In this document: positions 1 through 64,000 of the stretch, one piece after another
Layout: each line of letters begins with the position of its first letter
Numbering within the stretch: position 1 is the stretch's first letter
Assembly: GCA_014859445.1 (NCBI GenBank)
Contig: JACUUC010000014.1
Coordinates: 1 to 64,000, forward strand
DNA: 64,000 nt
DNA from: Bacterioplanes sp.
GTDB lineage: Bacteria > Pseudomonadota > Gammaproteobacteria > Pseudomonadales > Oceanobacteraceae
Direction: 5' to 3'
Program-made: the position numbers and the translations under genes
Notes under the pieces: generated by a model
The model's input: only the letters and a program-made list of their open reading frames with translations
What the model was told of the DNA's origin: nothing
Database searches by the model: none

Positions 1-29
1 AAAAAACGCAGGCCATGCCTGCGTTTTTT
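1..29 (-). terminator. Rho-independent terminator after fleQ
   Basis: A-run, then the arms ACGCAGGC and GCCTGCGT around a 3-base loop, then a T-run. It is symmetrical, so it can stop transcription in both directions. It lies about 35 bases past the fleQ stop codon and probably ends the fliS-fleQ transcript. Confidence 0.85.
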
Positions 30-63
30 AATGGGTTGTGGCTATGCACTCAACGACATCACC

Positions 64-1533
64 CTACTCGATGGTGTCGCCTTCTTTCTCACGTCGCACC
101 AAGTTGTACTTGCGCATTTTTTCAACCAACGTTGTTCTGCGAATATTCAATTTTTCAGCCGCACGAGCAACCACGCCGTTCGCATCATCGAGTGCTTGTT
201 GAATCAACGAGCTTTCCAAATCTTGCAGGTATTCGCGCAAATCCAAACCATTCACCGGCAACAACGCAGGAGAATCAATGCCTGCCAAACCGCCTTCGGT
301 CTGCGTCACATCCGCTACCGGCGGTGGTGTATAGTCATCGTCAGAGCTTTCAAGATGACGAAATTTTTTAGGCAGCTCATTCAAACCAACCACACCATAA
401 GGATGCAGAATGGCCAATCGCTCGACCAAATTGGCCAATTCACGTACATTGCCATGCCAATCATGGCGGCACAGCGACATAATGGCGGCCGAATTAAAAC
501 GAATGGAACCGCGCTTCTCATTCTCTAAACGCGAGATCAATTCATTCAATAACAGCGGTAAATCTTCTACTCGATCACGCAACGACGGCATCTCGATAGG
601 GAACACATTCAAGCGATAATACAAGTCTTCACGGAATGTGCCTTCTTCAATCATCTGTTCTAGGTTTTTATGGGTTGCGGCCACAATACGCACATTGGCT
701 TTCACGGTTTTGTTGCTACCAACACGCTCAAACGTATGCTCCTGCAATACACGCAGAATTTTCACCTGCATATTCAGTGGCATGTCACCGATTTCATCAA
801 GAAAGAGCGTACCCCCTTCGGCCAGCTCGAAACGTCCTGCACGGCTGCTAATCGCCCCAGTGAAAGCCCCTTTTTCGTGACCAAACAACTCGCTTTCTAA
901 CAACTCAGCGGGGATTGCTCCGCAATTGACCGGTACAAATGGCTTGTTGCGACGATGGGAATGAAAATGCAAGTTTCGAGCAACCACTTCTTTACCCGTC
1001 CCTGACTCACCCTGAATCATGACGCTGACGTCTTTGTCTGCTACCTGCATAATCAAGTCGCGTACAATTTGAATATGGCGGCTGGTGCCCACCAAACTGC
1101 GAAACAATTGCACTTCGCGACGTTCACCACGCTGCAAACTCAACGCATATTGCTCACGGTACACTTGGCAACGATGCAAACTGTCTAGCAATTGGTTGTA
1201 ACTTGGCGGCATTTCCACACTGGCTAAGACCGCACGCTGTAATGACTCGGGAACACCGTCCAGTTGTGTCACGCCAGCCATGGATAACAAAGGTAAGCCT
1301 TTATCCCATGCCAATAACGAAGACAACACATCAGCGGCCGCCACTTGCTCCATCGCACCGAGAATGACCGCATTGATGGATAAGCTGTCGCTCACTCGCT
1401 CATCAACAATCACACGCCAATCGGCAGACGATGCCGCAATCACTTCCTCACCCAAAAAATCCAAAATCACATTGAGGTCGTGACGACGCTGCTGATCGTC
1501 ATCAATCAGCAACAACTTTATTTCTCTCCACAT
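64..1533 (-). CDS. fleQ: FleQ, sigma-54-dependent master activator of flagellar genes
   Basis: Enhancer-binding protein of 489 residues that drives sigma-54 flagellar promoters and, in Pseudomonas, responds to c-di-GMP. The start at 1533 gives the family N-terminus MWREIKLLLIDDD and has a GAAGGA ribosome site 10-15 bases upstream; an in-frame ATG at 1569 is less likely. Visible parts are a degenerate receiver-like FleQ domain (about 1-120), an AAA+ domain with Walker A GESGTGK (about 175-181) and the sigma-54 contact loop GAFTGA (about 222-227), and a C-terminal Fis-type helix-turn-helix near the end (RAAEKLNIRRTTLVEK). The receiver lacks an obvious phospho-acceptor setting, as is usual for FleQ. 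It is downstream of fliS on the same strand, with a palindrome-rich gap between. The sigma-54 promoters elsewhere in the window are its likely targets. Confidence 0.95.
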   Translation of the reverse strand: MWREIKLLLIDDDQQRRHDLNVILDFLGEEVIAASSADWRVIVDERVSDSLSINAVILGAMEQVAAADVLSSLLAWDKGLPLLSMAGVTQLDGVPESLQRAVLASVEMPPSYNQLLDSLHRCQVYREQYALSLQRGERREVQLFRSLVGTSRHIQIVRDLIMQVADKDVSVMIQGESGTGKEVVARNLHFHSHRRNKPFVPVNCGAIPAELLESELFGHEKGAFTGAISSRAGRFELAEGGTLFLDEIGDMPLNMQVKILRVLQEHTFERVGSNKTVKANVRIVAATHKNLEQMIEEGTFREDLYYRLNVFPIEMPSLRDRVEDLPLLLNELISRLENEKRGSIRFNSAAIMSLCRHDWHGNVRELANLVERLAILHPYGVVGLNELPKKFRHLESSDDDYTPPPVADVTQTEGGLAGIDSPALLPVNGLDLREYLQDLESSLIQQALDDANGVVARAAEKLNIRRTTLVEKMRKYNLVRREKEGDTIE

Positions 1534-1574
1534 GGCAGTAGCCTTTCCTTCTATACGACCTATGGCCATTAGCG

Positions 1575-1601
1575 TCAGTCAATTGACTGAATTGAATTCA
1601 G
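1575..1601. promoter_or_regulatory. Overlapping palindromes upstream of fleQ, possible operator
   Basis: TCAGTCAATTGACTGA (1575-1590) is a perfect 16-bp palindrome, and CTGAATTGAATTCAG (1587-1601) is an odd-length palindrome overlapping it. They begin 42 bases upstream of the fleQ start. Such symmetry is typical of a dimeric regulator site. In P. aeruginosa fleQ is repressed by the CRP-like Vfr, but the site here does not read as a CRP box (TGTGA-N6-TCACA), so the binding protein is unknown. Confidence 0.45.
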
Positions 1602-1773
1602 TAAAGTCGTTAAATGTCTGCCTGTCAAACTTCTGACATTCTTAATTTTTATTGAAGACATTCAATAGATTACGCCATTTTCACTGAAACTGGCGAACGA
1701 AGACAAGCGCTATTATTGGCTTTATGCGACTCACGTCACAGAAAGCCAATAAGCAGAAGAATAATCGATTCAA

Positions 1774-2241
1774 TTAGGCAGATACCGAGGCCATGCCCAC
1801 AGTTTCCGCTGACGATGCCGAAGAAGACGATGCATTGCGTTGCGGGTGAGCACTGTCGAGATATTCTTGACGAATACCATCCCACCCCTGCTTCACGTCC
1901 AACAACAAGCCCATGACTTCATCAATCATGGCCACGTCATTGCGACTGGTGGCTTCCAACAAACGACGTGTCATGTATTCATACAAACGTTCTAAGTTAT
2001 TGGCCACATCACCGCCTTGCTGAAAATTCAGACTGGCTTGTAACGTACCCAAAATTTCGGTCACACGGCCTAACAAATTGGCCTTAGTTGGCATATCGTT
2101 GCGCTCAATGGCACCTTTTGCTTGTGACATGCGTGTCAATGCCGCTTCCATCAAGAGTTGAATCAAGCGATGAGGATCGGCATCGAGTACCTCGGAGGTC
2201 ACATTGACCCGCTGATACTGCTTGGCACCTGAATTGTACAT
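1774..2241 (-). CDS. fliS: FliS, flagellin export chaperone
   Basis: Cytoplasmic four-helix chaperone that binds the C-terminus of flagellin and stops early polymerisation. The start at 2241 (MYNSGAKQYQRVNV) has AGGAGA seven bases upstream; an upstream in-frame start at 2271 adds ten residues but has no such site and would lie close to the promoter. The family signature is clear: N-terminal YQRVNV, then DPHRLIQLLMEAAL, and a central LYEYMTRRLLEA helix. Length is 155 residues, slightly long because of a Ser/Ala-rich tail. It has its own sigma-28 promoter (2286-2312). It is oddly far from fliD and fliC, with ung, lysS, prfB and bfd in between. No fliT follows it; fleQ does. Confidence 0.92.
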   Translation of the reverse strand: MYNSGAKQYQRVNVTSEVLDADPHRLIQLLMEAALTRMSQAKGAIERNDMPTKANLLGRVTEILGTLQASLNFQQGGDVANNLERLYEYMTRRLLEATSRNDVAMIDEVMGLLLDVKQGWDGIRQEYLDSAHPQRNASSSSASSAETVGMASVSA

Positions 2242-2285
2242 AGTTACTTCTCCTGCGTTAGCAAACGGCATGGCCTGTACTTAGT

Positions 2286-2312
2286 ATGGCGGCCAATCCC
2301 TAAAAAGCTTTA
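2286..2312 (-). promoter_or_regulatory. Sigma-28 (FliA) promoter of fliS
   Basis: Read on the minus strand: -35 TAAAGCTT (2305-2312), an 11-base spacer, -10 GCCGCCAT (2286-2293), against the consensus TAAAGTTT-N11-GCCGATAA. The -35 and the bases around it (plus strand AAAAAGCTTTAGCAATT, 2302-2318) are identical to those at the fliC promoter. The -10 is the weaker half. Confidence 0.75.
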
Positions 2313-2319
2313 GCAATTC

Positions 2320-2335
2320 GTCACAAAAAAGTGAC
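2320..2335. repeat. Inverted repeat GTCAC-A6-GTGAC upstream of fliS promoter
   Basis: Five-base arms around six A residues, directly upstream of the fliS -35 element. The arm order is the reverse of a CRP site. It could be an upstream operator or a small hairpin; no function can be assigned from sequence. Confidence 0.3.
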
Positions 2336-2442
2336 AAGCACAGCGGCAACAGCGGCAAACATTGTTGTTCTGGCACAATGACAATGCCGACGATCACCCA
2401 TGAGTTTTAAAAAAAACACAACAATTTCAAACAGTTACGAGT

Positions 2443-2458
2443 TGGCACATTTTCTGCT
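2443..2458 (+). promoter_or_regulatory. Sigma-54 promoter of the TPR-methyltransferase gene
   Basis: TGGCACATTTTCTGCT matches the sigma-54 consensus TGGCACG-N4-TTGCW with the required ten bases between GG and GC. Transcription would start near 2469. This supports the downstream ATG at 2501 as the true start, because a TTG at 2477 would leave almost no leader. Confidence 0.85.
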
Positions 2459-2500
2459 TATTTGATGATATAGACATTGAATGCGACCGAGGCCTTGCTC

Positions 2501-4540
2501 ATGGCAAACGCACAACTCAATCTGGTTAATGCCACATTAGCTCCGCAAGAACACCAACACCTCTACGAGTTGGCGAACAAACTGTACAGCGATGGGGTGA
2601 TTCGCAATGATCCAAGACTGTTGGATGAAGCCTATCATCTTGCTTTGTTAGCGCATGAAGGCCGCCCTCAACACATCCCCAGTCTGAATTTATTGGCTCG
2701 AATTGCCCTACAACAGCAGCGACTACCACAAGCTCGTGCCTGGATCAAACAAGGGCTACACACCAAACCTGACAGTGTCAGCCTACTATTCAGTGCAGGG
2801 CATATTGCCTTAGCACAAGGCGATCTCGACAGTGCCGATGACTATTTCACGCAATCAACACGCATTTCTCGGGTGGCCACCAAAGCCGCCAATTCACTCG
2901 CCCACGTTAAGCTATTGAAAGGCGACTACATCGAGGCGTTTCAACAATATCGTGAACTGGCTAAGACGCAAGCAAACGACCCACAAGTTCGCAGCAAATT
3001 ATTTGAAGCCTGTTCGCACATTGTTGCCGACTTTTACAGCGACGAATTGGCGCAAGACACCCTACGCTACTTGCAATTTGACGAAGCCGATCACAGTCAA
3101 CTACGTGGTTTAGTCACGTCGTTACTCAGCCATCAATTGCAGTTAACGGAGCAAGGCTGCCCACTGGAACTGGAAAACATCGCCAGCAATACCCTGCTGC
3201 TAAAAAGCTTAACGCGCTTTTATTTCTGCGATCCGTTGTTTGAACGCTTACTCATGACCCTGCGCCAATCGTTGCTGTTAACCAGCAGCCGTAACTTGGC
3301 CATTGCCAAAGAACATCTAGGCTTGGTGCATGCACTGGCGTATCAATGTTTATTGAACGAATCCGTATGGTACATCAACGAGCAAGAGCATGCTTTGGTT
3401 GAACAACTCAGTGAGTTAATCGAGCGCATGCTGCAAAGCCCGGGTCTTGGCAGTGACGATTTGTACCCTATTTTGTTGCTGATCATGATGTACCAGCCGC
3501 TGACGCACTGCCGCTTTTGGAGTGCCCTACAGCATCGGCAAATGACTTGGCCTGGGTTTATGGCCGAGCTCATGCAACAACAACTGCAACAGCCACGTGA
3601 ACTGGCCGAGTTGGCGTCGCAGTTAACCTCCATTGGCGATAGCCCGAACGCGGTCTCTCAGCGCGTGCGTGAGCAATACAACCAGCATCCGTACCCATGC
3701 TGGCGAGACATCGGTTACAACCAGCCCAGCCATTATTGGCAAACGCTGGAAGCAACCTTTCCTCATGCCCTACAGGGCATCGCTCAGCGTCACCAGAACA
3801 CACAGAGTCAGATATTCGTGGCCGGTTGCGGCACCGGACGCCATGCGCTGCGTTTGGCGAGCTACTTTTACTCGGTGGATGTCACGGCACTCGACTTCAG
3901 CCACAGTGCCTTGGCGTATGCCATGCAACAAGCCAATCGCTATCGCATTCAACATGTTCATTTTGTGCAAGGCGACTTACTGCTCAGCGAACGCTTAGGG
4001 CAACAATGGGATGTGATTGAGTGTTCAGGCGTGCTCCATCACATGGAGTCACCAGCACAAGGGCTACACGTTCTGTGCAAGCAACTCAAACACGATGGTG
4101 TGATCAAGATTGCACTGTACAGTCGCCGTGCGCGCCGTAGCATCTGGCAACTGCGTGAACGCCTTGGTAAGCATTTACCCACGCAAGCCAACGACATGCG
4201 TCTGGTTCGAGAAAGCCTGCTGCAAGGTGCCTTAAGTGGCGACTGGCAAGCCATTTTAGAATCGCCCGATTTCTACAGTTTAAGCGCGTGTCGTGACTTG
4301 CTCTTTCACCAACAAGAGCACGTGTACGATGTTGAGGATTTGCCAGCATGGTATGGCAGCACCGACTTAGAATGGGTTGGGATGATTCCACCTAATGGCA
4401 GTGCGGCGCTGGCGCAACAGTATTTTGGGTTGCACGCCGACCAACTCACCCCAACGCAATGGGCAGAGATCGAAAACGATCATCCACAGTTATTTGCCGG
4501 TATGTATCAGTTTTACTTACGCAAAAAAAGGGCTGCTTAA
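2501..4540 (+). CDS. TPR-repeat protein with SAM-dependent methyltransferase domain, flagellum-regulated
   Basis: 679 residues from the ATG at 2501, which has GAGG eight bases upstream; an in-frame TTG at 2477 is the alternative. The first third is made of TPR-like helical pairs (for example the SLLFSAGHIALAQGDLDSAD unit). The last third is a class I methyltransferase with the SAM-binding glycine motif VAGCGTGRHALRLASY and a following acidic strand VTALDFS. The middle is helical and not assignable. The sigma-54 promoter and the place next to fliS and fleQ point to a role in flagellar assembly. TPR plus methyltransferase proteins are often found with glycosylated or methylated surface polymers, so modification of flagellin is my inference. 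It converges with ung, the stop codons being only 8 bases apart. Confidence 0.7.
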   Translation: MANAQLNLVNATLAPQEHQHLYELANKLYSDGVIRNDPRLLDEAYHLALLAHEGRPQHIPSLNLLARIALQQQRLPQARAWIKQGLHTKPDSVSLLFSAGHIALAQGDLDSADDYFTQSTRISRVATKAANSLAHVKLLKGDYIEAFQQYRELAKTQANDPQVRSKLFEACSHIVADFYSDELAQDTLRYLQFDEADHSQLRGLVTSLLSHQLQLTEQGCPLELENIASNTLLLKSLTRFYFCDPLFERLLMTLRQSLLLTSSRNLAIAKEHLGLVHALAYQCLLNESVWYINEQEHALVEQLSELIERMLQSPGLGSDDLYPILLLIMMYQPLTHCRFWSALQHRQMTWPGFMAELMQQQLQQPRELAELASQLTSIGDSPNAVSQRVREQYNQHPYPCWRDIGYNQPSHYWQTLEATFPHALQGIAQRHQNTQSQIFVAGCGTGRHALRLASYFYSVDVTALDFSHSALAYAMQQANRYRIQHVHFVQGDLLLSERLGQQWDVIECSGVLHHMESPAQGLHVLCKQLKHDGVIKIALYSRRARRSIWQLRERLGKHLPTQANDMRLVRESLLQGALSGDWQAILESPDFYSLSACRDLLFHQQEHVYDVEDLPAWYGSTDLEWVGMIPPNGSAALAQQYFGLHADQLTPTQWAEIENDHPQLFAGMYQFYLRKKRAA

Positions 4541-4547
4541 CGGTCGC

Positions 4548-5252
4548 TTAGAGGAGCGACTGTTGTTGATCAAGCGTCCAATCAATGGGCGCATGACCAC
4601 GCTGTTGTAAAAAGTGATTGGTGTTTGAGAATGGTCGATGACCAAAAAAACCACGGTGCGCCGATAACGGCGATGGGTGCACCGCACGAATAACGCAGTG
4701 GCGCTGCTCATCAATCAAGCTGGCCTTTTGCAGGGCGTAGTTTCCCCACAAAATAAACACCACATCCTCGCGCAACGCATTAACCTGAGCAATCACCTGA
4801 TCGGTGAAATACTCCCATCCTTGCCGTTGATGCGATCCCGCCTGCCCAGCACGTACCGTTAAGGTGGCATTCAGCAGCAACACGCCCTGCTTCGCCCACG
4901 GCGTTAAATCGGTACTTTGCACTGGGCTCAAGGCCAAATCGGACGCTAATTCACGCACAATATTGCGCAACGAAGGTGGCGTCGGCACACCATTCGGCAC
5001 CGAAAAACTCAAGCCATGCGCCTGATTCGCGCCGTGATACGGGTCTTGACCCAGCAACACCACTCGCACCTGCTCAAACGGCGTGACTTGAAAAGCTCGG
5101 AAGACATCGGTTAAGGCGGGATATATCGGTGTATCAGCGGCGTATTCCGTTGCCAGAAAAGCCGCTAATTGCTGGCACTGTGGGTGTTGGATTGTGTCAT
5201 CCAACACCGCACGCCATGAGGGTGGTAACGCGTCGAACAAGGACTCGGCCAT
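4548..5252 (-). CDS. ung: Uracil-DNA glycosylase
   Basis: Removes uracil from DNA at the start of base excision repair. Family 1 motifs are intact: GQDPYH at residues 68-73 with the catalytic Asp70, and HPSPLSAHRG at 192-201 with the catalytic His. At 234 residues it is of usual length. Its ATG overlaps the lysS stop codon by one base (TGATG), so it is translationally coupled to lysS and is the last gene of the prfB-lysS-ung run. Confidence 0.95.
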   Translation of the reverse strand: MAESLFDALPPSWRAVLDDTIQHPQCQQLAAFLATEYAADTPIYPALTDVFRAFQVTPFEQVRVVLLGQDPYHGANQAHGLSFSVPNGVPTPPSLRNIVRELASDLALSPVQSTDLTPWAKQGVLLLNATLTVRAGQAGSHQRQGWEYFTDQVIAQVNALREDVVFILWGNYALQKASLIDEQRHCVIRAVHPSPLSAHRGFFGHRPFSNTNHFLQQRGHAPIDWTLDQQQSLL

Positions 5253-6793
5253 CAGCTGTCGCTAAGCGGTTTCATGTGCGGAAACAAAATCACGTCTTTG
5301 ATGGTATGGCTGTTGGTGAACAGCATCACCAAACGGTCAATCCCAATACCTTGTCCCGCCGTCGGCGGCATGCCGTATTCCAACGCACGTACGTAATCGT
5401 CGTCGTAGTGCATGGCTTCATCGTCACCGGCGTCTTTTTCTTCAACCTGCTTGCGGAAGCGCGCGGCTTGATCTTCGGCATCGTTTAATTCCGAGAAGCC
5501 GTTGGCCAATTCACGACCACCGACGAAGAATTCAAAGCGGTCGGTCACAAACGGGTTGTCGTCATTACGACGCGCCAGCGGCGATACTTCCCAAGGGTAT
5601 TCGGTGATGAAGGTCGGCTGATCGAGTTTGTCTTCCGCCGTGGCTTCAAAGATTTCACAGATGTACTTACCTGCGCCCCAAGCTGCTTGTTGCGGTGAAT
5701 CGGCAATGCCCACCTGACGCGCATACGCTTTTAATGCATCGAGGTTTTCTTCGGCATTGCGGAATACCGCTGGGTTCATATCGGGGTTGTATGTCAAAAT
5801 GGCATCCACCATCGAGATACGTTGATACGGCTTAGCTAGGTCGTAAGTGGCATCACCGTAGTGCAGCGTGGTGGTACCTAAAATGCTTTCAGCCAAGTAA
5901 CGCAGCATGCCTTCGGTTAAATCCATCATGTCGTTGTAATCGGCGTAGGCCTGATAAAACTCGATCATGGTAAATTCAGGATTGTGGCGCGTGCTCAGGC
6001 CTTCGTTACGGAAGTTGCGGTTGATTTCAAATACACGATCAAAACCACCAACCACCAAACGCTTTAGGTACAATTCGGGCGAAATGCGCAAAAACATATC
6101 AATATCGAGGGCATTGTGATGCGTCTCGAACGGTTTAGCCGATGCGCCACCCGGAATGGTTTGCAGCATGGGCGTTTCCACTTCCATGAAGTCGCGCTCG
6201 CTCAAATAACGACGAATGCCATCGATGATTTTTGAGCGTACTTTGAAGGTGTTGCGGGTTTCTTCGTTAATAATCAAGTCGACATAACGCTGGCGGTAGC
6301 GCATTTCTTGGTCGGCTAAACCATGGAATTTATCGGGTAAAGGACGCAACGACTTGGTCACTATTTGCAAATCGGCCACGTCGTTGATTTCGACGTACAA
6401 GTCGCCCTTACCGGATTTTTGCAGCAACCCACGACAGCCGACAATGTCGCCGATATCGAGCAACTGCCATGCATCGCTGTTTTTTTGCAACGGTTTGCCT
6501 AAATAAAACTGAATGTTGCCCGTCACATCTTGAATACCCACAAAAGGACCACCGCGACGCATCACTCGACCGGCAACCGTTACTGGCAAGGCGAGTTCGG
6601 CCAAGGCGTCTTTTTCGTGTTCACCGTACTGCGCTTTCAAATCGGCGGCATAGTGTTCGCGACGAAAATCGTTCGGGTGGCCGTTCGCTTTACCTTGTGC
6701 GCGCAGTTGCTCTAACTTGGCGCGACGTTCGGCAATCAGTTTGTTTTCTTCGGCAACGTCTTGTACGGCATCGTTATGAGTTGTGTCTGTCAT
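5252..6793 (-). CDS. lysS: Lysyl-tRNA synthetase, class II
   Basis: Charges tRNA-Lys. 513 residues, normal for the bacterial enzyme. The N-terminal OB-fold anticodon domain is visible ([19 protein letters not shown]), then class II motif 2 (around [20 protein letters not shown]) and motif 3 ([11 protein letters not shown] near residue 490). It follows prfB on the same strand with a 54-base gap, the order prfB-lysS that is common in Gammaproteobacteria, and its end overlaps ung. Confidence 0.96.
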
Positions 6794-6847
6794 CGTTTCA
6801 ACCTTTTGTTCACGGCGTGTTGTGCACGCCCCGATGGATACGGAAAT

Positions 6848-7943
6848 TTATAGCCCTTGCTTTAAGCTGGCTTCGATAAATTGATCTAAGTCGCCATCTA
6901 ACACGGCTTGAGTATTGCGTGTTTCAACACCCGTACGTAAATCTTTAATGCGAGAGTCGTCGAGTACGTAGGAGCGAATTTGGCTGCCCCAGCCGATGTC
7001 AGACTTGGAGTCTTCTAGGGCTTGTGCTTCGGCATTACGTTTTTGCAATTCCAGCTCGTATAACTTGGCCTTCATTTGTTTCATGGCCTGATCTTTGTTT
7101 TTGTGCTGCGAGCGATCGTTTTGGCACTGAGTCACGATGTTGGTGGGTAAGTGGGTAATACGCACCGCCGATTCGGTTCGGTTGACGTGCTGGCCACCGG
7201 CTCCCGATGCGCGATAAACGTCGATACGCAAATCGGCTGGGTTAATTTCGATGTCGATGTCGTCGTCGACTTCGGGCGACACAAACACCGAGGAGAAAGA
7301 TGTGTGACGACGATTACCCGAGTCGAATGGGCTTTTGCGAACCAAGCGGTGTACACCGGTTTCGGTGCGTAACCAGCCATAGGCGTATTCGCCTTCGACA
7401 CGAATAGTGGCGCCTTTAATACCAGCGACCTCACCATCGGAGACTTCCATCAACTCGCCTTTAAAGCCGTGTGCTTCAATCCAGCGTAGGTACATGCGCA
7501 ATAAGATGTTGGCCCAGTCTTGGGCTTCGGTGCCACCAGAACCCGACTGAATTTCAACGTAGCAGTTGTTGGCATCCAGTTCGCCCGAGAACATACGGCG
7601 GAATTCGAGTGTTTCTAGCTGCTGTTGCAGTGCGGCTAATTCCGATTCAACGTCGGCAACGGAGTCTTCGTCGTTTTCCTCTACGGCCATGTCAAGCAAG
7701 TCGCGCGCGTCGGATAAGCCCGTATCGAGGTTGTCGATGGTTTTGACCACGGCTTCCAGTTGTGAGCGTTCTTTGCCAAGCTCTTGCGCGCGGGCCGGAT
7801 CGTTCCAGACATCGGGTTCGGCAAGTTCTTGTTCGACTTCTTCTAGACGTTCGACTTTGTTGGCATAGTCAAAGATACCCCCTAAGCACGTCGGTGCGTG
7901 CCTTAAGGTCTTTGATGGTTTCGAGGATCGGATTGATTTCCAA
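6848..7943 (-). CDS. prfB: Peptide chain release factor 2, with programmed +1 frameshift
   Basis: Recognises UGA and UAA stop codons. The gene is in two frames. Frame one runs 7943-7869, with a TTG start (then GAA ATC AAT, matching the family N-terminus) and an in-frame TGA after 24 codons. The slip site is CTT TGA C (TGA at 7869-7871), with the internal Shine-Dalgarno-like AGGGGG at 7878-7883. After a +1 shift the reading continues [12 protein letters not shown] to 6848. The total is about 364 residues, the normal length. The SPF tripeptide (RKSPFDSG) that reads the stop codon and the GGQ motif ([13 protein letters not shown]) are intact. The shift is autoregulatory in known bacteria: low RF2 favours frameshifting. 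An annotation beginning at the ATG at 7750 would lose the N-terminus. Confidence 0.95.
7869..7883 (-). promoter_or_regulatory. RF2 +1 frameshift signal
   Basis: On the minus strand AGGGGG, three bases, then CTTTGA followed by C. This is the classical prfB recoding signal: SD-like element, slippery CTT and a poor-context TGA. Confidence 0.95.
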
Positions 7944-8056
7944 GGGACTACCTATCGGGTTGTTAACAGCACAGGGAAAAATGAGGCGGTATTTTACCTA
8001 AGTCGAGGCTGAGATGCACTCGCGGATGTTGGCGTTATTTTTTACAAAAAAAGGTA

Positions 8057-8075
8057 TTGCAAATTATTCGCATTA
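8057..8075 (+). promoter_or_regulatory. Possible Fur box upstream of bfd
   Basis: TTGCAAATTATTCGCATTA resembles Fur sites of marine gammaproteobacteria (AT-rich hexamers ending in ATT-N-GCATT). It lies about 45 bases before the bfd start, where a repressor would block transcription. The match is partial. Confidence 0.45.
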
Positions 8076-8119
8076 GCTATACAGTTCATTTCGTAGTTAT
8101 TCTTATTTAGGTTCGCATT

Positions 8120-8314
8120 ATGTACGTATGTCTTTGCAAAGCGGTCACTCAACAGCAGTTGCAACAGGCCGTTGCCGATGGTCGTAATTACGCGGAAATA
8201 CGTGAGACCTTGGGTGTGGGTACCGATTGCGGTTGCTGCGGTCAGTTGGCGAAGAATATGGTGCGTCAGCACAGTAATGCTGCGATGGTGTGTGAGTACG
8301 CGGCGGCCAGTTAA
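8120..8314 (+). CDS. bfd: Bacterioferritin-associated ferredoxin
   Basis: Small [2Fe-2S] protein of 64 residues that reduces the iron core of bacterioferritin to release Fe2+. Cluster ligands are visible: Cys4 and Cys6 (MYVCLC) and Cys37 and Cys40 (CGCC), matching the C-x-C ... C-x2-C BFD pattern. No bacterioferritin gene is next to it. A possible Fur box upstream fits induction under iron shortage. Confidence 0.92.
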   Translation: MYVCLCKAVTQQQLQQAVADGRNYAEIRETLGVGTDCGCCGQLAKNMVRQHSNAAMVCEYAAAS

Positions 8315-8370
8315 CTTTCGGTTCGCTGCGTTTGTTGTTCTTCCTTTGTTCATTCTGCTCTGACCTTCTC

Positions 8371-8517
8371 TCACTGATTCTTTCAGCGTGCTTTCGCCGC
8401 TCAGTCTCTCGTCACTCTTTGATTCTTTCAGCGTGCTTTCGCCATAATTCCGTACAGTCGCTCGTCACTCTTTGATTCTTTAACCGTGTTTTCGCCGTAA
8501 TTCCGTTGAGTCGTTCG
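8371..8517 (+). repeat. Three direct repeats, 41-53 bp units
   Basis: Units at 8371-8411, 8412-8464 and 8465-8517 share the core TCACT...GATTCTTT then CGTG then TTTCGCC. The last two are 53 bp each and end with AATTCCGT...AGTCG. A fourth unit starts in phase at 8518 (TCACTCGCCG) but then diverges. Part of the 500-base gap between bfd and fliD, which holds no convincing gene. Confidence 0.75.
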
Positions 8518-8745
8518 TCACTCGCCGTCAATACATCCGTGTAGGCTCGAGTGCGCCATCCCTGGCGCACACGGTGACGTACGACTCAACGGAAGTACGG
8601 CTTGATGACATCGCTACCTTAGAGCTTGCAACTGTATAAGATCACGGAGGGTGACGTGCGACTCAACGGAATTACGGCTTGATGAGATCGCAGCTTGATA
8701 AGATCGTAGGTGATGTGACGTTCGACTGAACAGAAGTCGGCTGAA
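8518..8745. repeat. REP-like hairpin core with inverted copies of the left repeats
   Basis: In the centre is a hairpin, GTGCGCC and GGCGCAC around ATCCCT (8551-8570), inside the wording ACATCCGTGTAGGCTCG. To its right, inverted copies of the left units appear near 8573 and 8650 (GTGACGT then CGACTCAACGGAA then TACGGCTTGATGA) and a decayed one near 8708. Together with 8371-8517 this forms a large imperfect inverted array. Hairpins with a central CATCC are common dispersed intergenic elements in gammaproteobacteria, so this is probably one member of a genome-wide repeat family. Confidence 0.65.
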
Positions 8746-8747
8746 CA

Positions 8748-8787
8748 AAAAGTCGGCTAACAACATCGTGTGCGATGAGGTTAGCCG
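8748..8787 (-). terminator. Terminator downstream of fliD
   Basis: On the minus strand the arms CGGCTAAC and GTTAGCCG enclose an inner CATCG/CGATG hairpin and are followed by ACTTTTTG. It lies 28 bases past the fliD stop. Confidence 0.75.
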
Positions 8788-8814
8788 TGATAACAAAGCA
8801 GATTGAATCAGCGG

Positions 8815-11800
8815 TTATTTTTTACGGCTGTTGTTCATGGCCTCGAACTGCGATTTCACGTAGTCGAGGGTGCTGTTGAGTTTCGATACGATCAAGTCGT
8901 TGGTTAAGAATTGCGAACGCAAACGTGCTTCGGTGGCTGCCAAGCGTGTATTCAGGCGCTCGCGGTCTTGGTTGATGGTTTCTTTATCGGTTTCCAAACC
9001 GGCCTGTCGTACGCCAAGCAAGCTATTACGGCCATTCAGTACGGTACTGAGTAGGTTTTTCAGCTGATCGGCAAAACCACTGATAAAGGTCACTGTGCCA
9101 CGATCACCAATGCTGCCGCCATTCACTTTCAAACGGATACCCGATGCGGGTGAAGCACTGCCTTGCTCGGCTTTGCCTTTTGCGCCATCACCAATACCCA
9201 CCACAAAACCAAACACCGCCGCAGCGTCGTTCGACACTTGGGTAATTTCCACACCCGACGTGGCACCCGTGGTATTGGAGATGATGCCAAACTTACCATT
9301 GGCAAAGGCCGTGGGGTCGTCGGTGTATTCCACTTTTACGCCAATGTTGTTGTCTTTGAATTCCGCGGTATTGTTAATCGCTGCGGCCAAAGCGGACGCC
9401 AAGGCCGAACCCGAGACAAAGGTGGCGGGTTCGTTGAGTGTAACATCGGCTTCGACACCATCAATTTTGATGCGGAAGGTATTGTTCGTGGCGTTTATTT
9501 CAACCGCGCTGGAAAAGTCGGCAGCGGTATTGCCTAAGTAAAATCCGGGTGTGGCTTTCACATTGCCATCGGCCGCACGTAAGAATTGACCGTTACCCGT
9601 GGCTTCTACGCCATTGATGGTGCCTGCTACGTCTTTACCCTTAGGGATCGACGGTGAGTAGGCGCTCACGTCTTGCAAGCCCAAAAACGAAATGGCTGCG
9701 GTATCAAGCTCGGTAAAACCAACACGAGTCGCTTGTCCACCAATGGTGATAGCAAACGACCCACGAGTACCGTCTTCGTCCAGTTTATAGTCAACTTGGG
9801 CATCTAAGCTGTAACCAAACGTGCGTTGGCTATTCATACCAAAACCGTCATAGCCATCGTTACGGGTTTCGGCCACCAAGCCCAAATTAGACACGGCCGT
9901 ACCAGCGAGGTTTTTCACTTCAATCGACGCATTTGAACCAAACGTACCCGATGTTTTTACTCCATTTTTGCTATTGGTTTCAAAAAACAACTGGCCGTTA
10001 TCATCCACTTTCGCCAACACATCACCCGCCGCAAACTGGCCGCTGGCTTGTAAGGCACTGTCGATGGCTTGTTGAATCACAATCAAATTCGACGCACTGT
10101 TGTTACTGCCACTGGTGCCATTGCCCGTGACGTTGACATTGATGTCGACACCATCAACCGCTAAGGTAAATTGAGCATTTTGTCCTGCTTGGCTAAAGTC
10201 GATACCCGACGATAAATCGGCAAAGCTGCTGCTGCGTGCGCCACGGCCGTCGTTCATCACTTCGATAAACGACTGGTAGCCGGTGGCCACGGTGGTCAGT
10301 TGCAAACCATTGCCATCTAAGGCCGCACTGACCACGCCTGCCCCATAAGCGGCATCTAACGCGGCTTGCACGTTTACGATCGGGTCTGGATCGTTGCCGG
10401 TAACCAAAATATCACGTTCAACACCCGATACATTCAAGCGGAAACCTGCATTGGCCGTACTAAAATCAACACCGGTGATGTCGCGTGTACCGCCAGCGGT
10501 GCTGGCACCCACCACTTTGCCCGCAAAGGCCGGGTCACTGTCGAGCTGCGCTTGCAACGCGGTTTGCACCGCCGCCGCTAAATCTTGGCCGGTGGCGTAA
10601 TTACCAGCAGGCACCGACACCTTCGCGGTGGACTCGGTGCCATCCACCCGCACCTTAAACTCAACCGGTGCCGACAACAGCAAACCGGGGTCTTTACCGT
10701 TGGTTTGTACACCTTGTGTGGCGCTTAAGCCTAACAATTGATCGTTGGTGTTGTTGCCGACGGCGGTGATTTCGATGCTGCGAGCCACGCCTTCGGCCAC
10801 GGTTTCAAATTGCAAAAAGCCGTTGCGATCAAACTTAGCCACCACCTGACCATTCAATGACGTACTATCAATGGCGGTTTGAATCGCTTGCAGGGTGTCG
10901 TTTCGATCACCGAACACCCCATCGCCATTTAAGTCTTGGCCACTGGCATTCAAATTGACCGTGACCGGCACCGCCGCATTGCCATCAACACTCAGCGAAA
11001 AGGTCGCGTTATTGGCGGCAAAGTTTAAACCCGTGGACGCATCCACCGAGCGATTACCAATTTGAGTCGTCGCACCTTTACCGTTAAACGCCTCGGGCCC
11101 CAACGTGGTTAAACCAACGCCTTCGTAGGTACCGCCCCCCAACACATTAAAACCCAAGGTATTGGCCGTGTTGGTTCCGGCGGCCGTGATGTACACCTGA
11201 GATTTAGAACCGTACAAGTTCGACGTAATGGCAAAGTTTTTGTTGGCAGCGCTGTACTCCACTGAGACATTCGCCGCCGAGCGTTTTAGCGCTTCATTCG
11301 AGTTGATTTGCAGCGCCAACTCACGGGCTAAATCCTCGCCACTGGTGTAACTACCCTGGCTTAATTGAATATTGGCGTTGGTGCCATTCACATTAATCGA
11401 AAACTGATCGTTACTGCCGTCAATCACTACGGGGTTGGTAAAGTCGAGTAACGCCAACGACCCGCCTTCAAATTTGGCTTGCGTCGCCAACTGCGTAATG
11501 TTGACATCGTACGTGCCCGGTTTGGTATTGATCGAATCGTTCACGTATTGAATTTGACCGTCGCTGGTGGTGCCCGACTTCGCCAGAATACTCACCACGG
11601 TCGAGCGCTCTTCACGCATCGCCTTGAGGAACGTGGCTTGGTTAAACTCCAACAAAAAGTTGTTATTGCGATCGGTGTTAATGCCTAATTCTGTAAACGA
11701 GGTGTAGCTGGTGCCCGCCAACCCCTGAATCGGCGAGCTGATTAACGCACGCATTTGCGATTGAATGTTGCGCATAGTAGAGTCGCCCAACAACAGACCC

Positions 11801-12768
11801 GCCTGTTGTTTGTCAGCGTTGTAGCCCGACAAATCGTCAGTGAATTTCTTCAAGTTGTTATAGGCATCAACAAACTTCATCAAGTTTTCGGCCAACTGGT
11901 CGGTGTCGGCGTCCACCGTGATAGTCACCTGCTTGCCCACATCGGCGCCTTGCAAGTTCAGCGTAACGCCGTCAATCACTTCGTTAACCTGATTGCTGCT
12001 GCGCGAAATCAACAGACCATTAATGGTGAGCTGTGCATCCTCACCACGGCTGGTTTGCTGCATATTGGTGGGGCCATTCTGCGTTTCGTTAAACGCCAAG
12101 GCACCCAATCCACCCGCTAACGGGTTACCATTGCCGTCGGTGGCGGTAATGCGCATGGCATTTTCCACCCCGGTTTCGGTGCTGTTCATCAACAACCGAT
12201 AGCCCGAGCCATCGTTAATGATGGTGGCGCGCACGCCCATATCGGCGTTATTGATGGCATCGCGAATGCCACTCAAGGTACGGTTTGATTCATCAATGGT
12301 GATGGTGGTGCTGCCGCGACTGGCATTGACTTGCTGCCCGGTCATGTTGCCGCCAGCGTCGTAACTGTTGGTACCAAAACTGAACGTCAGCTGACCCGTA
12401 CCCACCACTTCATCAAACCCACTGAAGGTTTGCGTGGCAAGCGCATGGGATTTGGCGGTGTTAATCACCTCGATATTGTAGGTACCCGGCTGTGCCGATG
12501 GGGTTGAGGTGGCCGTAACGAGGGACTCATCCGACGACGTCACCTTGGTTTGCCCCACCAGCGACGGGCTCGACAACGCCAATACACTGCCTTGCAGCGT
12601 CGACATCAGCGATTGAATTTCACCGTATGCGGTAATTTTGGCATCCACCAGTTCTTCACGGCGATTCAAACGCAAATCCGATGCTTCGCGTTCGGCTTTG
12701 ACAATTTGCTCGACTAAGTCGGTGGTCAACACCCCAGAGCCTAAGCCTAATGATTGAATCGATGCCAT
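8815..12768 (-). CDS. fliD: FliD, flagellar filament cap protein, very long form
   Basis: Caps the growing filament and guides flagellin insertion. Both ends are typical: N-terminal MASIQSLGLGSGVLTTDLV with the FliD_N coiled region (about 1-110), and the C-terminal FliD_C helix region ending in LNSTLDYVKSQFEAMNNS. At 1317 residues it is two to three times the usual 450-700. The extra length is in the middle and consists of repeated modules that each read like the flagellar IN motif or hook-like domains (variants of FSLSVDG / FTLAVDGVDINVNVTG followed by a helix and an FxTxxxG strand). One module holds DLNGDGVFGD, which looks like an EF-hand calcium loop. It is bounded by terminators on both sides, so it is probably transcribed alone. 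Confidence 0.92.
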   Translation of the reverse strand: MASIQSLGLGSGVLTTDLVEQIVKAEREASDLRLNRREELVDAKITAYGEIQSLMSTLQGSVLALSSPSLVGQTKVTSSDESLVTATSTPSAQPGTYNIEVINTAKSHALATQTFSGFDEVVGTGQLTFSFGTNSYDAGGNMTGQQVNASRGSTTITIDESNRTLSGIRDAINNADMGVRATIINDGSGYRLLMNSTETGVENAMRITATDGNGNPLAGGLGALAFNETQNGPTNMQQTSRGEDAQLTINGLLISRSSNQVNEVIDGVTLNLQGADVGKQVTITVDADTDQLAENLMKFVDAYNNLKKFTDDLSGYNADKQQAGLLLGDSTMRNIQSQMRALISSPIQGLAGTSYTSFTELGINTDRNNNFLLEFNQATFLKAMREERSTVVSILAKSGTTSDGQIQYVNDSINTKPGTYDVNITQLATQAKFEGGSLALLDFTNPVVIDGSNDQFSINVNGTNANIQLSQGSYTSGEDLARELALQINSNEALKRSAANVSVEYSAANKNFAITSNLYGSKSQVYITAAGTNTANTLGFNVLGGGTYEGVGLTTLGPEAFNGKGATTQIGNRSVDASTGLNFAANNATFSLSVDGNAAVPVTVNLNASGQDLNGDGVFGDRNDTLQAIQTAIDSTSLNGQVVAKFDRNGFLQFETVAEGVARSIEITAVGNNTNDQLLGLSATQGVQTNGKDPGLLLSAPVEFKVRVDGTESTAKVSVPAGNYATGQDLAAAVQTALQAQLDSDPAFAGKVVGASTAGGTRDITGVDFSTANAGFRLNVSGVERDILVTGNDPDPIVNVQAALDAAYGAGVVSAALDGNGLQLTTVATGYQSFIEVMNDGRGARSSSFADLSSGIDFSQAGQNAQFTLAVDGVDINVNVTGNGTSGSNNSASNLIVIQQAIDSALQASGQFAAGDVLAKVDDNGQLFFETNSKNGVKTSGTFGSNASIEVKNLAGTAVSNLGLVAETRNDGYDGFGMNSQRTFGYSLDAQVDYKLDEDGTRGSFAITIGGQATRVGFTELDTAAISFLGLQDVSAYSPSIPKGKDVAGTINGVEATGNGQFLRAADGNVKATPGFYLGNTAADFSSAVEINATNNTFRIKIDGVEADVTLNEPATFVSGSALASALAAAINNTAEFKDNNIGVKVEYTDDPTAFANGKFGIISNTTGATSGVEITQVSNDAAAVFGFVVGIGDGAKGKAEQGSASPASGIRLKVNGGSIGDRGTVTFISGFADQLKNLLSTVLNGRNSLLGVRQAGLETDKETINQDRERLNTRLAATEARLRSQFLTNDLIVSKLNSTLDYVKSQFEAMNNSRKK

Positions 12769-12827
12769 AACGGATACCTCATTACCATGATGAACGGCGG
12801 CTGTACGGAATTACACACAGAGCATAA

Positions 12828-12843
12828 TGCCATCATACCGCCA
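12828..12843 (-). promoter_or_regulatory. Candidate sigma-54 promoter of fliD
   Basis: Minus strand TGGCGGTATGATGGCA keeps GG and GC ten bases apart and matches TGGC at -24, but the rest of the consensus is poor. It sits 60 bases before the fliD start. A sigma-70-like TATGAT overlaps it. Confidence 0.4.
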
Positions 12844-12875
12844 TTCGATTGGGTGACGACACAATCGTCGCCCAT

Positions 12876-12914
12876 AAAAAAACCCTGTAGTGGCTTTATC
12901 GGCCAGTACAGGGC
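12876..12914 (-). terminator. Terminator after flaG
   Basis: On the minus strand the arms CCCTGTA and TACAGGG, 17 bases apart, are followed by seven T. It begins 27 bases past the flaG stop and separates fliC-flaG from fliD. Confidence 0.85.
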
Positions 12915-12940
12915 TTTCTTAAGGGGTGTTTACGAAAACA

Positions 12941-13330
12941 CTACACTTGCGCACTGAACAACAAAGAAGGTTCTTCATCATTCAACTTTCGCGCCAACTC
13001 CAGTGCTAACTCCCCAGGAATCTGACGAATCAACTCCGCCGATTCTTTGTCATACACACGGATCACGGTTTGACCACTGTCTTCATCCAATTGGAAGTTC
13101 AGGGTCCGTTGCGATTTCTGTACAAAGTCGTTAATACGAGAAACCGCGTCTTCTACATCAGAGCGAGACATCACTTCTGTTGTCTCGGGTGGCAATGACT
13201 TGCCGCTTGGCTGACTCATTTCCGTTTCCTTTACCGCTTTCAAGGCAGAGGTAACATTCGATGTGCGGGCAAAGCTGTCTGATGCATACGCTTTGGCGTT
13301 ATCCATCGTTTTGGTATTCAGCTCATTCAT
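12941..13330 (-). CDS. flaG: FlaG family protein
   Basis: 129 residues. The N-terminal half is low in complexity and polar; the C-terminal half is the FlaG domain, with RINDFVQKSQRTLNFQLDED then TVIRVYD and ELIRQIP. FlaG affects filament length in Pseudomonas and Vibrio and is usually found between fliC and fliD, as here. GAGAGG precedes the ATG. It follows fliC, with a GC hairpin but no T-run between, so readthrough from the fliC promoter is likely. Confidence 0.88.
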   Translation of the reverse strand: MNELNTKTMDNAKAYASDSFARTSNVTSALKAVKETEMSQPSGKSLPPETTEVMSRSDVEDAVSRINDFVQKSQRTLNFQLDEDSGQTVIRVYDKESAELIRQIPGELALELARKLNDEEPSLLFSAQV

Positions 13331-13361
13331 AACCCACCTCTCTGGTTTCCGTTACATCAAG

Positions 13362-13379
13362 GGGGTGGCGAACCACCCC
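13362..13379 (-). terminator. GC hairpin between fliC and flaG, possible attenuator
   Basis: GGGGTGG, a CGAA tetraloop and CCACCCC form a perfect 7-bp stem 13 bases after the fliC stop. There is no T-run after it on the minus strand. It may protect the fliC mRNA 3' end or give partial termination. Confidence 0.5.
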
Positions 13380-13391
13380 ATTAAGGTATTA

Positions 13392-15590
13392 TTAACCCAA
13401 GAGAGACAGAACCTGCTGGCCCGACGCGTTGGCCTGAGCCAGAACCGAAATACCGGCCTGCTGTAGTACCTGAGTACGAGACAGTTCAGCGGTTTCGGCA
13501 GCGAAGTCGGCATCTTGAATACGCGAGTTAGCCGCATTCAAGTTTTCCGACGTCACTTGCAGGTTGCTCACGGTAGACTCCATGCGGTTTTGAATCGCAC
13601 CTAAGTCCGCACGTTGGCTCGCCACTTGCGCGATGGCGTTGTCAATTGCCACCAAGGCAGACTGAGCGCCTTCGAAGGTGGTGATGTCAATTTCAGACAG
13701 CGCCTGACCGTCTTCACCGCCACCGAACTTACCACCAACAAACCCAGAATCCGACAACCCTTTCGCACCGTTCGTGCCGTAGCTCACATCAAATGCTTTT
13801 GATGACTGCAAGGTGACCGTTGAGTAGGTTGTTTTAGCAATACCATCAGCTGCACCACCCGCACCGCCCAAACCAAAAGCAGCCAAGTTCGCATCCGTGC
13901 CGCCAGATAATGTGATGTTTCTACCGTCGGCCGCCTGCAAGGTTAACGACACACCGTTATCACTCGCGGTGACGCCGGTTTGACCCGTAAACTCATTAAT
14001 CAAGCTAATGGCCGCAGCTTTGTCTTTTTCAAGATCACCAACAGAAGTCAGAGTACCAATAGCAACACCATTAATATTTAATGTTGTCGCATCGGCAGCA
14101 CTACCTTCAGTACTTGTTCCTACTACTTCCGTGGCGTTCACTGTAGCCGTTACGCCAGTCTGTTCGCTAGACGCATTAATCGCAGCGGCAATAGCAATAC
14201 CCGATGCCGCGCCATTCGAAGTACCCGTCCATGTATCAGAATCATCTGGGTCAACAAGAGTCAAATCAACAAAGGAAGATTTATCGTCCAATGACGATGA
14301 TGCCCGAATGGCAACGCCATTGATCACCAGATCGCCGTCTTGCAAGGCTCGATCATTGGCTGCTACCGCACCGCCTGCAGCAGCAGTACCATCAGTCGCC
14401 TCGCCTTGAGTATTGGAGGTTACGGCCGTTTGCGCAGAGTAAGTGCCCGCTTTCAGGCCCGCATTGGCGATGTCACCATTACCCGTACCATTACCACCGC
14501 CAATCACAATATCGGTATTGGCGTTGGCTGCAGTCAATGTAAAACCTGCCTGCGCTTGGATAGCACCTGCTGCTGCCGTGTCATCATCTGCCAGACCATA
14601 AACCGACAAATCGAGCACTGCCGACGTGACCGTGATATTACGACCATCAGCAGCCGTTAAAATGACACCGCCATCCTTACCACCATCTGAGGCAACCACA
14701 CCCGTCTGACCGGATTTAGCGTTGATGGCTTCGATAACTGATACACGGGTACCCGCTTTATCCGCTTCAGATCCGTTAGCCGTACCCTGAATGTTAATGT
14801 CAACACCATTTACAACAATAGCGGCAACACCAGCAGCGGTACCAGCTGAGTCCATTTTAGAACCCAGCACCACGTTTTCATCCACAGTGGCTTTCACGCC
14901 GGTTTGCGCGGACACTTCGTTAATGGCAGCCACTTTAGCAATAGCGCTCATTTCTTTATTAGCAAATGATAAATTATCATCACCCGAAACGGAGGCACGA
15001 ACAGCAACCCCATTAATGGTCAAGTCGCCATTGCTTAGCTTCTCATCAGTGCCTTGGGCCGACACACCCGCTTGTTTGGCTGAGCCCAACTTGTCGGCGG
15101 TCAGTTCAGAAATCGATACATCCAGTGTTTGACCGGCGTTAGCACCGATTTGGAAAGTGGCTTTGAACGAGCCGTCTAACAATTTACGACCATTGAAGTC
15201 GGTATCTTCGGCGGTACGAGAAATCTCGGCCACCAACTGATTCACCTCGGCTTGCAGGGCTTCGCGGTCAACGTCGGAGTTGGTCGCGTTAGCAGACTGT
15301 ACCGCCAGTTCGCGGATACGCTGTAAGTTTTCGTTCATGGAACCCAATGCACCTTCAGCGGTTTGCGCCAAGGCGATACCGTCACCGGCGTTACGCACCG
15401 CAACGTTCAGACCTTTGATCTGAGAGGTGAAACGGGTAGAAATTGCTAAGCCGGCGGCGTCGTCTTTGGCGCTGTTAATACGCAGACCAGAAGACAAACG
15501 TTGTAATGCCTGTTGGTTAGCAGATTGGGATTTGTCCAAGTTACGCTGTGCGTTGATGGACGCGATATTGGTATTAATAATTTGAGGCAT
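13392..15590 (-). CDS. fliC: Flagellin with duplicated central domain
   Basis: Filament subunit of 732 residues; family members are usually 280-500. The conserved D0/D1 ends are intact: MPQIINTNIASINAQRNL with RLSSGLRINSAKDDAAG (about 30-50), and the C-terminal IQDADFAAETAEL...VLAQAN. The surface-exposed middle contains two copies of an IN-type unit of about 145-150 residues: copy one at about 187-330 and copy two at about 418-570. Both begin GDL(T/V)INGVA(V/I)RAS, pass through QTGV(K/T)ATV, and end with (L/A)ADGRNIT and a YGL or FGL. The unit is expected on the filament surface. Transcribed alone from a near-perfect sigma-28 promoter, with AAAGGAG before the ATG. Only one flagellin gene is in the window. 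Confidence 0.95.
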   Translation of the reverse strand: MPQIINTNIASINAQRNLDKSQSANQQALQRLSSGLRINSAKDDAAGLAISTRFTSQIKGLNVAVRNAGDGIALAQTAEGALGSMNENLQRIRELAVQSANATNSDVDREALQAEVNQLVAEISRTAEDTDFNGRKLLDGSFKATFQIGANAGQTLDVSISELTADKLGSAKQAGVSAQGTDEKLSNGDLTINGVAVRASVSGDDNLSFANKEMSAIAKVAAINEVSAQTGVKATVDENVVLGSKMDSAGTAAGVAAIVVNGVDINIQGTANGSEADKAGTRVSVIEAINAKSGQTGVVASDGGKDGGVILTAADGRNITVTSAVLDLSVYGLADDDTAAAGAIQAQAGFTLTAANANTDIVIGGGNGTGNGDIANAGLKAGTYSAQTAVTSNTQGEATDGTAAAGGAVAANDRALQDGDLVINGVAIRASSSLDDKSSFVDLTLVDPDDSDTWTGTSNGAASGIAIAAAINASSEQTGVTATVNATEVVGTSTEGSAADATTLNINGVAIGTLTSVGDLEKDKAAAISLINEFTGQTGVTASDNGVSLTLQAADGRNITLSGGTDANLAAFGLGGAGGAADGIAKTTYSTVTLQSSKAFDVSYGTNGAKGLSDSGFVGGKFGGGEDGQALSEIDITTFEGAQSALVAIDNAIAQVASQRADLGAIQNRMESTVSNLQVTSENLNAANSRIQDADFAAETAELSRTQVLQQAGISVLAQANASGQQVLSLLG

Positions 15591-15674
15591 GGTGTTTCTC
15601 CTTTACCTGCTTATTGGGGCCAGCTCGGTGGCTAGGGCTACAGAGCTTAGCGCCGCCTGACTGTGTCATTAGGG

Positions 15675-15701
15675 TTAACGGCATGAGGTAAAAAAGCTTT
15701 A
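15675..15701 (-). promoter_or_regulatory. Sigma-28 (FliA) promoter of fliC
   Basis: Minus strand: -35 TAAAGCTT (15694-15701), 11-base spacer, -10 GCCGTTAA (15675-15682). One or two mismatches from TAAAGTTT-N11-GCCGATAA. The predicted leader is about 75 bases. Confidence 0.92.
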
Positions 15702-15731
15702 GCAATTTTTTTAAAAAAGTTTTCGAGGGGT

Positions 15732-15775
15732 GTTGGTGAGATGTTGGTGCGGTGATGGTGCGATGTTGATGCGAG
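15732..15775. repeat. Four 11-bp tandem repeats upstream of the fliC promoter
   Basis: GTTGGTGAGAT, GTTGGTGCGGT, GATGGTGCGAT, GTTGATGCGAG run head to tail, with consensus GTTGGTGCGAT. They begin 30 bases upstream of the fliC -35. The 11-bp period is about one helical turn, so a protein could bind all four on one face of the DNA. Confidence 0.6.
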
Positions 15776-15853
15776 GAACACAGGCAAAAATGATTGACCG
15801 TCGCGGTCGTACTCTTGTGCCAAGCAGTGTTTGCTACGCGCAGCAATAGAGTA

Positions 15854-15876
15854 AGCAGTGCTTGGCAAGCACTGCT
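15854..15876 (-). terminator. Perfect palindrome past flgL, weak terminator candidate
   Basis: AGCAGTGCTTG and CAAGCACTGCT around a single G. It lies between the fliC promoter region and the flgL start side, on the path of transcripts coming from flgL only if they pass the gene end at 15944. No T-run follows on either strand. It could end flgJKL transcription with Rho, or be a protein site. Confidence 0.35.
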
Positions 15877-15943
15877 CAATAAGTATCGTTCAGACGAGCG
15901 TGTTAAAGGTGTAGAGACGAAACCTGAGTTTGTTACGCTTAGA

Positions 15944-17182
15944 TCAAAGTTTGTTAAACAAGGACAACCGTGAAATCACGCTGTAGCTTTGCTGCGCGGC
16001 TTCGAGCATGAAGCTTTGCAACGACAAGCGACTGACGGCTTCGGCGTAGTCTACGTCGGCCAGTTTCGACAACACTTCTTTACTCACCAGCTCGACATCG
16101 GCGGTCAGGTTGCGGGTGTTTTCTACTAGGTTCAAGCGCGCACCGACTTTGCTGCGCACTTCCGATACCGAGGTTTGCGCGCTGAGCAAGTTGGTGATGG
16201 AGTCTTCGACTAATTTTGTCAGTATGTCCGCATCGTTTTGATTGTCTTCTAGGTTGTTTAATCCATACGCCAACCGATGCAAGGTGTCGGTGATGCTCTG
16301 CTTGGGGCTGGATTTCGCCAACACCTGATCACCCGGTTGTGGCTGACCTGACAAAGTCAGTTGTATACCCGCCGCGGCCACGGGGGTACCTTCGGTATAG
16401 GGCATATTGGCTAGCCCTTCGATGACCCGATTATCCGAGGCGCGACGCACAGTAAAGTTGGCACCGGCGGGGTCAATGGCCGATTCTGGGTTAAAGGTGA
16501 TGATGACGTCATCGGGGTACAATTCGGCAAAGGCCTCGTCGTCCACCACAAAGCCCGGACTGACCCTCAACGTACCCGTGTTAAGGGGGTTGGTGCTGGC
16601 GGTAAAGGTGTTTTGTGCGGCGGGCACATCAATAAACAATGCCTTGCCATTGTCGCCCGTGGCCACGCGCGTGGATGCACCAATACTCAAAAATCGCTGC
16701 CCTTCGTCGCCTTGGTATTCGTAACGACCATTGGGTGCCATTTGAAAGGGCTTTTCGCTGCCTTTGAAGCCAGCAAAGATGTATTCGTTGCTGGCGTCTT
16801 TGGTATTAAACAAATCCACCAGCCCTTTTTCTAGCTCTTGAATCTCGGCGGCGATGGCTTGTCGGTCGGTAATGGTGAGTGTGCCACCACCGGCTTTTAC
16901 CGTGAGTTCGCGCAGCCGCGTAAGCGCATCGGTGACGGAGCTGAGTGTGGCTTCTTCCAGTTTTAGCCGATTATCGGCCGCCACCATGTTGCGATTGAAT
17001 TGGTCGCGCTGTGCTAAGTCTTGCTGCAATTGCAAGATTTTGGTGGCGGCAATGGGGTCGTCAGCGGGGGTGAGCACACGCCGCCCGGTCGACACCTGCT
17101 GCTGGGTTTTATTCACTGCGGTTTGATTATTCAAAATGCCGTTCAGGCCATTATTGAATGTTTGCATGGTGGATATGCGCAT
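15944..17182 (-). CDS. flgL: FlgL, hook-filament junction protein 3
   Basis: Second junction ring between hook and filament. The start at 17182 gives MRISTMQTFNNGLNGI with AGGGG six bases upstream; a TTG two codons earlier is possible. 412 residues, near the Pseudomonas length. The flagellin-like D0/D1 ends are present (QQVSTGRRVLTPADDPIAA and the C-terminal LQSFMLEAAQQSYSVISRL). It starts 9 bases after the flgK stop and is the last gene of the flgJ-flgK-flgL run. Confidence 0.93.
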   Translation of the reverse strand: MRISTMQTFNNGLNGILNNQTAVNKTQQQVSTGRRVLTPADDPIAATKILQLQQDLAQRDQFNRNMVAADNRLKLEEATLSSVTDALTRLRELTVKAGGGTLTITDRQAIAAEIQELEKGLVDLFNTKDASNEYIFAGFKGSEKPFQMAPNGRYEYQGDEGQRFLSIGASTRVATGDNGKALFIDVPAAQNTFTASTNPLNTGTLRVSPGFVVDDEAFAELYPDDVIITFNPESAIDPAGANFTVRRASDNRVIEGLANMPYTEGTPVAAAGIQLTLSGQPQPGDQVLAKSSPKQSITDTLHRLAYGLNNLEDNQNDADILTKLVEDSITNLLSAQTSVSEVRSKVGARLNLVENTRNLTADVELVSKEVLSKLADVDYAEAVSRLSLQSFMLEAAQQSYSVISRLSLFNKL

Positions 17183-17191
17183 GATCAACCC

Positions 17192-20173
17192 CTAGCGAAA
17201 GGTATTAATTAATGTATCAAAAATTTGTTTGGCCACCTGAATCACCTGTGCACTGGCGTTATAGGCCAGTTCGTGACGAATCAGAGCGGCCGCTTCTTCG
17301 TCGAGGTTCACACCCGACACGCTGGCAACGGCGTTTTCGGCGGTGCGCAGCAACACTTGGCTGGAGTCTCGATTCAGCTGTGCGCGGCTGGTGATGGAGC
17401 CAACCCCTTCAACCAAACGCGAATACGCTTCTGAAAAACTGGTATTGCCACCGAGTATTTTTTGCGTTTGTAAACTGCCCATGGCCGCACCGTTACGGCT
17501 GTCGGATTTACCATCTTGGTTAAAGTCGATGGTGAATTGGTCACCGCGTTGTACTAAGCCGCTGATTTCAACGTCAAAGCCAAAGTGCGTGGGCTGCCCA
17601 ACCGGATCACGAGGAAACAAGTTATTGCCCGGCGGGTCGATGGTTAAGCTGTAGTTCGGGTCGGTGATGATTTTAATTTCACCGCCCATGGTGATCTTGG
17701 ACGAGCCATTCGGGCCGGTGCCGTCGACATCCAAACGTGGCTGAAAACGAATTTGTCCGCGCTCAGTAATTTGCACGTCCAAATTACCGGCCCAAGTGAA
17801 ACCGGCGTTTTCTAATTGTTCACGAATGCCCACCAGCAAGTCATCGCCGGTGGCGTAATTGTCGGTGAGTTCAATACTGAATGTGCCTTGTCCGGGCACA
17901 TCGAATTCATAGCGGTAAGGGCCGCCTTCGCGGAAGTCGTAGCCATCAAACTCCGATAGCCGTACCGAAGGCGCTTCGGCGGTTTCACGCAGTTGTATGT
18001 CGTGACCATTGCCGACCGAGAAGCCATCGCCTAAATCGCCCGTCACTTCAAAACTCAAGTCATCGCCATTGAGGGCGATGACCGTCACTTTGTCACCGTC
18101 ACTGCGCGCCACAATGCCCGCGGCTTGCAGTTCACGATTGCTGTTGATGCGATCGGCAATGAAATTCGGCGTCATCGGGTCGGGTACGTCGGCCGGATAA
18201 TCGGGGTCGTACTTGGTTTGATTCGGCCCTAAGGTATCAGTGAGGTCGATGCCATTGAGGCGCACACCCAAGGGTAAAAAGCCGCTGCTGTCTTGGCGGA
18301 AATCACTCAATTCCACCGTGGTTCGTGCTAGGGCTTCAACCCCATCGCGTTTGCTGAGCGCGGCGGCAATGTCTTTGGCTGTGGCATTGGCTTGGGTAAT
18401 CAAAATGGGTTGCGTAGTCACCTGCCCTGTTTTCGGGTCGGTAAAATTGATACCAATGCGTTCCGGGAAAAAACCATTCCCGGGGCTGACAACCGCTGCG
18501 GGCGCTGGCGCTTGGTAGGTGGCTTGCACGGGCAAGTAGCCACCAAAACTGGTAAAGGCCGTTTTGCCTTCGTCCGTTGGCAGCAAGCTGTTACTGATGC
18601 CAGGCACATACACCTGATTCATTAACGGCGGAAACAGCGGAATCGGATTGCCAGGGTCGCTGTTGTCTAATACGTCATAGCGGGTTGGGCTGGTGAAACG
18701 AATCAATAGCGGCGGGTCAAGTCGCCCTTCGTTGGCTAAATACGGGGTACTGGTGTCATACACGCTGCCTTGGCTAATGACACCATTGCCGTTATTACCG
18801 ATTGCCGCTTGGGTATTGATCGGTGAGGCCAGCGCCACTTGTTCGGCACGGGTGATGTTCATGCCCATAACGGCCGATTCGTTGCGGGTTGGTTGCAACA
18901 AAAAGGTATCGCCGTTTTGAAAGCTACCGTCTTCGAACCGGATTTCAAATCCATCAATGATCAAGCTGTCGGGCAACTGACCTGACAGTGCTTGGGTGGT
19001 CAGCACTTTGTTGTCACTGAGGCGCGTCACACGGTAGGTAAAATCATCGGGGCCAACAAAGCGTACGCGATAATCACTGGTGGTCAGTTGGCTGGCATCG
19101 TCAATATGTACCGACATCACACGGTCATTGGGTAAGGCATTGTTGCGATCGCCCAAGACGCGCTGATAGGTTTTGGCGGGGTCGTTGACGTCGGTGAAAA
19201 ACGACTCGCCAGGACGACCGTCAAAATCGATGCCCAATTGATGCTGTTGGTTCATGGCTTCACTGATCACCAGCGCCAAGCGCCCCATGCCATTAACGGC
19301 AGGGTCGAGCACTTGCTGACGAAAGCCCAACATGCCGCCCAATTGCCCGCCTTTGATTTCGTTGGTGACGTTTTGCACCACGTCACCTTTGCGGAAGTAC
19401 AAATCCACCCGCGATGGGTCTTGGGCGCCAATGTCGGCAAACACTTGGTTGTAATCATTGCCCAACACCAAGGCCTGGCCGTTGCCAATAAACACGTTCA
19501 CACCGGCGTTGTCTTGCTGCACCACAGTGACTTCGACGTATTTGGACAGCTCTTTCAGTAAGCGGTCACGTTGGTCGAGCAAGTCGTTCGGTTCATTGCC
19601 TTGCGCCGAGGCGGTCGCAAATTGAATTTGTTCGTTCAACGTGGCAATGGATTCGGCAATGGTGGTGATTTGACCGGCAATAATGCCCATTTGGCCATTG
19701 AGGATGTTGTTTTGCTCGCGCAAGCGGTCATTGATGGCGGTGAAACGATCTACCAAGCCGTTGCTTTCGCTGATTAATACTTCGCGCGCTGGTAAGGATG
19801 ACGGATCATCCACCGCCGATTGCAACGCACCGAACATGCGCTCTAAGCCGGGCTGAATGCCCGTACCGGGGTCGGCCAGCAGGCTATCAATTTGTGACGC
19901 ATTGACGGCAAGAGCGTCAAATTGATTGAAGGTCGAGGTGTCGCGGCGTAACTGTTCCGTTAAAAACTGATCGTACACGCGACGTACCGAATCCACATTC
20001 ACGCCATTCCCCATCCAAACACCGCTTTGAAACTGCGGGCTGTTGGTGGCAAAGTTCACCTCTTGGCGGCTGTAGCCTTCGGTGCCGGCATTGGTGATGT
20101 TTTGACCCGTAATGGTCAGTGCCGCTTGCTGGGCTTTCAGGCCAGAAATACCAATACTCAGAATATCAGCCAT
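17192..20173 (-). CDS. flgK: FlgK, hook-filament junction protein 1, very long form
   Basis: First junction ring. The start at 20173 (MADILSIGISGLKAQQAAL) has GAGGG eight bases upstream; a GTG at 20188 is an alternative. Length is 993 residues against a usual 550-680. The conserved ends are intact: the N-terminal rod motif TITGQNITNAGTEGYSRQEV and the C-terminal DEEAAALIRHELAYNASAQV. The extra length lies in the middle (about 300-900). It includes DFNQDGKSDS, which resembles a calcium-binding EF-hand loop. The start codon lies inside the last codons of flgJ (8-base overlap), so the two are coupled. Confidence 0.93.
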   Translation of the reverse strand: MADILSIGISGLKAQQAALTITGQNITNAGTEGYSRQEVNFATNSPQFQSGVWMGNGVNVDSVRRVYDQFLTEQLRRDTSTFNQFDALAVNASQIDSLLADPGTGIQPGLERMFGALQSAVDDPSSLPAREVLISESNGLVDRFTAINDRLREQNNILNGQMGIIAGQITTIAESIATLNEQIQFATASAQGNEPNDLLDQRDRLLKELSKYVEVTVVQQDNAGVNVFIGNGQALVLGNDYNQVFADIGAQDPSRVDLYFRKGDVVQNVTNEIKGGQLGGMLGFRQQVLDPAVNGMGRLALVISEAMNQQHQLGIDFDGRPGESFFTDVNDPAKTYQRVLGDRNNALPNDRVMSVHIDDASQLTTSDYRVRFVGPDDFTYRVTRLSDNKVLTTQALSGQLPDSLIIDGFEIRFEDGSFQNGDTFLLQPTRNESAVMGMNITRAEQVALASPINTQAAIGNNGNGVISQGSVYDTSTPYLANEGRLDPPLLIRFTSPTRYDVLDNSDPGNPIPLFPPLMNQVYVPGISNSLLPTDEGKTAFTSFGGYLPVQATYQAPAPAAVVSPGNGFFPERIGINFTDPKTGQVTTQPILITQANATAKDIAAALSKRDGVEALARTTVELSDFRQDSSGFLPLGVRLNGIDLTDTLGPNQTKYDPDYPADVPDPMTPNFIADRINSNRELQAAGIVARSDGDKVTVIALNGDDLSFEVTGDLGDGFSVGNGHDIQLRETAEAPSVRLSEFDGYDFREGGPYRYEFDVPGQGTFSIELTDNYATGDDLLVGIREQLENAGFTWAGNLDVQITERGQIRFQPRLDVDGTGPNGSSKITMGGEIKIITDPNYSLTIDPPGNNLFPRDPVGQPTHFGFDVEISGLVQRGDQFTIDFNQDGKSDSRNGAAMGSLQTQKILGGNTSFSEAYSRLVEGVGSITSRAQLNRDSSQVLLRTAENAVASVSGVNLDEEAAALIRHELAYNASAQVIQVAKQIFDTLINTFR

Positions 20174-21281
20174 CGTTGCGTCCCTCACTTACACGGTTAT
20201 TCATCGCGGCGTGTGTATTCTGTTGCATCGCTTCGAGTGCCGACAACAAGGTAGAACTATTGGCAATGCGTTTGATTTTTTGACCGTATAAGGGGTCGGT
20301 GGCGTATCCGGCTTGTTGCAACGCGAAGCCGTATTGGCGTTCATCCAACCCTTGATCAATCGCCTGTTCGTAACGACGTCCCGAGCGTAAGAAGTTGGCG
20401 TAGTCGTTCATACCGTCTTCTAATGAGGCATAGGCTCGAAATTCGGCTTTTTCGTTTACGCGAATGCCGTGGCGATATTCATGTGTGGTGACTTCGACCG
20501 ATTCCCCAGACCAGCGCTGATCGGCTTTGATACCAAAGAAGTTATAGCTGTTGCGTCCTTGATCATCTTGAATCATGTGTTTACCCCAGCCCGTTTCTAA
20601 CGCGGCTTGCGCGACGATGGCACGCGGCTCTACATTGAGACGTTCACCAATCACTTGGGCGTGCGGGTACAAAGCGGCAACAAACTCGGCCGGAGTGGCA
20701 AATTGTTGCCCCTTGCCGCCATGGCCTTGGGCCGTGGTTGTCGTGGTTACGACTGGCTCGGCGGTTTTTTCCGCGCTGTTTTGAGTGCTGTTTTCAGTGT
20801 TTTTTGCGGAGTCTGAACTGCGTTCGACAGCCACGGGCGCTGCTGGCAGGTCTTTCAACACCTCATCCACGTCGTCGATGGCTTGTTGCAATGGGGTCGT
20901 TACGCGACGATCGAACAGTTTGCCTTGATCGAGCGGCACCGGCTCTTGTGTTTGTCCGTAATTGCGCATCAGTTGCGCATGAATGGTTTCTGCCAGCCCC
21001 ATGCCCTGCTGACCAGCCATCGACACCGACATTTGATCGTCGTACATTTTTTGGAAAAAGTCGGTTTCAGGGGTATTGAATAAGGAGTCTTCCTCGAACA
21101 CTTTGTTGGCCTGACGCATGGACGACAGCATCATATTAATGAACATGCTTTCGAATTGCTTCGCCACTTCCATCAACGCCGCATCGCGGTCGGTTTGACC
21201 CAGTTTATTGATGCTTTGTAGGCCATTTAGGTCGGTATAAACCTGACTGGCGGATGTTGAGATAGAAGGGGCTGTCAGCAT
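20166..21281 (-). CDS. flgJ: FlgJ, rod-capping protein with peptidoglycan hydrolase domain
   Basis: Rod assembly scaffold with a muramidase that opens the cell wall. 371 residues. The N-terminal rod-binding domain (about 30-110) has VAKQFESMFINMMLSSMRQA. A Ser/Thr/Glu-rich linker (150-190) follows. The C-terminal glucosaminidase domain (from about 197) has VAQAALETGWGKHM, with Glu229 as the likely catalytic acid. So this is the bifunctional form. AAAGGAG precedes the ATG and a sigma-54 promoter lies 26-41 bases upstream. Confidence 0.95.
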   Translation of the reverse strand: MLTAPSISTSASQVYTDLNGLQSINKLGQTDRDAALMEVAKQFESMFINMMLSSMRQANKVFEEDSLFNTPETDFFQKMYDDQMSVSMAGQQGMGLAETIHAQLMRNYGQTQEPVPLDQGKLFDRRVTTPLQQAIDDVDEVLKDLPAAPVAVERSSDSAKNTENSTQNSAEKTAEPVVTTTTTAQGHGGKGQQFATPAEFVAALYPHAQVIGERLNVEPRAIVAQAALETGWGKHMIQDDQGRNSYNFFGIKADQRWSGESVEVTTHEYRHGIRVNEKAEFRAYASLEDGMNDYANFLRSGRRYEQAIDQGLDERQYGFALQQAGYATDPLYGQKIKRIANSSTLLSALEAMQQNTHAAMNNRVSEGRNDG

Positions 21282-21306
21282 ATTGGTTCTCCTTTGTCAT
21301 GGAATA

Positions 21307-21322
21307 TGCAAAGAGTTTGCCA
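21307..21322 (-). promoter_or_regulatory. Sigma-54 promoter of flgJ-flgK-flgL
   Basis: Minus strand TGGCAAACTCTTTGCA: strong match to TGGCACG-N4-TTGCW with ten bases between GG and GC. Transcription would start close to 21295. Confidence 0.85.
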
Positions 21323-21350
21323 ACTTGCTTTTTTATTGCCCTAAACGAGA

Positions 21351-21378
21351 AACGCCGCGACAGATCAGCCACGGCGTT
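21351..21378 (-). terminator. Hairpin at the end of the flgF-flgI transcript
   Basis: AACGCCG and CGGCGTT with a 14-base loop, followed on the minus strand by TTTCTCGTTT. The short broken T-run makes it a moderate terminator. It separates the flgF operon from flgJKL. Confidence 0.5.
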
Positions 21379-21443
21379 GATGCAATCAAAGGTGAGTCAT
21401 GACTATTCGTCAAATAATCGTCACGAATATCACACTCTGGCTA

Positions 21444-21746
21444 CTATTGATTGGCGATGTGTTGATATTTGGCGCTGTTTTTAGCGCCTTGCTGCTGCTT
21501 AGCCAGCCCTTTTTGCTCTTGTTCTAACTGACGAACCAGCCCCTGCTCTTCTTGCAATAATTGCTCTAAAAACAGCTGTTGGTCGTTGGTCATTTCAATC
21601 AGTTCGTTGATTTCGGCAAACCATTTTTTCAGCAGATCGTTGCGCACATCAATGCGCTCGGCTACGCCTTCTTTCACACCTTGCTTTACCAAGGATTGAA
21701 TTTCTAACGACAAGCCTTTAATGCGTTCAAACATATCTGGGTTCAT
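21444..21746 (-). CDS. Small coiled-coil protein, possibly FliT/FlgN-like chaperone
   Basis: 100 residues, nearly all helical: [19 protein letters not shown], then [16 protein letters not shown], then a Gln/Glu/Leu-rich coil. I do not recognise it with certainty. The RxxLLxxWFxxIxxLI pattern resembles short flagellar export chaperones such as FliT. Its ATG overlaps the flgI stop by four bases (ATGA), so it is made in step with the P-ring protein. No gene of this kind normally lies between flgI and flgJ in Pseudomonas or enterics. An in-frame ATG four codons in is another possible start. Confidence 0.55.
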
Positions 21747-22840
21747 ATTACGATGATCTCCGCTTTAATCGCTCCGGCCTGTTTCATGGCCTCTAAGATG
21801 GCCATAAGGTCACCCGGTGCTGCACCCACGTCGTTGACGGCGCGCACAATGCTTTCGATGGATATGCCGGGAGCAAATCGAAACATGCGATTATCGCCTT
21901 CGTCGATATTGATCTCGGTTTGAGGAACAACCACTGTCTCGCCATCGGCCAAGGCATTCGGCTGAGAGACGGCTAAGTTTTCATTGATCGTCACGGTCAG
22001 GTTACCATGACTGACGGCAACAGGCTCAATCATGACGTTTTGACCCATGACAATGGTGCCCGTGCGTGAGTTGATGATGATGCGCGCACGCTCACGACCG
22101 GTTTCAATTTCTAGGTTTTCAATAATGGATAAGTAGGTTACTCGCTGCGTGGTATCGCGTGGCGCGCTGATTCGTACCGAACCGGCATCCAACGCTTCGG
22201 CAGTCCCCGGCCCCATTAAGCCATTGATTTTTTCGACCATAGCACGCGCCGTGGTAAAGTCGGGCTGATCCAAATTAAACACCAAACTATCACCACCAGA
22301 AAACGCACTGGGCACAGAACGCTCTACCGTTGCACCATTCGGGATACGACCGACACTGGGGACATTAACGGTAATGCTCGAACCATCATTGCCTTCGGCA
22401 CCAAAACCGCCAACCACCAAATTACCTTGTGCCACGGCATACACTTCACCATCGGCACCGCGCAATGGGGCAAATAACAAGGTTCCACCACGCAAGCTGC
22501 GGGCATTACCCAATGACGAAACCGTGATATCAATGCGCTGTCCGGGGCGTGAAAATGGGGGAAGCTCTGCCGTAATGGACACAGCCGCGACATTACGCAA
22601 CTTCGGGTCGACACCCGGCGGTAAATTAATCCCAAACTGCGCCATCATGTTATTGAAGGTTTGATTGGTAAACGGCGCTCGATCCCCCGAACCATCTAAG
22701 CCAACCACCAAGCCATAACCAATCAGCTGATTCGAGCGCACACCCGATATACTGGTAATGTCTTTAATGCGCTCTGCATAAAGTGGTGTGCTCATGACGA
22801 GAGCGATCACGCAAAGGGCTCGTGCTATCCAAATACTCAT
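21743..22840 (-). CDS. flgI: FlgI, flagellar P-ring protein
   Basis: Periplasmic ring around the rod in the peptidoglycan layer. The start at 22840 gives a clean signal peptide ([22 protein letters not shown]) with GAGG upstream; earlier in-frame starts at 22858 and 22900 have no ribosome site. The mature N-terminus [23 protein letters not shown] is typical, as is the C-terminal [23 protein letters not shown]. About 365 residues, normal. Confidence 0.94.
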
Positions 22841-22857
22841 GGGGCTGGCCTCGTTCA

Positions 22858-23538
22858 TTAAAATGGGAACCAAGGAGAATTGAGTATACGAGTACCCCAA
22901 CCCTCTTTCGTGGCATTATTCAAGCTACCCGTACCGCCAAAGGAAATTCGTGCATCGGCCACTTTCGATGAAAACACCACGTTCTCGGGCGAGATGTCTT
23001 GTGGGCGAACCAAACCGCGAATACGAATGTACTCATCGCCCTCACTTAACGTTAGCCATTTCTCGCCGCGAATACGCAAAATACCATTCGGTAAAATCTC
23101 AGCCACCGACACACTGATTTGTCCTGTTAAGCTGTTAGAACGATCGGCATCACCGCTACCCGAAAAGGAACGATCGGCTCCCATTTCGGTATCTAAACTC
23201 AAATTACGAAAACCCGGCACCGTACCAAACAAAGAACCTGTTTGAACTCTGGCATTCGACGATTTATCGGTACTGGTTTCTGCGGATTTCTGCGAGCGAT
23301 AGCGCTCATCAAACACCACTGTAATGATGTCGCCCACTTTACGCGCTTGCTGATCCGTAAATAAACCAAAGCTGTAACGCGATTGATACAACGAACCCGA
23401 TGAAGTGGGAGGCGCCTCCAGCCATTGTGCTGACACCGGAGCATAGTCTGGGTCATCCGGTATGACATCGGGTTGCAGAGGCACCGAGGTACAGGCACTG
23501 AGCGCCATCACCAAAAATACAATCATGAATCGCCACAT
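22858..23538 (-). CDS. flgH: FlgH, flagellar L-ring lipoprotein
   Basis: Outer-membrane ring around the rod. It has a lipoprotein signal, [16 protein letters not shown], with the lipobox Cys. The motif [21 protein letters not shown] and the C-terminal [13 protein letters not shown] are typical. The start at 23538 has GGGTGA just upstream; an ATG at 23550 overlapping the flgG stop is equally in frame. About 226 residues, normal. Confidence 0.93.
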
Positions 23539-23549
23539 AACGTCACCCA

Positions 23550-24335
23550 TTAGGTATTCTGCGTTAAGAATTGCAACATACGGTCGGCGGCAGAGACGAC
23601 TTTCGAGTTCATTTCGTACGCACGCTGTACCGTGATCATTTTGACTAATTCTTCCACCACTTCGACGTTGGAGTTCTCCAACGCACCTTGCTCAATGGTG
23701 CCAAATCCGTCGTTATTGGGAATGCCTACCTGCGGTGCACCACTGGCCGCGGTTTCTAAAAAGATGTTACCGCCTGCGGCCTGCAAACCGGCTGGATTGA
23801 TAAAGTCAGCGGTTTCAATTTGGCCCAATTGCTGCGGATTCGGGTCGCCAAACAAGGTGGCTTGCACAATACCGTCTTTGCTAATCGTGAGTTGGTTCGT
23901 TTGCTCCGGTATGTCGATTTGCGGATCCAACAAATAGCCATTAACGTTAACGATTTGGCCTTCATTATTGATATGAAAAGTACCGTCGCGGGTATAGCCA
24001 ATATTGCCATCCGGTAACGTCACTTGGAAAAATCCACGGCCATTGATGGCCATATCCAATGGCTGATCGGTTAACTGCAACGAGCCCGTGGTGAACACTT
24101 TTTGCGTACCTGCTGTCCTCACACCGGTACCCAACTGCAAGCCCGATGGCAAACGCGTATCGGCCGAGCTGTTGGCTCCTGGCTGACGTTGAATCTGATA
24201 GAGTAAGTCTTCAAACACTGGACGGTCTTTTTTAAAGCCCGTTGTGGATACGTTGGCCAAGTTGTTCGACACCGTCGTTAGCGCCAAATCTTGTGCTTCC
24301 AACCCGGTTTTACTGACCCAAAGTGCTGGCATCAT
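23550..24335 (-). CDS. flgG: FlgG, distal rod protein
   Basis: Forms the distal rod. 261 residues, as in Pseudomonas. N-terminal rod motif TTVSNNLANVSTTGFKKDR, the internal LDMAINGRGFFQV, and C-terminal VQRAYEMNSKVVSAADRML. Ends overlapping the flgH reading frame and lies 13 bases after flgF. Confidence 0.96.
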   Translation of the reverse strand: MMPALWVSKTGLEAQDLALTTVSNNLANVSTTGFKKDRPVFEDLLYQIQRQPGANSSADTRLPSGLQLGTGVRTAGTQKVFTTGSLQLTDQPLDMAINGRGFFQVTLPDGNIGYTRDGTFHINNEGQIVNVNGYLLDPQIDIPEQTNQLTISKDGIVQATLFGDPNPQQLGQIETADFINPAGLQAAGGNIFLETAASGAPQVGIPNNDGFGTIEQGALENSNVEVVEELVKMITVQRAYEMNSKVVSAADRMLQFLTQNT

Positions 24336-24348
24336 AATGTGTTACTCC

Positions 24349-25095
24349 TTACTGGCTGGACAATATTTGTGTGGTGGCGGCGGTGTTTTCATCCACGGAC
24401 TTCATCAGTTTGACTTGCATTTCGAATTGTCGATTGAGGGCAATCAAACTGGTTAATTCAGTGACGGCATTGACGTTGCTGCCCTCAATAAAGCCATTCG
24501 CTAAGGTGACATTAGGGTCTGCGGGGGCCTGATTGACGGCTGGATCACGAAAGCGGAATAAGCCGTCTTCGCCTTTTTCCAGATCTCGGACATCGGGTCG
24601 AACTAACTTTAACTGTACCGGCTCAGCCACAGCGGCCGGTACTTCACCAAATGGTCGAATGGTGACAATACCCGCCTTACTGATTTCGATACTTTCGTAT
24701 TCCGGCAATACCACCGGGCCACCATCACCAATCAGTTGTAGGCCACGTCCATTGATCAATCGTCCGGCGGGATCCACGCTTAAGTCACCAGCACGAGTGT
24801 AGGCTTCTTCGCCATTGGGACCGACGACGGCAAACCAACCGTCACCTTCAATGGCCACATCCAAATCGCGTCCGGTTGCCATCATCGGGCCTTGGCCAAA
24901 ATCGCTGGCTGGACGTTCGGTCATGGCATACGCGCGTGTTGGGAAATGTTCGCCGAATACGCCCTGCGCACGGCTCTGGGTGTAATCGGCACGAAACCCT
25001 GACGTACTGGCATTCGCCAAATTGTTGGCATGCGCCGCTTGGCCAAGGGTATTTTGTTTGGCGCCGGACATGGCGATGTAGATAGCTCTGTCCAT
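24349..25095 (-). CDS. flgF: FlgF, proximal rod protein
   Basis: Rod subunit of 248 residues. It starts MDRAIYIAMSGAKQNTLGQA, has the rod motif ANNLANASTSGFRAD, and ends with LIALNRQFEMQVKLMKSVDEN. First gene of the flgF-flgG-flgH-flgI run, with a sigma-54 promoter 70-85 bases upstream. Confidence 0.95.
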   Translation of the reverse strand: MDRAIYIAMSGAKQNTLGQAAHANNLANASTSGFRADYTQSRAQGVFGEHFPTRAYAMTERPASDFGQGPMMATGRDLDVAIEGDGWFAVVGPNGEEAYTRAGDLSVDPAGRLINGRGLQLIGDGGPVVLPEYESIEISKAGIVTIRPFGEVPAAVAEPVQLKLVRPDVRDLEKGEDGLFRFRDPAVNQAPADPNVTLANGFIEGSNVNAVTELTSLIALNRQFEMQVKLMKSVDENTAATTQILSSQ

Positions 25096-25164
25096 ACTGA
25101 CCTCTCAATGCACTGGCACTTATGGTAGAAAAAGCGCCAAGAAAATGGTTATTACCTTTTCTTA

Positions 25165-25180
25165 TGCAGAGGTTGTGCCA
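25165..25180 (-). promoter_or_regulatory. Sigma-54 promoter of flgF operon
   Basis: Minus strand TGGCACAACCTCTGCA: near-perfect -24 and -12 elements with the right spacing. Confidence 0.88.
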
Positions 25181-25246
25181 ATAATACTTTTTATAATGGC
25201 ATCAAGGACTTAGATAGAATACAAAGCGCCGGAGCAAGGTATTGTG

Positions 25247-25291
25247 AAAAAAAACGGCAAGTTCATCCAAAACAAAGGAAGAAACTTGCCG
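25247..25291 (-). terminator. Terminator of flgBCDE
   Basis: On the minus strand CGGCAAGTT pairs with AACTTGCCG, with further pairing inside the loop, followed by eight T. It lies about 30 bases after the flgE stop. Confidence 0.92.
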
Positions 25292-25322
25292 CTGATGTGC
25301 GTACCGAAGACGGTCGCAACGA

Positions 25323-28300
25323 TTAAATGTTCAGAATGTTCTGCGTGACCTGATTCATGGTTTCAATGGTTTTTGAACTGGCTTGGAAATTCCGTTGCGC
25401 AATGATCAGCCGCACCAATTGCTCGGACAAATTGACGTTCGAATCTTCCAAGGCTGACGATCGAACCTGACCAAACGACCCTGTGCGCGGCGATCCTACC
25501 GTGGGCGTGCCCGATTCAAACGATTCCGCCCAGCCAGTACTGCCTAACGGTGTTAGTCCTTCAGGATTGCGGAAGTTCGCCAAGGCCACCTGCCCAAGCA
25601 CTTGCGCCTGACCATTGGTGAAACGAGCAAAAATGATGCCTTCGTTATCAATCTCTAACCCGGTTAGACGACCGGTCGAGAAACCATCTTGGTTCACTTC
25701 ATTCACCGAGAAAGGGCTACCAAATTGCGTCGATCCATCTAGGCTGATTTGGAAATTCGAGTTATTTGCGGGTTCGGTCAGTGGCAAACCACCTTCCAAC
25801 ACATTCACTGGCCCCAATGCACCCGTCAAATTACCTTGGCTATCTCGTGGTACCCAGTTGGTGATGAAAATATCGCCGGTACTGGCTGAGTCGAGCGTGC
25901 CGTCCTGATTGAATGACAGTTCATAGCGTGCGCGACTGGGTTCTAAGTTCTCAGGAAATGGCAATGACGGATCAGGATCACCCACTTCTTGCCCATCAAC
26001 CAAGACATACATCACCCAACGGTTTTGACCGGATGAGCGATTTTCATCCACTGGCTCTTTAACAAAATATTGGGTCATCACATGTGGATTGCCTAAACTG
26101 TCGTAGATGGTAGTCGATGTCGCGTGGTTGTAGGTGTCTTGATCCAATGGATCAAAGGCGTTGATGGTGAATGGGGTAAATTCATCGTCGGTGAGTGCAC
26201 CAAAAATACCCGCCACCGCTGGGCGTGGATTGGCCAAGCGATAATCTTCGTTCAATACAAAAGTGACCTCACCCCCTACGGCCGCGGCTCGATCAGCAGC
26301 CGCTGTCCCGCCCAACACCACTGGGCCGGTATTTGCGGCTCCTTGTACCACCAACGAGTCCGTAACGATTGGACTGTTCATCTCTAATTTAATGTCGCGC
26401 CCAATTTGGTTGGTAATGACCAAATCGCCATTATCATCAATACTCGCGCGGAAACCGGGCAAGGTGGTCGGACGGAATGAGTTAATTTCTTCCGCCAACT
26501 CTGGCAACGTCGATGCGGATAATTGTTGGCCATTCACCGTTAAACGCATATCACGACTGGGGCTGTTGTAGCTTAATTGCGGAATGGTCATGGTGGTGGT
26601 GGCGGTCGCGGTCACACCGGGCTGTTGATTGAATAAAGCAACAATTTCGTTGGCTTCAGCACCTTCAGGAATCAGCAACTCCGTTTCTTGTCCTTTTGGA
26701 TCGATTAAGGTAACGCGTTGCTCTGGGTAACGGTTACTGACGCCCGCAATACCCGTCGTTAGCAAGGCATTGTCTTCACGATTGACTTGCAAAATGCCAT
26801 ACAAATCATTGGCGCTGATATCTTGACCCGCTGCGGTAATGTCGGTGATGGAAATCAACGAGGCTTCACCCTCCTCAATCGCCACCAATTGCAAGGTAAA
26901 CTCAGGAGGTACAACGCGCGGCTGTACTTCGACTGCTTCGGCACGCACGCCAATAAAACCGAGTGCATCTTGGCTGTTCAATTGGCGATTAATGCTGGCC
27001 GCCAATTGTTGTACGGAACGAAATTCCTCGTTCAATGAAATGACGACCGAGCCACTGCGATTGTCATTGTCTGGCGCAGGGACGGTTAAGTTAATACGGA
27101 AGCTGTTGCTGCGATCCACTTCGTTCTGACCTGCAACGGTAAACAAGCTATTCAAGCCTAAGGCGTTTACGGCTTGCGGCTCAGCAAGCGTCGGGGTAAT
27201 GGCAATGCCTTCGCCAGCGCCAACTCGGCTGTTGGTAAATACCAGTTGTCCACCCGTGGCCGCCACGGAGACTTTGCCAGATAAACCACTCGCACCAATG
27301 AATACATCAATTTGCTGCTGAATGGCCACGGCGATGTCGGTTAATGACGCGTAATTCGCCGGTGGAATGGTGATGGTAAACGGCCCAGCCGCATTCCCCG
27401 TGGTGCTGGTCACCGCCAATTGAAATTCATTATTGGCCTGAACCGGCTCCACACCGCCATCAAATCGATTACCCGTTAAGAAGCCAAGACTGTTCAAGCT
27501 CAAATTATTAGAGGCAACCGAGTTATCGGCCAATTGAATAAAATCACCGCGCTGCGCGGGCGCCTGCACCCGAAATTCAATACGACCGGCGTTGTTGAAT
27601 GCTTGTACTTGCTCATTGCCAGCACCGGCCGTCGCGGTAATTTGCGTGTTAATTTGCGCAATGGCATCACCAATCGACAAGGTGTTGTAACCGGACCCCG
27701 GAGGCGCACCTAACCATGCCGCCTCACTGAGGTTAATGGCATAGGTATCGCCCGCTTCCGTGGCAATGGTAAAGGCCAGCGTATTGGTACCAGCGGTGCT
27801 GATGTTCAACGCGCTGTACACGTTGTTGGCAGTTAACTGAGCAAACTCACCGGGGCTACTGGCTACCATATTCAACGGCGGCGTGGCCGTGGTACGTGTG
27901 GTGGTAGAGGTGCCGGGGATGGTACGAAAATCCGCCGTTAATGGACTGGCACCGACAAACAAACGCGACCCTTCCACGCCGGCGGCCACTGCGCCACTAG
28001 CACCAAAGGCACCATCCCACGCGGCCGTGTTGGTCATAGCAAAGCTGGTGCCATTCGTCGCGTTAAAACCGGCACGCTCCAGAATCAATTCACCACTGAT
28101 CGCCTGCGTGGCTCGCATCTGAACCGAACCTAAGGTGTTGTCTAGCGCCGATTGAATGTCATTCAAGACATCTTGCACGGTAGAACCCGCAGGCACACCG
28201 GCTAAGGTCACGGTTTGAATGCCATTGCCGTCACCAATGTCCAGTTCAATACTGATTGGCCCATAACCCGCTGCGGCGGCCAATGCCAAGTCGTTACCAA

Positions 28301-28940
28301 ACTGAACCTGCGCCGGAGCACCGGCCGTGGTGGGCTGACCGGCGGCCGCCAAAATGGAACGCGTTGACTCAATAATACCGGCATCGGGCGCACCCACAGC
28401 CAGACCGTTGCTGACCAGTTGCAAACCCTGTTCTTGCTTAATTTTCTCACCCGCATTGAGGTTCACAATGGCCGACGTTAAGCGCGTTAAACGTGGGGGC
28501 TGGTTGGCAATTTCAATGCGCATGTCACCCAAGACACCATTCACCACGCCGTTGGCGTTGGCCTCATAACCTTGTAAGCGAGAACCGTTATTGGCCACTA
28601 CCCAACCATCTTTGTCTAATGAGAACATGCCTGCACGGGTGTACGACACACTGCCACGATCGTTTAAAACAAAATAACCATTGCCATCAATCGCCATATC
28701 CAATGAATTATTGGTACCACTGATGTTGCCTTGGCTGAACTGCTGGCGAACATTATCCACCATCACACCGCTACCCACCGGTTTTGATCCGGTTCCCAGT
28801 AAGGTGGTGGTGTAGACATCGGAAAACTCCGCACGCGATTCTTTAAAACCAATGGTGCTGGCGTTGGCGATATTGTTACCAGTAACCTCTAAGTCGGTAG
28901 AGGCAGCCCGAATTCCACTTAAACCAATATTAAATGACAT
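25323..28940 (-). CDS. flgE: FlgE, flagellar hook protein, very long form
   Basis: Hook subunit of 1205 residues; most are 400-500. The N-terminus MSFNIGLSGIRAASTDL with TGNNIANASTIGFKESRAEF, the LDMAIDGNGYFVL motif (about 80-95) and the C-terminus IIAQRNFQASSKTIETMNQV are typical, so this is the true hook gene. About 700 extra residues between roughly 150 and 880 are made of modules similar to the IN/hook-like domains in the fliD and fliC products here (INLTVPAPD..., IQQQIDVFIG..., MRLTVNGQQL). Last gene of flgB-flgC-flgD-flgE, ended by a strong terminator. Confidence 0.93.
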   Translation of the reverse strand: MSFNIGLSGIRAASTDLEVTGNNIANASTIGFKESRAEFSDVYTTTLLGTGSKPVGSGVMVDNVRQQFSQGNISGTNNSLDMAIDGNGYFVLNDRGSVSYTRAGMFSLDKDGWVVANNGSRLQGYEANANGVVNGVLGDMRIEIANQPPRLTRLTSAIVNLNAGEKIKQEQGLQLVSNGLAVGAPDAGIIESTRSILAAAGQPTTAGAPAQVQFGNDLALAAAAGYGPISIELDIGDGNGIQTVTLAGVPAGSTVQDVLNDIQSALDNTLGSVQMRATQAISGELILERAGFNATNGTSFAMTNTAAWDGAFGASGAVAAGVEGSRLFVGASPLTADFRTIPGTSTTTRTTATPPLNMVASSPGEFAQLTANNVYSALNISTAGTNTLAFTIATEAGDTYAINLSEAAWLGAPPGSGYNTLSIGDAIAQINTQITATAGAGNEQVQAFNNAGRIEFRVQAPAQRGDFIQLADNSVASNNLSLNSLGFLTGNRFDGGVEPVQANNEFQLAVTSTTGNAAGPFTITIPPANYASLTDIAVAIQQQIDVFIGASGLSGKVSVAATGGQLVFTNSRVGAGEGIAITPTLAEPQAVNALGLNSLFTVAGQNEVDRSNSFRINLTVPAPDNDNRSGSVVISLNEEFRSVQQLAASINRQLNSQDALGFIGVRAEAVEVQPRVVPPEFTLQLVAIEEGEASLISITDITAAGQDISANDLYGILQVNREDNALLTTGIAGVSNRYPEQRVTLIDPKGQETELLIPEGAEANEIVALFNQQPGVTATATTTMTIPQLSYNSPSRDMRLTVNGQQLSASTLPELAEEINSFRPTTLPGFRASIDDNGDLVITNQIGRDIKLEMNSPIVTDSLVVQGAANTGPVVLGGTAAADRAAAVGGEVTFVLNEDYRLANPRPAVAGIFGALTDDEFTPFTINAFDPLDQDTYNHATSTTIYDSLGNPHVMTQYFVKEPVDENRSSGQNRWVMYVLVDGQEVGDPDPSLPFPENLEPSRARYELSFNQDGTLDSASTGDIFITNWVPRDSQGNLTGALGPVNVLEGGLPLTEPANNSNFQISLDGSTQFGSPFSVNEVNQDGFSTGRLTGLEIDNEGIIFARFTNGQAQVLGQVALANFRNPEGLTPLGSTGWAESFESGTPTVGSPRTGSFGQVRSSALEDSNVNLSEQLVRLIIAQRNFQASSKTIETMNQVTQNILNI

Positions 28941-28957
28941 AGTATTTCTCCACTGCC

Positions 28958-29749
28958 TTACACATCTAGAATTTGTTGAATTTGATCCATGGTGGCGCGC
29001 TGCCCCCCGGTCAAATTGAGTGTGACTTTGCCGCCCGCATTCATAGTGACGCTATCGACACGTGAACTCATTTGCATATCCAATTGCTCATTTTTTCCGG
29101 CAATCGATGCGTTCAACTTGAATTTGTACTCACCCGCTGGATACGGCACCGGAATTGGATTACCGGCCGCGTCTTTCACCAACTCGCCGTCTTCATTTTT
29201 GTAGAACTCTTGGCGATTCAACTTGCTGTAATCCAACTCGACAATTTCACCATCCATCATGAGGTTGTAACCGTCCCAACGAACCGACATCGCACCACTA
29301 TCACGATTCCCCAATGAGATTTGCTCCAGCATTTCGCCGTTTCTACCTTCAATCGTTAAGGTCACATCACTGGCCGAGCTGGGGATATCCGTAAAGCCAC
29401 TCACAACCCCATTCTGCAGCAATAAGCCCGTGGTATTGCCTTCAACAATGACCGACTGCCCTACCAAACTGGACGCTTGCAGTGCCGAACTGGAATTGAA
29501 TTGCGACATCATGGCTTCTGCCGTGCTGTTGAGCTTGTCGATTCCTTCTACCGAAGAAAACTGAGCCAACTGAGCAACAAACGCTTGGTTATCCATTGGA
29601 TCAAGCGGGTTTTGGTTATTTAACTGGGCAACCATCAACTCCAGAAACGCATTACGACCGAGTTCGTTGTCTTTCTTCTCTGGGCGTTGATCATTGCGGT
29701 ATTGATCAAGCACTTGGGTGGCTGAGCCAACATCATTAATTGACATCAT
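28958..29749 (-). CDS. flgD: FlgD, hook cap scaffold
   Basis: Hook assembly cap, lost when the hook is complete. 263 residues. The N-terminal helix region has the typical FLELMVAQLNNQNPLDPMDN (about 35-54) and AQFSSVEGIDKLN, followed by a beta-rich FlgD Ig/tudor region. AAGGAG precedes two adjacent ATG codons. Lies between flgC (7 bases) and flgE (17 bases). Confidence 0.95.
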   Translation of the reverse strand: MMSINDVGSATQVLDQYRNDQRPEKKDNELGRNAFLELMVAQLNNQNPLDPMDNQAFVAQLAQFSSVEGIDKLNSTAEAMMSQFNSSSALQASSLVGQSVIVEGNTTGLLLQNGVVSGFTDIPSSASDVTLTIEGRNGEMLEQISLGNRDSGAMSVRWDGYNLMMDGEIVELDYSKLNRQEFYKNEDGELVKDAAGNPIPVPYPAGEYKFKLNASIAGKNEQLDMQMSSRVDSVTMNAGGKVTLNLTGGQRATMDQIQQILDV

Positions 29750-29756
29750 CGTCTCC

Positions 29757-30203
29757 TTATTGGCCCAACATCAGGGTGCGTTGCAACATTTGTTTGGCGG
29801 TTTTGAGTACTTCAACGTTCATTTGATAGCTGCGCGATGACGACATCATGTCGGTCATTTCTTCGACAATATTGACGTTGGGGTAATACACATAACCGTC
29901 TTCATTGGCCATTGGGTGGTCGGGTTGAAAACGTGCCTGTAAAGGCGCATCTTTTTCAACGATGCCCAACACCTGTACACCATGACCAATGTCGTCTGTG
30001 CGCGTTTGAAATTGATTGTTTTGATCTGGGCTCAACATGGCTTTCTGCATCACGGCAAACCAAGGCTTACGCGCGCGGTACGTTTCATCAACGGAGCTGG
30101 ATGCACTGTCGGCATTGGCAATGTTACTGGCCGTGGTATTAATGCGAATGGATTGCGCATTCATGCCAGAACCGGCAATTTCAAAAACATTGGTTAATGA
30201 CAT
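29757..30203 (-). CDS. flgC: FlgC, proximal rod protein
   Basis: 148 residues. N-terminal MSLTNVFEIAGSGMNAQSIR with TASNIANADS and C-terminal MMSSSRSYQMNVEVLKTAKQM. Starts 2 bases after the flgB stop, so probably coupled. Confidence 0.96.
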   Translation of the reverse strand: MSLTNVFEIAGSGMNAQSIRINTTASNIANADSASSSVDETYRARKPWFAVMQKAMLSPDQNNQFQTRTDDIGHGVQVLGIVEKDAPLQARFQPDHPMANEDGYVYYPNVNIVEEMTDMMSSSRSYQMNVEVLKTAKQMLQRTLMLGQ

Positions 30204-30205
30204 GA

Positions 30206-30607
30206 TTATTCTCCTCGCAGAGCGTTGCGTACGCCGGTAATTTTACTATTCAAAAATTCAAAGGTGGCGTTGTAGTCCATGCTGTTTTTGGTGTAGATGG
30301 CTTGCTCAATTTGCGCATCAACCGTGTTGCCATCGATCGAAGGCTGAGTGGGGTTGCGATACAACAATTCCGCTTCGCCTTGCCCCTGACGCCCGGCCAA
30401 GTGGCCTGAGTGGGTTCGGCTGACACCAACCGAGTTTTTTGAACTGCTTTCGCCTGCTAAAATCGCCTGAAAGTTGATATCCCGAGCCTTAAACCCTGGG
30501 GTATCGGAATTTGCCAAGTTGTTGGCCAACACTTCGGCGCGCTTGGCACGTACTTGCAAGGCGTTTGCATGGATGCCGAGGGCGTTATTAAAGTTAATTG
30601 AACTCAT
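30206..30607 (-). CDS. flgB: FlgB, proximal rod protein
   Basis: 133 residues from the ATG at 30607 (MSSINFNNALGIHANALQVR), which has GGAAGAG upstream; a longer reading to 30661 would run through the promoter. Contains LANNLANSDTPGFKARDINF. First gene of the rod-hook operon flgBCDE. Confidence 0.95.
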   Translation of the reverse strand: MSSINFNNALGIHANALQVRAKRAEVLANNLANSDTPGFKARDINFQAILAGESSSKNSVGVSRTHSGHLAGRQGQGEAELLYRNPTQPSIDGNTVDAQIEQAIYTKNSMDYNATFEFLNSKITGVRNALRGE

Positions 30608-30644
30608 GGCTAATTCTCTTCCAGTGTTTCTTTGAAATCTATTT

Positions 30645-30660
30645 AGCAAAGCCCGTACCA
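30645..30660 (-). promoter_or_regulatory. Sigma-54 promoter of flgBCDE
   Basis: Minus strand TGGTACGGGCTTTGCT: one mismatch in the -24 box and a perfect -12 box, with transcription starting near 30633, 26 bases before the flgB ATG. Confidence 0.9.
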
Positions 30661-30841
30661 ACTTATTTTTCCTTTATTTTTCATAGACTTACAATCTTAT
30701 CGGGCAAGAAAAACAGGTACAGCGGCAAGCCTTGTCCGACCTGTGGCAAGCAAAGCGGCAAAGAAAACGACAATAAAAACGGAAACGACTGCTGCGAAAA
30801 CGACGATACGTTCACTGGAGAGAAACGGAAATATCAGACAC

Positions 30842-30864
30842 AAAAAACGGCGCCAAAGCACCGT
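30842..30864 (-). terminator. Terminator of cheV-cheR
   Basis: On the minus strand ACGGTGC, loop TTTG, GCGCCGT (one G-T pair), then six T. It begins about 29 bases past the cheR stop. The 180 bases from here to the flgB promoter are purine-rich on the plus strand and hold no gene I can support. Confidence 0.85.
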
Positions 30865-30892
30865 TGAGAAGATCACGCGCAAGACGATTACA

Positions 30893-31720
30893 CTACAACT
30901 TCTTCGCTCGATAGATAATTCCTGGATGGCACTGCACCATTTCGTACAAATCACCTAGGTTGTTCATGGCTTCTGAGGCGCCCAGCATCAAGTATCCGCC
31001 CGGATTTAACGATGCATGCATGCGACGCAAGATATCGGTTTTCAAATCGGCCGAAAAATAAATCAGTACGTTTCGACAAAAAATCACATCAAACTTACCC
31101 AGCAACGTGAAACTCTGTTGCAAATTTTGGATGCGAAATTCGACGCGACTTTTAATTTGTGAGTTGATTTGCCAGCCATCATCGCCTGCTGGGGCAAAAT
31201 AATTTTTCAAATGTTGATCACTCATCCCGCGACGTATCGCCAACTGCTGATAACGTCCCTCTTTGGCTGCCGCTAATGATGAGGGAGAAATGTCGGTCGC
31301 TAAGATGCGCTCGCCACTGGGTAAGCCGCCCGGATTACGGCGTTTAAACTCTTCAATTTCGATACTGAGTGAGTATGGCTCTTGCCCAGTAGAACACGCG
31401 GCAGACCAAATTTTGAACGGTCGACGTGCAGCAGCCAGCTCTGGCAGTAATTTTTCACGAAAAATTCGATACGGATGATCGTCACGAAACCATAGGGTTT
31501 CATTGGTGGTCATGGCGTCGATGACGGTTTCTTGCAAGCTGCGGTTGCGTGACATCGCGTGCAACAAATCGGAAACGGTTGCCAACGATTCACGTTCCAT
31601 CAAACGTCGCAAACGACTGGTGACTAAATATTCCTTGCCATCGCCCAGCATAATCCCACTGGCCGTTTGCAATGTTTGACGGAAGCGGTTGTATTCATCC
31701 GCTGTCATATTTAAGGACAT
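30893..31720 (-). CDS. cheR: CheR, chemoreceptor protein methyltransferase
   Basis: Methylates glutamates of chemoreceptors for adaptation. 275 residues. The N-terminal helical CheR domain (1-70, ending SRLRRLMERE) is followed by the SAM domain with IWSAACSTGQEPYSL (motif I), LATDIS and FDVIFCRNVLIYFS. 15 bases downstream of cheV in the same direction. The chemoreceptor at 54251-56269 is a possible substrate. Confidence 0.96.
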   Translation of the reverse strand: MSLNMTADEYNRFRQTLQTASGIMLGDGKEYLVTSRLRRLMERESLATVSDLLHAMSRNRSLQETVIDAMTTNETLWFRDDHPYRIFREKLLPELAAARRPFKIWSAACSTGQEPYSLSIEIEEFKRRNPGGLPSGERILATDISPSSLAAAKEGRYQQLAIRRGMSDQHLKNYFAPAGDDGWQINSQIKSRVEFRIQNLQQSFTLLGKFDVIFCRNVLIYFSADLKTDILRRMHASLNPGGYLMLGASEAMNNLGDLYEMVQCHPGIIYRAKKL

Positions 31721-31735
31721 AATATTTTCCGATTA

Positions 31736-32656
31736 CTACGATTCAATTTGACGCACAACGCGCTCAGCTAACACATCGGGATCAAACTTCGCAATAAAGT
31801 CGTTTGCTCCTACTTTTTCTACCATGGCTTTATTAAAGACGCCGCTTAACGATGAATGCAATACAATAAAGAAGCCAGCCATGCGACTGTCTGCTCGGAC
31901 TTTGGCGGTCAGTGTGTAACCGTCCATTTCTGGCATTTCGATATCAGAAATCATCATCATGTAACGGTCTTGCAGGCGCTCATTATTATCGGCAATTTCT
32001 TGCAGGTGCTGCCACGCCTGTAAACCATCTTCTAAAGCAACAACCTCGACACCCACGTGCTCAAGACAACGACTAACTTGTTTTCGTGCAATTCGAGAAT
32101 CGTCAACGATCAAGACTTTGCGTTGTCGAGCCGCTTCATGTGTCTCTTGACTGATGACACCTTCGCTAATTTCTTCATTCACAGGCGCGACTTCGGCCAG
32201 AATTTTCTCAACATCGATAATTTCAACCAACTGTTCATCAACACGAGTCACCGCGGTTAAATAATGATCTCGACCGGTTCCCTTTGGTGGTGGATGAATT
32301 TCATCCCAATTCATATTCACAATACGCTCGACACCGGCCACTAAGAACCCCTGGGTTTTGCCGTTGTATTCGGTAATGATGACAAACGCAGTCGATAAAT
32401 CCGTCAACGGCTTATGGCCAGTCGCCATACTCATGTCCATAATCGGTATGGTGCCCGATCGAATGTGAGCAATACCACGCACCACCGAATGACTTCCGGG
32501 TAATATGGTCAGATTGGGGCACTGTAAGACCTCTCGGACTTTAAAAACGTTAATGCCGTAGATCTGACGTCCGTTTACTCGGAACAACAACAACTCTAGG
32601 CGGTTCTCACCCACCAGCTGTGTTCGTTTGTTCACCGAATCTAAGACACCGGCCAT
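31736..32656 (-). CDS. cheV: CheV, CheW-receiver coupling protein
   Basis: 306 residues: CheW domain (about 15-165, with LLFRVNGRQIYGINVFKVREV) joined to a receiver domain (about 175-300). Receiver residues are visible: VLIVDDSRIARK (acidic pair), ISDIEMPEMDG (phospho-acceptor Asp) and the C-terminal ANDFIAKF Lys. Couples receptors to CheA and tunes adaptation. AGGAG precedes the ATG. Divergent from flgA. Confidence 0.95.
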   Translation of the reverse strand: MAGVLDSVNKRTQLVGENRLELLLFRVNGRQIYGINVFKVREVLQCPNLTILPGSHSVVRGIAHIRSGTIPIMDMSMATGHKPLTDLSTAFVIITEYNGKTQGFLVAGVERIVNMNWDEIHPPPKGTGRDHYLTAVTRVDEQLVEIIDVEKILAEVAPVNEEISEGVISQETHEAARQRKVLIVDDSRIARKQVSRCLEHVGVEVVALEDGLQAWQHLQEIADNNERLQDRYMMMISDIEMPEMDGYTLTAKVRADSRMAGFFIVLHSSLSGVFNKAMVEKVGANDFIAKFDPDVLAERVVRQIES

Positions 32657-32678
32657 ACGCAGCTCCTAATTTTGTTTT

Positions 32679-32694
32679 CGGTACAATCCTTGCT
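32679..32694 (+). promoter_or_regulatory. Sigma-54 promoter of flgA
   Basis: CGGTACAATCCTTGCT keeps GG-N10-GC and a perfect TTGCT -12 box; the first base of the -24 box is C instead of T. It lies in the 83-base gap between cheV and flgA. Confidence 0.72.
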
Positions 32695-32739
32695 TAAACC
32701 ATATCACACGGCTTAAACATACAGGATTGCGCCAGTTTT

Positions 32740-33474
32740 ATGACGATCATCATTACTGATATCAAAAGCATAGTCGAGAACCTAAAAGTAGGAAGTCTAT
32801 TTGCTATTTTTTTCGTTGCCTGTAACCCATTATTTGCCAGTGAGACGAATGACGCATCCTTATGGCGAGAGGTGATCAGTGAACAAGTCATTCACGAATG
32901 GCGCCAACGCAGTGGCAGCCAAGCCGATACAAGCGTCTCGTTCATTGGTGTATCGGCCGATTATCAACTTCCTGAATGTCAGCACGAATATGAAATCACT
33001 ACGCCACGCCCCATTCAACCGGGGCGTAATGGCTTACAAATCAGCTGCCAAGCACCGTTTTGGGTTCAACATTTAGCCATTCGCCTTGAGCATTATTCGA
33101 ATGTCATTGTATTGGCACAACCTGCCAACAGCGGTGACACGTTAAGCGCTCAACATATACGACAAACACGACTGGATACCGGCGAGTTAGGAAAAGGCTA
33201 CTATATTGATAAAAGTGACGTGATTGGGCAAATGGTGCGCCGCAGCCTCCGTCCCGGAACGATACTCAGTCCCGATATGTTAACCGTTCCTGATATCATT
33301 GCTCGTGGAGAGCGCGTCAGCATTGTCCTACAACGGCCTGGCTTTCAAGTCGAAATGGCGGGCACCGCATTAACCAGCGGCAAGTTGGGCGATCGCATTC
33401 GAGTGCGCAACGAAACCTCGCAACGTATCATTGCTGCAGAGGTGATCGGCACTGGCTTAGTACAGGTTCAATAA
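32740..33474 (+). CDS. flgA: FlgA, P-ring assembly chaperone
   Basis: Periplasmic chaperone for FlgI. 244 residues with a hydrophobic signal segment (about 17-33, ending PLFAS) and a C-terminal SAF-type domain: VIVLAQPANSGDTLSAQHI, RRSLRPGTILSPDML and GDRIRVRNETSQRII. The first ATG leaves a rather long N-region before the signal segment. First gene of flgA-flgM-flgN-flgZ on the plus strand. Confidence 0.92.
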   Translation: MTIIITDIKSIVENLKVGSLFAIFFVACNPLFASETNDASLWREVISEQVIHEWRQRSGSQADTSVSFIGVSADYQLPECQHEYEITTPRPIQPGRNGLQISCQAPFWVQHLAIRLEHYSNVIVLAQPANSGDTLSAQHIRQTRLDTGELGKGYYIDKSDVIGQMVRRSLRPGTILSPDMLTVPDIIARGERVSIVLQRPGFQVEMAGTALTSGKLGDRIRVRNETSQRIIAAEVIGTGLVQVQ

Positions 33475-33491
33475 TTTTTCAAAAAATAAAT

Positions 33492-33518
33492 TAAAGTTCG
33501 TTTATTTCACGCCGATAA
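33492..33518 (+). promoter_or_regulatory. Sigma-28 (FliA) promoter of flgM
   Basis: TAAAGTTC, 11-base spacer, GCCGATAA: perfect -10 and near-perfect -35. It gives the anti-sigma factor gene a late promoter, as in other gammaproteobacteria. The leader is about 90 bases. Confidence 0.95.
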
Positions 33519-33612
33519 CACCTAGGCAGGCGTGTATAATGTTTGAGTGCGACGATGTACTGGCACTCCGACGAATGGCACGTAAGGGCGATACAGGGCA
33601 GAGGATACCAAC

Positions 33613-33915
33613 ATGAACATTACCAAATTACTGACGGGCTTAGACACCAACGCCAAAGCTCGAAACGAGCCAAGCAAAGCCGTTGCTTCAGCCGAAACCA
33701 ACCAAGGCAAAGAAGCGAGTGGCGTTGCCGATCAAGTGAATTTGAGCGCCAGTAGCAAATCGATTCAGCAAATCGAATCTCAAATTCGCACGATGCCCGA
33801 AGTCGATGATGCAACCGTCGATCGCATTCGCTCAGCCATCCAAAACGGCGAGTACAAAATTGATTATGAGAAATTGGCAGGAAAAATGCTTAACTTTGAG
33901 GAGCGCTTCAACTAA
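33613..33915 (+). CDS. flgM: FlgM, anti-sigma-28 factor
   Basis: 100 residues. Binds FliA until the hook is complete and is then exported. The disordered, polar N-terminus and the C-terminal helix region VDRIRSAIQNGEYKIDYEKLA are typical. Followed by flgN at 18 bases. Confidence 0.94.
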   Translation: MNITKLLTGLDTNAKARNEPSKAVASAETNQGKEASGVADQVNLSASSKSIQQIESQIRTMPEVDDATVDRIRSAIQNGEYKIDYEKLAGKMLNFEERFN

Positions 33916-33933
33916 TTATTGGATAACAGCCTT

Positions 33934-34404
33934 ATGAACCTCGATACCGACCAGTTTGCTCAACATTTAGCATCTGAATTATCGCTGACCACTGCCCTGC
34001 AAACCTTGCTCAAGGAAGAGAGACAAGCCTTAGTCAGTCAAGATATCGAGCAATTACAGGCTTTACAAGCAACTAAGCAGGCCCTCCTTAATCATATTCA
34101 ATCTGCTGCGCATCAACGTTTGCGCTGGATGGAAGACAATCAGCTGCCAACCTCCCCTGCCTGCCTTGAACACCCCCAAGTACAATCTCATGCCGATATT
34201 GCCACAACGTGGCAAGCATTAGCCGCCTCTTATGAGTTTAACCGAGACTACTCTGAACACCTTTCTGATTTGGTGTTGAAAGCTCGCTATCGTACTCAAC
34301 AACAATTAAAAATCTTGCATGGTCGCCAGAATGATTCACACTTATACAATCAAGATGGTAAGGCCAGTGGTGTAAACCGCGGTAAAGGCTACGTGCAAGC
34401 ATAA
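33934..34404 (+). CDS. flgN: FlgN, export chaperone for FlgK and FlgL
   Basis: 156 residues from ATG 33934 (MNLDTDQFAQHLASEL); a TTG at 33919 would add five residues. Helical throughout, with ALQTLLKEERQALVSQDIEQ followed by LQATKQALLNHIQ, the typical FlgN start. Between flgM and flgZ, as in Pseudomonas. Confidence 0.88.
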   Translation: MNLDTDQFAQHLASELSLTTALQTLLKEERQALVSQDIEQLQALQATKQALLNHIQSAAHQRLRWMEDNQLPTSPACLEHPQVQSHADIATTWQALAASYEFNRDYSEHLSDLVLKARYRTQQQLKILHGRQNDSHLYNQDGKASGVNRGKGYVQA

Positions 34405-34425
34405 TACCCTCACAGAAGGCAGACC

Positions 34426-35163
34426 ATGACCGAGGAAAATCAAGAATATTTACTCGACGAGCCTGAAGACATCTACGGCGCTTTGCGTAAGATTGTCTTA
34501 ATGGGGTCGCCTGTAAAAATCCGTATTGATGGACAGGAACAAATCTACAGTTCAGCCATCACTAAGACGGATTTCAAGAGCCGTTCTTTCTTTTTTGATC
34601 AGGTCATCCCTCGTGAAGGAAACGACGCCATTCGGGCAGGAAAGCGCTTTCACATAGAGTGCGACTCTCAAGGGGTGAGAATCGAATTTCGTGCCAGTGG
34701 TCGTTTAAAATACCAGCCTCAACAGTCTCAATATCGCGCTGAATTCCCTGAGCAGGTGCTGTATTTACAGCGCCGGACAGCCTATCGCGTCAACGTACCG
34801 CCAGCACATGACATTTTATTGAAAGTACGAATGAACGACGGTGACGGCGACTTAACCGGTAAAGTACTCGATCTTTCCTCCAGCGGCTTCAAAGCGCTGT
34901 TTAAAAGTAATGTGAAACCGAGATTGGATGAGCAGCGCTTATTTCCTATCGCTCGCATTCGCTTTAATAAAGAGCACACCATGGATTGCAGCTTGGAAGC
35001 TCGACATGTGGTAACCGATGATAAAGGCAATACCGTTTGTGGCTTTTCCTTTGTCACCATTTCCGCCATGGCACAACGATATCTGGATCGCTTAATCAGC
35101 GAGTTTCAATGGGAAGAAAGACGCATGCGCGACATGATTAAATCCGAACTGGATGACGTTTAA
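34426..35163 (+). CDS. flgZ: FlgZ/YcgR-type PilZ protein, c-di-GMP flagellar brake
   Basis: 245 residues. An N-terminal YcgR-type domain (about 10-110) is followed by a PilZ domain with both ligand motifs: RRTAYRV (about 120-126) and DLSSSGF (about 145-151). Binds c-di-GMP and slows the motor or blocks swarming in relatives. Follows flgN by 21 bases. A GC hairpin without a T-run (35181-35199) comes after the stop. Confidence 0.92.
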   Translation: MTEENQEYLLDEPEDIYGALRKIVLMGSPVKIRIDGQEQIYSSAITKTDFKSRSFFFDQVIPREGNDAIRAGKRFHIECDSQGVRIEFRASGRLKYQPQQSQYRAEFPEQVLYLQRRTAYRVNVPPAHDILLKVRMNDGDGDLTGKVLDLSSSGFKALFKSNVKPRLDEQRLFPIARIRFNKEHTMDCSLEARHVVTDDKGNTVCGFSFVTISAMAQRYLDRLISEFQWEERRMRDMIKSELDDV

Positions 35164-35213
35164 GCCAATCGCGACATGACAGCGCCTCATCGAGGCGCTA
35201 GAATGCACGCCCT

Positions 35214-35289
35214 CTCCTCATAGCTCAACAGGATAGAGCATCCGCCTCCTAAGCGGACGATCGGGGTTCGAGTCCCTGTGGGGAGGCCA
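35214..35289 (+). tRNA. tRNA-Arg(CCT)
   Basis: All arms fold: acceptor CTCCTCA with TGGGGAG, D stem GCTC/GAGC, anticodon stem TCCGC/GCGGA with loop CTCCTAA (anticodon CCT), T loop TTCGAGT, discriminator G and an encoded CCA. Reads AGG. Its 3' end is the integration site of the following island. Confidence 0.95.
35275..35289. other. attL, left attachment site of genomic island
   Basis: CCTGTGGGGAGGCCA, the 3' end of the tRNA, is repeated exactly at 47675-47689. An integrase gene follows, so this is the core of recombination. Confidence 0.85.
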
Positions 35290-35403
35290 CCCTTCTTTTC
35301 AACACCCTCCAAAGACACACAACAAAGCCACCAAACCCGCATGAATACTGGACTTTAGCTTCTACAGCGTCCAGCAACGACCATTGACAGCCAAAACACA
35401 TTA

Positions 35404-35450
35404 GGGGTAACTTCTGGGGTAACAGAAAACCATACCCCAAAAGTTACCCC
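35404..35450. repeat. Integrase arm-type repeats, left end
   Basis: GGGGTAAC at 35404 and 35416 (12 bp apart) and an inverted GTTACCCC at 35443, in the gap before the integrase gene. The same pair with the same 12-bp spacing recurs near the right end (47594, 47606). Probably sites for the integrase N-terminal domain. They also overlap the likely integrase promoter. Confidence 0.65.
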
Positions 35451-35460
35451 AGGCAATAAT

Positions 35461-36636
35461 ATGGCACTGACTCATACCGTGATTAAAAACGCCCCAGCCA
35501 AAGACAAGGACTACAAGCTGTTTGATGGCAAGGGTTTGTTTCTTCTGGTCAAGAAAAATGGGGCAAAATATTGGCGTCAGAAATACCAGCACCACGGTAA
35601 AGAAAAACTTTTATCTCTTGGTGTGTACCCAGAAATCTCGCTGAAAGAAGCGCGACAACAATCTGACGACATTCGGAGGTCTATTCAATTAGGACAGGAC
35701 CCCAGCGAGCTTCGCAAAGCAGCAGCGAGACCGGCTGAAGAACAGCAAACCGTTGAAACCGTCGCTCGTCGCTGGCATGAACTCAACACGCCACGCTGGA
35801 CACCACGGTATGCCCTGAAAATTCTCCAACTGTTAGAGCGCCGTGTGTTTCCAACACTAGGGGCAACGCCCATTAACCGTATTAGCAATGCCGATGTTCT
35901 TGTCGTACTGCGGAAAATGGAGCAAGAAAACATCCGAGAAACCACCCGCAAAGTACGCACATACCTACAGCAAATATTCACATTTGCCATTGCCGAAGGC
36001 ATTACCGAGCACAATCCGGCTACAGGCGTTATTTACGCAATGAAAGCGCTACCACCAGCCACACACCAACGTAGCTTGCCCATCAGTATGATGCCCGACT
36101 TTCTTGCAGCCATAGACAAAGACGACGGCCATCCAGTCGTCAAATTAGGATTACAACTACTCATACTGACCATGTGTCGTACCGGCGAAGTGCGCTTTGG
36201 TCGTTGGGAAGAAATCGACTTTGAGAACCGTCTATGGAGCATCCCAGCCCAACGCATGAAAATGAAAAATGACCACCTGATTCCGCTAAGTGAGCAAGCC
36301 ATTCGCATCTTACTTGAACTCAAAAAACACGCGCACGGGTGCCCATTTATCATGAGAACACCCAACAGCATGGACAAGCCCATATCTGAAAATGCTTTTT
36401 TAGTGTTAATCAAACGCATAGGCTACAAAGAACACACCACCACACACGGACTACGAGCCACAGCATCAACGGTACTCAATGAAGCTGGCTTTCGGGCCGA
36501 GGTGATTGAAAAGCAGCTGGCTCACGAAGAGCGCAATCAGGTACGCAAAGCCTACAATCGGGCAGACTACCTGGAAGAACGCAGAGACATGCTGCAATGG
36601 TGGGCGGATCAATTAATGGATGGAAACAATGGTTAA
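35461..36636 (+). CDS. P4-type tyrosine integrase
   Basis: 391 residues. An N-terminal DUF4102-type arm-binding domain (1-85, with LFDGKGLFLLVKKNGAKYW), a SAM-like core-binding domain, and a catalytic domain with Arg240 (MCRTGEVRFG), His329-x-x-Arg332 (THGLR), His355 (LAHEE) and the nucleophile Tyr365 (KAYNR). All catalytic residues are present, so it should be active. It sits 172 bases after tRNA-Arg and points into the island, the usual arrangement. Confidence 0.95.
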   Translation: MALTHTVIKNAPAKDKDYKLFDGKGLFLLVKKNGAKYWRQKYQHHGKEKLLSLGVYPEISLKEARQQSDDIRRSIQLGQDPSELRKAAARPAEEQQTVETVARRWHELNTPRWTPRYALKILQLLERRVFPTLGATPINRISNADVLVVLRKMEQENIRETTRKVRTYLQQIFTFAIAEGITEHNPATGVIYAMKALPPATHQRSLPISMMPDFLAAIDKDDGHPVVKLGLQLLILTMCRTGEVRFGRWEEIDFENRLWSIPAQRMKMKNDHLIPLSEQAIRILLELKKHAHGCPFIMRTPNSMDKPISENAFLVLIKRIGYKEHTTTHGLRATASTVLNEAGFRAEVIEKQLAHEERNQVRKAYNRADYLEERRDMLQWWADQLMDGNNG

Positions 36637-37519
36637 AGTACTAACTGCAACGATTTCAAAGGAACATACCAAAACCAAATGGTTTGACATCAATGAGATA
36701 GAATATGTCATTCAACAGCCCCTAGAAGATGCTTTTGCATTGGGGCTGCCTATCTATTACCAGCAAGATGGATGGCAGGAGGTAAATCATGCCGACATAA
36801 CGTATGAAAACCTGTATCTATCAGGACATTTCAAAATAAAGGAACTGACCTCTAAACGTATTTCCAGTTTTGACTATTATGATAGATTCATTGGCGTTGG
36901 AAGGGAGTTCAACATTACTTGCGTACTGCTGGCCGATGGCTACAATCAATTCCGTATCTCATTGGAATTCCAAGACCATATCTTTGAAATTCTGAATAAT
37001 ATCGAAGACCTGAACAGCCTCTCTCCATTGCTCAAGTTTTCCAAAAAAATTGATTGGGGAGATTTCGTTCACGGATTAATACCGACATCGATGCATGCCC
37101 TGAGCAGCCAAACGCTGAATCACAACATCGTTTGTTCAGAGCCAGCAATCAAAATTTACTGTGAGAAATTTCTCATCAAAAAATATGAAGAACGACTTGA
37201 GCATATAAAAAACTCAGCATTGCTAAATGATAGCACCAAAGCGGCCTTTACTGTTCCTCAGCATGTTCAAACAACCAATCATCACGAAAACGAACCACAT
37301 AAAAAATCTAACCACAGAAATGACGATGTACTATCAACGCAGGGGCGGAATGCACTAACAAGAACAGCGATAGCCTTAGCAAAATGCCTGGTTCCGGAGC
37401 TGAGCGATGTTCCGACAAATGAACAGTTGAACATGCTAATTAAATTGATGGAGGACGAGCACAACGACATCCCCTGCGACATTAAAACGTTAAAAAAGCA
37501 TCTCACCAGTCCTGATTAA
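36620..37519 (+). CDS. Hypothetical island protein
   Basis: 299 residues, start overlapping the integrase end. No catalytic motif seen. The N-terminal 190 residues are mixed alpha/beta (FDINEIEYVIQQPLEDAFAL, then VNHADITYENLYLSGHFKI). A polar His/Asn/Lys linker leads to a C-terminal helical region ending CDIKTLKKHL. Proteins with a similar C-terminal end (a helix pair, then xxRTL or xxKTL) are often found next to integrases and AlpA genes. Function unknown. Confidence 0.6.
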   Translation: METMVKVLTATISKEHTKTKWFDINEIEYVIQQPLEDAFALGLPIYYQQDGWQEVNHADITYENLYLSGHFKIKELTSKRISSFDYYDRFIGVGREFNITCVLLADGYNQFRISLEFQDHIFEILNNIEDLNSLSPLLKFSKKIDWGDFVHGLIPTSMHALSSQTLNHNIVCSEPAIKIYCEKFLIKKYEERLEHIKNSALLNDSTKAAFTVPQHVQTTNHHENEPHKKSNHRNDDVLSTQGRNALTRTAIALAKCLVPELSDVPTNEQLNMLIKLMEDEHNDIPCDIKTLKKHLTSPD

Positions 37520-37530
37520 AACTTGCCTGA

Positions 37531-37560
37531 GAACTTTCCAAGAACTTTCTCGGAACGTTC
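37531..37560. repeat. Three 11-bp-spaced direct repeats upstream of alpA
   Basis: GAACTTTC at 37531, GAACTTTC at 37542, GAACGTTC at 37553. Exact 11-bp period, about one helical turn. They lie 66-95 bases before the alpA start and look like binding sites for a small DNA-bending protein such as AlpA itself. Confidence 0.6.
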
Positions 37561-37591
37561 CAAACCTCACGAAAAGAGTTCGATTTACTTC

Positions 37592-37618
37592 CCCCTGTAC
37601 CAACAACGTCCACAGGGG
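37592..37618 (+). promoter_or_regulatory. Hairpin that covers the alpA ribosome site
   Basis: CCCCTGT (37592-37598) pairs with ACAGGGG (37612-37618) around a 13-base loop. The AGGGG in the right arm is the only Shine-Dalgarno sequence for the ATG at 37626. In RNA the stem would hide it. Confidence 0.55.
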
Positions 37619-37625
37619 ACAACAT

Positions 37626-37832
37626 ATGACCAAGCAAGAACCTACCAACCAACCACGCCTACTGCGCTGGAGTGACGTCCAGCCGCGTGTCGGTATTTGT
37701 CGCTCACAAGCCCACTACATGGTGCAACGCGGCGAATTTCCTGCACCCGTAAAACTCGGCGCTCGTGCATCTGCATGGGTAGAAAGTGAAATCAACGACT
37801 GGATCGAAAACCGTATCCAGACGTCCCGATAA
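37626..37832 (+). CDS. AlpA-family regulator / excisionase
   Basis: 68 residues, MerR-like winged helix: LLRWSDVQPRVGICRSQAHYM, then the typical FPAPVKLGARASAWVESEIN and DWIENRI. AlpA of cryptic prophage CP4-57 controls integrase expression and excision. Here it probably acts on the 11-bp repeats upstream or on the integrase region. Confidence 0.9.
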   Translation: MTKQEPTNQPRLLRWSDVQPRVGICRSQAHYMVQRGEFPAPVKLGARASAWVESEINDWIENRIQTSR

Positions 37833-37847
37833 AAGCAGAGGTGCATC

Positions 37848-38141
37848 ATGAGTAAACAACCCAAACAAAACTACGTCATCGCCCATCTGCTAGTCAGGGG
37901 AAGCATCACCAGCTGGGAAGCCATAACCGCATTCCGCCATACCCGTCTTGCTCACATTATTTACGAGTTACGAAATGGCGGTGCAAACATCAAAACCATC
38001 GACGAAATACACCACGGGGGTAAACACGCACGTTACATACTGGTAAATCGACAAACCTTGCTGGATGCGCTCTCACCCAAAAACAAAAAGGACATTTGCG
38101 ATTTACTGAAGGCTGCCAACGACCCCAACTTCAAACAATAA
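37848..38141 (+). CDS. Small winged-helix protein (HTH_39-like)
   Basis: 97 residues. The pattern LLVRGSITSWEAITAFRHTRLAHIIYELRNGGANI is shared with short phage and island helix-turn-helix proteins. Starts 15 bases after alpA with AGAGGTG upstream. Role unknown, probably transcription control in the element. Confidence 0.7.
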   Translation: MSKQPKQNYVIAHLLVRGSITSWEAITAFRHTRLAHIIYELRNGGANIKTIDEIHHGGKHARYILVNRQTLLDALSPKNKKDICDLLKAANDPNFKQ

Positions 38142-38166
38142 ATGCAGTTGGGTTCGTTCGCACACG

Positions 38167-38196
38167 ATGGCGACCGATACCTTATCGGTTAGCCAT
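38167..38196 (+). repeat. Intergenic hairpin
   Basis: ATGGC, G, ACCGATA, loop CCT, TATCGGT, TA, GCCAT: a two-part stem 26 bases after the preceding stop codon. No T-run, so not a clear terminator; may be a processing or protein site. Confidence 0.45.
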
Positions 38197-38233
38197 CCAC
38201 CACTTCAATTTCATCATGTAACGGTTAGCAACA

Positions 38234-38644
38234 ATGGCAAAAGACCGCAGAGCAAAAGCAACAGGCAAAAAAGGCAATGCTGCCTTTCTTGGCATTCCAC
38301 ACTGTGTTTTGAATAGCGATGCTTACAAAACCTTGAACGGCTGGGACGTTAAACTCCTGATTGATATTTCCGTGCAGTTCACCGGCTTTAACAACGGCGA
38401 CCTGAATGCCGTTTGGTCGCAACTGCAACACAAAGGCTGGAACTCCAAAGGCACCCTAAACAGCGCACTCAAAAAGCTGCAAGAAGTCGGACTCATCGAA
38501 CAAACTCGTCTAGGTGGAAAAAACCGTTGCTCACTTTACGCTATAACATGGCGCGCTATTGATGAATGCAAAGGCAAACTCGACGTGAAAGAAACGCAAT
38601 CCCCCAGCAATCGTTACCGTCTATACGGTCAAACCCAGCAATAA
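38234..38644 (+). CDS. Small replication-type winged-helix protein
   Basis: 136 residues: LGIPHCVLNSDAYKTLNGWDVKLL, then SQLQHKGWNSKGTLNSALKKLQEVGLIEQT, a winged helix where a beta hairpin (YAITWRAI) follows the recognition helix. It resembles small island proteins related to replication initiators. A direct relation to replication is an inference. Repeats that look like binding sites follow the gene. Confidence 0.6.
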   Translation: MAKDRRAKATGKKGNAAFLGIPHCVLNSDAYKTLNGWDVKLLIDISVQFTGFNNGDLNAVWSQLQHKGWNSKGTLNSALKKLQEVGLIEQTRLGGKNRCSLYAITWRAIDECKGKLDVKETQSPSNRYRLYGQTQQ

Positions 38645-38652
38645 AATCACTG

Positions 38653-38783
38653 CCCACTATGCGTACTAAGTTACCCGCTATGCGGGGCAGTGAACTCACC
38701 AACAAACACAATCACAACCCCAATTACTCGCTATGCGTACCAGTCAGCGTAGTTTTCACTGCGTCATTACCCGCTATGTGTAC
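38653..38783. repeat. Four copies of a CGCTATGCGTAC-type motif
   Basis: CCCACTATGCGTAC (38653), CCCGCTATGCGGGG (38674), CTCGCTATGCGTAC (38727), CCCGCTATGTGTAC (38770). Three are preceded by TTA. A weaker fifth copy (TTACCGTCTATACGG) is inside the end of the previous gene, near 38610. These lie in the gap before hsdR; no other gene there is convincing. Iteron-like. Confidence 0.65.
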
Positions 38784-38905
38784 ACCTTTATAGATTACCA
38801 AGGGTGCAGCCCAGCAAATACTTCAACCACCTGATAAACTCCAGTACACTATTGCTAATTAAATACTCAATGAACGAGGTTCGCCTCCCCGTTACTGGAA
38901 TCAGC

Positions 38906-41428
38906 ATGGACAAGCGCAGCCTGACTGAAACGGATATCCGTACCAAATTCATCACACCGGCCATCATCAAAGCCGGTTGGAATATCCAAACTCAAGTTTT
39001 AGAAGAATACACCATTGGCGCAGGCCGTATTCAGGTACGCGGTCGCCTATCCAGCCGCGGCGCACCACGACGAGCCGACTATGTGCTGAATTATCAACCC
39101 AACAAACCCATTGCGGTTATCGAAGCCAAAGACAACAAACACCGGCTGGGCGATGGTATGCAACAGGCACTGGATTACGCCGAGAAACTCGACATACCCT
39201 TTGCCATCAGCAGCAACGGCGATGGTTTTCTGTTTCACGACCGTTCTGGCCTGCTATTCAACCAGCCCGAAACCGAACTTACCCTCGACGAACTGCCCAG
39301 CCCAGAAACCTTATGGCCGTTGTTTCTACAATGGAAAGGCATCGGCATCGCCGAACAAGCCACCATCGAAGAACCCTACCACGACGATGGCAATGGCCGC
39401 ACACCGCGTTATTACCAAATGGTCGCTGTCAACCGCGCCGTCGAAGCCGTAGCAAAGGGCCAGAACCGCATACTGTTGGTCATGGCCACCGGCACCGGCA
39501 AAACCTACACCGCCTTCCAGATTATTTGGCGACTGTGGAAGTCGAAGCAGAAAAAACGCATTTTATTTCTGGCCGACCGCAACATTCTGGTCGACCAAAC
39601 CATGAACAACGACTTCAAACCCTTTGCCGGTGCCATGGCCAAGCTGTCACCCAATGCCGCCGGCATGGAACGCAACGGAAAAAAAGTCGACCTGCAACTG
39701 GCCGTCGAGCGCGGCAAAGACCGGGTGAACAAAGTCGATACGTCTTACGAAATTTACCTGGGCCTATATCAGGCACTCAGCGGCACCGACGAAGCCCGCA
39801 ACGTCTACAAACAATTCAGCCCAGACTTCTTCGATTTAATCGTGATTGACGAGTGCCACCGTGGCAGTGCCGCCGATGATTCTGCTTGGCGCGCCATTCT
39901 GGACTACTTCAGCGCCGCCACGCACATAGGCTTAACCGCCACGCCCAAAGAAACCGATGAAGTCTCCAACATCCACTACTTTGGCGAACCTGTTTACACC
40001 TACTCGCTGAAACAAGGCATCGACGACGGTTACTTAGCGCCCTACAAAGTCATCCGAGTCGACCTCGATAAAGACGTACAAGGCTGGCGCCCCAGCAAAG
40101 GCCAACGCGATATGCTGGGTCAGTTAATTGACGACCGCATTTACAACCAACGCGACTTTGACCGCACCATGGTCATGATGCATCGCAGCGAACTGGTGGC
40201 CAGCATCATCACCGAGTACCTAAAAGAAACCGACCCCATGCAGAAAACCATCATTTTCTGCGAAAACATCGACCACGCCGAGCGTATGCGCCAATTGCTG
40301 GTCAACCTGAACCCAGAGCAAGTTCGCAAAAACCGCAAGTACGTTATGCGCATCACCGGCGACGAACAAGAAGGCAAAGCCGAACTCGACCACTTCATCG
40401 ACCCCGAAGAACCCTACCCGGTCATTGCCGTCACCAGCAAACTAATGACCACCGGTGTCGATGCCAAAACCTGCAAACTGGTGGTGCTCGACCAGCGCAT
40501 TCAGTCGATGACCGAATTCAAACAAATCATTGGCCGCGGCACTCGCATTGACGAAGACTACGGAAAAACGTGGTTCACCATTCTCGATTTCAAAAAAGCC
40601 ACCGAGCTGTTCGCCGACGAACAATTTGATGGCGACCCCGTTATGATTTTTGAGCCGCAAAGTGGCCAATCGCCAGTGCCGCCCAATCAAGAAATAGGCA
40701 ATGATTTAAACGACGATGAAATCGACCCAATGCATCTAGCTGGCAACGGCAGCAACAACCCAACACTGCCCGACACACTGCAAGCCGAATCCAACCCTGG
40801 CTACCACGGCGGCAGTACAGCAGACGAAGACGACACCAGCGCACCGCGAACAAAATTTGTCGTCAACAACGTCACATTCAACATTGCTGGGCGCCGTGTT
40901 CAATACCTAGACAGCGACGGCAAACTGATAACCGAAGAACTCACCGACTACACGCGCAAAAAAGTACAAGAACAATACGCCACCCTAAAAGACTTCCTGA
41001 AAAGCTGGAACGACGCCGAGCGCAAACAGGTCGTCATCGACGAACTGGCCAGCCAAGGTGTTATCTGGGAAGAAATCACCACCGAACTGCGCAAAAAACT
41101 AGGCGACGAACCCGACCCGTTCGACGTGATAACTCATATTGTGTATGGCCAGCCAGCCTTAACACGCAAACAACGTGCAGCCAAAGCCAAGCGCCGCAAC
41201 TACTTCGACAAATACCAAGGACAAGCGCGCGCCGTGCTCGATGCCCTACTGCAAAAATACGCCGACACCGGCATTGGCACCATCGAAGACACCAAAGTGC
41301 TACAATTGCCGCCTTTTAACGAACTCGGCACCACCATGGAACTGGTCAAAGCCTTTGGCAACAAAGCGGGCTACCAACAAGCCCTGCGCGAACTGGAAGA
41401 CAGCCTGTACAACGACGAAGCCAGCTAA
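38906..41428 (+). CDS. hsdR: Type I restriction enzyme, R subunit
   Basis: 840 residues from ATG 38906 (MDKRSLTETDIRTKF); an upstream in-frame start at 38804 would run through the repeats. It has an N-terminal PD-(D/E)xK nuclease (ADYVL, then AVIEAK, about residues 58-75), superfamily 2 helicase motor with Walker A ATGTGKTYT and motif II DECHRG, motif VI (IGRGTRID), and a C-terminal helical part that contacts HsdM. Cuts DNA away from unmodified target sites after ATP-driven translocation. All motor and nuclease motifs are intact. 90 bases lie between it and hsdM. Confidence 0.93.
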   Translation: MDKRSLTETDIRTKFITPAIIKAGWNIQTQVLEEYTIGAGRIQVRGRLSSRGAPRRADYVLNYQPNKPIAVIEAKDNKHRLGDGMQQALDYAEKLDIPFAISSNGDGFLFHDRSGLLFNQPETELTLDELPSPETLWPLFLQWKGIGIAEQATIEEPYHDDGNGRTPRYYQMVAVNRAVEAVAKGQNRILLVMATGTGKTYTAFQIIWRLWKSKQKKRILFLADRNILVDQTMNNDFKPFAGAMAKLSPNAAGMERNGKKVDLQLAVERGKDRVNKVDTSYEIYLGLYQALSGTDEARNVYKQFSPDFFDLIVIDECHRGSAADDSAWRAILDYFSAATHIGLTATPKETDEVSNIHYFGEPVYTYSLKQGIDDGYLAPYKVIRVDLDKDVQGWRPSKGQRDMLGQLIDDRIYNQRDFDRTMVMMHRSELVASIITEYLKETDPMQKTIIFCENIDHAERMRQLLVNLNPEQVRKNRKYVMRITGDEQEGKAELDHFIDPEEPYPVIAVTSKLMTTGVDAKTCKLVVLDQRIQSMTEFKQIIGRGTRIDEDYGKTWFTILDFKKATELFADEQFDGDPVMIFEPQSGQSPVPPNQEIGNDLNDDEIDPMHLAGNGSNNPTLPDTLQAESNPGYHGGSTADEDDTSAPRTKFVVNNVTFNIAGRRVQYLDSDGKLITEELTDYTRKKVQEQYATLKDFLKSWNDAERKQVVIDELASQGVIWEEITTELRKKLGDEPDPFDVITHIVYGQPALTRKQRAAKAKRRNYFDKYQGQARAVLDALLQKYADTGIGTIEDTKVLQLPPFNELGTTMELVKAFGNKAGYQQALRELEDSLYNDEAS

Positions 41429-41518
41429 CCTAAACACGTCGAAACAAATACAATGCAGACGGCCCCCATCCATCATTGGGGCGGTGCTGCCAGCGACCAC
41501 AAAAGGCAAAACAACACC

Positions 41519-42985
41519 ATGAGCATCAGCAGCGTAATTAAATCCATACAAGACATCATGCGCAAAGACGTCGGCGTCGACGGCGACGCCCAGCGCATCG
41601 GCCAGTTAGTGTGGATGCTGTTCCTGAAAATTTACGACGACCGCGAACAAGAATGGGAACTGCTGAACGACGACTACCAAAGCCCCATCCCCAACGACTT
41701 ACGCTGGCGTAGTTGGGCCGCCAACCCCGAAGGCATGACCGGCGACGACCTAAAACACTTCATCGACAACATCCTGTTCCCCGGCCTGCAACAACTGCAC
41801 ACCGGCGGCGATGCCCGCGCCGTGGTCATCCGCAATGTGTTTGAAGACGCCTACAACTACATGAAATCCGGCCAGCTGATTCGCCAGGTCATTAACAAAA
41901 TTCAAGAAGGCATCGACTACAACAACTCCAAAGAGCGCCACGCCTTTGGCGATATGTACGAACAAATCCTGCGCGACCTGCAAAGCGCGGGTAACGCCGG
42001 TGAGTTTTACACCCCGCGCGCCGTCACCGAATTTATGGTGAACCGCGTCGACCCCAAACTGAACGACAGCGTGATGGACCCAGCCTGCGGTACGGGTGGC
42101 TTTTTAACCTGCAGCATCGAACACAAACGCCGCCACTATGTGCAAACCCCAAGCGACGAACAGATACTGCAACGCAGCATTCACGGCTGGGAGAAAAAGC
42201 CCCTGCCGCACCTGCTGGCCACCACCAACATGATTCTGCACGGCATCGACACCCCCAACCAGATTCGCCACGACAACACCCTGAACCGCCCCTACCGCGA
42301 CTGGGGTAAAAACGAACGTGTCGATGTGATTGTCGCCAACCCGCCGTTCGGCGGCACCGAAGAAGACGGCATCGAAAACAACTTCCCGGCCGAATTCCGC
42401 ACCCGCGAAACCGCCGACCTGTTCATGGCGCTATTTATTCGCTTATTGAAAGACGGTGGCCGCGCCGCCGTGGTGCTGCCCGACGGCTTTTTATTCGGCG
42501 AAGGCATGAAAACCCGCCTGAAAGAAAAACTGCTGACCGATTGCAACCTGCACACCATTGTGCGCCTGCCCAACGGCGTGTTTAACCCCTACACCGGCAT
42601 TAAAACCAACCTGCTGTTCTTTACCAAAGGCCAGCTAACCGAACACATCTGGTACTACGAACACCCCTACCCGGCGGGTGTAAAAAGCTACAGCAAAACC
42701 AAACCGATGAAATTCAGCGAGTTTGAAACCGAAATTGCCTGGTGGGGCACCGAGGCCGACGGCTTTGCCAGCCGAGTAGAAACCGAACAAGCCTGGAAAG
42801 TGAGCATTGCCGATATTCAGGCGCGCAACTACAACCTGGATATTAAAAACCCCCATGTAGGCGAACAAATCAGCCACGACCCGGACGAACTGCTGGCGCA
42901 ATACGCCCAACAGCAACAAGAGATACAGCAACTGCGCGACCAGCTGAAAAATATTCTGGCGGCCGCACTGGGTGGAGGTAAGTGA
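41519..42985 (+). CDS. hsdM: Type I DNA methyltransferase, M subunit
   Basis: 488 residues from ATG 41519 (MSISSVIKSIQDIMRKDVG). An N-terminal HsdM helical domain, then the N6-adenine methyltransferase with DPACGTGGFL (SAM motif I, about 208) and ANPPFGG (motif IV, about 285). Protects host DNA by methylating adenine in the HsdS target. The C-terminal coiled coil (QQQQEIQQLRDQLKNILA) is as expected for HsdS contact. Confidence 0.95.
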   Translation: MSISSVIKSIQDIMRKDVGVDGDAQRIGQLVWMLFLKIYDDREQEWELLNDDYQSPIPNDLRWRSWAANPEGMTGDDLKHFIDNILFPGLQQLHTGGDARAVVIRNVFEDAYNYMKSGQLIRQVINKIQEGIDYNNSKERHAFGDMYEQILRDLQSAGNAGEFYTPRAVTEFMVNRVDPKLNDSVMDPACGTGGFLTCSIEHKRRHYVQTPSDEQILQRSIHGWEKKPLPHLLATTNMILHGIDTPNQIRHDNTLNRPYRDWGKNERVDVIVANPPFGGTEEDGIENNFPAEFRTRETADLFMALFIRLLKDGGRAAVVLPDGFLFGEGMKTRLKEKLLTDCNLHTIVRLPNGVFNPYTGIKTNLLFFTKGQLTEHIWYYEHPYPAGVKSYSKTKPMKFSEFETEIAWWGTEADGFASRVETEQAWKVSIADIQARNYNLDIKNPHVGEQISHDPDELLAQYAQQQQEIQQLRDQLKNILAAALGGGK

Positions 42986-42987
42986 CC

Positions 42988-43071
42988 ATGCACTACCCAC
43001 ACGCCTTTTTTTATAGCGTCGGAAAACCCTCCGCCACCGGTTCAGACTACGTTGCCGGGGGTAAGCCATGA
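42988..43071 (+). CDS. 27-residue ORF between hsdM and hsdS
   Basis: Starts 2 bases after the hsdM stop, with GGAGG nine bases upstream (the best ribosome site in the operon), and its stop overlaps the hsdS ATG by four bases (ATGA). It encodes MHYPHAFFYSVGKPSATG followed by nine more residues. The arrangement suggests a coupling leader for hsdS rather than a functional protein, but a short peptide cannot be excluded. Confidence 0.5.
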   Translation: MHYPHAFFYSVGKPSATGSDYVAGGKP

Positions 43072-44834
43072 GCACCACCCTGCTGAACAATGTTGACCTC
43101 TGGACCAGCGCCGTGCACCACAAATCCACGGCGGGCCGAGGCAGTAATCGTAAGCTGGAACTGGCCGGCATCAACAAACTGCGCGAGCTGATTTTAGAAC
43201 TGGCCGTGCGCGGCAAATTGGTGCCACAGAATCCGGACGACGAACCGGCTTCGGAACTACTGAAACGGATTGAAGCCGAAAAAGCACAGCTGATAAAAGA
43301 CGGTAAGCTGAAAAAGCAGAAACCGCTGACGCCGGTGACGGATGAGGAAAAGCCCTTTGAACTGCCGCAGGGGTGGGAGTGGTCGAGACTGGGCGCGATA
43401 TCAGTAGCGAATACCGGATACGCATTTAAAAGTAGTCAGTACACTGAAAAGGGAACTTTCGTACTACGCGTCACCAATATTTCAACTGACGGGAAGATAA
43501 ACTCATCAGATGCTAAATATATTTGTGAGCAATCTGCGAATTCTGAATACAAAAATTTCAGCCTTGAAGCGGGCGATGTGCTGCTTGTCATGGTAGGTGG
43601 AAGTCTCGGAAAGATAGGCATCGTGGGCGCTGATGTACTCCCCGCTGTCTTAAACCAGAATATGTGGAAAATGCAGAGATTCGGAGGAATCGAGAAAGAC
43701 TACTTTGTAAGTATGCTTCGGTTCGTCAACGAGAACCAAGTTACCATAACAAACTCTACACATGGTCACCTTTCTCAAGGCGAATATTTATCTAAGTTAG
43801 CCCCCCTCCCCCCACTCGCCGAACAACAACGTATCGTCGCCAAAGTTGATGAACTGATGGCCCTCTGCGACCAGCTGGGGCAACAGAGCGAGCACCAGCT
43901 CGACGCCCACCAGCAGCTCACCGAAACCCTGCTGGCAACGCTGACTAACGCCACCAGCGCCCAGGAACTGAGCGACAACTGGCAACGCCTCGCCCAACAC
44001 TTCGACCTGCTGTTCTCCGGCCCCATGGGCACCTGGGCCATCGACCGCCTCAAAGACACCATTCTCCAGCTGGCGGTTATGGGCAAACTCGTCCCACAAA
44101 ACCCAGACGATGAGCCCGCCGCCGAACTGCTTAAACGCATCGACGCCGAAAAAGCCCGACTGGTCAAAGAAGGCAAAATCAAAAAACCAAAACCCCTGCC
44201 CCCCGTCAGCAACGACGAAAAACCCTTTGAACTGCCGCAGCGGTGGGAGTGGGCTAGACTAAGCCAAATACTACCCAAAATAACAGACGGCACTCATCAC
44301 TCCCCAACAAACACCGAAACTGGTGATTTTTTATATATTTCTGCCAAAAACATTAAAAATGAAGGCGTGCTTTTATCAAACGCTACTTATGTGACTAAAG
44401 AAGTTCACGAAGAGATTTTTGCGCGTTGCGACCCCGAGTTCGGCGACATCCTATACATAAAAGATGGGGCTACAACAGGAATAGCCACTATCAATAATTT
44501 GACCATACCATTCTCAATGCTATCGAGTGTTGCGTTACTCAAAGTATTGCCAAAGTTAAACAACAACCAGTTCATATTGAATACATTGCGCTCCCCGTTG
44601 TTTTACCAAGCAATGAGAGAAGGTATGACCGGCGTAGCTATCACACGTGTAACTCTTAAGAAACTGGAGCTAGCTACTCTCCCGCTCCCCCCTCTCGCCG
44701 AACAACAGCGCATTGTCGCCAAGGTGGATGAACTCTTTGCCCTCTGCGACCAGCTGAAAGAACGCCTGCAACAGGCCAGCGACACCCAGCTGAACCTCAC
44801 CGACGCCATCGTTGAAAAGGCCCTTAACTCATGA
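43068..44834 (+). CDS. hsdS: Type I specificity subunit
   Basis: 588 residues that choose the bipartite DNA target. Two target-recognition domains (about 110-240 and 400-545) are each followed by a conserved PLPPLAEQQRIVAKVDEL coil and preceded by a repeat (LVPQNPDDEPA(S/A)ELLKRI...EKPFELPQ-x-WEW). The repeats are nearly the same in protein and DNA. The recognition domains are AT-rich, the conserved parts GC-rich, a sign of domain exchange. The repeats could let recombination remove or swap a domain. Ends overlapping the DUF3800 gene by four bases. Confidence 0.93.
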   Translation: MSTTLLNNVDLWTSAVHHKSTAGRGSNRKLELAGINKLRELILELAVRGKLVPQNPDDEPASELLKRIEAEKAQLIKDGKLKKQKPLTPVTDEEKPFELPQGWEWSRLGAISVANTGYAFKSSQYTEKGTFVLRVTNISTDGKINSSDAKYICEQSANSEYKNFSLEAGDVLLVMVGGSLGKIGIVGADVLPAVLNQNMWKMQRFGGIEKDYFVSMLRFVNENQVTITNSTHGHLSQGEYLSKLAPLPPLAEQQRIVAKVDELMALCDQLGQQSEHQLDAHQQLTETLLATLTNATSAQELSDNWQRLAQHFDLLFSGPMGTWAIDRLKDTILQLAVMGKLVPQNPDDEPAAELLKRIDAEKARLVKEGKIKKPKPLPPVSNDEKPFELPQRWEWARLSQILPKITDGTHHSPTNTETGDFLYISAKNIKNEGVLLSNATYVTKEVHEEIFARCDPEFGDILYIKDGATTGIATINNLTIPFSMLSSVALLKVLPKLNNNQFILNTLRSPLFYQAMREGMTGVAITRVTLKKLELATLPLPPLAEQQRIVAKVDELFALCDQLKERLQQASDTQLNLTDAIVEKALNS

Positions 44835-45529
44835 GCCAGCAATTTAATGTGTACTGCGACGAGTCATGCCACCTCGAAAATGACAACCAGAAATCCATGG
44901 TACTCGGTGCTGTTTGGTGCCCAAAAGATAAACGCCTAGAGATAGCGAAACGATTGCGTGAAATAAAGGTAAAGCACAATTTACCGCCCGATTTTGAAGT
45001 AAAATGGACTAAAGTCAGCCCTTCAAAGCTCAAATTCTATTCAGAGCTGATTGATTACTTCTTTGATGATGACGACCTGCACTTTCGCGCGCTCGTCGTG
45101 CCGGATAAGAGTATTCTTAACCACTCAGGCTTTAATCAAAACCACGATGACTGGTATTACAAGATGTACTTTTCCATGCTGAAAGTTATCTTTAATCCCC
45201 ATTGTCGATACAAAATATTCATCGACATAAAAGACACACTGGGGCATGAAAAAGTACGCATTCTGCATGATGCCCTGTGCAATAACGCTTACGACTTTTC
45301 TCGACACATGATTATGGACATTAAGCGTGTGCATTCGCATGAAATGGAGCAACTGCAACTGGCAGACCTTCTCATCGGTGCGCTCAGTTACTTACACCGC
45401 GGGTTGAACAGCAATGCAGCCAAACTCAGCCTGATTAATCGTATCAAAGAGCGAAGCCGATACAGCCTTAAATTGACGACCATGCCAGCCGAACAAAAAT
45501 TCAACCTTCTTATTTGGCAGGGTCGCTAA
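44831..45529 (+). CDS. DUF3800 protein, putative RNase H-fold nuclease
   Basis: 232 residues. Acidic residues in the DUF3800 places: NVYCDES (Asp10), KIFIDIKDT (Asp132), and HEMEQLQLADLLIGA (Glu171, Asp179). These suggest a metal-dependent RNase H-like active site; no substrate is known. The ATG overlaps the hsdS stop by four bases, so it is translated together with the restriction operon. It is followed at one base by the next gene. Likely an accessory defence protein, by context only. Confidence 0.75.
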   Translation: MSQQFNVYCDESCHLENDNQKSMVLGAVWCPKDKRLEIAKRLREIKVKHNLPPDFEVKWTKVSPSKLKFYSELIDYFFDDDDLHFRALVVPDKSILNHSGFNQNHDDWYYKMYFSMLKVIFNPHCRYKIFIDIKDTLGHEKVRILHDALCNNAYDFSRHMIMDIKRVHSHEMEQLQLADLLIGALSYLHRGLNSNAAKLSLINRIKERSRYSLKLTTMPAEQKFNLLIWQGR

Positions 45530-45530
45530 G

Positions 45531-46013
45531 ATGGAAAATTCGGTCAACTGGTTACCCGAACTGGAATTTTTTGCGAGTTATGACGGCGACTGGGAAAAAT
45601 ACCTTCACGCTCTTTATGCGATTTTTCATGCCGATTTCGTTGCTTCAAAGCCCAGCTATCAGGGCGTTCGGCTCGGGCTAAAGCGGCACCCGATGATTCA
45701 GGGCAAAGAGGCAACGTTCTGGCACATTATCAGCACCGGCGACAACGAAGAAGACAGAGTTCCAGACTTTCGCCGCTGCGAGCGCATACGCTGGCCGAAA
45801 CCACTGATTGAGAATGTTCCAAACGATGACATTAAGGTGTGGACCGAGAGACGCAACAGCGAAGACCGCATACATTTATGGCTTGAAAGCGAAGGGTACT
45901 TGCTGGTTTTAAATAAACGCAGAGATTACTTGCTATGGACAGCCTTCTATGTGGAAAAGCAACACCAAAGAGACAAGTACAAGAAGCGCTGGGAGAGATA
46001 CAAGGGTATTTAG
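45531..46013 (+). CDS. Hypothetical protein paired with the DUF3800 gene
   Basis: 160 residues, starting one base after the DUF3800 stop. N-terminal helix (WEKYLHALYAIFHADFV), then RHPMIQGKEATFWHIIS, RRCERIRWPKPLIENV and a C-terminal VWTERRNSEDRIHLWLESEGYLLVL followed by YLLWTAFYVEKQHQRDKYKK. The alternating strand pattern and the conserved-looking Arg, His and Lys residues at the C-terminus remind me of small RNase folds of the barnase/RelE class. I cannot confirm this from the sequence alone. It may be a toxin or effector controlled by its neighbour. Confidence 0.5.
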   Translation: MENSVNWLPELEFFASYDGDWEKYLHALYAIFHADFVASKPSYQGVRLGLKRHPMIQGKEATFWHIISTGDNEEDRVPDFRRCERIRWPKPLIENVPNDDIKVWTERRNSEDRIHLWLESEGYLLVLNKRRDYLLWTAFYVEKQHQRDKYKKRWERYKGI

Positions 46014-46387
46014 GCTGGCCGCGCCTACTGTGAGCAGACGGGGCCGTAACTCCTTCTACACTGACGCCATAGCATTAGACTGGTAGATGAGCTGACGTGA
46101 ATTGTAGTGATAGAATCCAAAAATGCAATAGCCAGACTGCGCTTATGTAAAAGTTGATCGACAAGCTGCTGGGATATGCAGTTTCAATATAAACGCTCAA
46201 CATAGGCACCGTTACTGCCTTTAAAGCATAAAAAACCCCCGCGTATGACATCCTACCGAAGTAAGAGCAAAGAGGCGGGGGCCGTGTTAGTGGCGACTTT
46301 AGGGCGCTGGCAAGAATCTGTCAACTCAATGAGGCAGCTCCTAACCCAGCCAACTGGTTCAGGATAAATAATCAGGAAGAGGATTGT
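46014..46387. other. 374-base gap with a minus-strand terminator
   Basis: No plus-strand gene here. At about 46228-46280, CCCCCGC and GCGGGGG flank 34 bases, with an A-run on the left, so the structure works as a terminator for minus-strand transcription. On the minus strand a short reading frame overlapping it (MSYAGVFYALKAVTVP...) has no ribosome site I trust. The gap may hold a decayed gene or an antisense RNA. Confidence 0.4.
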
Positions 46388-47485
46388 ATGGCCATTCAGC
46401 AAGGCATCTGGCGTATTAACGCCAATAACGTAACCAGCGCACCACTGCGGCTGCAAACTGCTCGCCTAGACGATGAGAATCAGCTGGAAGAGCTGATTGT
46501 GCAGGATGTGTCCATCATCAACGCCGATTGGCTGTTGATTGGCCGTCAGGTGCGCACCAGCTTTGATAAGCGCATCGACCTGCTGGCACTGGATGCCAAT
46601 GGCAGCGTTATCATCATCGAACTTAAACGCGATAAAACACCGCGTGACGTGGTGGCACAAGCCATAGATTACGCCTCATGGGTAGAAACCCTAGAAGACA
46701 ACCAACTGGTTGATTGCTACGTTGATTTTGCCACCCGGCACAAACTGTCAGAGCAAAGCCTCGATTTAGCCTTCAAAGCCAAATTCGGTTTGTCACTAGC
46801 CGATGTCACGCTGAACGATTCTCACCAGATGGTGATTGTGGCGTCAGAGCTGGATGCCAGCACAGAGCGCATCATCACCTACCTGAACGACCGCCATGGC
46901 GTAGGTATTAACGCAGTGTTTTTTTCTGCGTTCACGGATGGCAATAACCGCTACTTATCACGCGCATGGATGATAGACCCACAAGAAACTCAACAACTGG
47001 TGAGCACCCGTGGCGCACGTGAACCATGGAATGGTGAGTTTTATGTATCGTTCGGCGAAAATGAAGAACGTAACTGGGATGATGCTCGTGAACATGGCTA
47101 TATCTCCGCTGGCGGCGGCCAGTGGTATTCCAATACGCTGAATATGCTGGCCGAAGGCGACCGTGTTTGGGTAAACATTCCTAAAACCGGCTATGTAGGC
47201 GTAGGTATTGTCACGGACGAGCGACAACGTATTGATACACTCTGCGTAAATGGCCAACCACTGACCAGCCTTACCACCAAGATTGATTACATCGACTTTG
47301 CAGAAGAAACGGATGAGTTGGCCGAATACGCTGTGCCGGTAAAATGGATATTCACCGTGCCAGCGACCAACGCTTTCAGCGAAACTGGGTTATTCGGCAA
47401 CCAGAATACAGTATGCAAACCAACCACCACCAAATGGCGACATACGGTAGAGCGATTAAAAACGACATGGAAGATTGAAAGCTGA
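46388..47485 (+). CDS. NucS/DUF91-like nuclease with C-terminal PUA-like domain
   Basis: 365 residues. The N-terminal domain has the PD-(D/E)xK layout: RIDLLALD (Asp64), VIIIELK (Glu78-x-Lys80) and QAIDYASW (Gln91), as in DUF91/NucS-type nucleases. The C-terminal half has a beta-barrel-like pattern (GEFYVSFGENEERNWDD, GDRVWVNIPKTGYVGVGIV) similar to EVE/PUA modified-base readers. A nuclease joined to a base reader would fit a modification-dependent restriction enzyme. AGGA lies upstream of the ATG. The last gene of the island, ended by a strong terminator. Confidence 0.65.
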   Translation: MAIQQGIWRINANNVTSAPLRLQTARLDDENQLEELIVQDVSIINADWLLIGRQVRTSFDKRIDLLALDANGSVIIIELKRDKTPRDVVAQAIDYASWVETLEDNQLVDCYVDFATRHKLSEQSLDLAFKAKFGLSLADVTLNDSHQMVIVASELDASTERIITYLNDRHGVGINAVFFSAFTDGNNRYLSRAWMIDPQETQQLVSTRGAREPWNGEFYVSFGENEERNWDDAREHGYISAGGGQWYSNTLNMLAEGDRVWVNIPKTGYVGVGIVTDERQRIDTLCVNGQPLTSLTTKIDYIDFAEETDELAEYAVPVKWIFTVPATNAFSETGLFGNQNTVCKPTTTKWRHTVERLKTTWKIES

Positions 47486-47512
47486 CCAATGTGCTTGTCG
47501 TATTCCAGAATC

Positions 47513-47541
47513 AGCCGCTATTTTTCAGTAGCGGCTTTTTT
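47513..47541 (+). terminator. Terminator at the end of the island cargo
   Basis: AGCCGCTA, loop, TAGCGGCT followed by TTTTT. Strong, plus-strand direction, 28 bases after the nuclease gene. Confidence 0.92.
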
Positions 47542-47593
47542 CTCCCCTTTGTCAAAAACCATGACACACCGACACACCAGCCTTAAACAAAAC

Positions 47594-47612
47594 GGGGTAA
47601 CAACTGGGGTAC
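47594..47612. repeat. Integrase arm-type repeats, right end
   Basis: GGGGTAAC at 47594 and GGGGTAC at 47606, with the same 12-bp spacing as at the left end (35404, 35416). 17 of 20 positions match the left pair. Confidence 0.6.
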
Positions 47613-47674
47613 AAATCCATCAATAAATTAAATTTATCCAATTAAATCAATAGCTTATATTATTAATTCGGACT

Positions 47675-47689
47675 CCTGTGGGGAGGCCA
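47675..47689. other. attR, right attachment site of genomic island
   Basis: CCTGTGGGGAGGCCA, identical to the end of tRNA-Arg at 35275-35289. It lies 4 bases from the stop of the ampG-like gene, so the tRNA and that gene were neighbours before insertion. Confidence 0.85.
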
Positions 47690-47692
47690 TGA

Positions 47693-49078
47693 CTAACCCG
47701 TTCGTTGCTGCTCCGATGATTCGTCGATTGGGTAGCGCTTCATAATCCACCACAACAGTGGCAAGCCCACCAGCGCAATCACCGCGCACAGTTTGAAAAA
47801 CAACACCCAATCATTATCAAGCGCTTCAACCATCATGCCACTGCTGGCCGAAAACCAGATTCTGGCCAAATTGGATAACGATGCTAATAATGCGTATTGC
47901 GTGGCGGTATAAGCACTGTTACAAAGCGACGACAGATAAGCCACTAAAGCAACGGTAACCAGCCCCGTGGTGAAGGAGTCTGACATTACAGCAAAGATAA
48001 ATACGCCTTGATGCTGACCCATCGAGGCTAACCAAGCAAAACTCACATTGGTTGCGGCCGTGGCAAAACCCGACACGAACAACGACTTTAAAATGCCAAT
48101 GCGAGCAACCAAAATACCACCAATGACAATACCGATTAAGTTCGCGAGCGTGCCGTACACTTTACCAACTTTGGCGATATCGGTGAGTTCAAACCCTAGC
48201 TCTCGATAAAAAACACCGGACATACGCCCAAGTAAGGCATCACCCAACTTGAACACAAAGATAAAGATCAGTATTAGCAACCAGCCATCGCGCCGAGCAA
48301 ACTCAATCAGTGGCGCAGCAACCGTTAAGTAAAACCAACTAATGACATGACGAAAGACACTGGGTAAACCACGCCAGCGCTGAACCTCGGCAACGGTCTT
48401 TTGTTCATGTTGCAAGGTGTCAGCACTGACGACCACAACCGGTTCAGGGCTGAGCAACACCGCCGCGATGCCGATGAGTACCCCAAACGCTAAAAGCAAA
48501 TAGGCCGCCTGCCAACCAAAGGCATGAGCCAGATACAAACCACCCGCACCACCAACCAGAGTGCCACCTAAGTGCCACCCCCAGATACCGGCAGCGGAAC
48601 CTGCACCATATTGAGCGCGGTCGAGGATTTCGATGCGGTACGCATCAATGACGATATCTTGGGTGGCGGAAACAAAGGTAACAAACAAAACCGCCAGCGC
48701 CATGGTAGCCAAACCCACCGCCGGATCGATTCCGGCAAGAATGACAATGGCGATCAGCAACAAGACTTGCGTCAATAGTGCCCAAGATCGACGCCGTCCC
48801 AAGCGGACACCCAACCACGGAATCCGAACACGATCCAATAGTGGCGCCCAGAGGAAATTAATGGCATACGGCGTAGATGCCAAAGCAAAGAGGCCAATAT
48901 CGGCTTTACTCACTCCGACATCACGCAACCATATACTGAGATTGGAAAACACCAAGGGAGCTGGTAAGCCACTGGAGAAGCCGAGTGCCAGCAACGTCAG
49001 CATTCGGCGATCCCGATAGGGCGCAAACCACAATTGCAGGTGCACATGCAACTGCTCGATATAGTTAGAGACAGTCAA
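47693..49078 (-). CDS. ampG: AmpG-like MFS permease
   Basis: 461 residues, 12 or more membrane helices. N-terminal LALGFSSGLPAPLVFSNLSIWL is typical of AmpG, which brings anhydro-muropeptides into the cytoplasm for recycling and links to beta-lactamase induction. LGRRRSWALL and ATQDIVIDAYRIEIL are also family-like. The gene ends four bases from attR and is intact. Substrate is an inference from family. Confidence 0.82.
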   Translation of the reverse strand: MTVSNYIEQLHVHLQLWFAPYRDRRMLTLLALGFSSGLPAPLVFSNLSIWLRDVGVSKADIGLFALASTPYAINFLWAPLLDRVRIPWLGVRLGRRRSWALLTQVLLLIAIVILAGIDPAVGLATMALAVLFVTFVSATQDIVIDAYRIEILDRAQYGAGSAAGIWGWHLGGTLVGGAGGLYLAHAFGWQAAYLLLAFGVLIGIAAVLLSPEPVVVVSADTLQHEQKTVAEVQRWRGLPSVFRHVISWFYLTVAAPLIEFARRDGWLLILIFIFVFKLGDALLGRMSGVFYRELGFELTDIAKVGKVYGTLANLIGIVIGGILVARIGILKSLFVSGFATAATNVSFAWLASMGQHQGVFIFAVMSDSFTTGLVTVALVAYLSSLCNSAYTATQYALLASLSNLARIWFSASSGMMVEALDNDWVLFFKLCAVIALVGLPLLWWIMKRYPIDESSEQQRTG

Positions 49079-49115
49079 TGTGCATCTCGGTTAGTGCATT
49101 GGAGAACAGATATCA

Positions 49116-49601
49116 TTAATCTTTAAAGTTCTTAAACGCCAGTGGCATTTCGATGGATTCGTCGTTACGAAGCAATGCCATCACCGCCTGCAGATCATCT
49201 CGGCTTTTACCTTGGATACGAACCGTGTCACCTTGCACAGCGGCTTGTACTTTCAATTTGCTGTCTTTGATTTTTTTCACCATTTTACGAGCCAAATCAG
49301 CGTCAATACCTTGTCGCATGGTGGCATTTACTTTGACAATTTTGCCCGAACCTTGTGGCGCACTGTATTCCAAACAACTGACTTTAATGCCTCGTTTGGT
49401 CATGGCGCCGGTTAACATGGATTTCATCTGCTCAATTTGGAAATCGTGATTGGCGGCCATGGTAACGACTAGATCTTTCATTTCAAAACTGGCATCGACA
49501 CCACGAAAATCAAAACGCGTACTCAGTTCGCGGTTAGCCTGATCCACGGCATTACTGGCTTCGTGTTTATCAACTTCCGACACCACATCGAATGATGGCA
49601 T
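49116..49601 (-). CDS. yajQ: YajQ-family nucleotide-binding protein
   Basis: 161 residues: MPSFDVVSEVDKHEASNAVDQ at the start, then STRFDFRGVDASFE and RIQGKSRDDLQAVMALLR at the end. Members bind nucleotides, including c-di-GMP in some species. Length is normal. AGGAG precedes the ATG. Confidence 0.93.
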   Translation of the reverse strand: MPSFDVVSEVDKHEASNAVDQANRELSTRFDFRGVDASFEMKDLVVTMAANHDFQIEQMKSMLTGAMTKRGIKVSCLEYSAPQGSGKIVKVNATMRQGIDADLARKMVKKIKDSKLKVQAAVQGDTVRIQGKSRDDLQAVMALLRNDESIEMPLAFKNFKD

Positions 49602-49688
49602 GATATATTTCTCCTATACTCTGTAAGGCTGCATATATACCGCGAGCCATGCGGAAATGCAAAACTGGCAGAGGCACCAAATTAGGCT

Positions 49689-50654
49689 ATGGTAATGATT
49701 ATGGAAACCAAAATGACACTTCACGGCCCTGGGGTCTATTACTTTGCCATTGGCGGTGTAAAAGAAAGTCCCATTTTCAACTCCGTATTTGAATTCGAAT
49801 ACGGTGTTAATGCGCTGGCCAGCCTACCCAGTACACGCTTAATTGCTTTTCATCTTGAATCCGATCACTTGCACTGCGTGCTACGTTGCGAGCGTGATTG
49901 GTCTGAAGTGTTCGACGATTTGCAACGCGCTTTCGAAAATTTGCATGAGCGCTGTTGGGGCAAGCGTAAAGCGATTTTATCCGATCAAGGTACCGTTCTT
50001 CTGATTGATGAACAGGCCTATCTTGCAGACTTAGTGCTGGAGCTGCATCGCTTACCCGTCATTCAAAAACGTGTGGTTGATGCCTCTCTGTATCCTTGGA
50101 GCAGCGATCATCTGTATCGACTAAAAAATCCACCTACGTGGATCGAAACCGACGCGGCACTCAACCTACTATGCAATACACGTCACAATCGTCACGAACG
50201 TTATGCCGCCGTCATGGCACAACCCGCCAAAGCCGTACTTGATCTCCAGCAAGGCAATCACGCCCTGTATCAAGCACTGGCACGAGACACGTTTATTGAC
50301 CGTCATTTAAAGCGATCGGCTCTGGTGCAATCACAGCGCAGTCGAGAAGACAGTCGCCGACTGTTTGACGATGCCTGTGATCTTGTCGCCGATTGCTTTT
50401 CAATCAACAAAGTCGACTTACAAGACAGCAGTCAACGCCGTCAATTCAACCGGCTTATGCCGGTTGTGGTGTATTTATTGCGTGATCGCGGTCTGCATTA
50501 TGATGACATCACGCGTTTGGTGGGCGAGGACGAAGATCGACTGCAACTGTGGTTACGCAATCTGAAAGCGGATCATGCGCCTGCGTTACTCAATCGCATC
50601 ATGCAACGTTGGTCCCCCACTCCTATGGCCATGAGCGAACTGATCACAGAATGA
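49689..50654 (+). CDS. RAYT-like Y1 transposase homologue, probably catalytically dead
   Basis: 321 residues. The N-terminal region follows REP-associated tyrosine transposases: the His-x-His metal pair is present (SDHLHCVL, residues 60 and 62) and the YPWSS motif also. In place of the usual YxHxNPV the sequence is ELHRLPV (Glu118), so the nucleophilic tyrosine is replaced. A DnaA-C-terminal-like helical region (about 235-300, with LMPVVVYLLRDRGLHYDDITRLVGED) may bind DNA. It could be a domesticated DNA-binding protein. The start is uncertain, with ATG codons at 49689, 49698 and 49701. Its stop overlaps the next gene start by four bases. Confidence 0.75.
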   Translation: MVMIMETKMTLHGPGVYYFAIGGVKESPIFNSVFEFEYGVNALASLPSTRLIAFHLESDHLHCVLRCERDWSEVFDDLQRAFENLHERCWGKRKAILSDQGTVLLIDEQAYLADLVLELHRLPVIQKRVVDASLYPWSSDHLYRLKNPPTWIETDAALNLLCNTRHNRHERYAAVMAQPAKAVLDLQQGNHALYQALARDTFIDRHLKRSALVQSQRSREDSRRLFDDACDLVADCFSINKVDLQDSSQRRQFNRLMPVVVYLLRDRGLHYDDITRLVGEDEDRLQLWLRNLKADHAPALLNRIMQRWSPTPMAMSELITE

Positions 50655-51538
50655 CGTCGCACATCGGCATCTTAGGTATGGGAGCCATCGGTTCACTGAT
50701 GGCATTTCATTGGCGTGAGTTGACAACGTTTGCCGTTCAACGCGATGGCACCCCATGCCGACGAACCCTAATCGACCAAAACAACGCCGCTCATCCATTA
50801 ACGCTGCCTGCATGGCAGGGAGAAGACCTCGATTGGTTAGTCGTGTGCACCAAAGCGGCGGATACCCTATCGGCATTGCAAACACTGGCCCCAGCGCTAG
50901 GCGCTATTGAACGCATTTTACTCATTCAAAACGGCATGGGGCAGCAGCAACAGGTTGCAAACTGGCTGGCCAAACAAAAACATCAGCCTGAATTATGGGT
51001 TGGTAGTAGCACAGAAGGTGCGTATCGTCAGACCGACAACGTCGTTGTGTATGCTGGCGTCGGACAAACCGTGATTGGCTCTTGGCATGACCAACAGCAA
51101 GCGGATGATATCGCGCTCCCTAACACCATGCTCGTGGATAACATGCATGAACGTCTCATCAGCAAGTTGGCGGTGAATGCCGTTATTAATCCGCTTACGG
51201 CGCATTATCGCTGTCGCAATGGCGAGCTACTCAGCAATGAGCAACGCGCGTCACACCTACAGCAATTAGCAGAAGAGGTCGAGGCACTCTATCTTGCATT
51301 GGCTTGGCCACTGCCTTCGCCTTGGTTGCCATACGTTCGCGGCATTGCCCACGCCACCGCCCATAATCGGTCCTCTACATTACAAGACATTCTGGCGGGG
51401 CGCCCCCACGAACTTTCGTACATCAATGGCTATCTTCAGACGTTTGCTCAACAGCAAGACATCGCCATGCCCAAACACGATGAACTAATCGCTGTGCTTT
51501 CGATAAAGCCACTTGACCTATCCGACCACAACCACTAA
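50651..51538 (+). CDS. 2-dehydropantoate 2-reductase (PanE-like)
   Basis: 295 residues from the ATG at 50651, which overlaps the previous stop (ATGA); an upstream in-frame start at 50549 is unlikely. N-terminal Rossmann motif GILGMGAIGSLMAFHW, then VCTKAADTL and LLIQNGMG (about 95-102), and the C-terminal SKLAVNAVINPLTA with the catalytic Lys. Reduces ketopantoate in the coenzyme A pathway in PanE; paralogues with other substrates exist. Confidence 0.82.
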   Translation: MTSHIGILGMGAIGSLMAFHWRELTTFAVQRDGTPCRRTLIDQNNAAHPLTLPAWQGEDLDWLVVCTKAADTLSALQTLAPALGAIERILLIQNGMGQQQQVANWLAKQKHQPELWVGSSTEGAYRQTDNVVVYAGVGQTVIGSWHDQQQADDIALPNTMLVDNMHERLISKLAVNAVINPLTAHYRCRNGELLSNEQRASHLQQLAEEVEALYLALAWPLPSPWLPYVRGIAHATAHNRSSTLQDILAGRPHELSYINGYLQTFAQQQDIAMPKHDELIAVLSIKPLDLSDHNH

Positions 51539-51551
51539 CCTGCGCGACTTC

Positions 51552-51755
51552 AGGTGCCCCGCTGCATTCAGCAAAGGGGTTAAACGGGAAGATTGGTGCT
51601 GCGCAATAGCGCAAATGCCAACGCTGCCCCCGCAACGGTGATCGACCACAACTGCTAACCAAATGCCACTGTACTAACGAAGTATGGGAAGGCGTTAGCA
51701 GCGATTTTGGCTTTATGCCGTAATCAGGTCGTCAGCCCGGATACCGGCCTGAATA
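51552..51755 (+). ncRNA. Cobalamin riboswitch
   Basis: Conserved blocks in order: GGTGCCCC...AAAGGGGTTAAACGGGAA, then GGTG, the GCTGCCCCCGCAACGGTGA core, and the B12 box GTCAGCCCGGATACCGGCCTG. It lies before btuB and a cobalamin adenosyltransferase, matching its known regulation: B12 binding turns the genes off. The 115 bases between it and btuB hold no clear terminator, so control may be at translation. Confidence 0.93.
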
Positions 51756-51869
51756 AAATCATGCAACGTATTGCGGTGGGCGATGCGGGTATAAGCTACA
51801 AATCTATTTATTTCTGGCTTACTCCCAACCTTTTGTCTGCCGAGTGGTATTTCACCAATCGGACAACTT

Positions 51870-53660
51870 ATGAACAAATTAACTTTAACCTCTATATCTT
51901 TATTATCAATTCATTCGTCGATAGTCTCAGCCGAACCACAAGAGCTGTCTCGACAGGTAGTTGTCGCTGATCGCGTAGCAGGCTCAATAACTCACTCTGC
52001 TCAAGTTATGATTATTGAGAGAGAAGAAATTGAGCGCTCTGGTGCGCAATCAATTGTCGACCTTTTAAAGCATAAAGAAGGCATCCAATTCTCATCAAAT
52101 GGTGGAATAGCCAGCACAACCAATTTGTATATCAATGGATTGGACAGTAAGCAAATTGTTTTTCTAATTAACGGCATTCGTACTGGCTCTGCGACAACAG
52201 GCGGCTCACCATTCCAACTGATACCCGTTGATCAAATTGAGCGAATTGAAATTTTCAAAGGATCGCGAGCAACTATTTATGGTGCCAATGCACAAGGCGG
52301 GGTTATTAATATCATCACTCGTCACTCAGGCCAATCAAATAGTGTCAGCGCCAGCATTAGCTCACAATCAACTCGCGAAGTTTCACTAAGAGTCGGTCAA
52401 CATAGAGACAACTGGAGTAGTTATCTAAATCTTACTCATAACGAATCGGATGGATATAATATTCGCACCGAAGGAGATGATGATAAAGATGGTTTTCGAC
52501 GCAATGGAATCAGCTCAGGAGCAAGCCTCCAAATATCTCCCGAACATCGGGCAGGCTTTGATCTACAAGCAAACATCGGTTTCAATGAATATGACAACAC
52601 TTTTGGCCTTGATGACCGCCAAGATACAGACAATAGAACTTACACTGCGTGGTATGAATTCGTCAGCGAGCGTTTAAATATTAACCTACAAACAGGCAGT
52701 GCATGGGATAGAAGTTGGAACTTTGAAGATGGTCAACCGCGTAGAACAGGATCGCATTTCGCGACTAAACAGCAGAATACCTTGATTAACTCGGCCTTCC
52801 ATTACAATTTTTCCCATACCGTTCTATTCGGTTTAGATCATAAAAAGTTGGATGTATCTAGTAGCAGTGCCAAATACGATGAAACTGACATTAGTAATCA
52901 GGGAGCATATATCGGTTACCGATTCACTAATGAATATGCCATTCTTGAAGCCAGTTCACGCTATGATAACAACGAGCAATTTGGTGATTTTTGGTCTTTC
53001 GACCTAAGCGCAATACTCACCTTTAATAATGGCGATTCTATGGGTTTTGGGCATTCCACAGGCTTCAGAGCACCAACGTTTAATGAGTTATACTTTCCTA
53101 ATTTTGGGAATGAAGATCTGAAAGTTGAACAGTCTAAAATCTGGAGCGCACATTACACAGCGCCTTGGGCCACCGGATTATTCCGAGTAAATGGCCAAAG
53201 AGCGATTATTGACAACCAAATTGTTTCCAATCCTAATAATTCTTGGAAACCAGATAACATTAGTGAGAGTGCCATAAAGTCCATATCGGCAAGCATTGAG
53301 CAAAACATTACTAACGAGTTATCCATCCGATTAGTACAAGATTGGTTAAATGCTAAAGACTTAACTACTGGTCAACAATTACTTCGTCGCTCACCTCGCT
53401 CCAGTAAAGGTGTACTTAGTTGGACGAATGCATCATGGTATGCAGAGGTCGATGCGTTATATCGTTCAGAAAGCAAAGACGTTAATAATTCCACAAATCC
53501 TAGCTATGTAGTTTTTAGTACCATCATTCGATACCAACTAAATCCGAAAGGGTCTATTGGTCTTCGTATTGATAATGTTGGAGATCGTGATTATGAAACA
53601 ATTGCGGGATATCCTGAGCAAGGTCGTCTTGTTCAACTGTCTGGTCGCTATCATTTCTAA
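51870..53660 (+). CDS. btuB: BtuB, TonB-dependent cobalamin receptor
   Basis: 596 residues. Signal peptide (MNKLTLTSISLLSIHSSIVSA), a TonB-box-like QVVVADR, the plug domain (about 40-150, LYINGLDSKQIVFLINGIR and RIEIFKGSRATIYGANAQGGVINI), and the 22-strand barrel ending in GRYHF with a C-terminal Phe. Similar in length to E. coli BtuB (about 590-615). Controlled by the riboswitch. Its codon use is clearly more AT-rich than that of its neighbours. Confidence 0.93.
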   Translation: MNKLTLTSISLLSIHSSIVSAEPQELSRQVVVADRVAGSITHSAQVMIIEREEIERSGAQSIVDLLKHKEGIQFSSNGGIASTTNLYINGLDSKQIVFLINGIRTGSATTGGSPFQLIPVDQIERIEIFKGSRATIYGANAQGGVINIITRHSGQSNSVSASISSQSTREVSLRVGQHRDNWSSYLNLTHNESDGYNIRTEGDDDKDGFRRNGISSGASLQISPEHRAGFDLQANIGFNEYDNTFGLDDRQDTDNRTYTAWYEFVSERLNINLQTGSAWDRSWNFEDGQPRRTGSHFATKQQNTLINSAFHYNFSHTVLFGLDHKKLDVSSSSAKYDETDISNQGAYIGYRFTNEYAILEASSRYDNNEQFGDFWSFDLSAILTFNNGDSMGFGHSTGFRAPTFNELYFPNFGNEDLKVEQSKIWSAHYTAPWATGLFRVNGQRAIIDNQIVSNPNNSWKPDNISESAIKSISASIEQNITNELSIRLVQDWLNAKDLTTGQQLLRRSPRSSKGVLSWTNASWYAEVDALYRSESKDVNNSTNPSYVVFSTIIRYQLNPKGSIGLRIDNVGDRDYETIAGYPEQGRLVQLSGRYHF

Positions 53661-53671
53661 AGGTACTATTC

Positions 53672-54232
53672 ATGGGTAACCGCTTATCAAAAATTTCGAC
53701 CAAAACCGGTGACGGTGGCGAAACAGGGCTGGGCGACGGCTCCCGTGTCAGTAAGCACAGTCTGCGTGTGCAAGCACTGGGCGATGTGGATGAGCTGAAT
53801 TCATGGATAGGATTATTACGCGCCGAATTATCGAGCCGTGACGAGCTGCAACCGCTTCTCAGTCAAGTGCAACACGACTTGTTCGATTTGGGTGGTGAGT
53901 TAGCCATACCCGGCTATCAATTACTGAATGAACAACTCTTGCTGGACATTGAGTACGCACTGGTTGAGCAAAATGAAGCACTACCGCCGTTAAAAGATTT
54001 CATTTTACCCGGCGGTAACCGAGCAGCGGCGCACTGTCACATGGCACGTGCCGTCGCGCGACGCAGCGAACGTACCATGGTGGCGTTGATGCAAGAGGAA
54101 ACACTGACCGATCTAGGGCTGCGTTATCTGAATCGTTTATCGGATTTGTTGTTCGTACTCGCGCGTGTGTTGGCGCGACGCCATGATGGCCAAGAAGTGC
54201 TGTGGCAAAGCCGACATCAGCGCTCTGAATGA
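53672..54232 (+). CDS. PduO-type cob(I)alamin adenosyltransferase
   Basis: 186 residues. The ATP-binding KTGDGGETGLGDGSRVSK and VDELNSWIGLLRAEL at the N-terminus and GGNRAAAHCHMARAVARRSER at the C-terminus are the PduO family signatures. Makes adenosylcobalamin from cobalamin imported by BtuB. Starts 11 bases after btuB. A long perfect hairpin (54215-54241) covers its stop codon. Confidence 0.92.
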   Translation: MGNRLSKISTKTGDGGETGLGDGSRVSKHSLRVQALGDVDELNSWIGLLRAELSSRDELQPLLSQVQHDLFDLGGELAIPGYQLLNEQLLLDIEYALVEQNEALPPLKDFILPGGNRAAAHCHMARAVARRSERTMVALMQEETLTDLGLRYLNRLSDLLFVLARVLARRHDGQEVLWQSRHQRSE

Positions 54233-54241
54233 GCGCTGATG
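54215..54241. terminator. Hairpin over the end of the pduO-type gene
   Basis: CATCAGCGCTC and GAGCGCTGATG with a 5-base loop. No T-run on either side. It lies between two convergent genes and may act in both directions or protect the mRNA ends. Confidence 0.5.
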
Positions 54242-54250
54242 AAACGATGA

Positions 54251-56269
54251 TTACACCTTAAATTGATCCACTCGTTGCGCCAACGCATCCGTAATGGCTT
54301 GTGTTTGGCGCACGGCTTCCACCGTGCCCTCGGCATTGGTGGAGGTCTCCTCTCCATTATGACGAATGGATTGTAAGTTATTTTCTAAATCGTGAGCCGT
54401 TTGTTGCTGTTCGTTAGCGGATGCCACGATGTCATTGGTTTTGGCTTGAATATCACCCATGCTGGTTTGAATCTCAGCTAGCGTCACACCCACCTGTTCC
54501 GACTTCGACACCGTGGTGTCAACCATCTCGCGATTGGCTTTCATGGTATCCACCGCACTGAGGATGTTTTTCTGTACATCACTGATCAAGCCTTCGATTT
54601 CTTGAGCCGAGCCTTGGGTACGACTCGCCAGCGTCCGTACTTCATCCGCTACCACGGCAAAACCACGACCTTGCTCTCCGGCACGCGCCGCTTCGATTGC
54701 CGCGTTCAATGCCAGCAAGTTGGTTTGTTCAGCAATGCCTTTGATGGTGGCCAATATGGTAGAAATACTGGTTGAGTTTTCAGCCAAACGATTCACAGCA
54801 GTCATCGAGTGCGCCATTTCATCGGACAAACGACGAACTTCATCCATCACATTGGTAACGACCTTGCCCGCTTCGTCGGATTTGTGTTGCCCAGAATGCG
54901 CTGCTTTTTGCGCTTCTTCAGCCAGAACCACCACATCCCCCGCACGCTCAGCCATGTGACTTAAAATACTAGAGACTTCGTTGGTTTGTTGTAACTGATG
55001 TTGAACCGCCGCTCGACTGCGATTGGCAATACCTTCGACCTCATTCACATTTCGACTGACCGATTGAGCCGAGTCTTTTACCGCCGTCAAGGTGGCGCGA
55101 ATATTGGTGACCATGTCATTAAAAGCATCACGCAATTGCCCCATTTCGTCACGACCATCAAAATGAATCGTATGGGTTAAATCACCATTCGCGATGTTTT
55201 TTGCGGTCGAAGAAAATCGCTTAATGGTGTAACGGATGGACATAAAGAAGGCTAAATACAAATACACAATGATGGTTAAAGCGGACACTAAGACAATGGC
55301 CAGTACCGTAATGCGTTTTTGTTGGCCATCGAGACGTTGTTGCAAACTGGCTTTGATCATCGGAAAAACGAGTTGCTCAACGTCCGTAATTGCTTGTAAT
55401 TGCTTGTTGTAAAATGCATCGAATTCTTGCCAAGTCATCTCCACACTGGAGGCGACAATGATGTCTTCATCAATTTTGAAACGAACATTTTCGATCGCTT
55501 GTTTGGCTAACTTTGCTGTTTCAGTGAGTACGGCATCGTCCAATGCGGTACCAGCATTGATGACCAATTGCATACTGGGTTCCGCTTGCAACAGCTGGTC
55601 ATAAACGGTGTTCATGGCATCGTAGGTGGCCGATTGCAAAATTTGCTCGATAAAGGCATAAGTTGCCGACGCTTGCGCAAAGCCCATCGCTGGCGACACA
55701 TTGGGCAAGTCCGCCAAGACAACACCCACCAAGCGCTGGATTTTCATATCAGAATCGAGTGATAAACCGCTACTTTGTGCATAAGCACGCGTCAGCATGT
55801 AAAACTCGTCAATGGATATTTGAAAGTATAAAAACTGGTCACGATAGGTTGGCTGACGATGTTGACCTTCCATACTTAAACGCACGGCATCTTGTGCGCG
55901 CCATTTATCCAAACTGGTTTTTAAAGCCTCGTCATCAACCGCACTCATTAACGATGACAGCATAGAAGGGATATCACTCAACAAGCGTTCAGACTCACGA
56001 CGCAGTCCTTCATTGCTCTGAAATGGCTCAACAGAGGCCAAGTTACGAAAACGCTCGAGATGATGAATGAATTCAAGCAACTGTTGGGTCGTATCCACGG
56101 ATTGCAGTTCGGTTTCCGTTTTACGTAACGATTCAAAAGCCGCCAAGAAGACTTGGCCACTCAATACCATCAGCGGTACCATAAACAAAAAGCTGATCAA
56201 CCCGAACTTGGCGGCATAGTTCAACCGCCCCATAAATTTAATCGCCGGCCACATCAGTGATTTCAGCAT
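54251..56269 (-). CDS. Methyl-accepting chemotaxis protein
   Basis: 672 residues. First membrane helix at about 22-45 ([17 protein letters not shown]), a large helical periplasmic region (about 50-320, possibly NIT-like: [20 protein letters not shown]), a second helix (about 325-345), HAMP, then the signalling tip [35 protein letters not shown]. It probably works with CheR and CheV in the window. No ligand can be named. Confidence 0.92.
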
Positions 56270-56332
56270 AAACTCCTCGCTTCTTATTGTACTTGTGCGC
56301 GATGCCGTTACTGCATTGTTGTACTTTAGTGC

Positions 56333-57673
56333 TTACATCAACACATCGCGTAAATCTTGCAAATAGGCCACCAAGCGCTGACTGAATCTTGCTGCTTCTG
56401 CCCCATCCACCACACGGTGGTCGTACGACAGCGACAACGGCAGCATCAACCTTGGTTCAAAGCTACTACCATTCCATATCGGCTGCATTTCTGCTTTCGA
56501 TAGGCCTAATATACCAACTTCGGGAGGATTAACGATGGGCGTAAAGGCAGTACCACCGATTCCACCCAAACTGGATAGACTAAAGCTGCCACCCTGCATC
56601 TCTGCTAATGATAGCTTACCTGCGCGCGCGCGTTCGGCTTTTAGCATCAACTCTTGTGTAATTTCTGTTACCGTTTTTTCATTAACATCGTTAATGATTG
56701 GCACAAGTAATCCTTTCGGCGTATCCACCGCGACGCCGATATGGATGTAGTCTTTCAAAATGAGTGACTGTCCATCGGCACTTAAGGAGGCGTTGAAACT
56801 CGGAAATTCTTGCAAACACTTGGCAAGTGCTTTTAACACAAACGGTACGATTGAGAATTTCAGATCGTGTTTTGCATAACGTGCGTTTTGTTTTTGCCGG
56901 TAAGCTTCTAAGTCGGTGATGTCAGCACGATCAAACTGCGTGACTTGCGGCACATTCAACCAAGCCGTGCGCATGGCCTTGGCGGTTGCCCGTTTAACCG
57001 CATTTAACGGTTGTTCACGAATCGGACCGAACTGACTGAAGTCGATGTCGGGCACACTGGGTAATCCCCCTTGCTGCCCGCCCAACGGCGCTTGTAAGCG
57101 TTCTTTTACATATCGTTGTATGTCTTCTTTACTAATGCGTCCTTTAACGCCTGTACCCGACACATGCTGTAAACCCACACCCAGTTCACGCGCCAACTTA
57201 CGTACTACGGGCCCAGCATGTACTTGTTGCTGCTGGGCTGATTCTTCATTCGTTACGGCGGCCACTAATGGCGTTCGGGCAGAGATCAACGGCTCTGGTG
57301 TCGATGGCTGAGCAGTCGAATCGTCCTCAATAGCATCCGCTTGCCGCTCATGGTTGTCGGCTGCCGAGTCGGCCACTACGGTGTTTTCGACCGTATTGCC
57401 CTTGTCTTCACTCTCTGCAGCCGCCTCACTGGGCTGACTTTCTTCAATAGTTAAAAATGCATCGCCTTCTTTAATTTTTTGTCCAACATCGACCAAACAC
57501 GCAAGCACTTTGCCATTGTGCTCCGCGTTGATTTCCATACTGGCCTTGTCGGTTTCTAACACCAATACCGGCTGGTCAGCCGTCACAACATCGCCAACCT
57601 GCACCAGCCATTCCACCACATCAACCGAATTGGCACCGCCCAAATCGGGGACTTTGCACGTCACATGACTCAT
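56333..57673 (-). CDS. aceF: Dihydrolipoamide acetyltransferase, pyruvate dehydrogenase E2
   Basis: 446 residues with a single lipoyl domain (Lys43 in ETDKASMEI), an acidic/Ala linker, a peripheral-subunit binding domain (about 150-195, VRKLARELGVGLQHVSGTG) and the catalytic domain with SYDHRVVDGAEAARF at the end. The single lipoyl domain is fewer than the two or three in enteric AceF. Follows aceE by 12 bases. Confidence 0.93.
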   Translation of the reverse strand: MSHVTCKVPDLGGANSVDVVEWLVQVGDVVTADQPVLVLETDKASMEINAEHNGKVLACLVDVGQKIKEGDAFLTIEESQPSEAAAESEDKGNTVENTVVADSAADNHERQADAIEDDSTAQPSTPEPLISARTPLVAAVTNEESAQQQQVHAGPVVRKLARELGVGLQHVSGTGVKGRISKEDIQRYVKERLQAPLGGQQGGLPSVPDIDFSQFGPIREQPLNAVKRATAKAMRTAWLNVPQVTQFDRADITDLEAYRQKQNARYAKHDLKFSIVPFVLKALAKCLQEFPSFNASLSADGQSLILKDYIHIGVAVDTPKGLLVPIINDVNEKTVTEITQELMLKAERARAGKLSLAEMQGGSFSLSSLGGIGGTAFTPIVNPPEVGILGLSKAEMQPIWNGSSFEPRLMLPLSLSYDHRVVDGAEAARFSQRLVAYLQDLRDVLM

Positions 57674-57685
57674 ATTACTGCCTCC

Positions 57686-60385
57686 TTATGCCAATACCGG
57701 ATCCGGTTTGCCTGCATCAATACCCAGTGCCTGTTGCCAAGCCGTCATATCGTCTTGCGATACTTGGTCTATTTGACGTAGCTCATAAATCGCGGCCCAA
57801 GCGATGTGTTGCCAATCAACCTCAAAGAATCGACGTAAGTTCTCACGCGTATCACTGCGTCCAAAACCATCCGTACCCAGTGTTTTGTAGCGACGATTGT
57901 CGGGAATAAAAGGGCGAATTTGTTCGGCAAACGCTTTCATGTAGTCGGTAGCAGCAATGATCGGCCCTTCACTGCTCTGTAATTGCTGGGTAACAAAGGG
58001 GATAAGTATGTGCTCACCGCCACTCAAAAACGCTGTGCGCTCACACGCCAACCCGTCTCGACGCAATTCATTAAACGATGTCACACTCCACACATCGGCT
58101 GCGATCTTGTGCTGCGCCAGCCAATCCGCCGCCAACTCAACTTGACGTAAAATAGAGCCACAACCCAGCAATTGGATGCGTGGCGCCTTTTCCGTGTTGT
58201 TGGCTGCTCGTAAACGATACATGCCACGTCGAATGCCTTCTTCCACGCCATCGGGCATGGCCGGTTGCGGGTAGTTTTCGTTCAGGCTGGTAATGTAATA
58301 AAACACCTTCTCTTTATTTTCGTACATACGCCGTAAACCGTCTTGTACGATCACGGCCATTTCGTACGCGTAAGTCGGGTCATAACTCACGCAATTCGGA
58401 ATGGTGGAGGCCAGAATATGACTGTGACCATCTTGGTGTTGTAAACCCTCACCATTTAACGTGGTACGGCCAGAAGTCGCACCAATTAAAAAGCCTTGGC
58501 ATTGCATGTCACCGGCCGCCCACGCCAAATCACCGATGCGTTGAAACCCAAACATGGAGTAATAAATATAAAAAGGAATCATGGCCAAGCCATTCGTGCT
58601 GTACGAACTGCCCGCTGCCATCCAAGCAGCAAATGCGCCTGCTTCATTAATTCCTTCTTCTAAAATGCGTCCTTTTTTATCTTCCCGATACACCATGAGC
58701 TGGCCGTGATCGACCGGTTCATAGAGCTGACCTTCGGAAGAGTAAATCCCGATTTGCTTGAACAAGCCTTCCATACCAAAGGTACGCGCTTCGTCAGGCA
58801 CAATAGGCACAATCCGATCACCCATGGACTTGTCTTTTAACAACTGCGACATGATGCGCACAAACGCCATCGTCGTCGAAATTTCTCGCTCGCCAGTGCC
58901 ATCCAACTGCGTTTTGAAGAAACTTAAATCCGGTGTTTTCAGCGCCGTCCATTGCTCATTACGCTGTGGTAAATACCCACCCAGTTTTTCTCGACGCTGA
59001 CGTAAGTACTGCATTTCTGGGCTGTCAACAGGTGGTCGATAGAAGGGTAAATGTTCTAAATCCTCATCCCTGACCGGAATATCAAAACGATCACGGAAGC
59101 CACGCAAACTGTCGATATCCAGTTTTTTAACTTGGTGAGCTTGGTTCTGCCCTTCCGTATCCGCTCCCATACCATAGCCTTTTACGGTGTGGGCTAGAAT
59201 GACCGTTGGCTGCCCCTTATGGTTCACTGCCGAATGATAAGCCGCGTAGACTTTATAGGGATCATGACCACCACGATTGAGCCGAAAAATATCGTCATCA
59301 CTCATACCCTTTACCATGTCCGCCAATTCTGGCTCGACATTGAAAAAGTGCTCACGTGTGTATTTACCGCCCTTGGCTTTGTAATTTTGGTACTCGCCAT
59401 CGACGGTTTCATCCATGCGCTTTTGCAGTAAACCATTGCGATCTTGAGCCAGTAGTGGATCCCAGTGTCGTCCCCACACCACCTTAATGACATTCCAGCC
59501 CGCACCACGAAATTGTGCTTCTAGCTCTTGAATGATTTTACCGTTACCACGCACCGGACCATCCAAGCGCTGCAAGTTGCAGTTGACGACAAAAATAAGA
59601 TTTTCTAGCTTTTCGCGCCCTGCTAAACCAATAGCACCGAGTGTTTCTGGCTCATCACATTCGCCATCACCTAAAAATGCCCAGACTTTACGACCTTTAC
59701 GTGGCACCAAACCCCGTGCCGACATATAACGCATAAAATGCGCTTGGTAAATCGCTTGCAGCGGCCCTAATCCCATCGATACCGTTGGAAACTGCCAGTA
59801 ATCCGGCATCAATTTGGGGTGCGGATACGATGACAGCCCCGGTGCTAATGCTTCACGACGAAAACGCTCTAAATCGGCTTCTTGTAACCGGCCTTCGAGA
59901 TAAGAACGCGCATAAATACCAGGAGCAACGTGTCCTTGGTAATAGATCAAATCACCCAAGGGAGAGGTGTCACTGGTGGGATTGGGTGCGCGGAAAAAAT
60001 AATTAAACCCCACATCATACAAGGTCGCACTCGATGAAAAGCTAGAGATATGACCACCTAAATCCCCCTCACCCGCCTTATTGGCTCGCAAGACCATCGC
60101 CAATGCATTCCACCGAATTAGCGAGCGGATGCGACGCTCCATAAACAAATCGCCGGGCATCGGTGCTTCGTTCTCAGGGGAAATGGTATTGCGATACGGC
60201 GTATTCAACGCGTAGGGCAACGGAAGTCCATCGCGGGTCGCACGCTCAGCAATACGCTCAATTAAATAATGCGCGCGTTCAATGCCTTCGGCGCGGATAA
60301 CAGAATGAATGGCATCAAGCCATTCCTTGGTTTCCTCTGGGTCGATGTCGGTCATGGCATCCTGCGTTTTGATGCGTTCATTCAT
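57686..60385 (-). CDS. aceE: Pyruvate dehydrogenase E1, homodimeric type
   Basis: 899 residues. The ThDP-binding GDGECDEPETLGAIGLAG motif (about 237) and ending NCNLQ, with the typical start (DPEETKEWLDAIHSVI). GAGGAG eight bases before the ATG at 60385. Decarboxylates pyruvate and passes acetyl groups to AceF. No lpd gene follows in the window. Confidence 0.96.
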   Translation of the reverse strand: MNERIKTQDAMTDIDPEETKEWLDAIHSVIRAEGIERAHYLIERIAERATRDGLPLPYALNTPYRNTISPENEAPMPGDLFMERRIRSLIRWNALAMVLRANKAGEGDLGGHISSFSSSATLYDVGFNYFFRAPNPTSDTSPLGDLIYYQGHVAPGIYARSYLEGRLQEADLERFRREALAPGLSSYPHPKLMPDYWQFPTVSMGLGPLQAIYQAHFMRYMSARGLVPRKGRKVWAFLGDGECDEPETLGAIGLAGREKLENLIFVVNCNLQRLDGPVRGNGKIIQELEAQFRGAGWNVIKVVWGRHWDPLLAQDRNGLLQKRMDETVDGEYQNYKAKGGKYTREHFFNVEPELADMVKGMSDDDIFRLNRGGHDPYKVYAAYHSAVNHKGQPTVILAHTVKGYGMGADTEGQNQAHQVKKLDIDSLRGFRDRFDIPVRDEDLEHLPFYRPPVDSPEMQYLRQRREKLGGYLPQRNEQWTALKTPDLSFFKTQLDGTGEREISTTMAFVRIMSQLLKDKSMGDRIVPIVPDEARTFGMEGLFKQIGIYSSEGQLYEPVDHGQLMVYREDKKGRILEEGINEAGAFAAWMAAGSSYSTNGLAMIPFYIYYSMFGFQRIGDLAWAAGDMQCQGFLIGATSGRTTLNGEGLQHQDGHSHILASTIPNCVSYDPTYAYEMAVIVQDGLRRMYENKEKVFYYITSLNENYPQPAMPDGVEEGIRRGMYRLRAANNTEKAPRIQLLGCGSILRQVELAADWLAQHKIAADVWSVTSFNELRRDGLACERTAFLSGGEHILIPFVTQQLQSSEGPIIAATDYMKAFAEQIRPFIPDNRRYKTLGTDGFGRSDTRENLRRFFEVDWQHIAWAAIYELRQIDQVSQDDMTAWQQALGIDAGKPDPVLA

Positions 60386-60471
60386 TGTTGCAACTCCTCG
60401 ATTCGGGCATGATCCTCAATTCAGTATAGTAAAGGGTTATATAAATACCCGTTTTAGTTAGGAATGAGTCC

Positions 60472-61077
60472 ATGAACGAGCAAGCAACAGCCGATAAGCA
60501 CCAACGCAAAATGCAAAAACACAAAGAAAAAGTCGATGCCACCATTGCACGAGCGCAAGAAGAGCGCGGTGTGATCATTGTGTTAACCGGTAATGGCAAG
60601 GGCAAAAGCAGTTCGGGTTTTGGCACTCTGATTCGCACCTTAGGACATGGCCATGAAGCAGGCTTAGTGCAGTTCATTAAGGGTACCTGGGAATGCGGCG
60701 AAGCGAAGATTCTGGCGACGCTACCTGGGCTCACTCACGAAGTCATGGGGTCAGGTTTTACCTGGGAAACACAAGACAAGGAGCAAGATCAACGCGCCTT
60801 CGATCAGGTTTGGCCAAAAGCAAAGGCCATGCTCAGTAACCCCAAGATGCGCACGGTCATGCTCGACGAAATTACCTACATGCTGGCCTATGACTTACTG
60901 GACATGGCCGAGTTAGTAGCCGCATTACGCGCGCGTCCACTTGAGCAAAATGTCATTTTAACAGGCCGTGGCGCCCCCACTACCTTGCGTGAACTCGCCG
61001 ACACTGTCACTGACATGAAAATGGAAAAACACGCATTTAAAGCTGGGGTTAAGGCACAAGCGGGGATTGAGTGGTAA
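60472..61077 (+). CDS. btuR: CobO/BtuR-type corrinoid adenosyltransferase
   Basis: 201 residues, P-loop at 39-46 (TGNGKGKSSS) with the family motif GLVQFIKGTWECGE and VMLDEITYML. It is unrelated in sequence to the PduO-type enzyme at 53672. Divergent from aceE with an 86-base gap; AGGA precedes the ATG. Confidence 0.93.
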   Translation: MNEQATADKHQRKMQKHKEKVDATIARAQEERGVIIVLTGNGKGKSSSGFGTLIRTLGHGHEAGLVQFIKGTWECGEAKILATLPGLTHEVMGSGFTWETQDKEQDQRAFDQVWPKAKAMLSNPKMRTVMLDEITYMLAYDLLDMAELVAALRARPLEQNVILTGRGAPTTLRELADTVTDMKMEKHAFKAGVKAQAGIEW

Positions 61078-61085
61078 CCCATTAT

Positions 61086-61112
61086 AAAAAAAGCGCCTCA
61101 CTTAGAGGCGCT
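61086..61112 (-). terminator. Terminator after oadB, works in both directions
   Basis: AGCGCCTC, loop ACTTA, GAGGCGCT, with seven T on the minus-strand side and CTTT on the plus-strand side. It lies between convergent btuR and oadB, about 37 bases past the oadB stop. Confidence 0.92.
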
Positions 61113-61148
61113 CTTTCAACAGGCTAGAACTTGAGCCAAACGTTCATA

Positions 61149-62462
61149 TTACGCGAAGAAGCTCAACATCACACCGGCCGCGATGGCAGAACCAATCACA
61201 CCGGCAACGTTTGGACCCATTGCATGCATTAACAAGAAGTTTTGGCCATTGGCCTCTAAACCTACCTTGTTAGAAACACGCGCAGCCATAGGAACAGCGG
61301 ATACACCTGCAGAACCAATCAACGGATTGATCGGATCTTTGCTGACTGCGTTCATGAGCTTCGCCATCAACACACCCGCAGCCGTGCCCATGCAGAATGC
61401 AATCAAACCCAAAATAATAATACTGAGCGTATTAAAGTTCAGGAATTGATCGGCGCTCATTTGGTAGCCAACACTCAATCCTAAGAAAATCGTCACAATG
61501 TTGATCAATGCATTTTGAGCGGTATCGCTCAAACGCTCAACCACACCCGACTCTTTCATTAAGTTACCAAAACAGAACATACCCAACAGCGGTGCCGCTG
61601 AAGGCAACAACAAAGCAACCAAAATCAATAAGCTGATCGGGAAGATGATCTTCTCGGCTTTGCTGACGGTACGCAGCTGTGTCATTTGAATGGCACGTTC
61701 TTTTTTGCTGGTCAGTGCCTTCATAATGGGCGGCTGAATTAATGGCACCAAAGCCATGTACGAATACGCAGCCACCGCAATGGCACCCAGCAATTCAGGC
61801 GCTAATTTGGAGGCAATAAAGATTGACGTAGGGCCGTCAGCACCACCGATAATCCCGATCGCTGCCGCTTGTTGAACCGTGAAGTCCATCAACCCTAAAT
61901 CACTGAAGAACACCGCACCAAACAAGGTACCAAAAATACCGAATTGGGCCGCTGCGCCAAGCAGAAGCGTTTTGGGGTTCGCCAATAACGGACCAAAATC
62001 CGTCATCGCACCCACACCCAAAAAGATCAACAACGGGGCAATACCACTGGCAATGGTCACTTTATAAAAGGTATAAAGCATACCATTGTCATAGCCTGCC
62101 AATTTGCCAAGTTGAGTCGCTTGCGCCACAGTGGCGTTATCCGCTTCGTGCAAAGCGACCAATAAGGCCTGTTTGGTTGCTGCAAACGTTTCTTGTGCTT
62201 CAATGCCAAAAATTTGCACATACTGAGCAATAATACTGGCATCACCACCACGAATGGCGGCTTCGGCAATCGACCAACCCATACCGGCACCTGGAATATT
62301 TACCAGCAACGTACCCACCGCAATCGGCAGCAACAGTAAAGGTTCAAAGCCTTTTTTAATGGCTAAAAACATCAGTCCAAGGGCAACAACGATCATGGCA
62401 AATTGGCCAATTTCGAGTTGAACTAAACCGGTCGACAGCCATAAGTTCTCAAATGCGTTCAT
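61149..62462 (-). CDS. oadB: Sodium-pumping oxaloacetate decarboxylase, beta subunit
   Basis: 437 residues, many membrane helices. [37 protein letters not shown]-type glycine-rich segments and [23 protein letters not shown] (the conserved cation region) are present. Couples decarboxylation to sodium export across the inner membrane. 11 bases after oadA. Confidence 0.95.
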
Positions 62463-62473
62463 AACAACACTCC

Positions 62474-64000
62474 TTAACCCAAGGTGTACAGAGTATCGCC
62501 CACTTTCACAGATGATCCTTCCGCAGCGGTAACGCTACCGATGACACCTGAGCGTGGTGCACGCACTTCGGTTTCCATTTTCATGGCTTCAAGAATAATC
62601 ACCACTTCGTTTTCAGCCACTTGCTGACCCGGCTTCACCATGACTTTCCAAACGTTGCCAGCCAAAGGAGCCAACACCGGATCACCACCGCCGGCCGCTA
62701 CCGCAGGAGCCGCTGCAGCAGAAGATCCGCCTAAGCTCATCGGTGCGTCATTAATAGGGGCTAAGGCTTTCACGTCACCACCTTCGTCAACTTGTACGAC
62801 GTACTCGTTGCCATCGACGGTAATCGTGTAGGTGTCTTCAGCATCGCCTTTAGGCGCAGGCTCGAAGGCATCAGGATTGCCACGATTTTCAAGGAACTTA
62901 GGCGCAATTTGCGGGAACATAGCAAATGTTAACGCATCATCAATTACGTTTTCAGCCAGCTTGAAGCCCTTGTCTGCCGCTAATTTTTCAACGTCAGCAA
63001 TGACTTTATCCATTTCGTTGTCGATCAAATCGGCCGGACGACAGGTAATAACCTCAGCACCATCCAAAACACGATTCTGAAGCTCGGCATTCATGGCCGC
63101 AGGCGCTGCACCGTATTCACCCTTCAGAATACCCTGGGTTTCTTTCGAGATGGACTTGTAGCGCTCACCGGTCAGTACGTTCAACACGGCTTGTGTACCA
63201 ACGATTTGTGATGTTGGCGTTACCAGCGGAATCCAGCCTAGGTCTTCACGCACGCGTGGAATTTCAGCCAAAACGGCATCAAACTTGTCGGAAGCACCTT
63301 GCTCACGCAATTGGTTCTCCATGTTAGTCAACATACCGCCTGGAACTTGAGCCACCAAAATACGGCTGTCAGTACCTTTTAAGGCACCTTCAAATTTCGC
63401 GTATTTTTTGCGCACGTCGCGGAAGTAAGCGGCAATTTCTTCCAACAACAACAAGTTCAAGCCGGTATCGCGATCGGTGCCCGCTAAAGCAGCCACCACG
63501 GATTCAGTTGCTGTGTGACCGTATGTCATCGACATAGAAGAAATAGCTGTATCCACGCGGTCAATACCGGCTTCTACGGCTTTTAAAATGGTCATGTCCG
63601 ACAAGCCTGCCGTCGCATGAGCGTGCAACTGAACTTCTAAGTCAGTTTGTGCTTTCAAGCGAGACACCAACTCGAAAGCCGCATAAGGCGTTAATACACC
63701 CGCCATGTCTTTAATGGCAATGGAGTCCGCGCCCATGTCTTCAATTTGTTTCGCCAAAGAAACCCACGCTTCTAACGTGTGTACTGGGCTTGTGGTGTAA
63801 GACAAGGTTGCCTGTGCATGCTTACCTTGCGCTTTAACGGCTTTTAATGCCGTTTCTAAATTGCGTGGATCATTCATCGCGTCAAACACGCGGAATACAT
63901 CAACACCGTTAACAGCAGCACGCTCAACGAATTTTTCAACCACGTCATCAGCATAATGACGGTAGCCTAGTAGATTTTGACCACGCAGCAACATTTGTTG
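62474..64000 (-). CDS. oadA: Oxaloacetate decarboxylase, alpha subunit (5' part missing)
   Basis: C-terminal 506 residues at least; the gene runs off the window end. About 90 N-terminal residues are missing. The carboxyltransferase barrel ([34 protein letters not shown]) and the C-terminal biotinyl domain with [11 protein letters not shown] (biotin Lys in MKM) are present, joined by an Ala-rich linker. Forms the sodium pump with OadB; the small OadG subunit should lie upstream, outside the window. Confidence 0.94.

Follow-up and report, generated by a model that had tools for sequence, protein, structure and literature searches.

A former DnaA-tailed transposase conserved beside panE in marine bacteria has lost its catalytic residues and probably has a new job

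Results

Gene order and domain architecture

The DNA analysed here, referred to below as the window, is a stretch of 64,000 nucleotides of Bacterioplanes sp. (contig JACUUC010000014.1, positions 1 to 64,000). It carries an open reading frame (ORF) between a divergent yajQ and panE, with the following features:

49689 to 50654, + strand: dead TnpA_REP (RAYT)-like gene with a DnaA domain IV-like tail, 321 amino acids (from ORF, fold and homology)
49701 to 50249, + strand: N-terminal TnpA_REP/HUH fold, residues 5-187 (4er8_A), acidic, orthologue median -5
49866 to 49874, + strand: H60-L61-H62, resembling the HUH pair, with both His present in no orthologue but the window
50040 to 50042, + strand: Glu118 codon at the nucleophile position, by alignment
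50052 to 50054, + strand: Leu122 codon in the place of the metal-ligand Asn (NP motif), by alignment
50091 to 50105, + strand: Y135-P-W-S-S139, of which W137-S138-S139 never varies among the 26 close orthologues
50343 to 50618, + strand: C-terminal DnaA domain IV-like helical domain, residues ~219-310, acidic and with an altered recognition-helix region (fold and sequence comparison)
50651 to 51538, + strand: panE/apbA, 2-dehydropantoate 2-reductase (TIGR00745)
49116 to 49601, - strand: yajQ (DUF520), the divergent neighbour (PF04461, E 3.8e-60)
49602 to 49700, + strand: region separating yajQ from the gene, with promoter-like elements

A METKMT motif (METKMTLHG) conserved among the orthologues places the likely true start at the ATG at 49701. 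At the other end, the stop codon TGA of the gene overlaps the likely ATG of panE at 50651, in good agreement with the initial annotation of this DNA, which had described the gene as coupled to a PanE-like reductase. PanE scores 175.4 bits against TIGR00745 (cut-off 141.35), and panE, a gene of vitamin B5 synthesis, is the only one of the genome above this cut-off. Reading the yajQ/gene intergenic regions of 30 loci by eye, we saw a TATA-like stretch on the yajQ side, a CTGGCA stretch before the gene and no shared palindromic operator; a promoter scan returned 2 sites against 2.7 expected. Downstream of panE, the window contains a cobalamin riboswitch (RF00174, 90.7 bits, 51535-51766) upstream of an ORF at 51870-53660 which, from reading its sequence by eye, we take to encode a TonB-receptor-like protein.

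We compared an AlphaFold2 model of the protein (pLDDT 87.1) with known folds. Residues 5-187 match TnpA_REP (4er8_A: Z 14.0, 153 residues aligned, rmsd 2.9), and the C-terminal part matches DnaA domain IV (3pvp_B, a DNA complex: Z 12.2, residues 224-312; 1j1v_A: Z 12.1, residues 224-310); Thg1-like chains that also appeared in the fold search (Z ~6 to 7) were set aside as reflecting a common arrangement. The ORF is thereby predicted to keep both folds, TnpA_REP followed by DnaA domain IV. The DnaA-like C-terminal part had been proposed earlier and is supported by structure with Z ~12, though Pfam gave only Bac_DnaA_C for the window protein, at an E-value of 0.055, below the cut-off. The AAA+ domain III of DnaA has no match in the window protein, the N-terminal part of which is the Y1 fold. 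Y1_Tnp (PF01797) does not match the window protein and is absent from the families listed at E ≤ 1 for 29 aligned members. What supports the RAYT assignment, and with it the earlier label of the protein as RAYT-like, is therefore profile and fold comparison, and not the Pfam family. PADLOC returned no match, and PHROGs a single one (E 0.075).

Ancestry

In a profile-profile alignment with hhalign, the gene family and 12 intact DnaA-tailed Y1 proteins run collinearly across 283 columns (E 5.9e-25, probability 99.6); the alignment with tailless RAYT-like proteins reaches 98.0% and E 2.6e-13. The intact relatives L092 and L128 carry both Y1_Tnp and Bac_DnaA_C over their curated cut-offs, and Bac_DnaA_C reaches E 2.1e-7, just below its cut-off, in the panE-linked relative L090. 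Judged by these alignments, the ORF is a descendant of a DnaA-tailed TnpA_Y1 of the RAYT subclass 2.1 type.

In their account of this group, Quentin et al. 2018 (PMC6006769) place DnaA-tailed TnpA_REP proteins in subclass 2.1.2, without REP sequences nearby. The ORF resembles subclass 2.1, mainly 2.1.2, as characterised there, in its two-domain order, full-length alignment, long C-terminal HTH, lack of REP nearby and WSS motif, but differs from it in the loss of HUH, Tyr, Asn and the basic face and in occupying a single fixed locus. As the initial annotation had stated, there are no flanking REP copies: we found no REP-like repeat near the gene, and repeat families with three or more copies are likewise missing from its surroundings. 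E. coli TnpA_REP (4er8, a chain of 165 residues; PMC8266576) is alike in the fold of the N-terminal 187 residues, whereas the protein described here has no catalytic site, no REPtron and an extra DnaA-like tail. DnaA domain IV (3pvp, 1j1v) is alike in the fold of residues 224-312 and in Arg251; unlike DnaA, which has an RDHTT signature in the recognition helix, the protein has ED-acidic forms at this place, its domain is acidic and it lacks AAA+.

No intact DnaA-tailed relative was found in this genome, where the only PF01797 match is L067 (G000:C8:236-478), an intact-looking Y1 protein of 153 amino acids with PDHVHW, RYVVANPLRAG and no DnaA tail.

Loss of the active site across orthologues

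The ORF, H60-L61-H62, Y135-P-W-S-S139 and Glu118 at the nucleophile place, all named in the initial annotation, are confirmed in the window. Glu118, within ELHRLPV, aligns with the Tyr of YIHLNPV, and it falls on the catalytic Tyr in the alignment with the intact DnaA-tailed Y1 proteins as well. We followed these positions through 26 close orthologues, which represent one family and seven genera, and through 34 panE-linked members, i.e. these 26 together with five from genus g4 and three from other families (g4 has nine genomes with a match, five of which, L027-L030 and L089, were read in detail).

The HLH metal pair, described earlier as kept, is there in the window but is not a family trait: both His are present in 1/26 close orthologues, which is the window itself, and in 1/34 panE-linked members, and the site reads QMQ, RMQ, EIQ, EIH, SVR etc. 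in the other orthologues. Conservation of the Glu is likewise not borne out, position 118 being Gln in 16, Glu in five, Thr in four and His in one of the 26 close orthologues. None of them has Tyr there, which agrees with the proposal of a transposase-derived protein that has lost its nucleophile; the catalytic Tyr is found in three of the 34 panE-linked members (L029, L089 and L090), all distant and none with both HUH His. The Asn of the NP motif, which the section of PMC6006769 on E. coli TnpA_REP gives as a metal ligand, is lost in 26/26 close orthologues and present in 0/34 panE-linked members, and positions 117, 118 and 122 of the catalytic helix are all changed. On the alignments, loss of the active site is a trait of the family, unlike HLH and Glu118.

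Other parts of the protein are kept. Scaffold residues G23, L43, L112, P123, V129, W137, S138, S139 and Y172 are retained, W71, W90, D140, R144 and R165 are new invariants in the clade, and 31 columns, including Tyr17, Tyr143 and Tyr172, are invariant among 25 aligned sequences. D70, H120, R251, W288 and H296 also count among the invariant residues. Quentin et al. suggested, where they discuss the serine motif adjoining the catalytic Tyr, a possible contact with the replication fork (PMC6006769). Taking this motif to be the WSS region, we note that its invariance fits a protein contact, yet it is common to intact enzymes.

Persistence at the yajQ/panE locus

A match to the gene is present in 35 of the 44 family genomes (28 of the 36 good ones), with an open frame in every one of the matches listed. 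Both yajQ and panE are its neighbours in 26/26 close orthologues and in 19/19 named loci (Thalassolituus, Oceanobacter, Oleispira, Bacterioplanes and others), the latter taken from an alignment-based contig search and mostly in genomes already in the main set; a single-protein search of genome contigs found no relative. Across three families, panE lies directly downstream of the gene in 33 of the 34 panE-linked members examined, bearing out the long-term residence suggested earlier; in the remaining one, L090, which belongs to another family, one short opposite ORF lies between the two. At L091 and L093, also from other families, the gene sits between a response-regulator ORF and panE; this response-regulator-like ORF, upstream of the gene, is at L091:466-1455, between the gene and yajQ, and at 422-1426 on the reverse strand in L093. 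At another 29 loci, from the class at large, neither panE nor yajQ was matched next to the gene (the class-level comparison takes the best-scoring 29 loci, plus the window, of 156 genomes with a match and is biased toward the profile because the best-scoring loci were taken). In a tree made by a quick method with 15 of the 26 close orthologues, 23 panE-linked rows split from 32 other relatives with an SH-aLRT of 98, L090, L091 and L093 being on long branches.

Among the gene-less genomes, yajQ and panE adjoin with no clear gene between them in 8/8 with a readable slot. Repeated loss is the simplest reading because sister species in g5, g6 and g7 carry the gene, and since it is absent from some genomes, its job would be useful but dispensable. 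Values of dN/dS lie between 0 and 0.146 in nine of the 12 pairs with a value and are saturated in the other three, and dN/dS of the gene is lower than that of panE in 8/8 pairs where both are finite; in both comparisons the pairs share genomes and are not independent. The gene is single-copy, vertically inherited and under purifying selection, which is how a domesticated transposase is recognised.

Charge reversal on the DNA-binding faces

In both domains, charge has gone from basic to acidic. For residues 5-187, the median net charge is -5 in the 26 orthologues (lowest -9, highest 0), +7.5 in the 22 DnaA-tailed relatives that are intact (1 to 13) and +9.5 in the 10 that are partly degenerate, and the C-terminal medians are -3 (n=26), +5 (n=22) and +9 (n=10), respectively; note that net charge is an indirect sign and that some acidic proteins bind DNA. 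Thirteen positions carry a basic residue in 80% or more of the intact set and are taken as ancestrally basic; only three of them remain so in half or more (≥13) of the 26 orthologues. Positions 7, 10, 18 and 22, which fall within strand 1 or ahead of it, are basic in 20 or more of the 22 intact relatives but in only 7, 0, 0 and 9 of the 26 here; the structural account in PMC8266576 gives the strand 1 region of TnpA_REP as a DNA contact.

Ten partly degenerate DnaA-tailed relatives from elsewhere in the class (L134, L136, L138-L141, L143, L146, L148 and L153) have lost at least one catalytic residue and are still basic. Since these lie outside the clade, loss of catalytic residues alone does not strip the charge, and catalysis seems to have been lost repeatedly. 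In the DnaA-like domain, Arg250 is kept in 25/26 and Arg251, which aligns with an Arg of M. tuberculosis DnaA, in 26/26 close orthologues, and R-D of the recognition helix has mostly become E-D.

The 8551-8570 hairpin and other degenerate Y1 proteins

The hairpin at 8551-8570, put forward earlier as a possible ligand, is part of a low-copy repeat in which a TGTAGG box adjoins the stem. At 8534-8570 of the window, the repeat consists of a TGTAGGCTCG box beside a GTGCGCCA-N-TGGCGCAC hairpin. The hairpin core occurs at five places in the genome (window 8534-8570; G000:C28:32697, 32868 and 134000; G000:C62:29041), and variants of the box were found in 20 of the 44 family genomes, 19 of the 35 with the gene and one of the nine without it (Fisher p 0.027). 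Without genus g5, the counts become 19/33 and 1/4 (p 0.32), and 16 of the 35 gene-bearing genomes yielded no copy of the repeat. The association of repeat and gene is weak and confounded by genus, and there is no good case for this hairpin as the ligand.

A second dead RAYT adjoins hcp in Thalassolituus relatives (L068:1417-2175; L066, L069, L070 and L074). Its NHVH has become NAVQ or NAIQ and the Asn of NP has become Lys; identity to the L068 protein is ~84-86% in L066, L069 and L074 and 99.6% in L070, and its flanks carry genes for a PP2C phosphatase and for Hcp (type VI secretion) in 5/5 loci. It is similar to the panE-linked gene in its lost catalytic residues and kept synteny but differs in lacking a DnaA tail, in keeping Tyr, in matching PF01797 and in its PP2C and Hcp neighbours. 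L105, also from the order, is a further degenerate Y1-like protein, with Ser, Phe and Asp in place of the HUH residues and Tyr.

Discussion

The gene described here, a former transposase and now a well conserved single gene in marine bacteria, probably has a new job. What that job is we infer from sequence: we give about an even chance to an exapted, non-catalytic descendant of a DnaA-tailed TnpA_Y1 that acts mainly through protein contacts and is made together with PanE. In the comparisons, the gene keeps a fixed, inherited place upstream of panE, evolves under purifying selection and retains both folds, having lost its nucleophile and metal site along with most of the basic face for nucleic acids. 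The resulting protein presumably cannot cut DNA, the REP-type hairpin binding of its ancestors would be gone, and it may serve mainly as a non-enzymatic protein-interaction module, a scaffold or regulator co-made with PanE. As the basic face is lost, hairpin binding is weakened and a protein-interaction role is favoured, a choice made largely by exclusion. Speaking against it are both His of the HUH pair in the window, the Tyr kept by three distant panE-linked members and the retention of Arg250 and Arg251 in the DnaA-like domain.

Double-stranded-DNA binding is the main rival, since the DnaA-like fold is intact and these two arginines persist in it. The protein could, with some though clearly lower probability, be a transcription factor whose DnaA-like domain sits on a double-stranded operator, e.g. 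in the yajQ/gene intergenic region, with the dead RAYT domain as a dimerisation or ligand part. The fold of DnaA domain IV is one that binds double-stranded DNA, matched here at Z 12.2 to a DNA complex, and the divergent yajQ adjoins the gene in all 26 close orthologues; however, the C-terminal part is acidic (median -3 against +5 in the 22 intact relatives), R-D of the recognition helix is mostly E-D, no common palindrome is apparent by eye in the intergenic regions of 30 loci, and in eight genomes yajQ and panE persist as neighbours although the gene is missing. We consider it unlikely that the protein still binds hairpins or single-stranded DNA without cleavage, perhaps at the 8551-8570 hairpin. 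The REP-hairpin-binding fold is kept (4er8, Z 14.0), and the five genomic copies of the hairpin core and the enrichment of the repeat in gene-bearing genomes (p 0.027) would suit such a binder, but basic positions are lost, 7, 10, 18 and 22 in the DNA-contact region among them, the repeat is missing from 16/35 gene-bearing genomes and the association fades once g5 is left out.

Decay of a functionless transposase gene, to which the lost catalytic residues, the absence from 9/44 family genomes and the empty slot in 8/8 readable ones might point, is very improbable: it is contradicted by purifying selection (dN/dS 0 to 0.146), by the open frame in every listed match, by 31 invariant columns among 25 sequences and by the same position in several families. 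We find it scarcely credible that the protein is a still-active nuclease working through the HLH of the window and another tyrosine or acid. H60 and H62 are there in the window, and Tyr17, Tyr143 and Tyr172 are invariant in 25 sequences; against this, both His are confined to the window, the Asn ligand is lost in 26/26, and 117, 118 and 122 are changed. Least probable of all, an acidic copy could act as a decoy, a negative regulator by mimicry that blocks an active TnpA_Y1 or DnaA. Both folds are kept with their charge reversed and the intact tailless Y1 protein L067 is encoded elsewhere in the genome, but L067 is the only PF01797 match and no DnaA-tailed intact relative was found there. More boldly, and with little probability, an old transposase-initiator fusion may have become a DNA-free regulator that retains both DNA-binding folds but whose surfaces were recharged to dock proteins, possibly those of replication or Y1 proteins, as a decoy; its fixation next to panE would then predate the divergence of several families of the order.

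The observation from which this work started is real in part, and its interpretation as a transposase turned into a DNA-binding or hairpin-binding protein was half right: hairpin binding is disfavoured here, as the basic face of the intact relatives is gone and the 8551-8570 repeat is not found in 16 of the 35 gene-bearing genomes. RAYTs are often called domesticated, mostly as intact enzymes. The panE-linked proteins form a clade that has lost both catalysis and the basic face for DNA, yet the gene is selected at one locus. For their likely-active sample, Quentin et al. took proteins with both the HuH and Y motifs and treated missing motifs as a hint of non-functional proteins, according to their description of that sample (PMC6006769). 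Because Pfam Y1_Tnp misses such proteins and this survey, in that description, set motif-less members aside, they may be overlooked more widely. The use of the RAYT fold without cutting thereby becomes a testable question in culturable marine bacteria.
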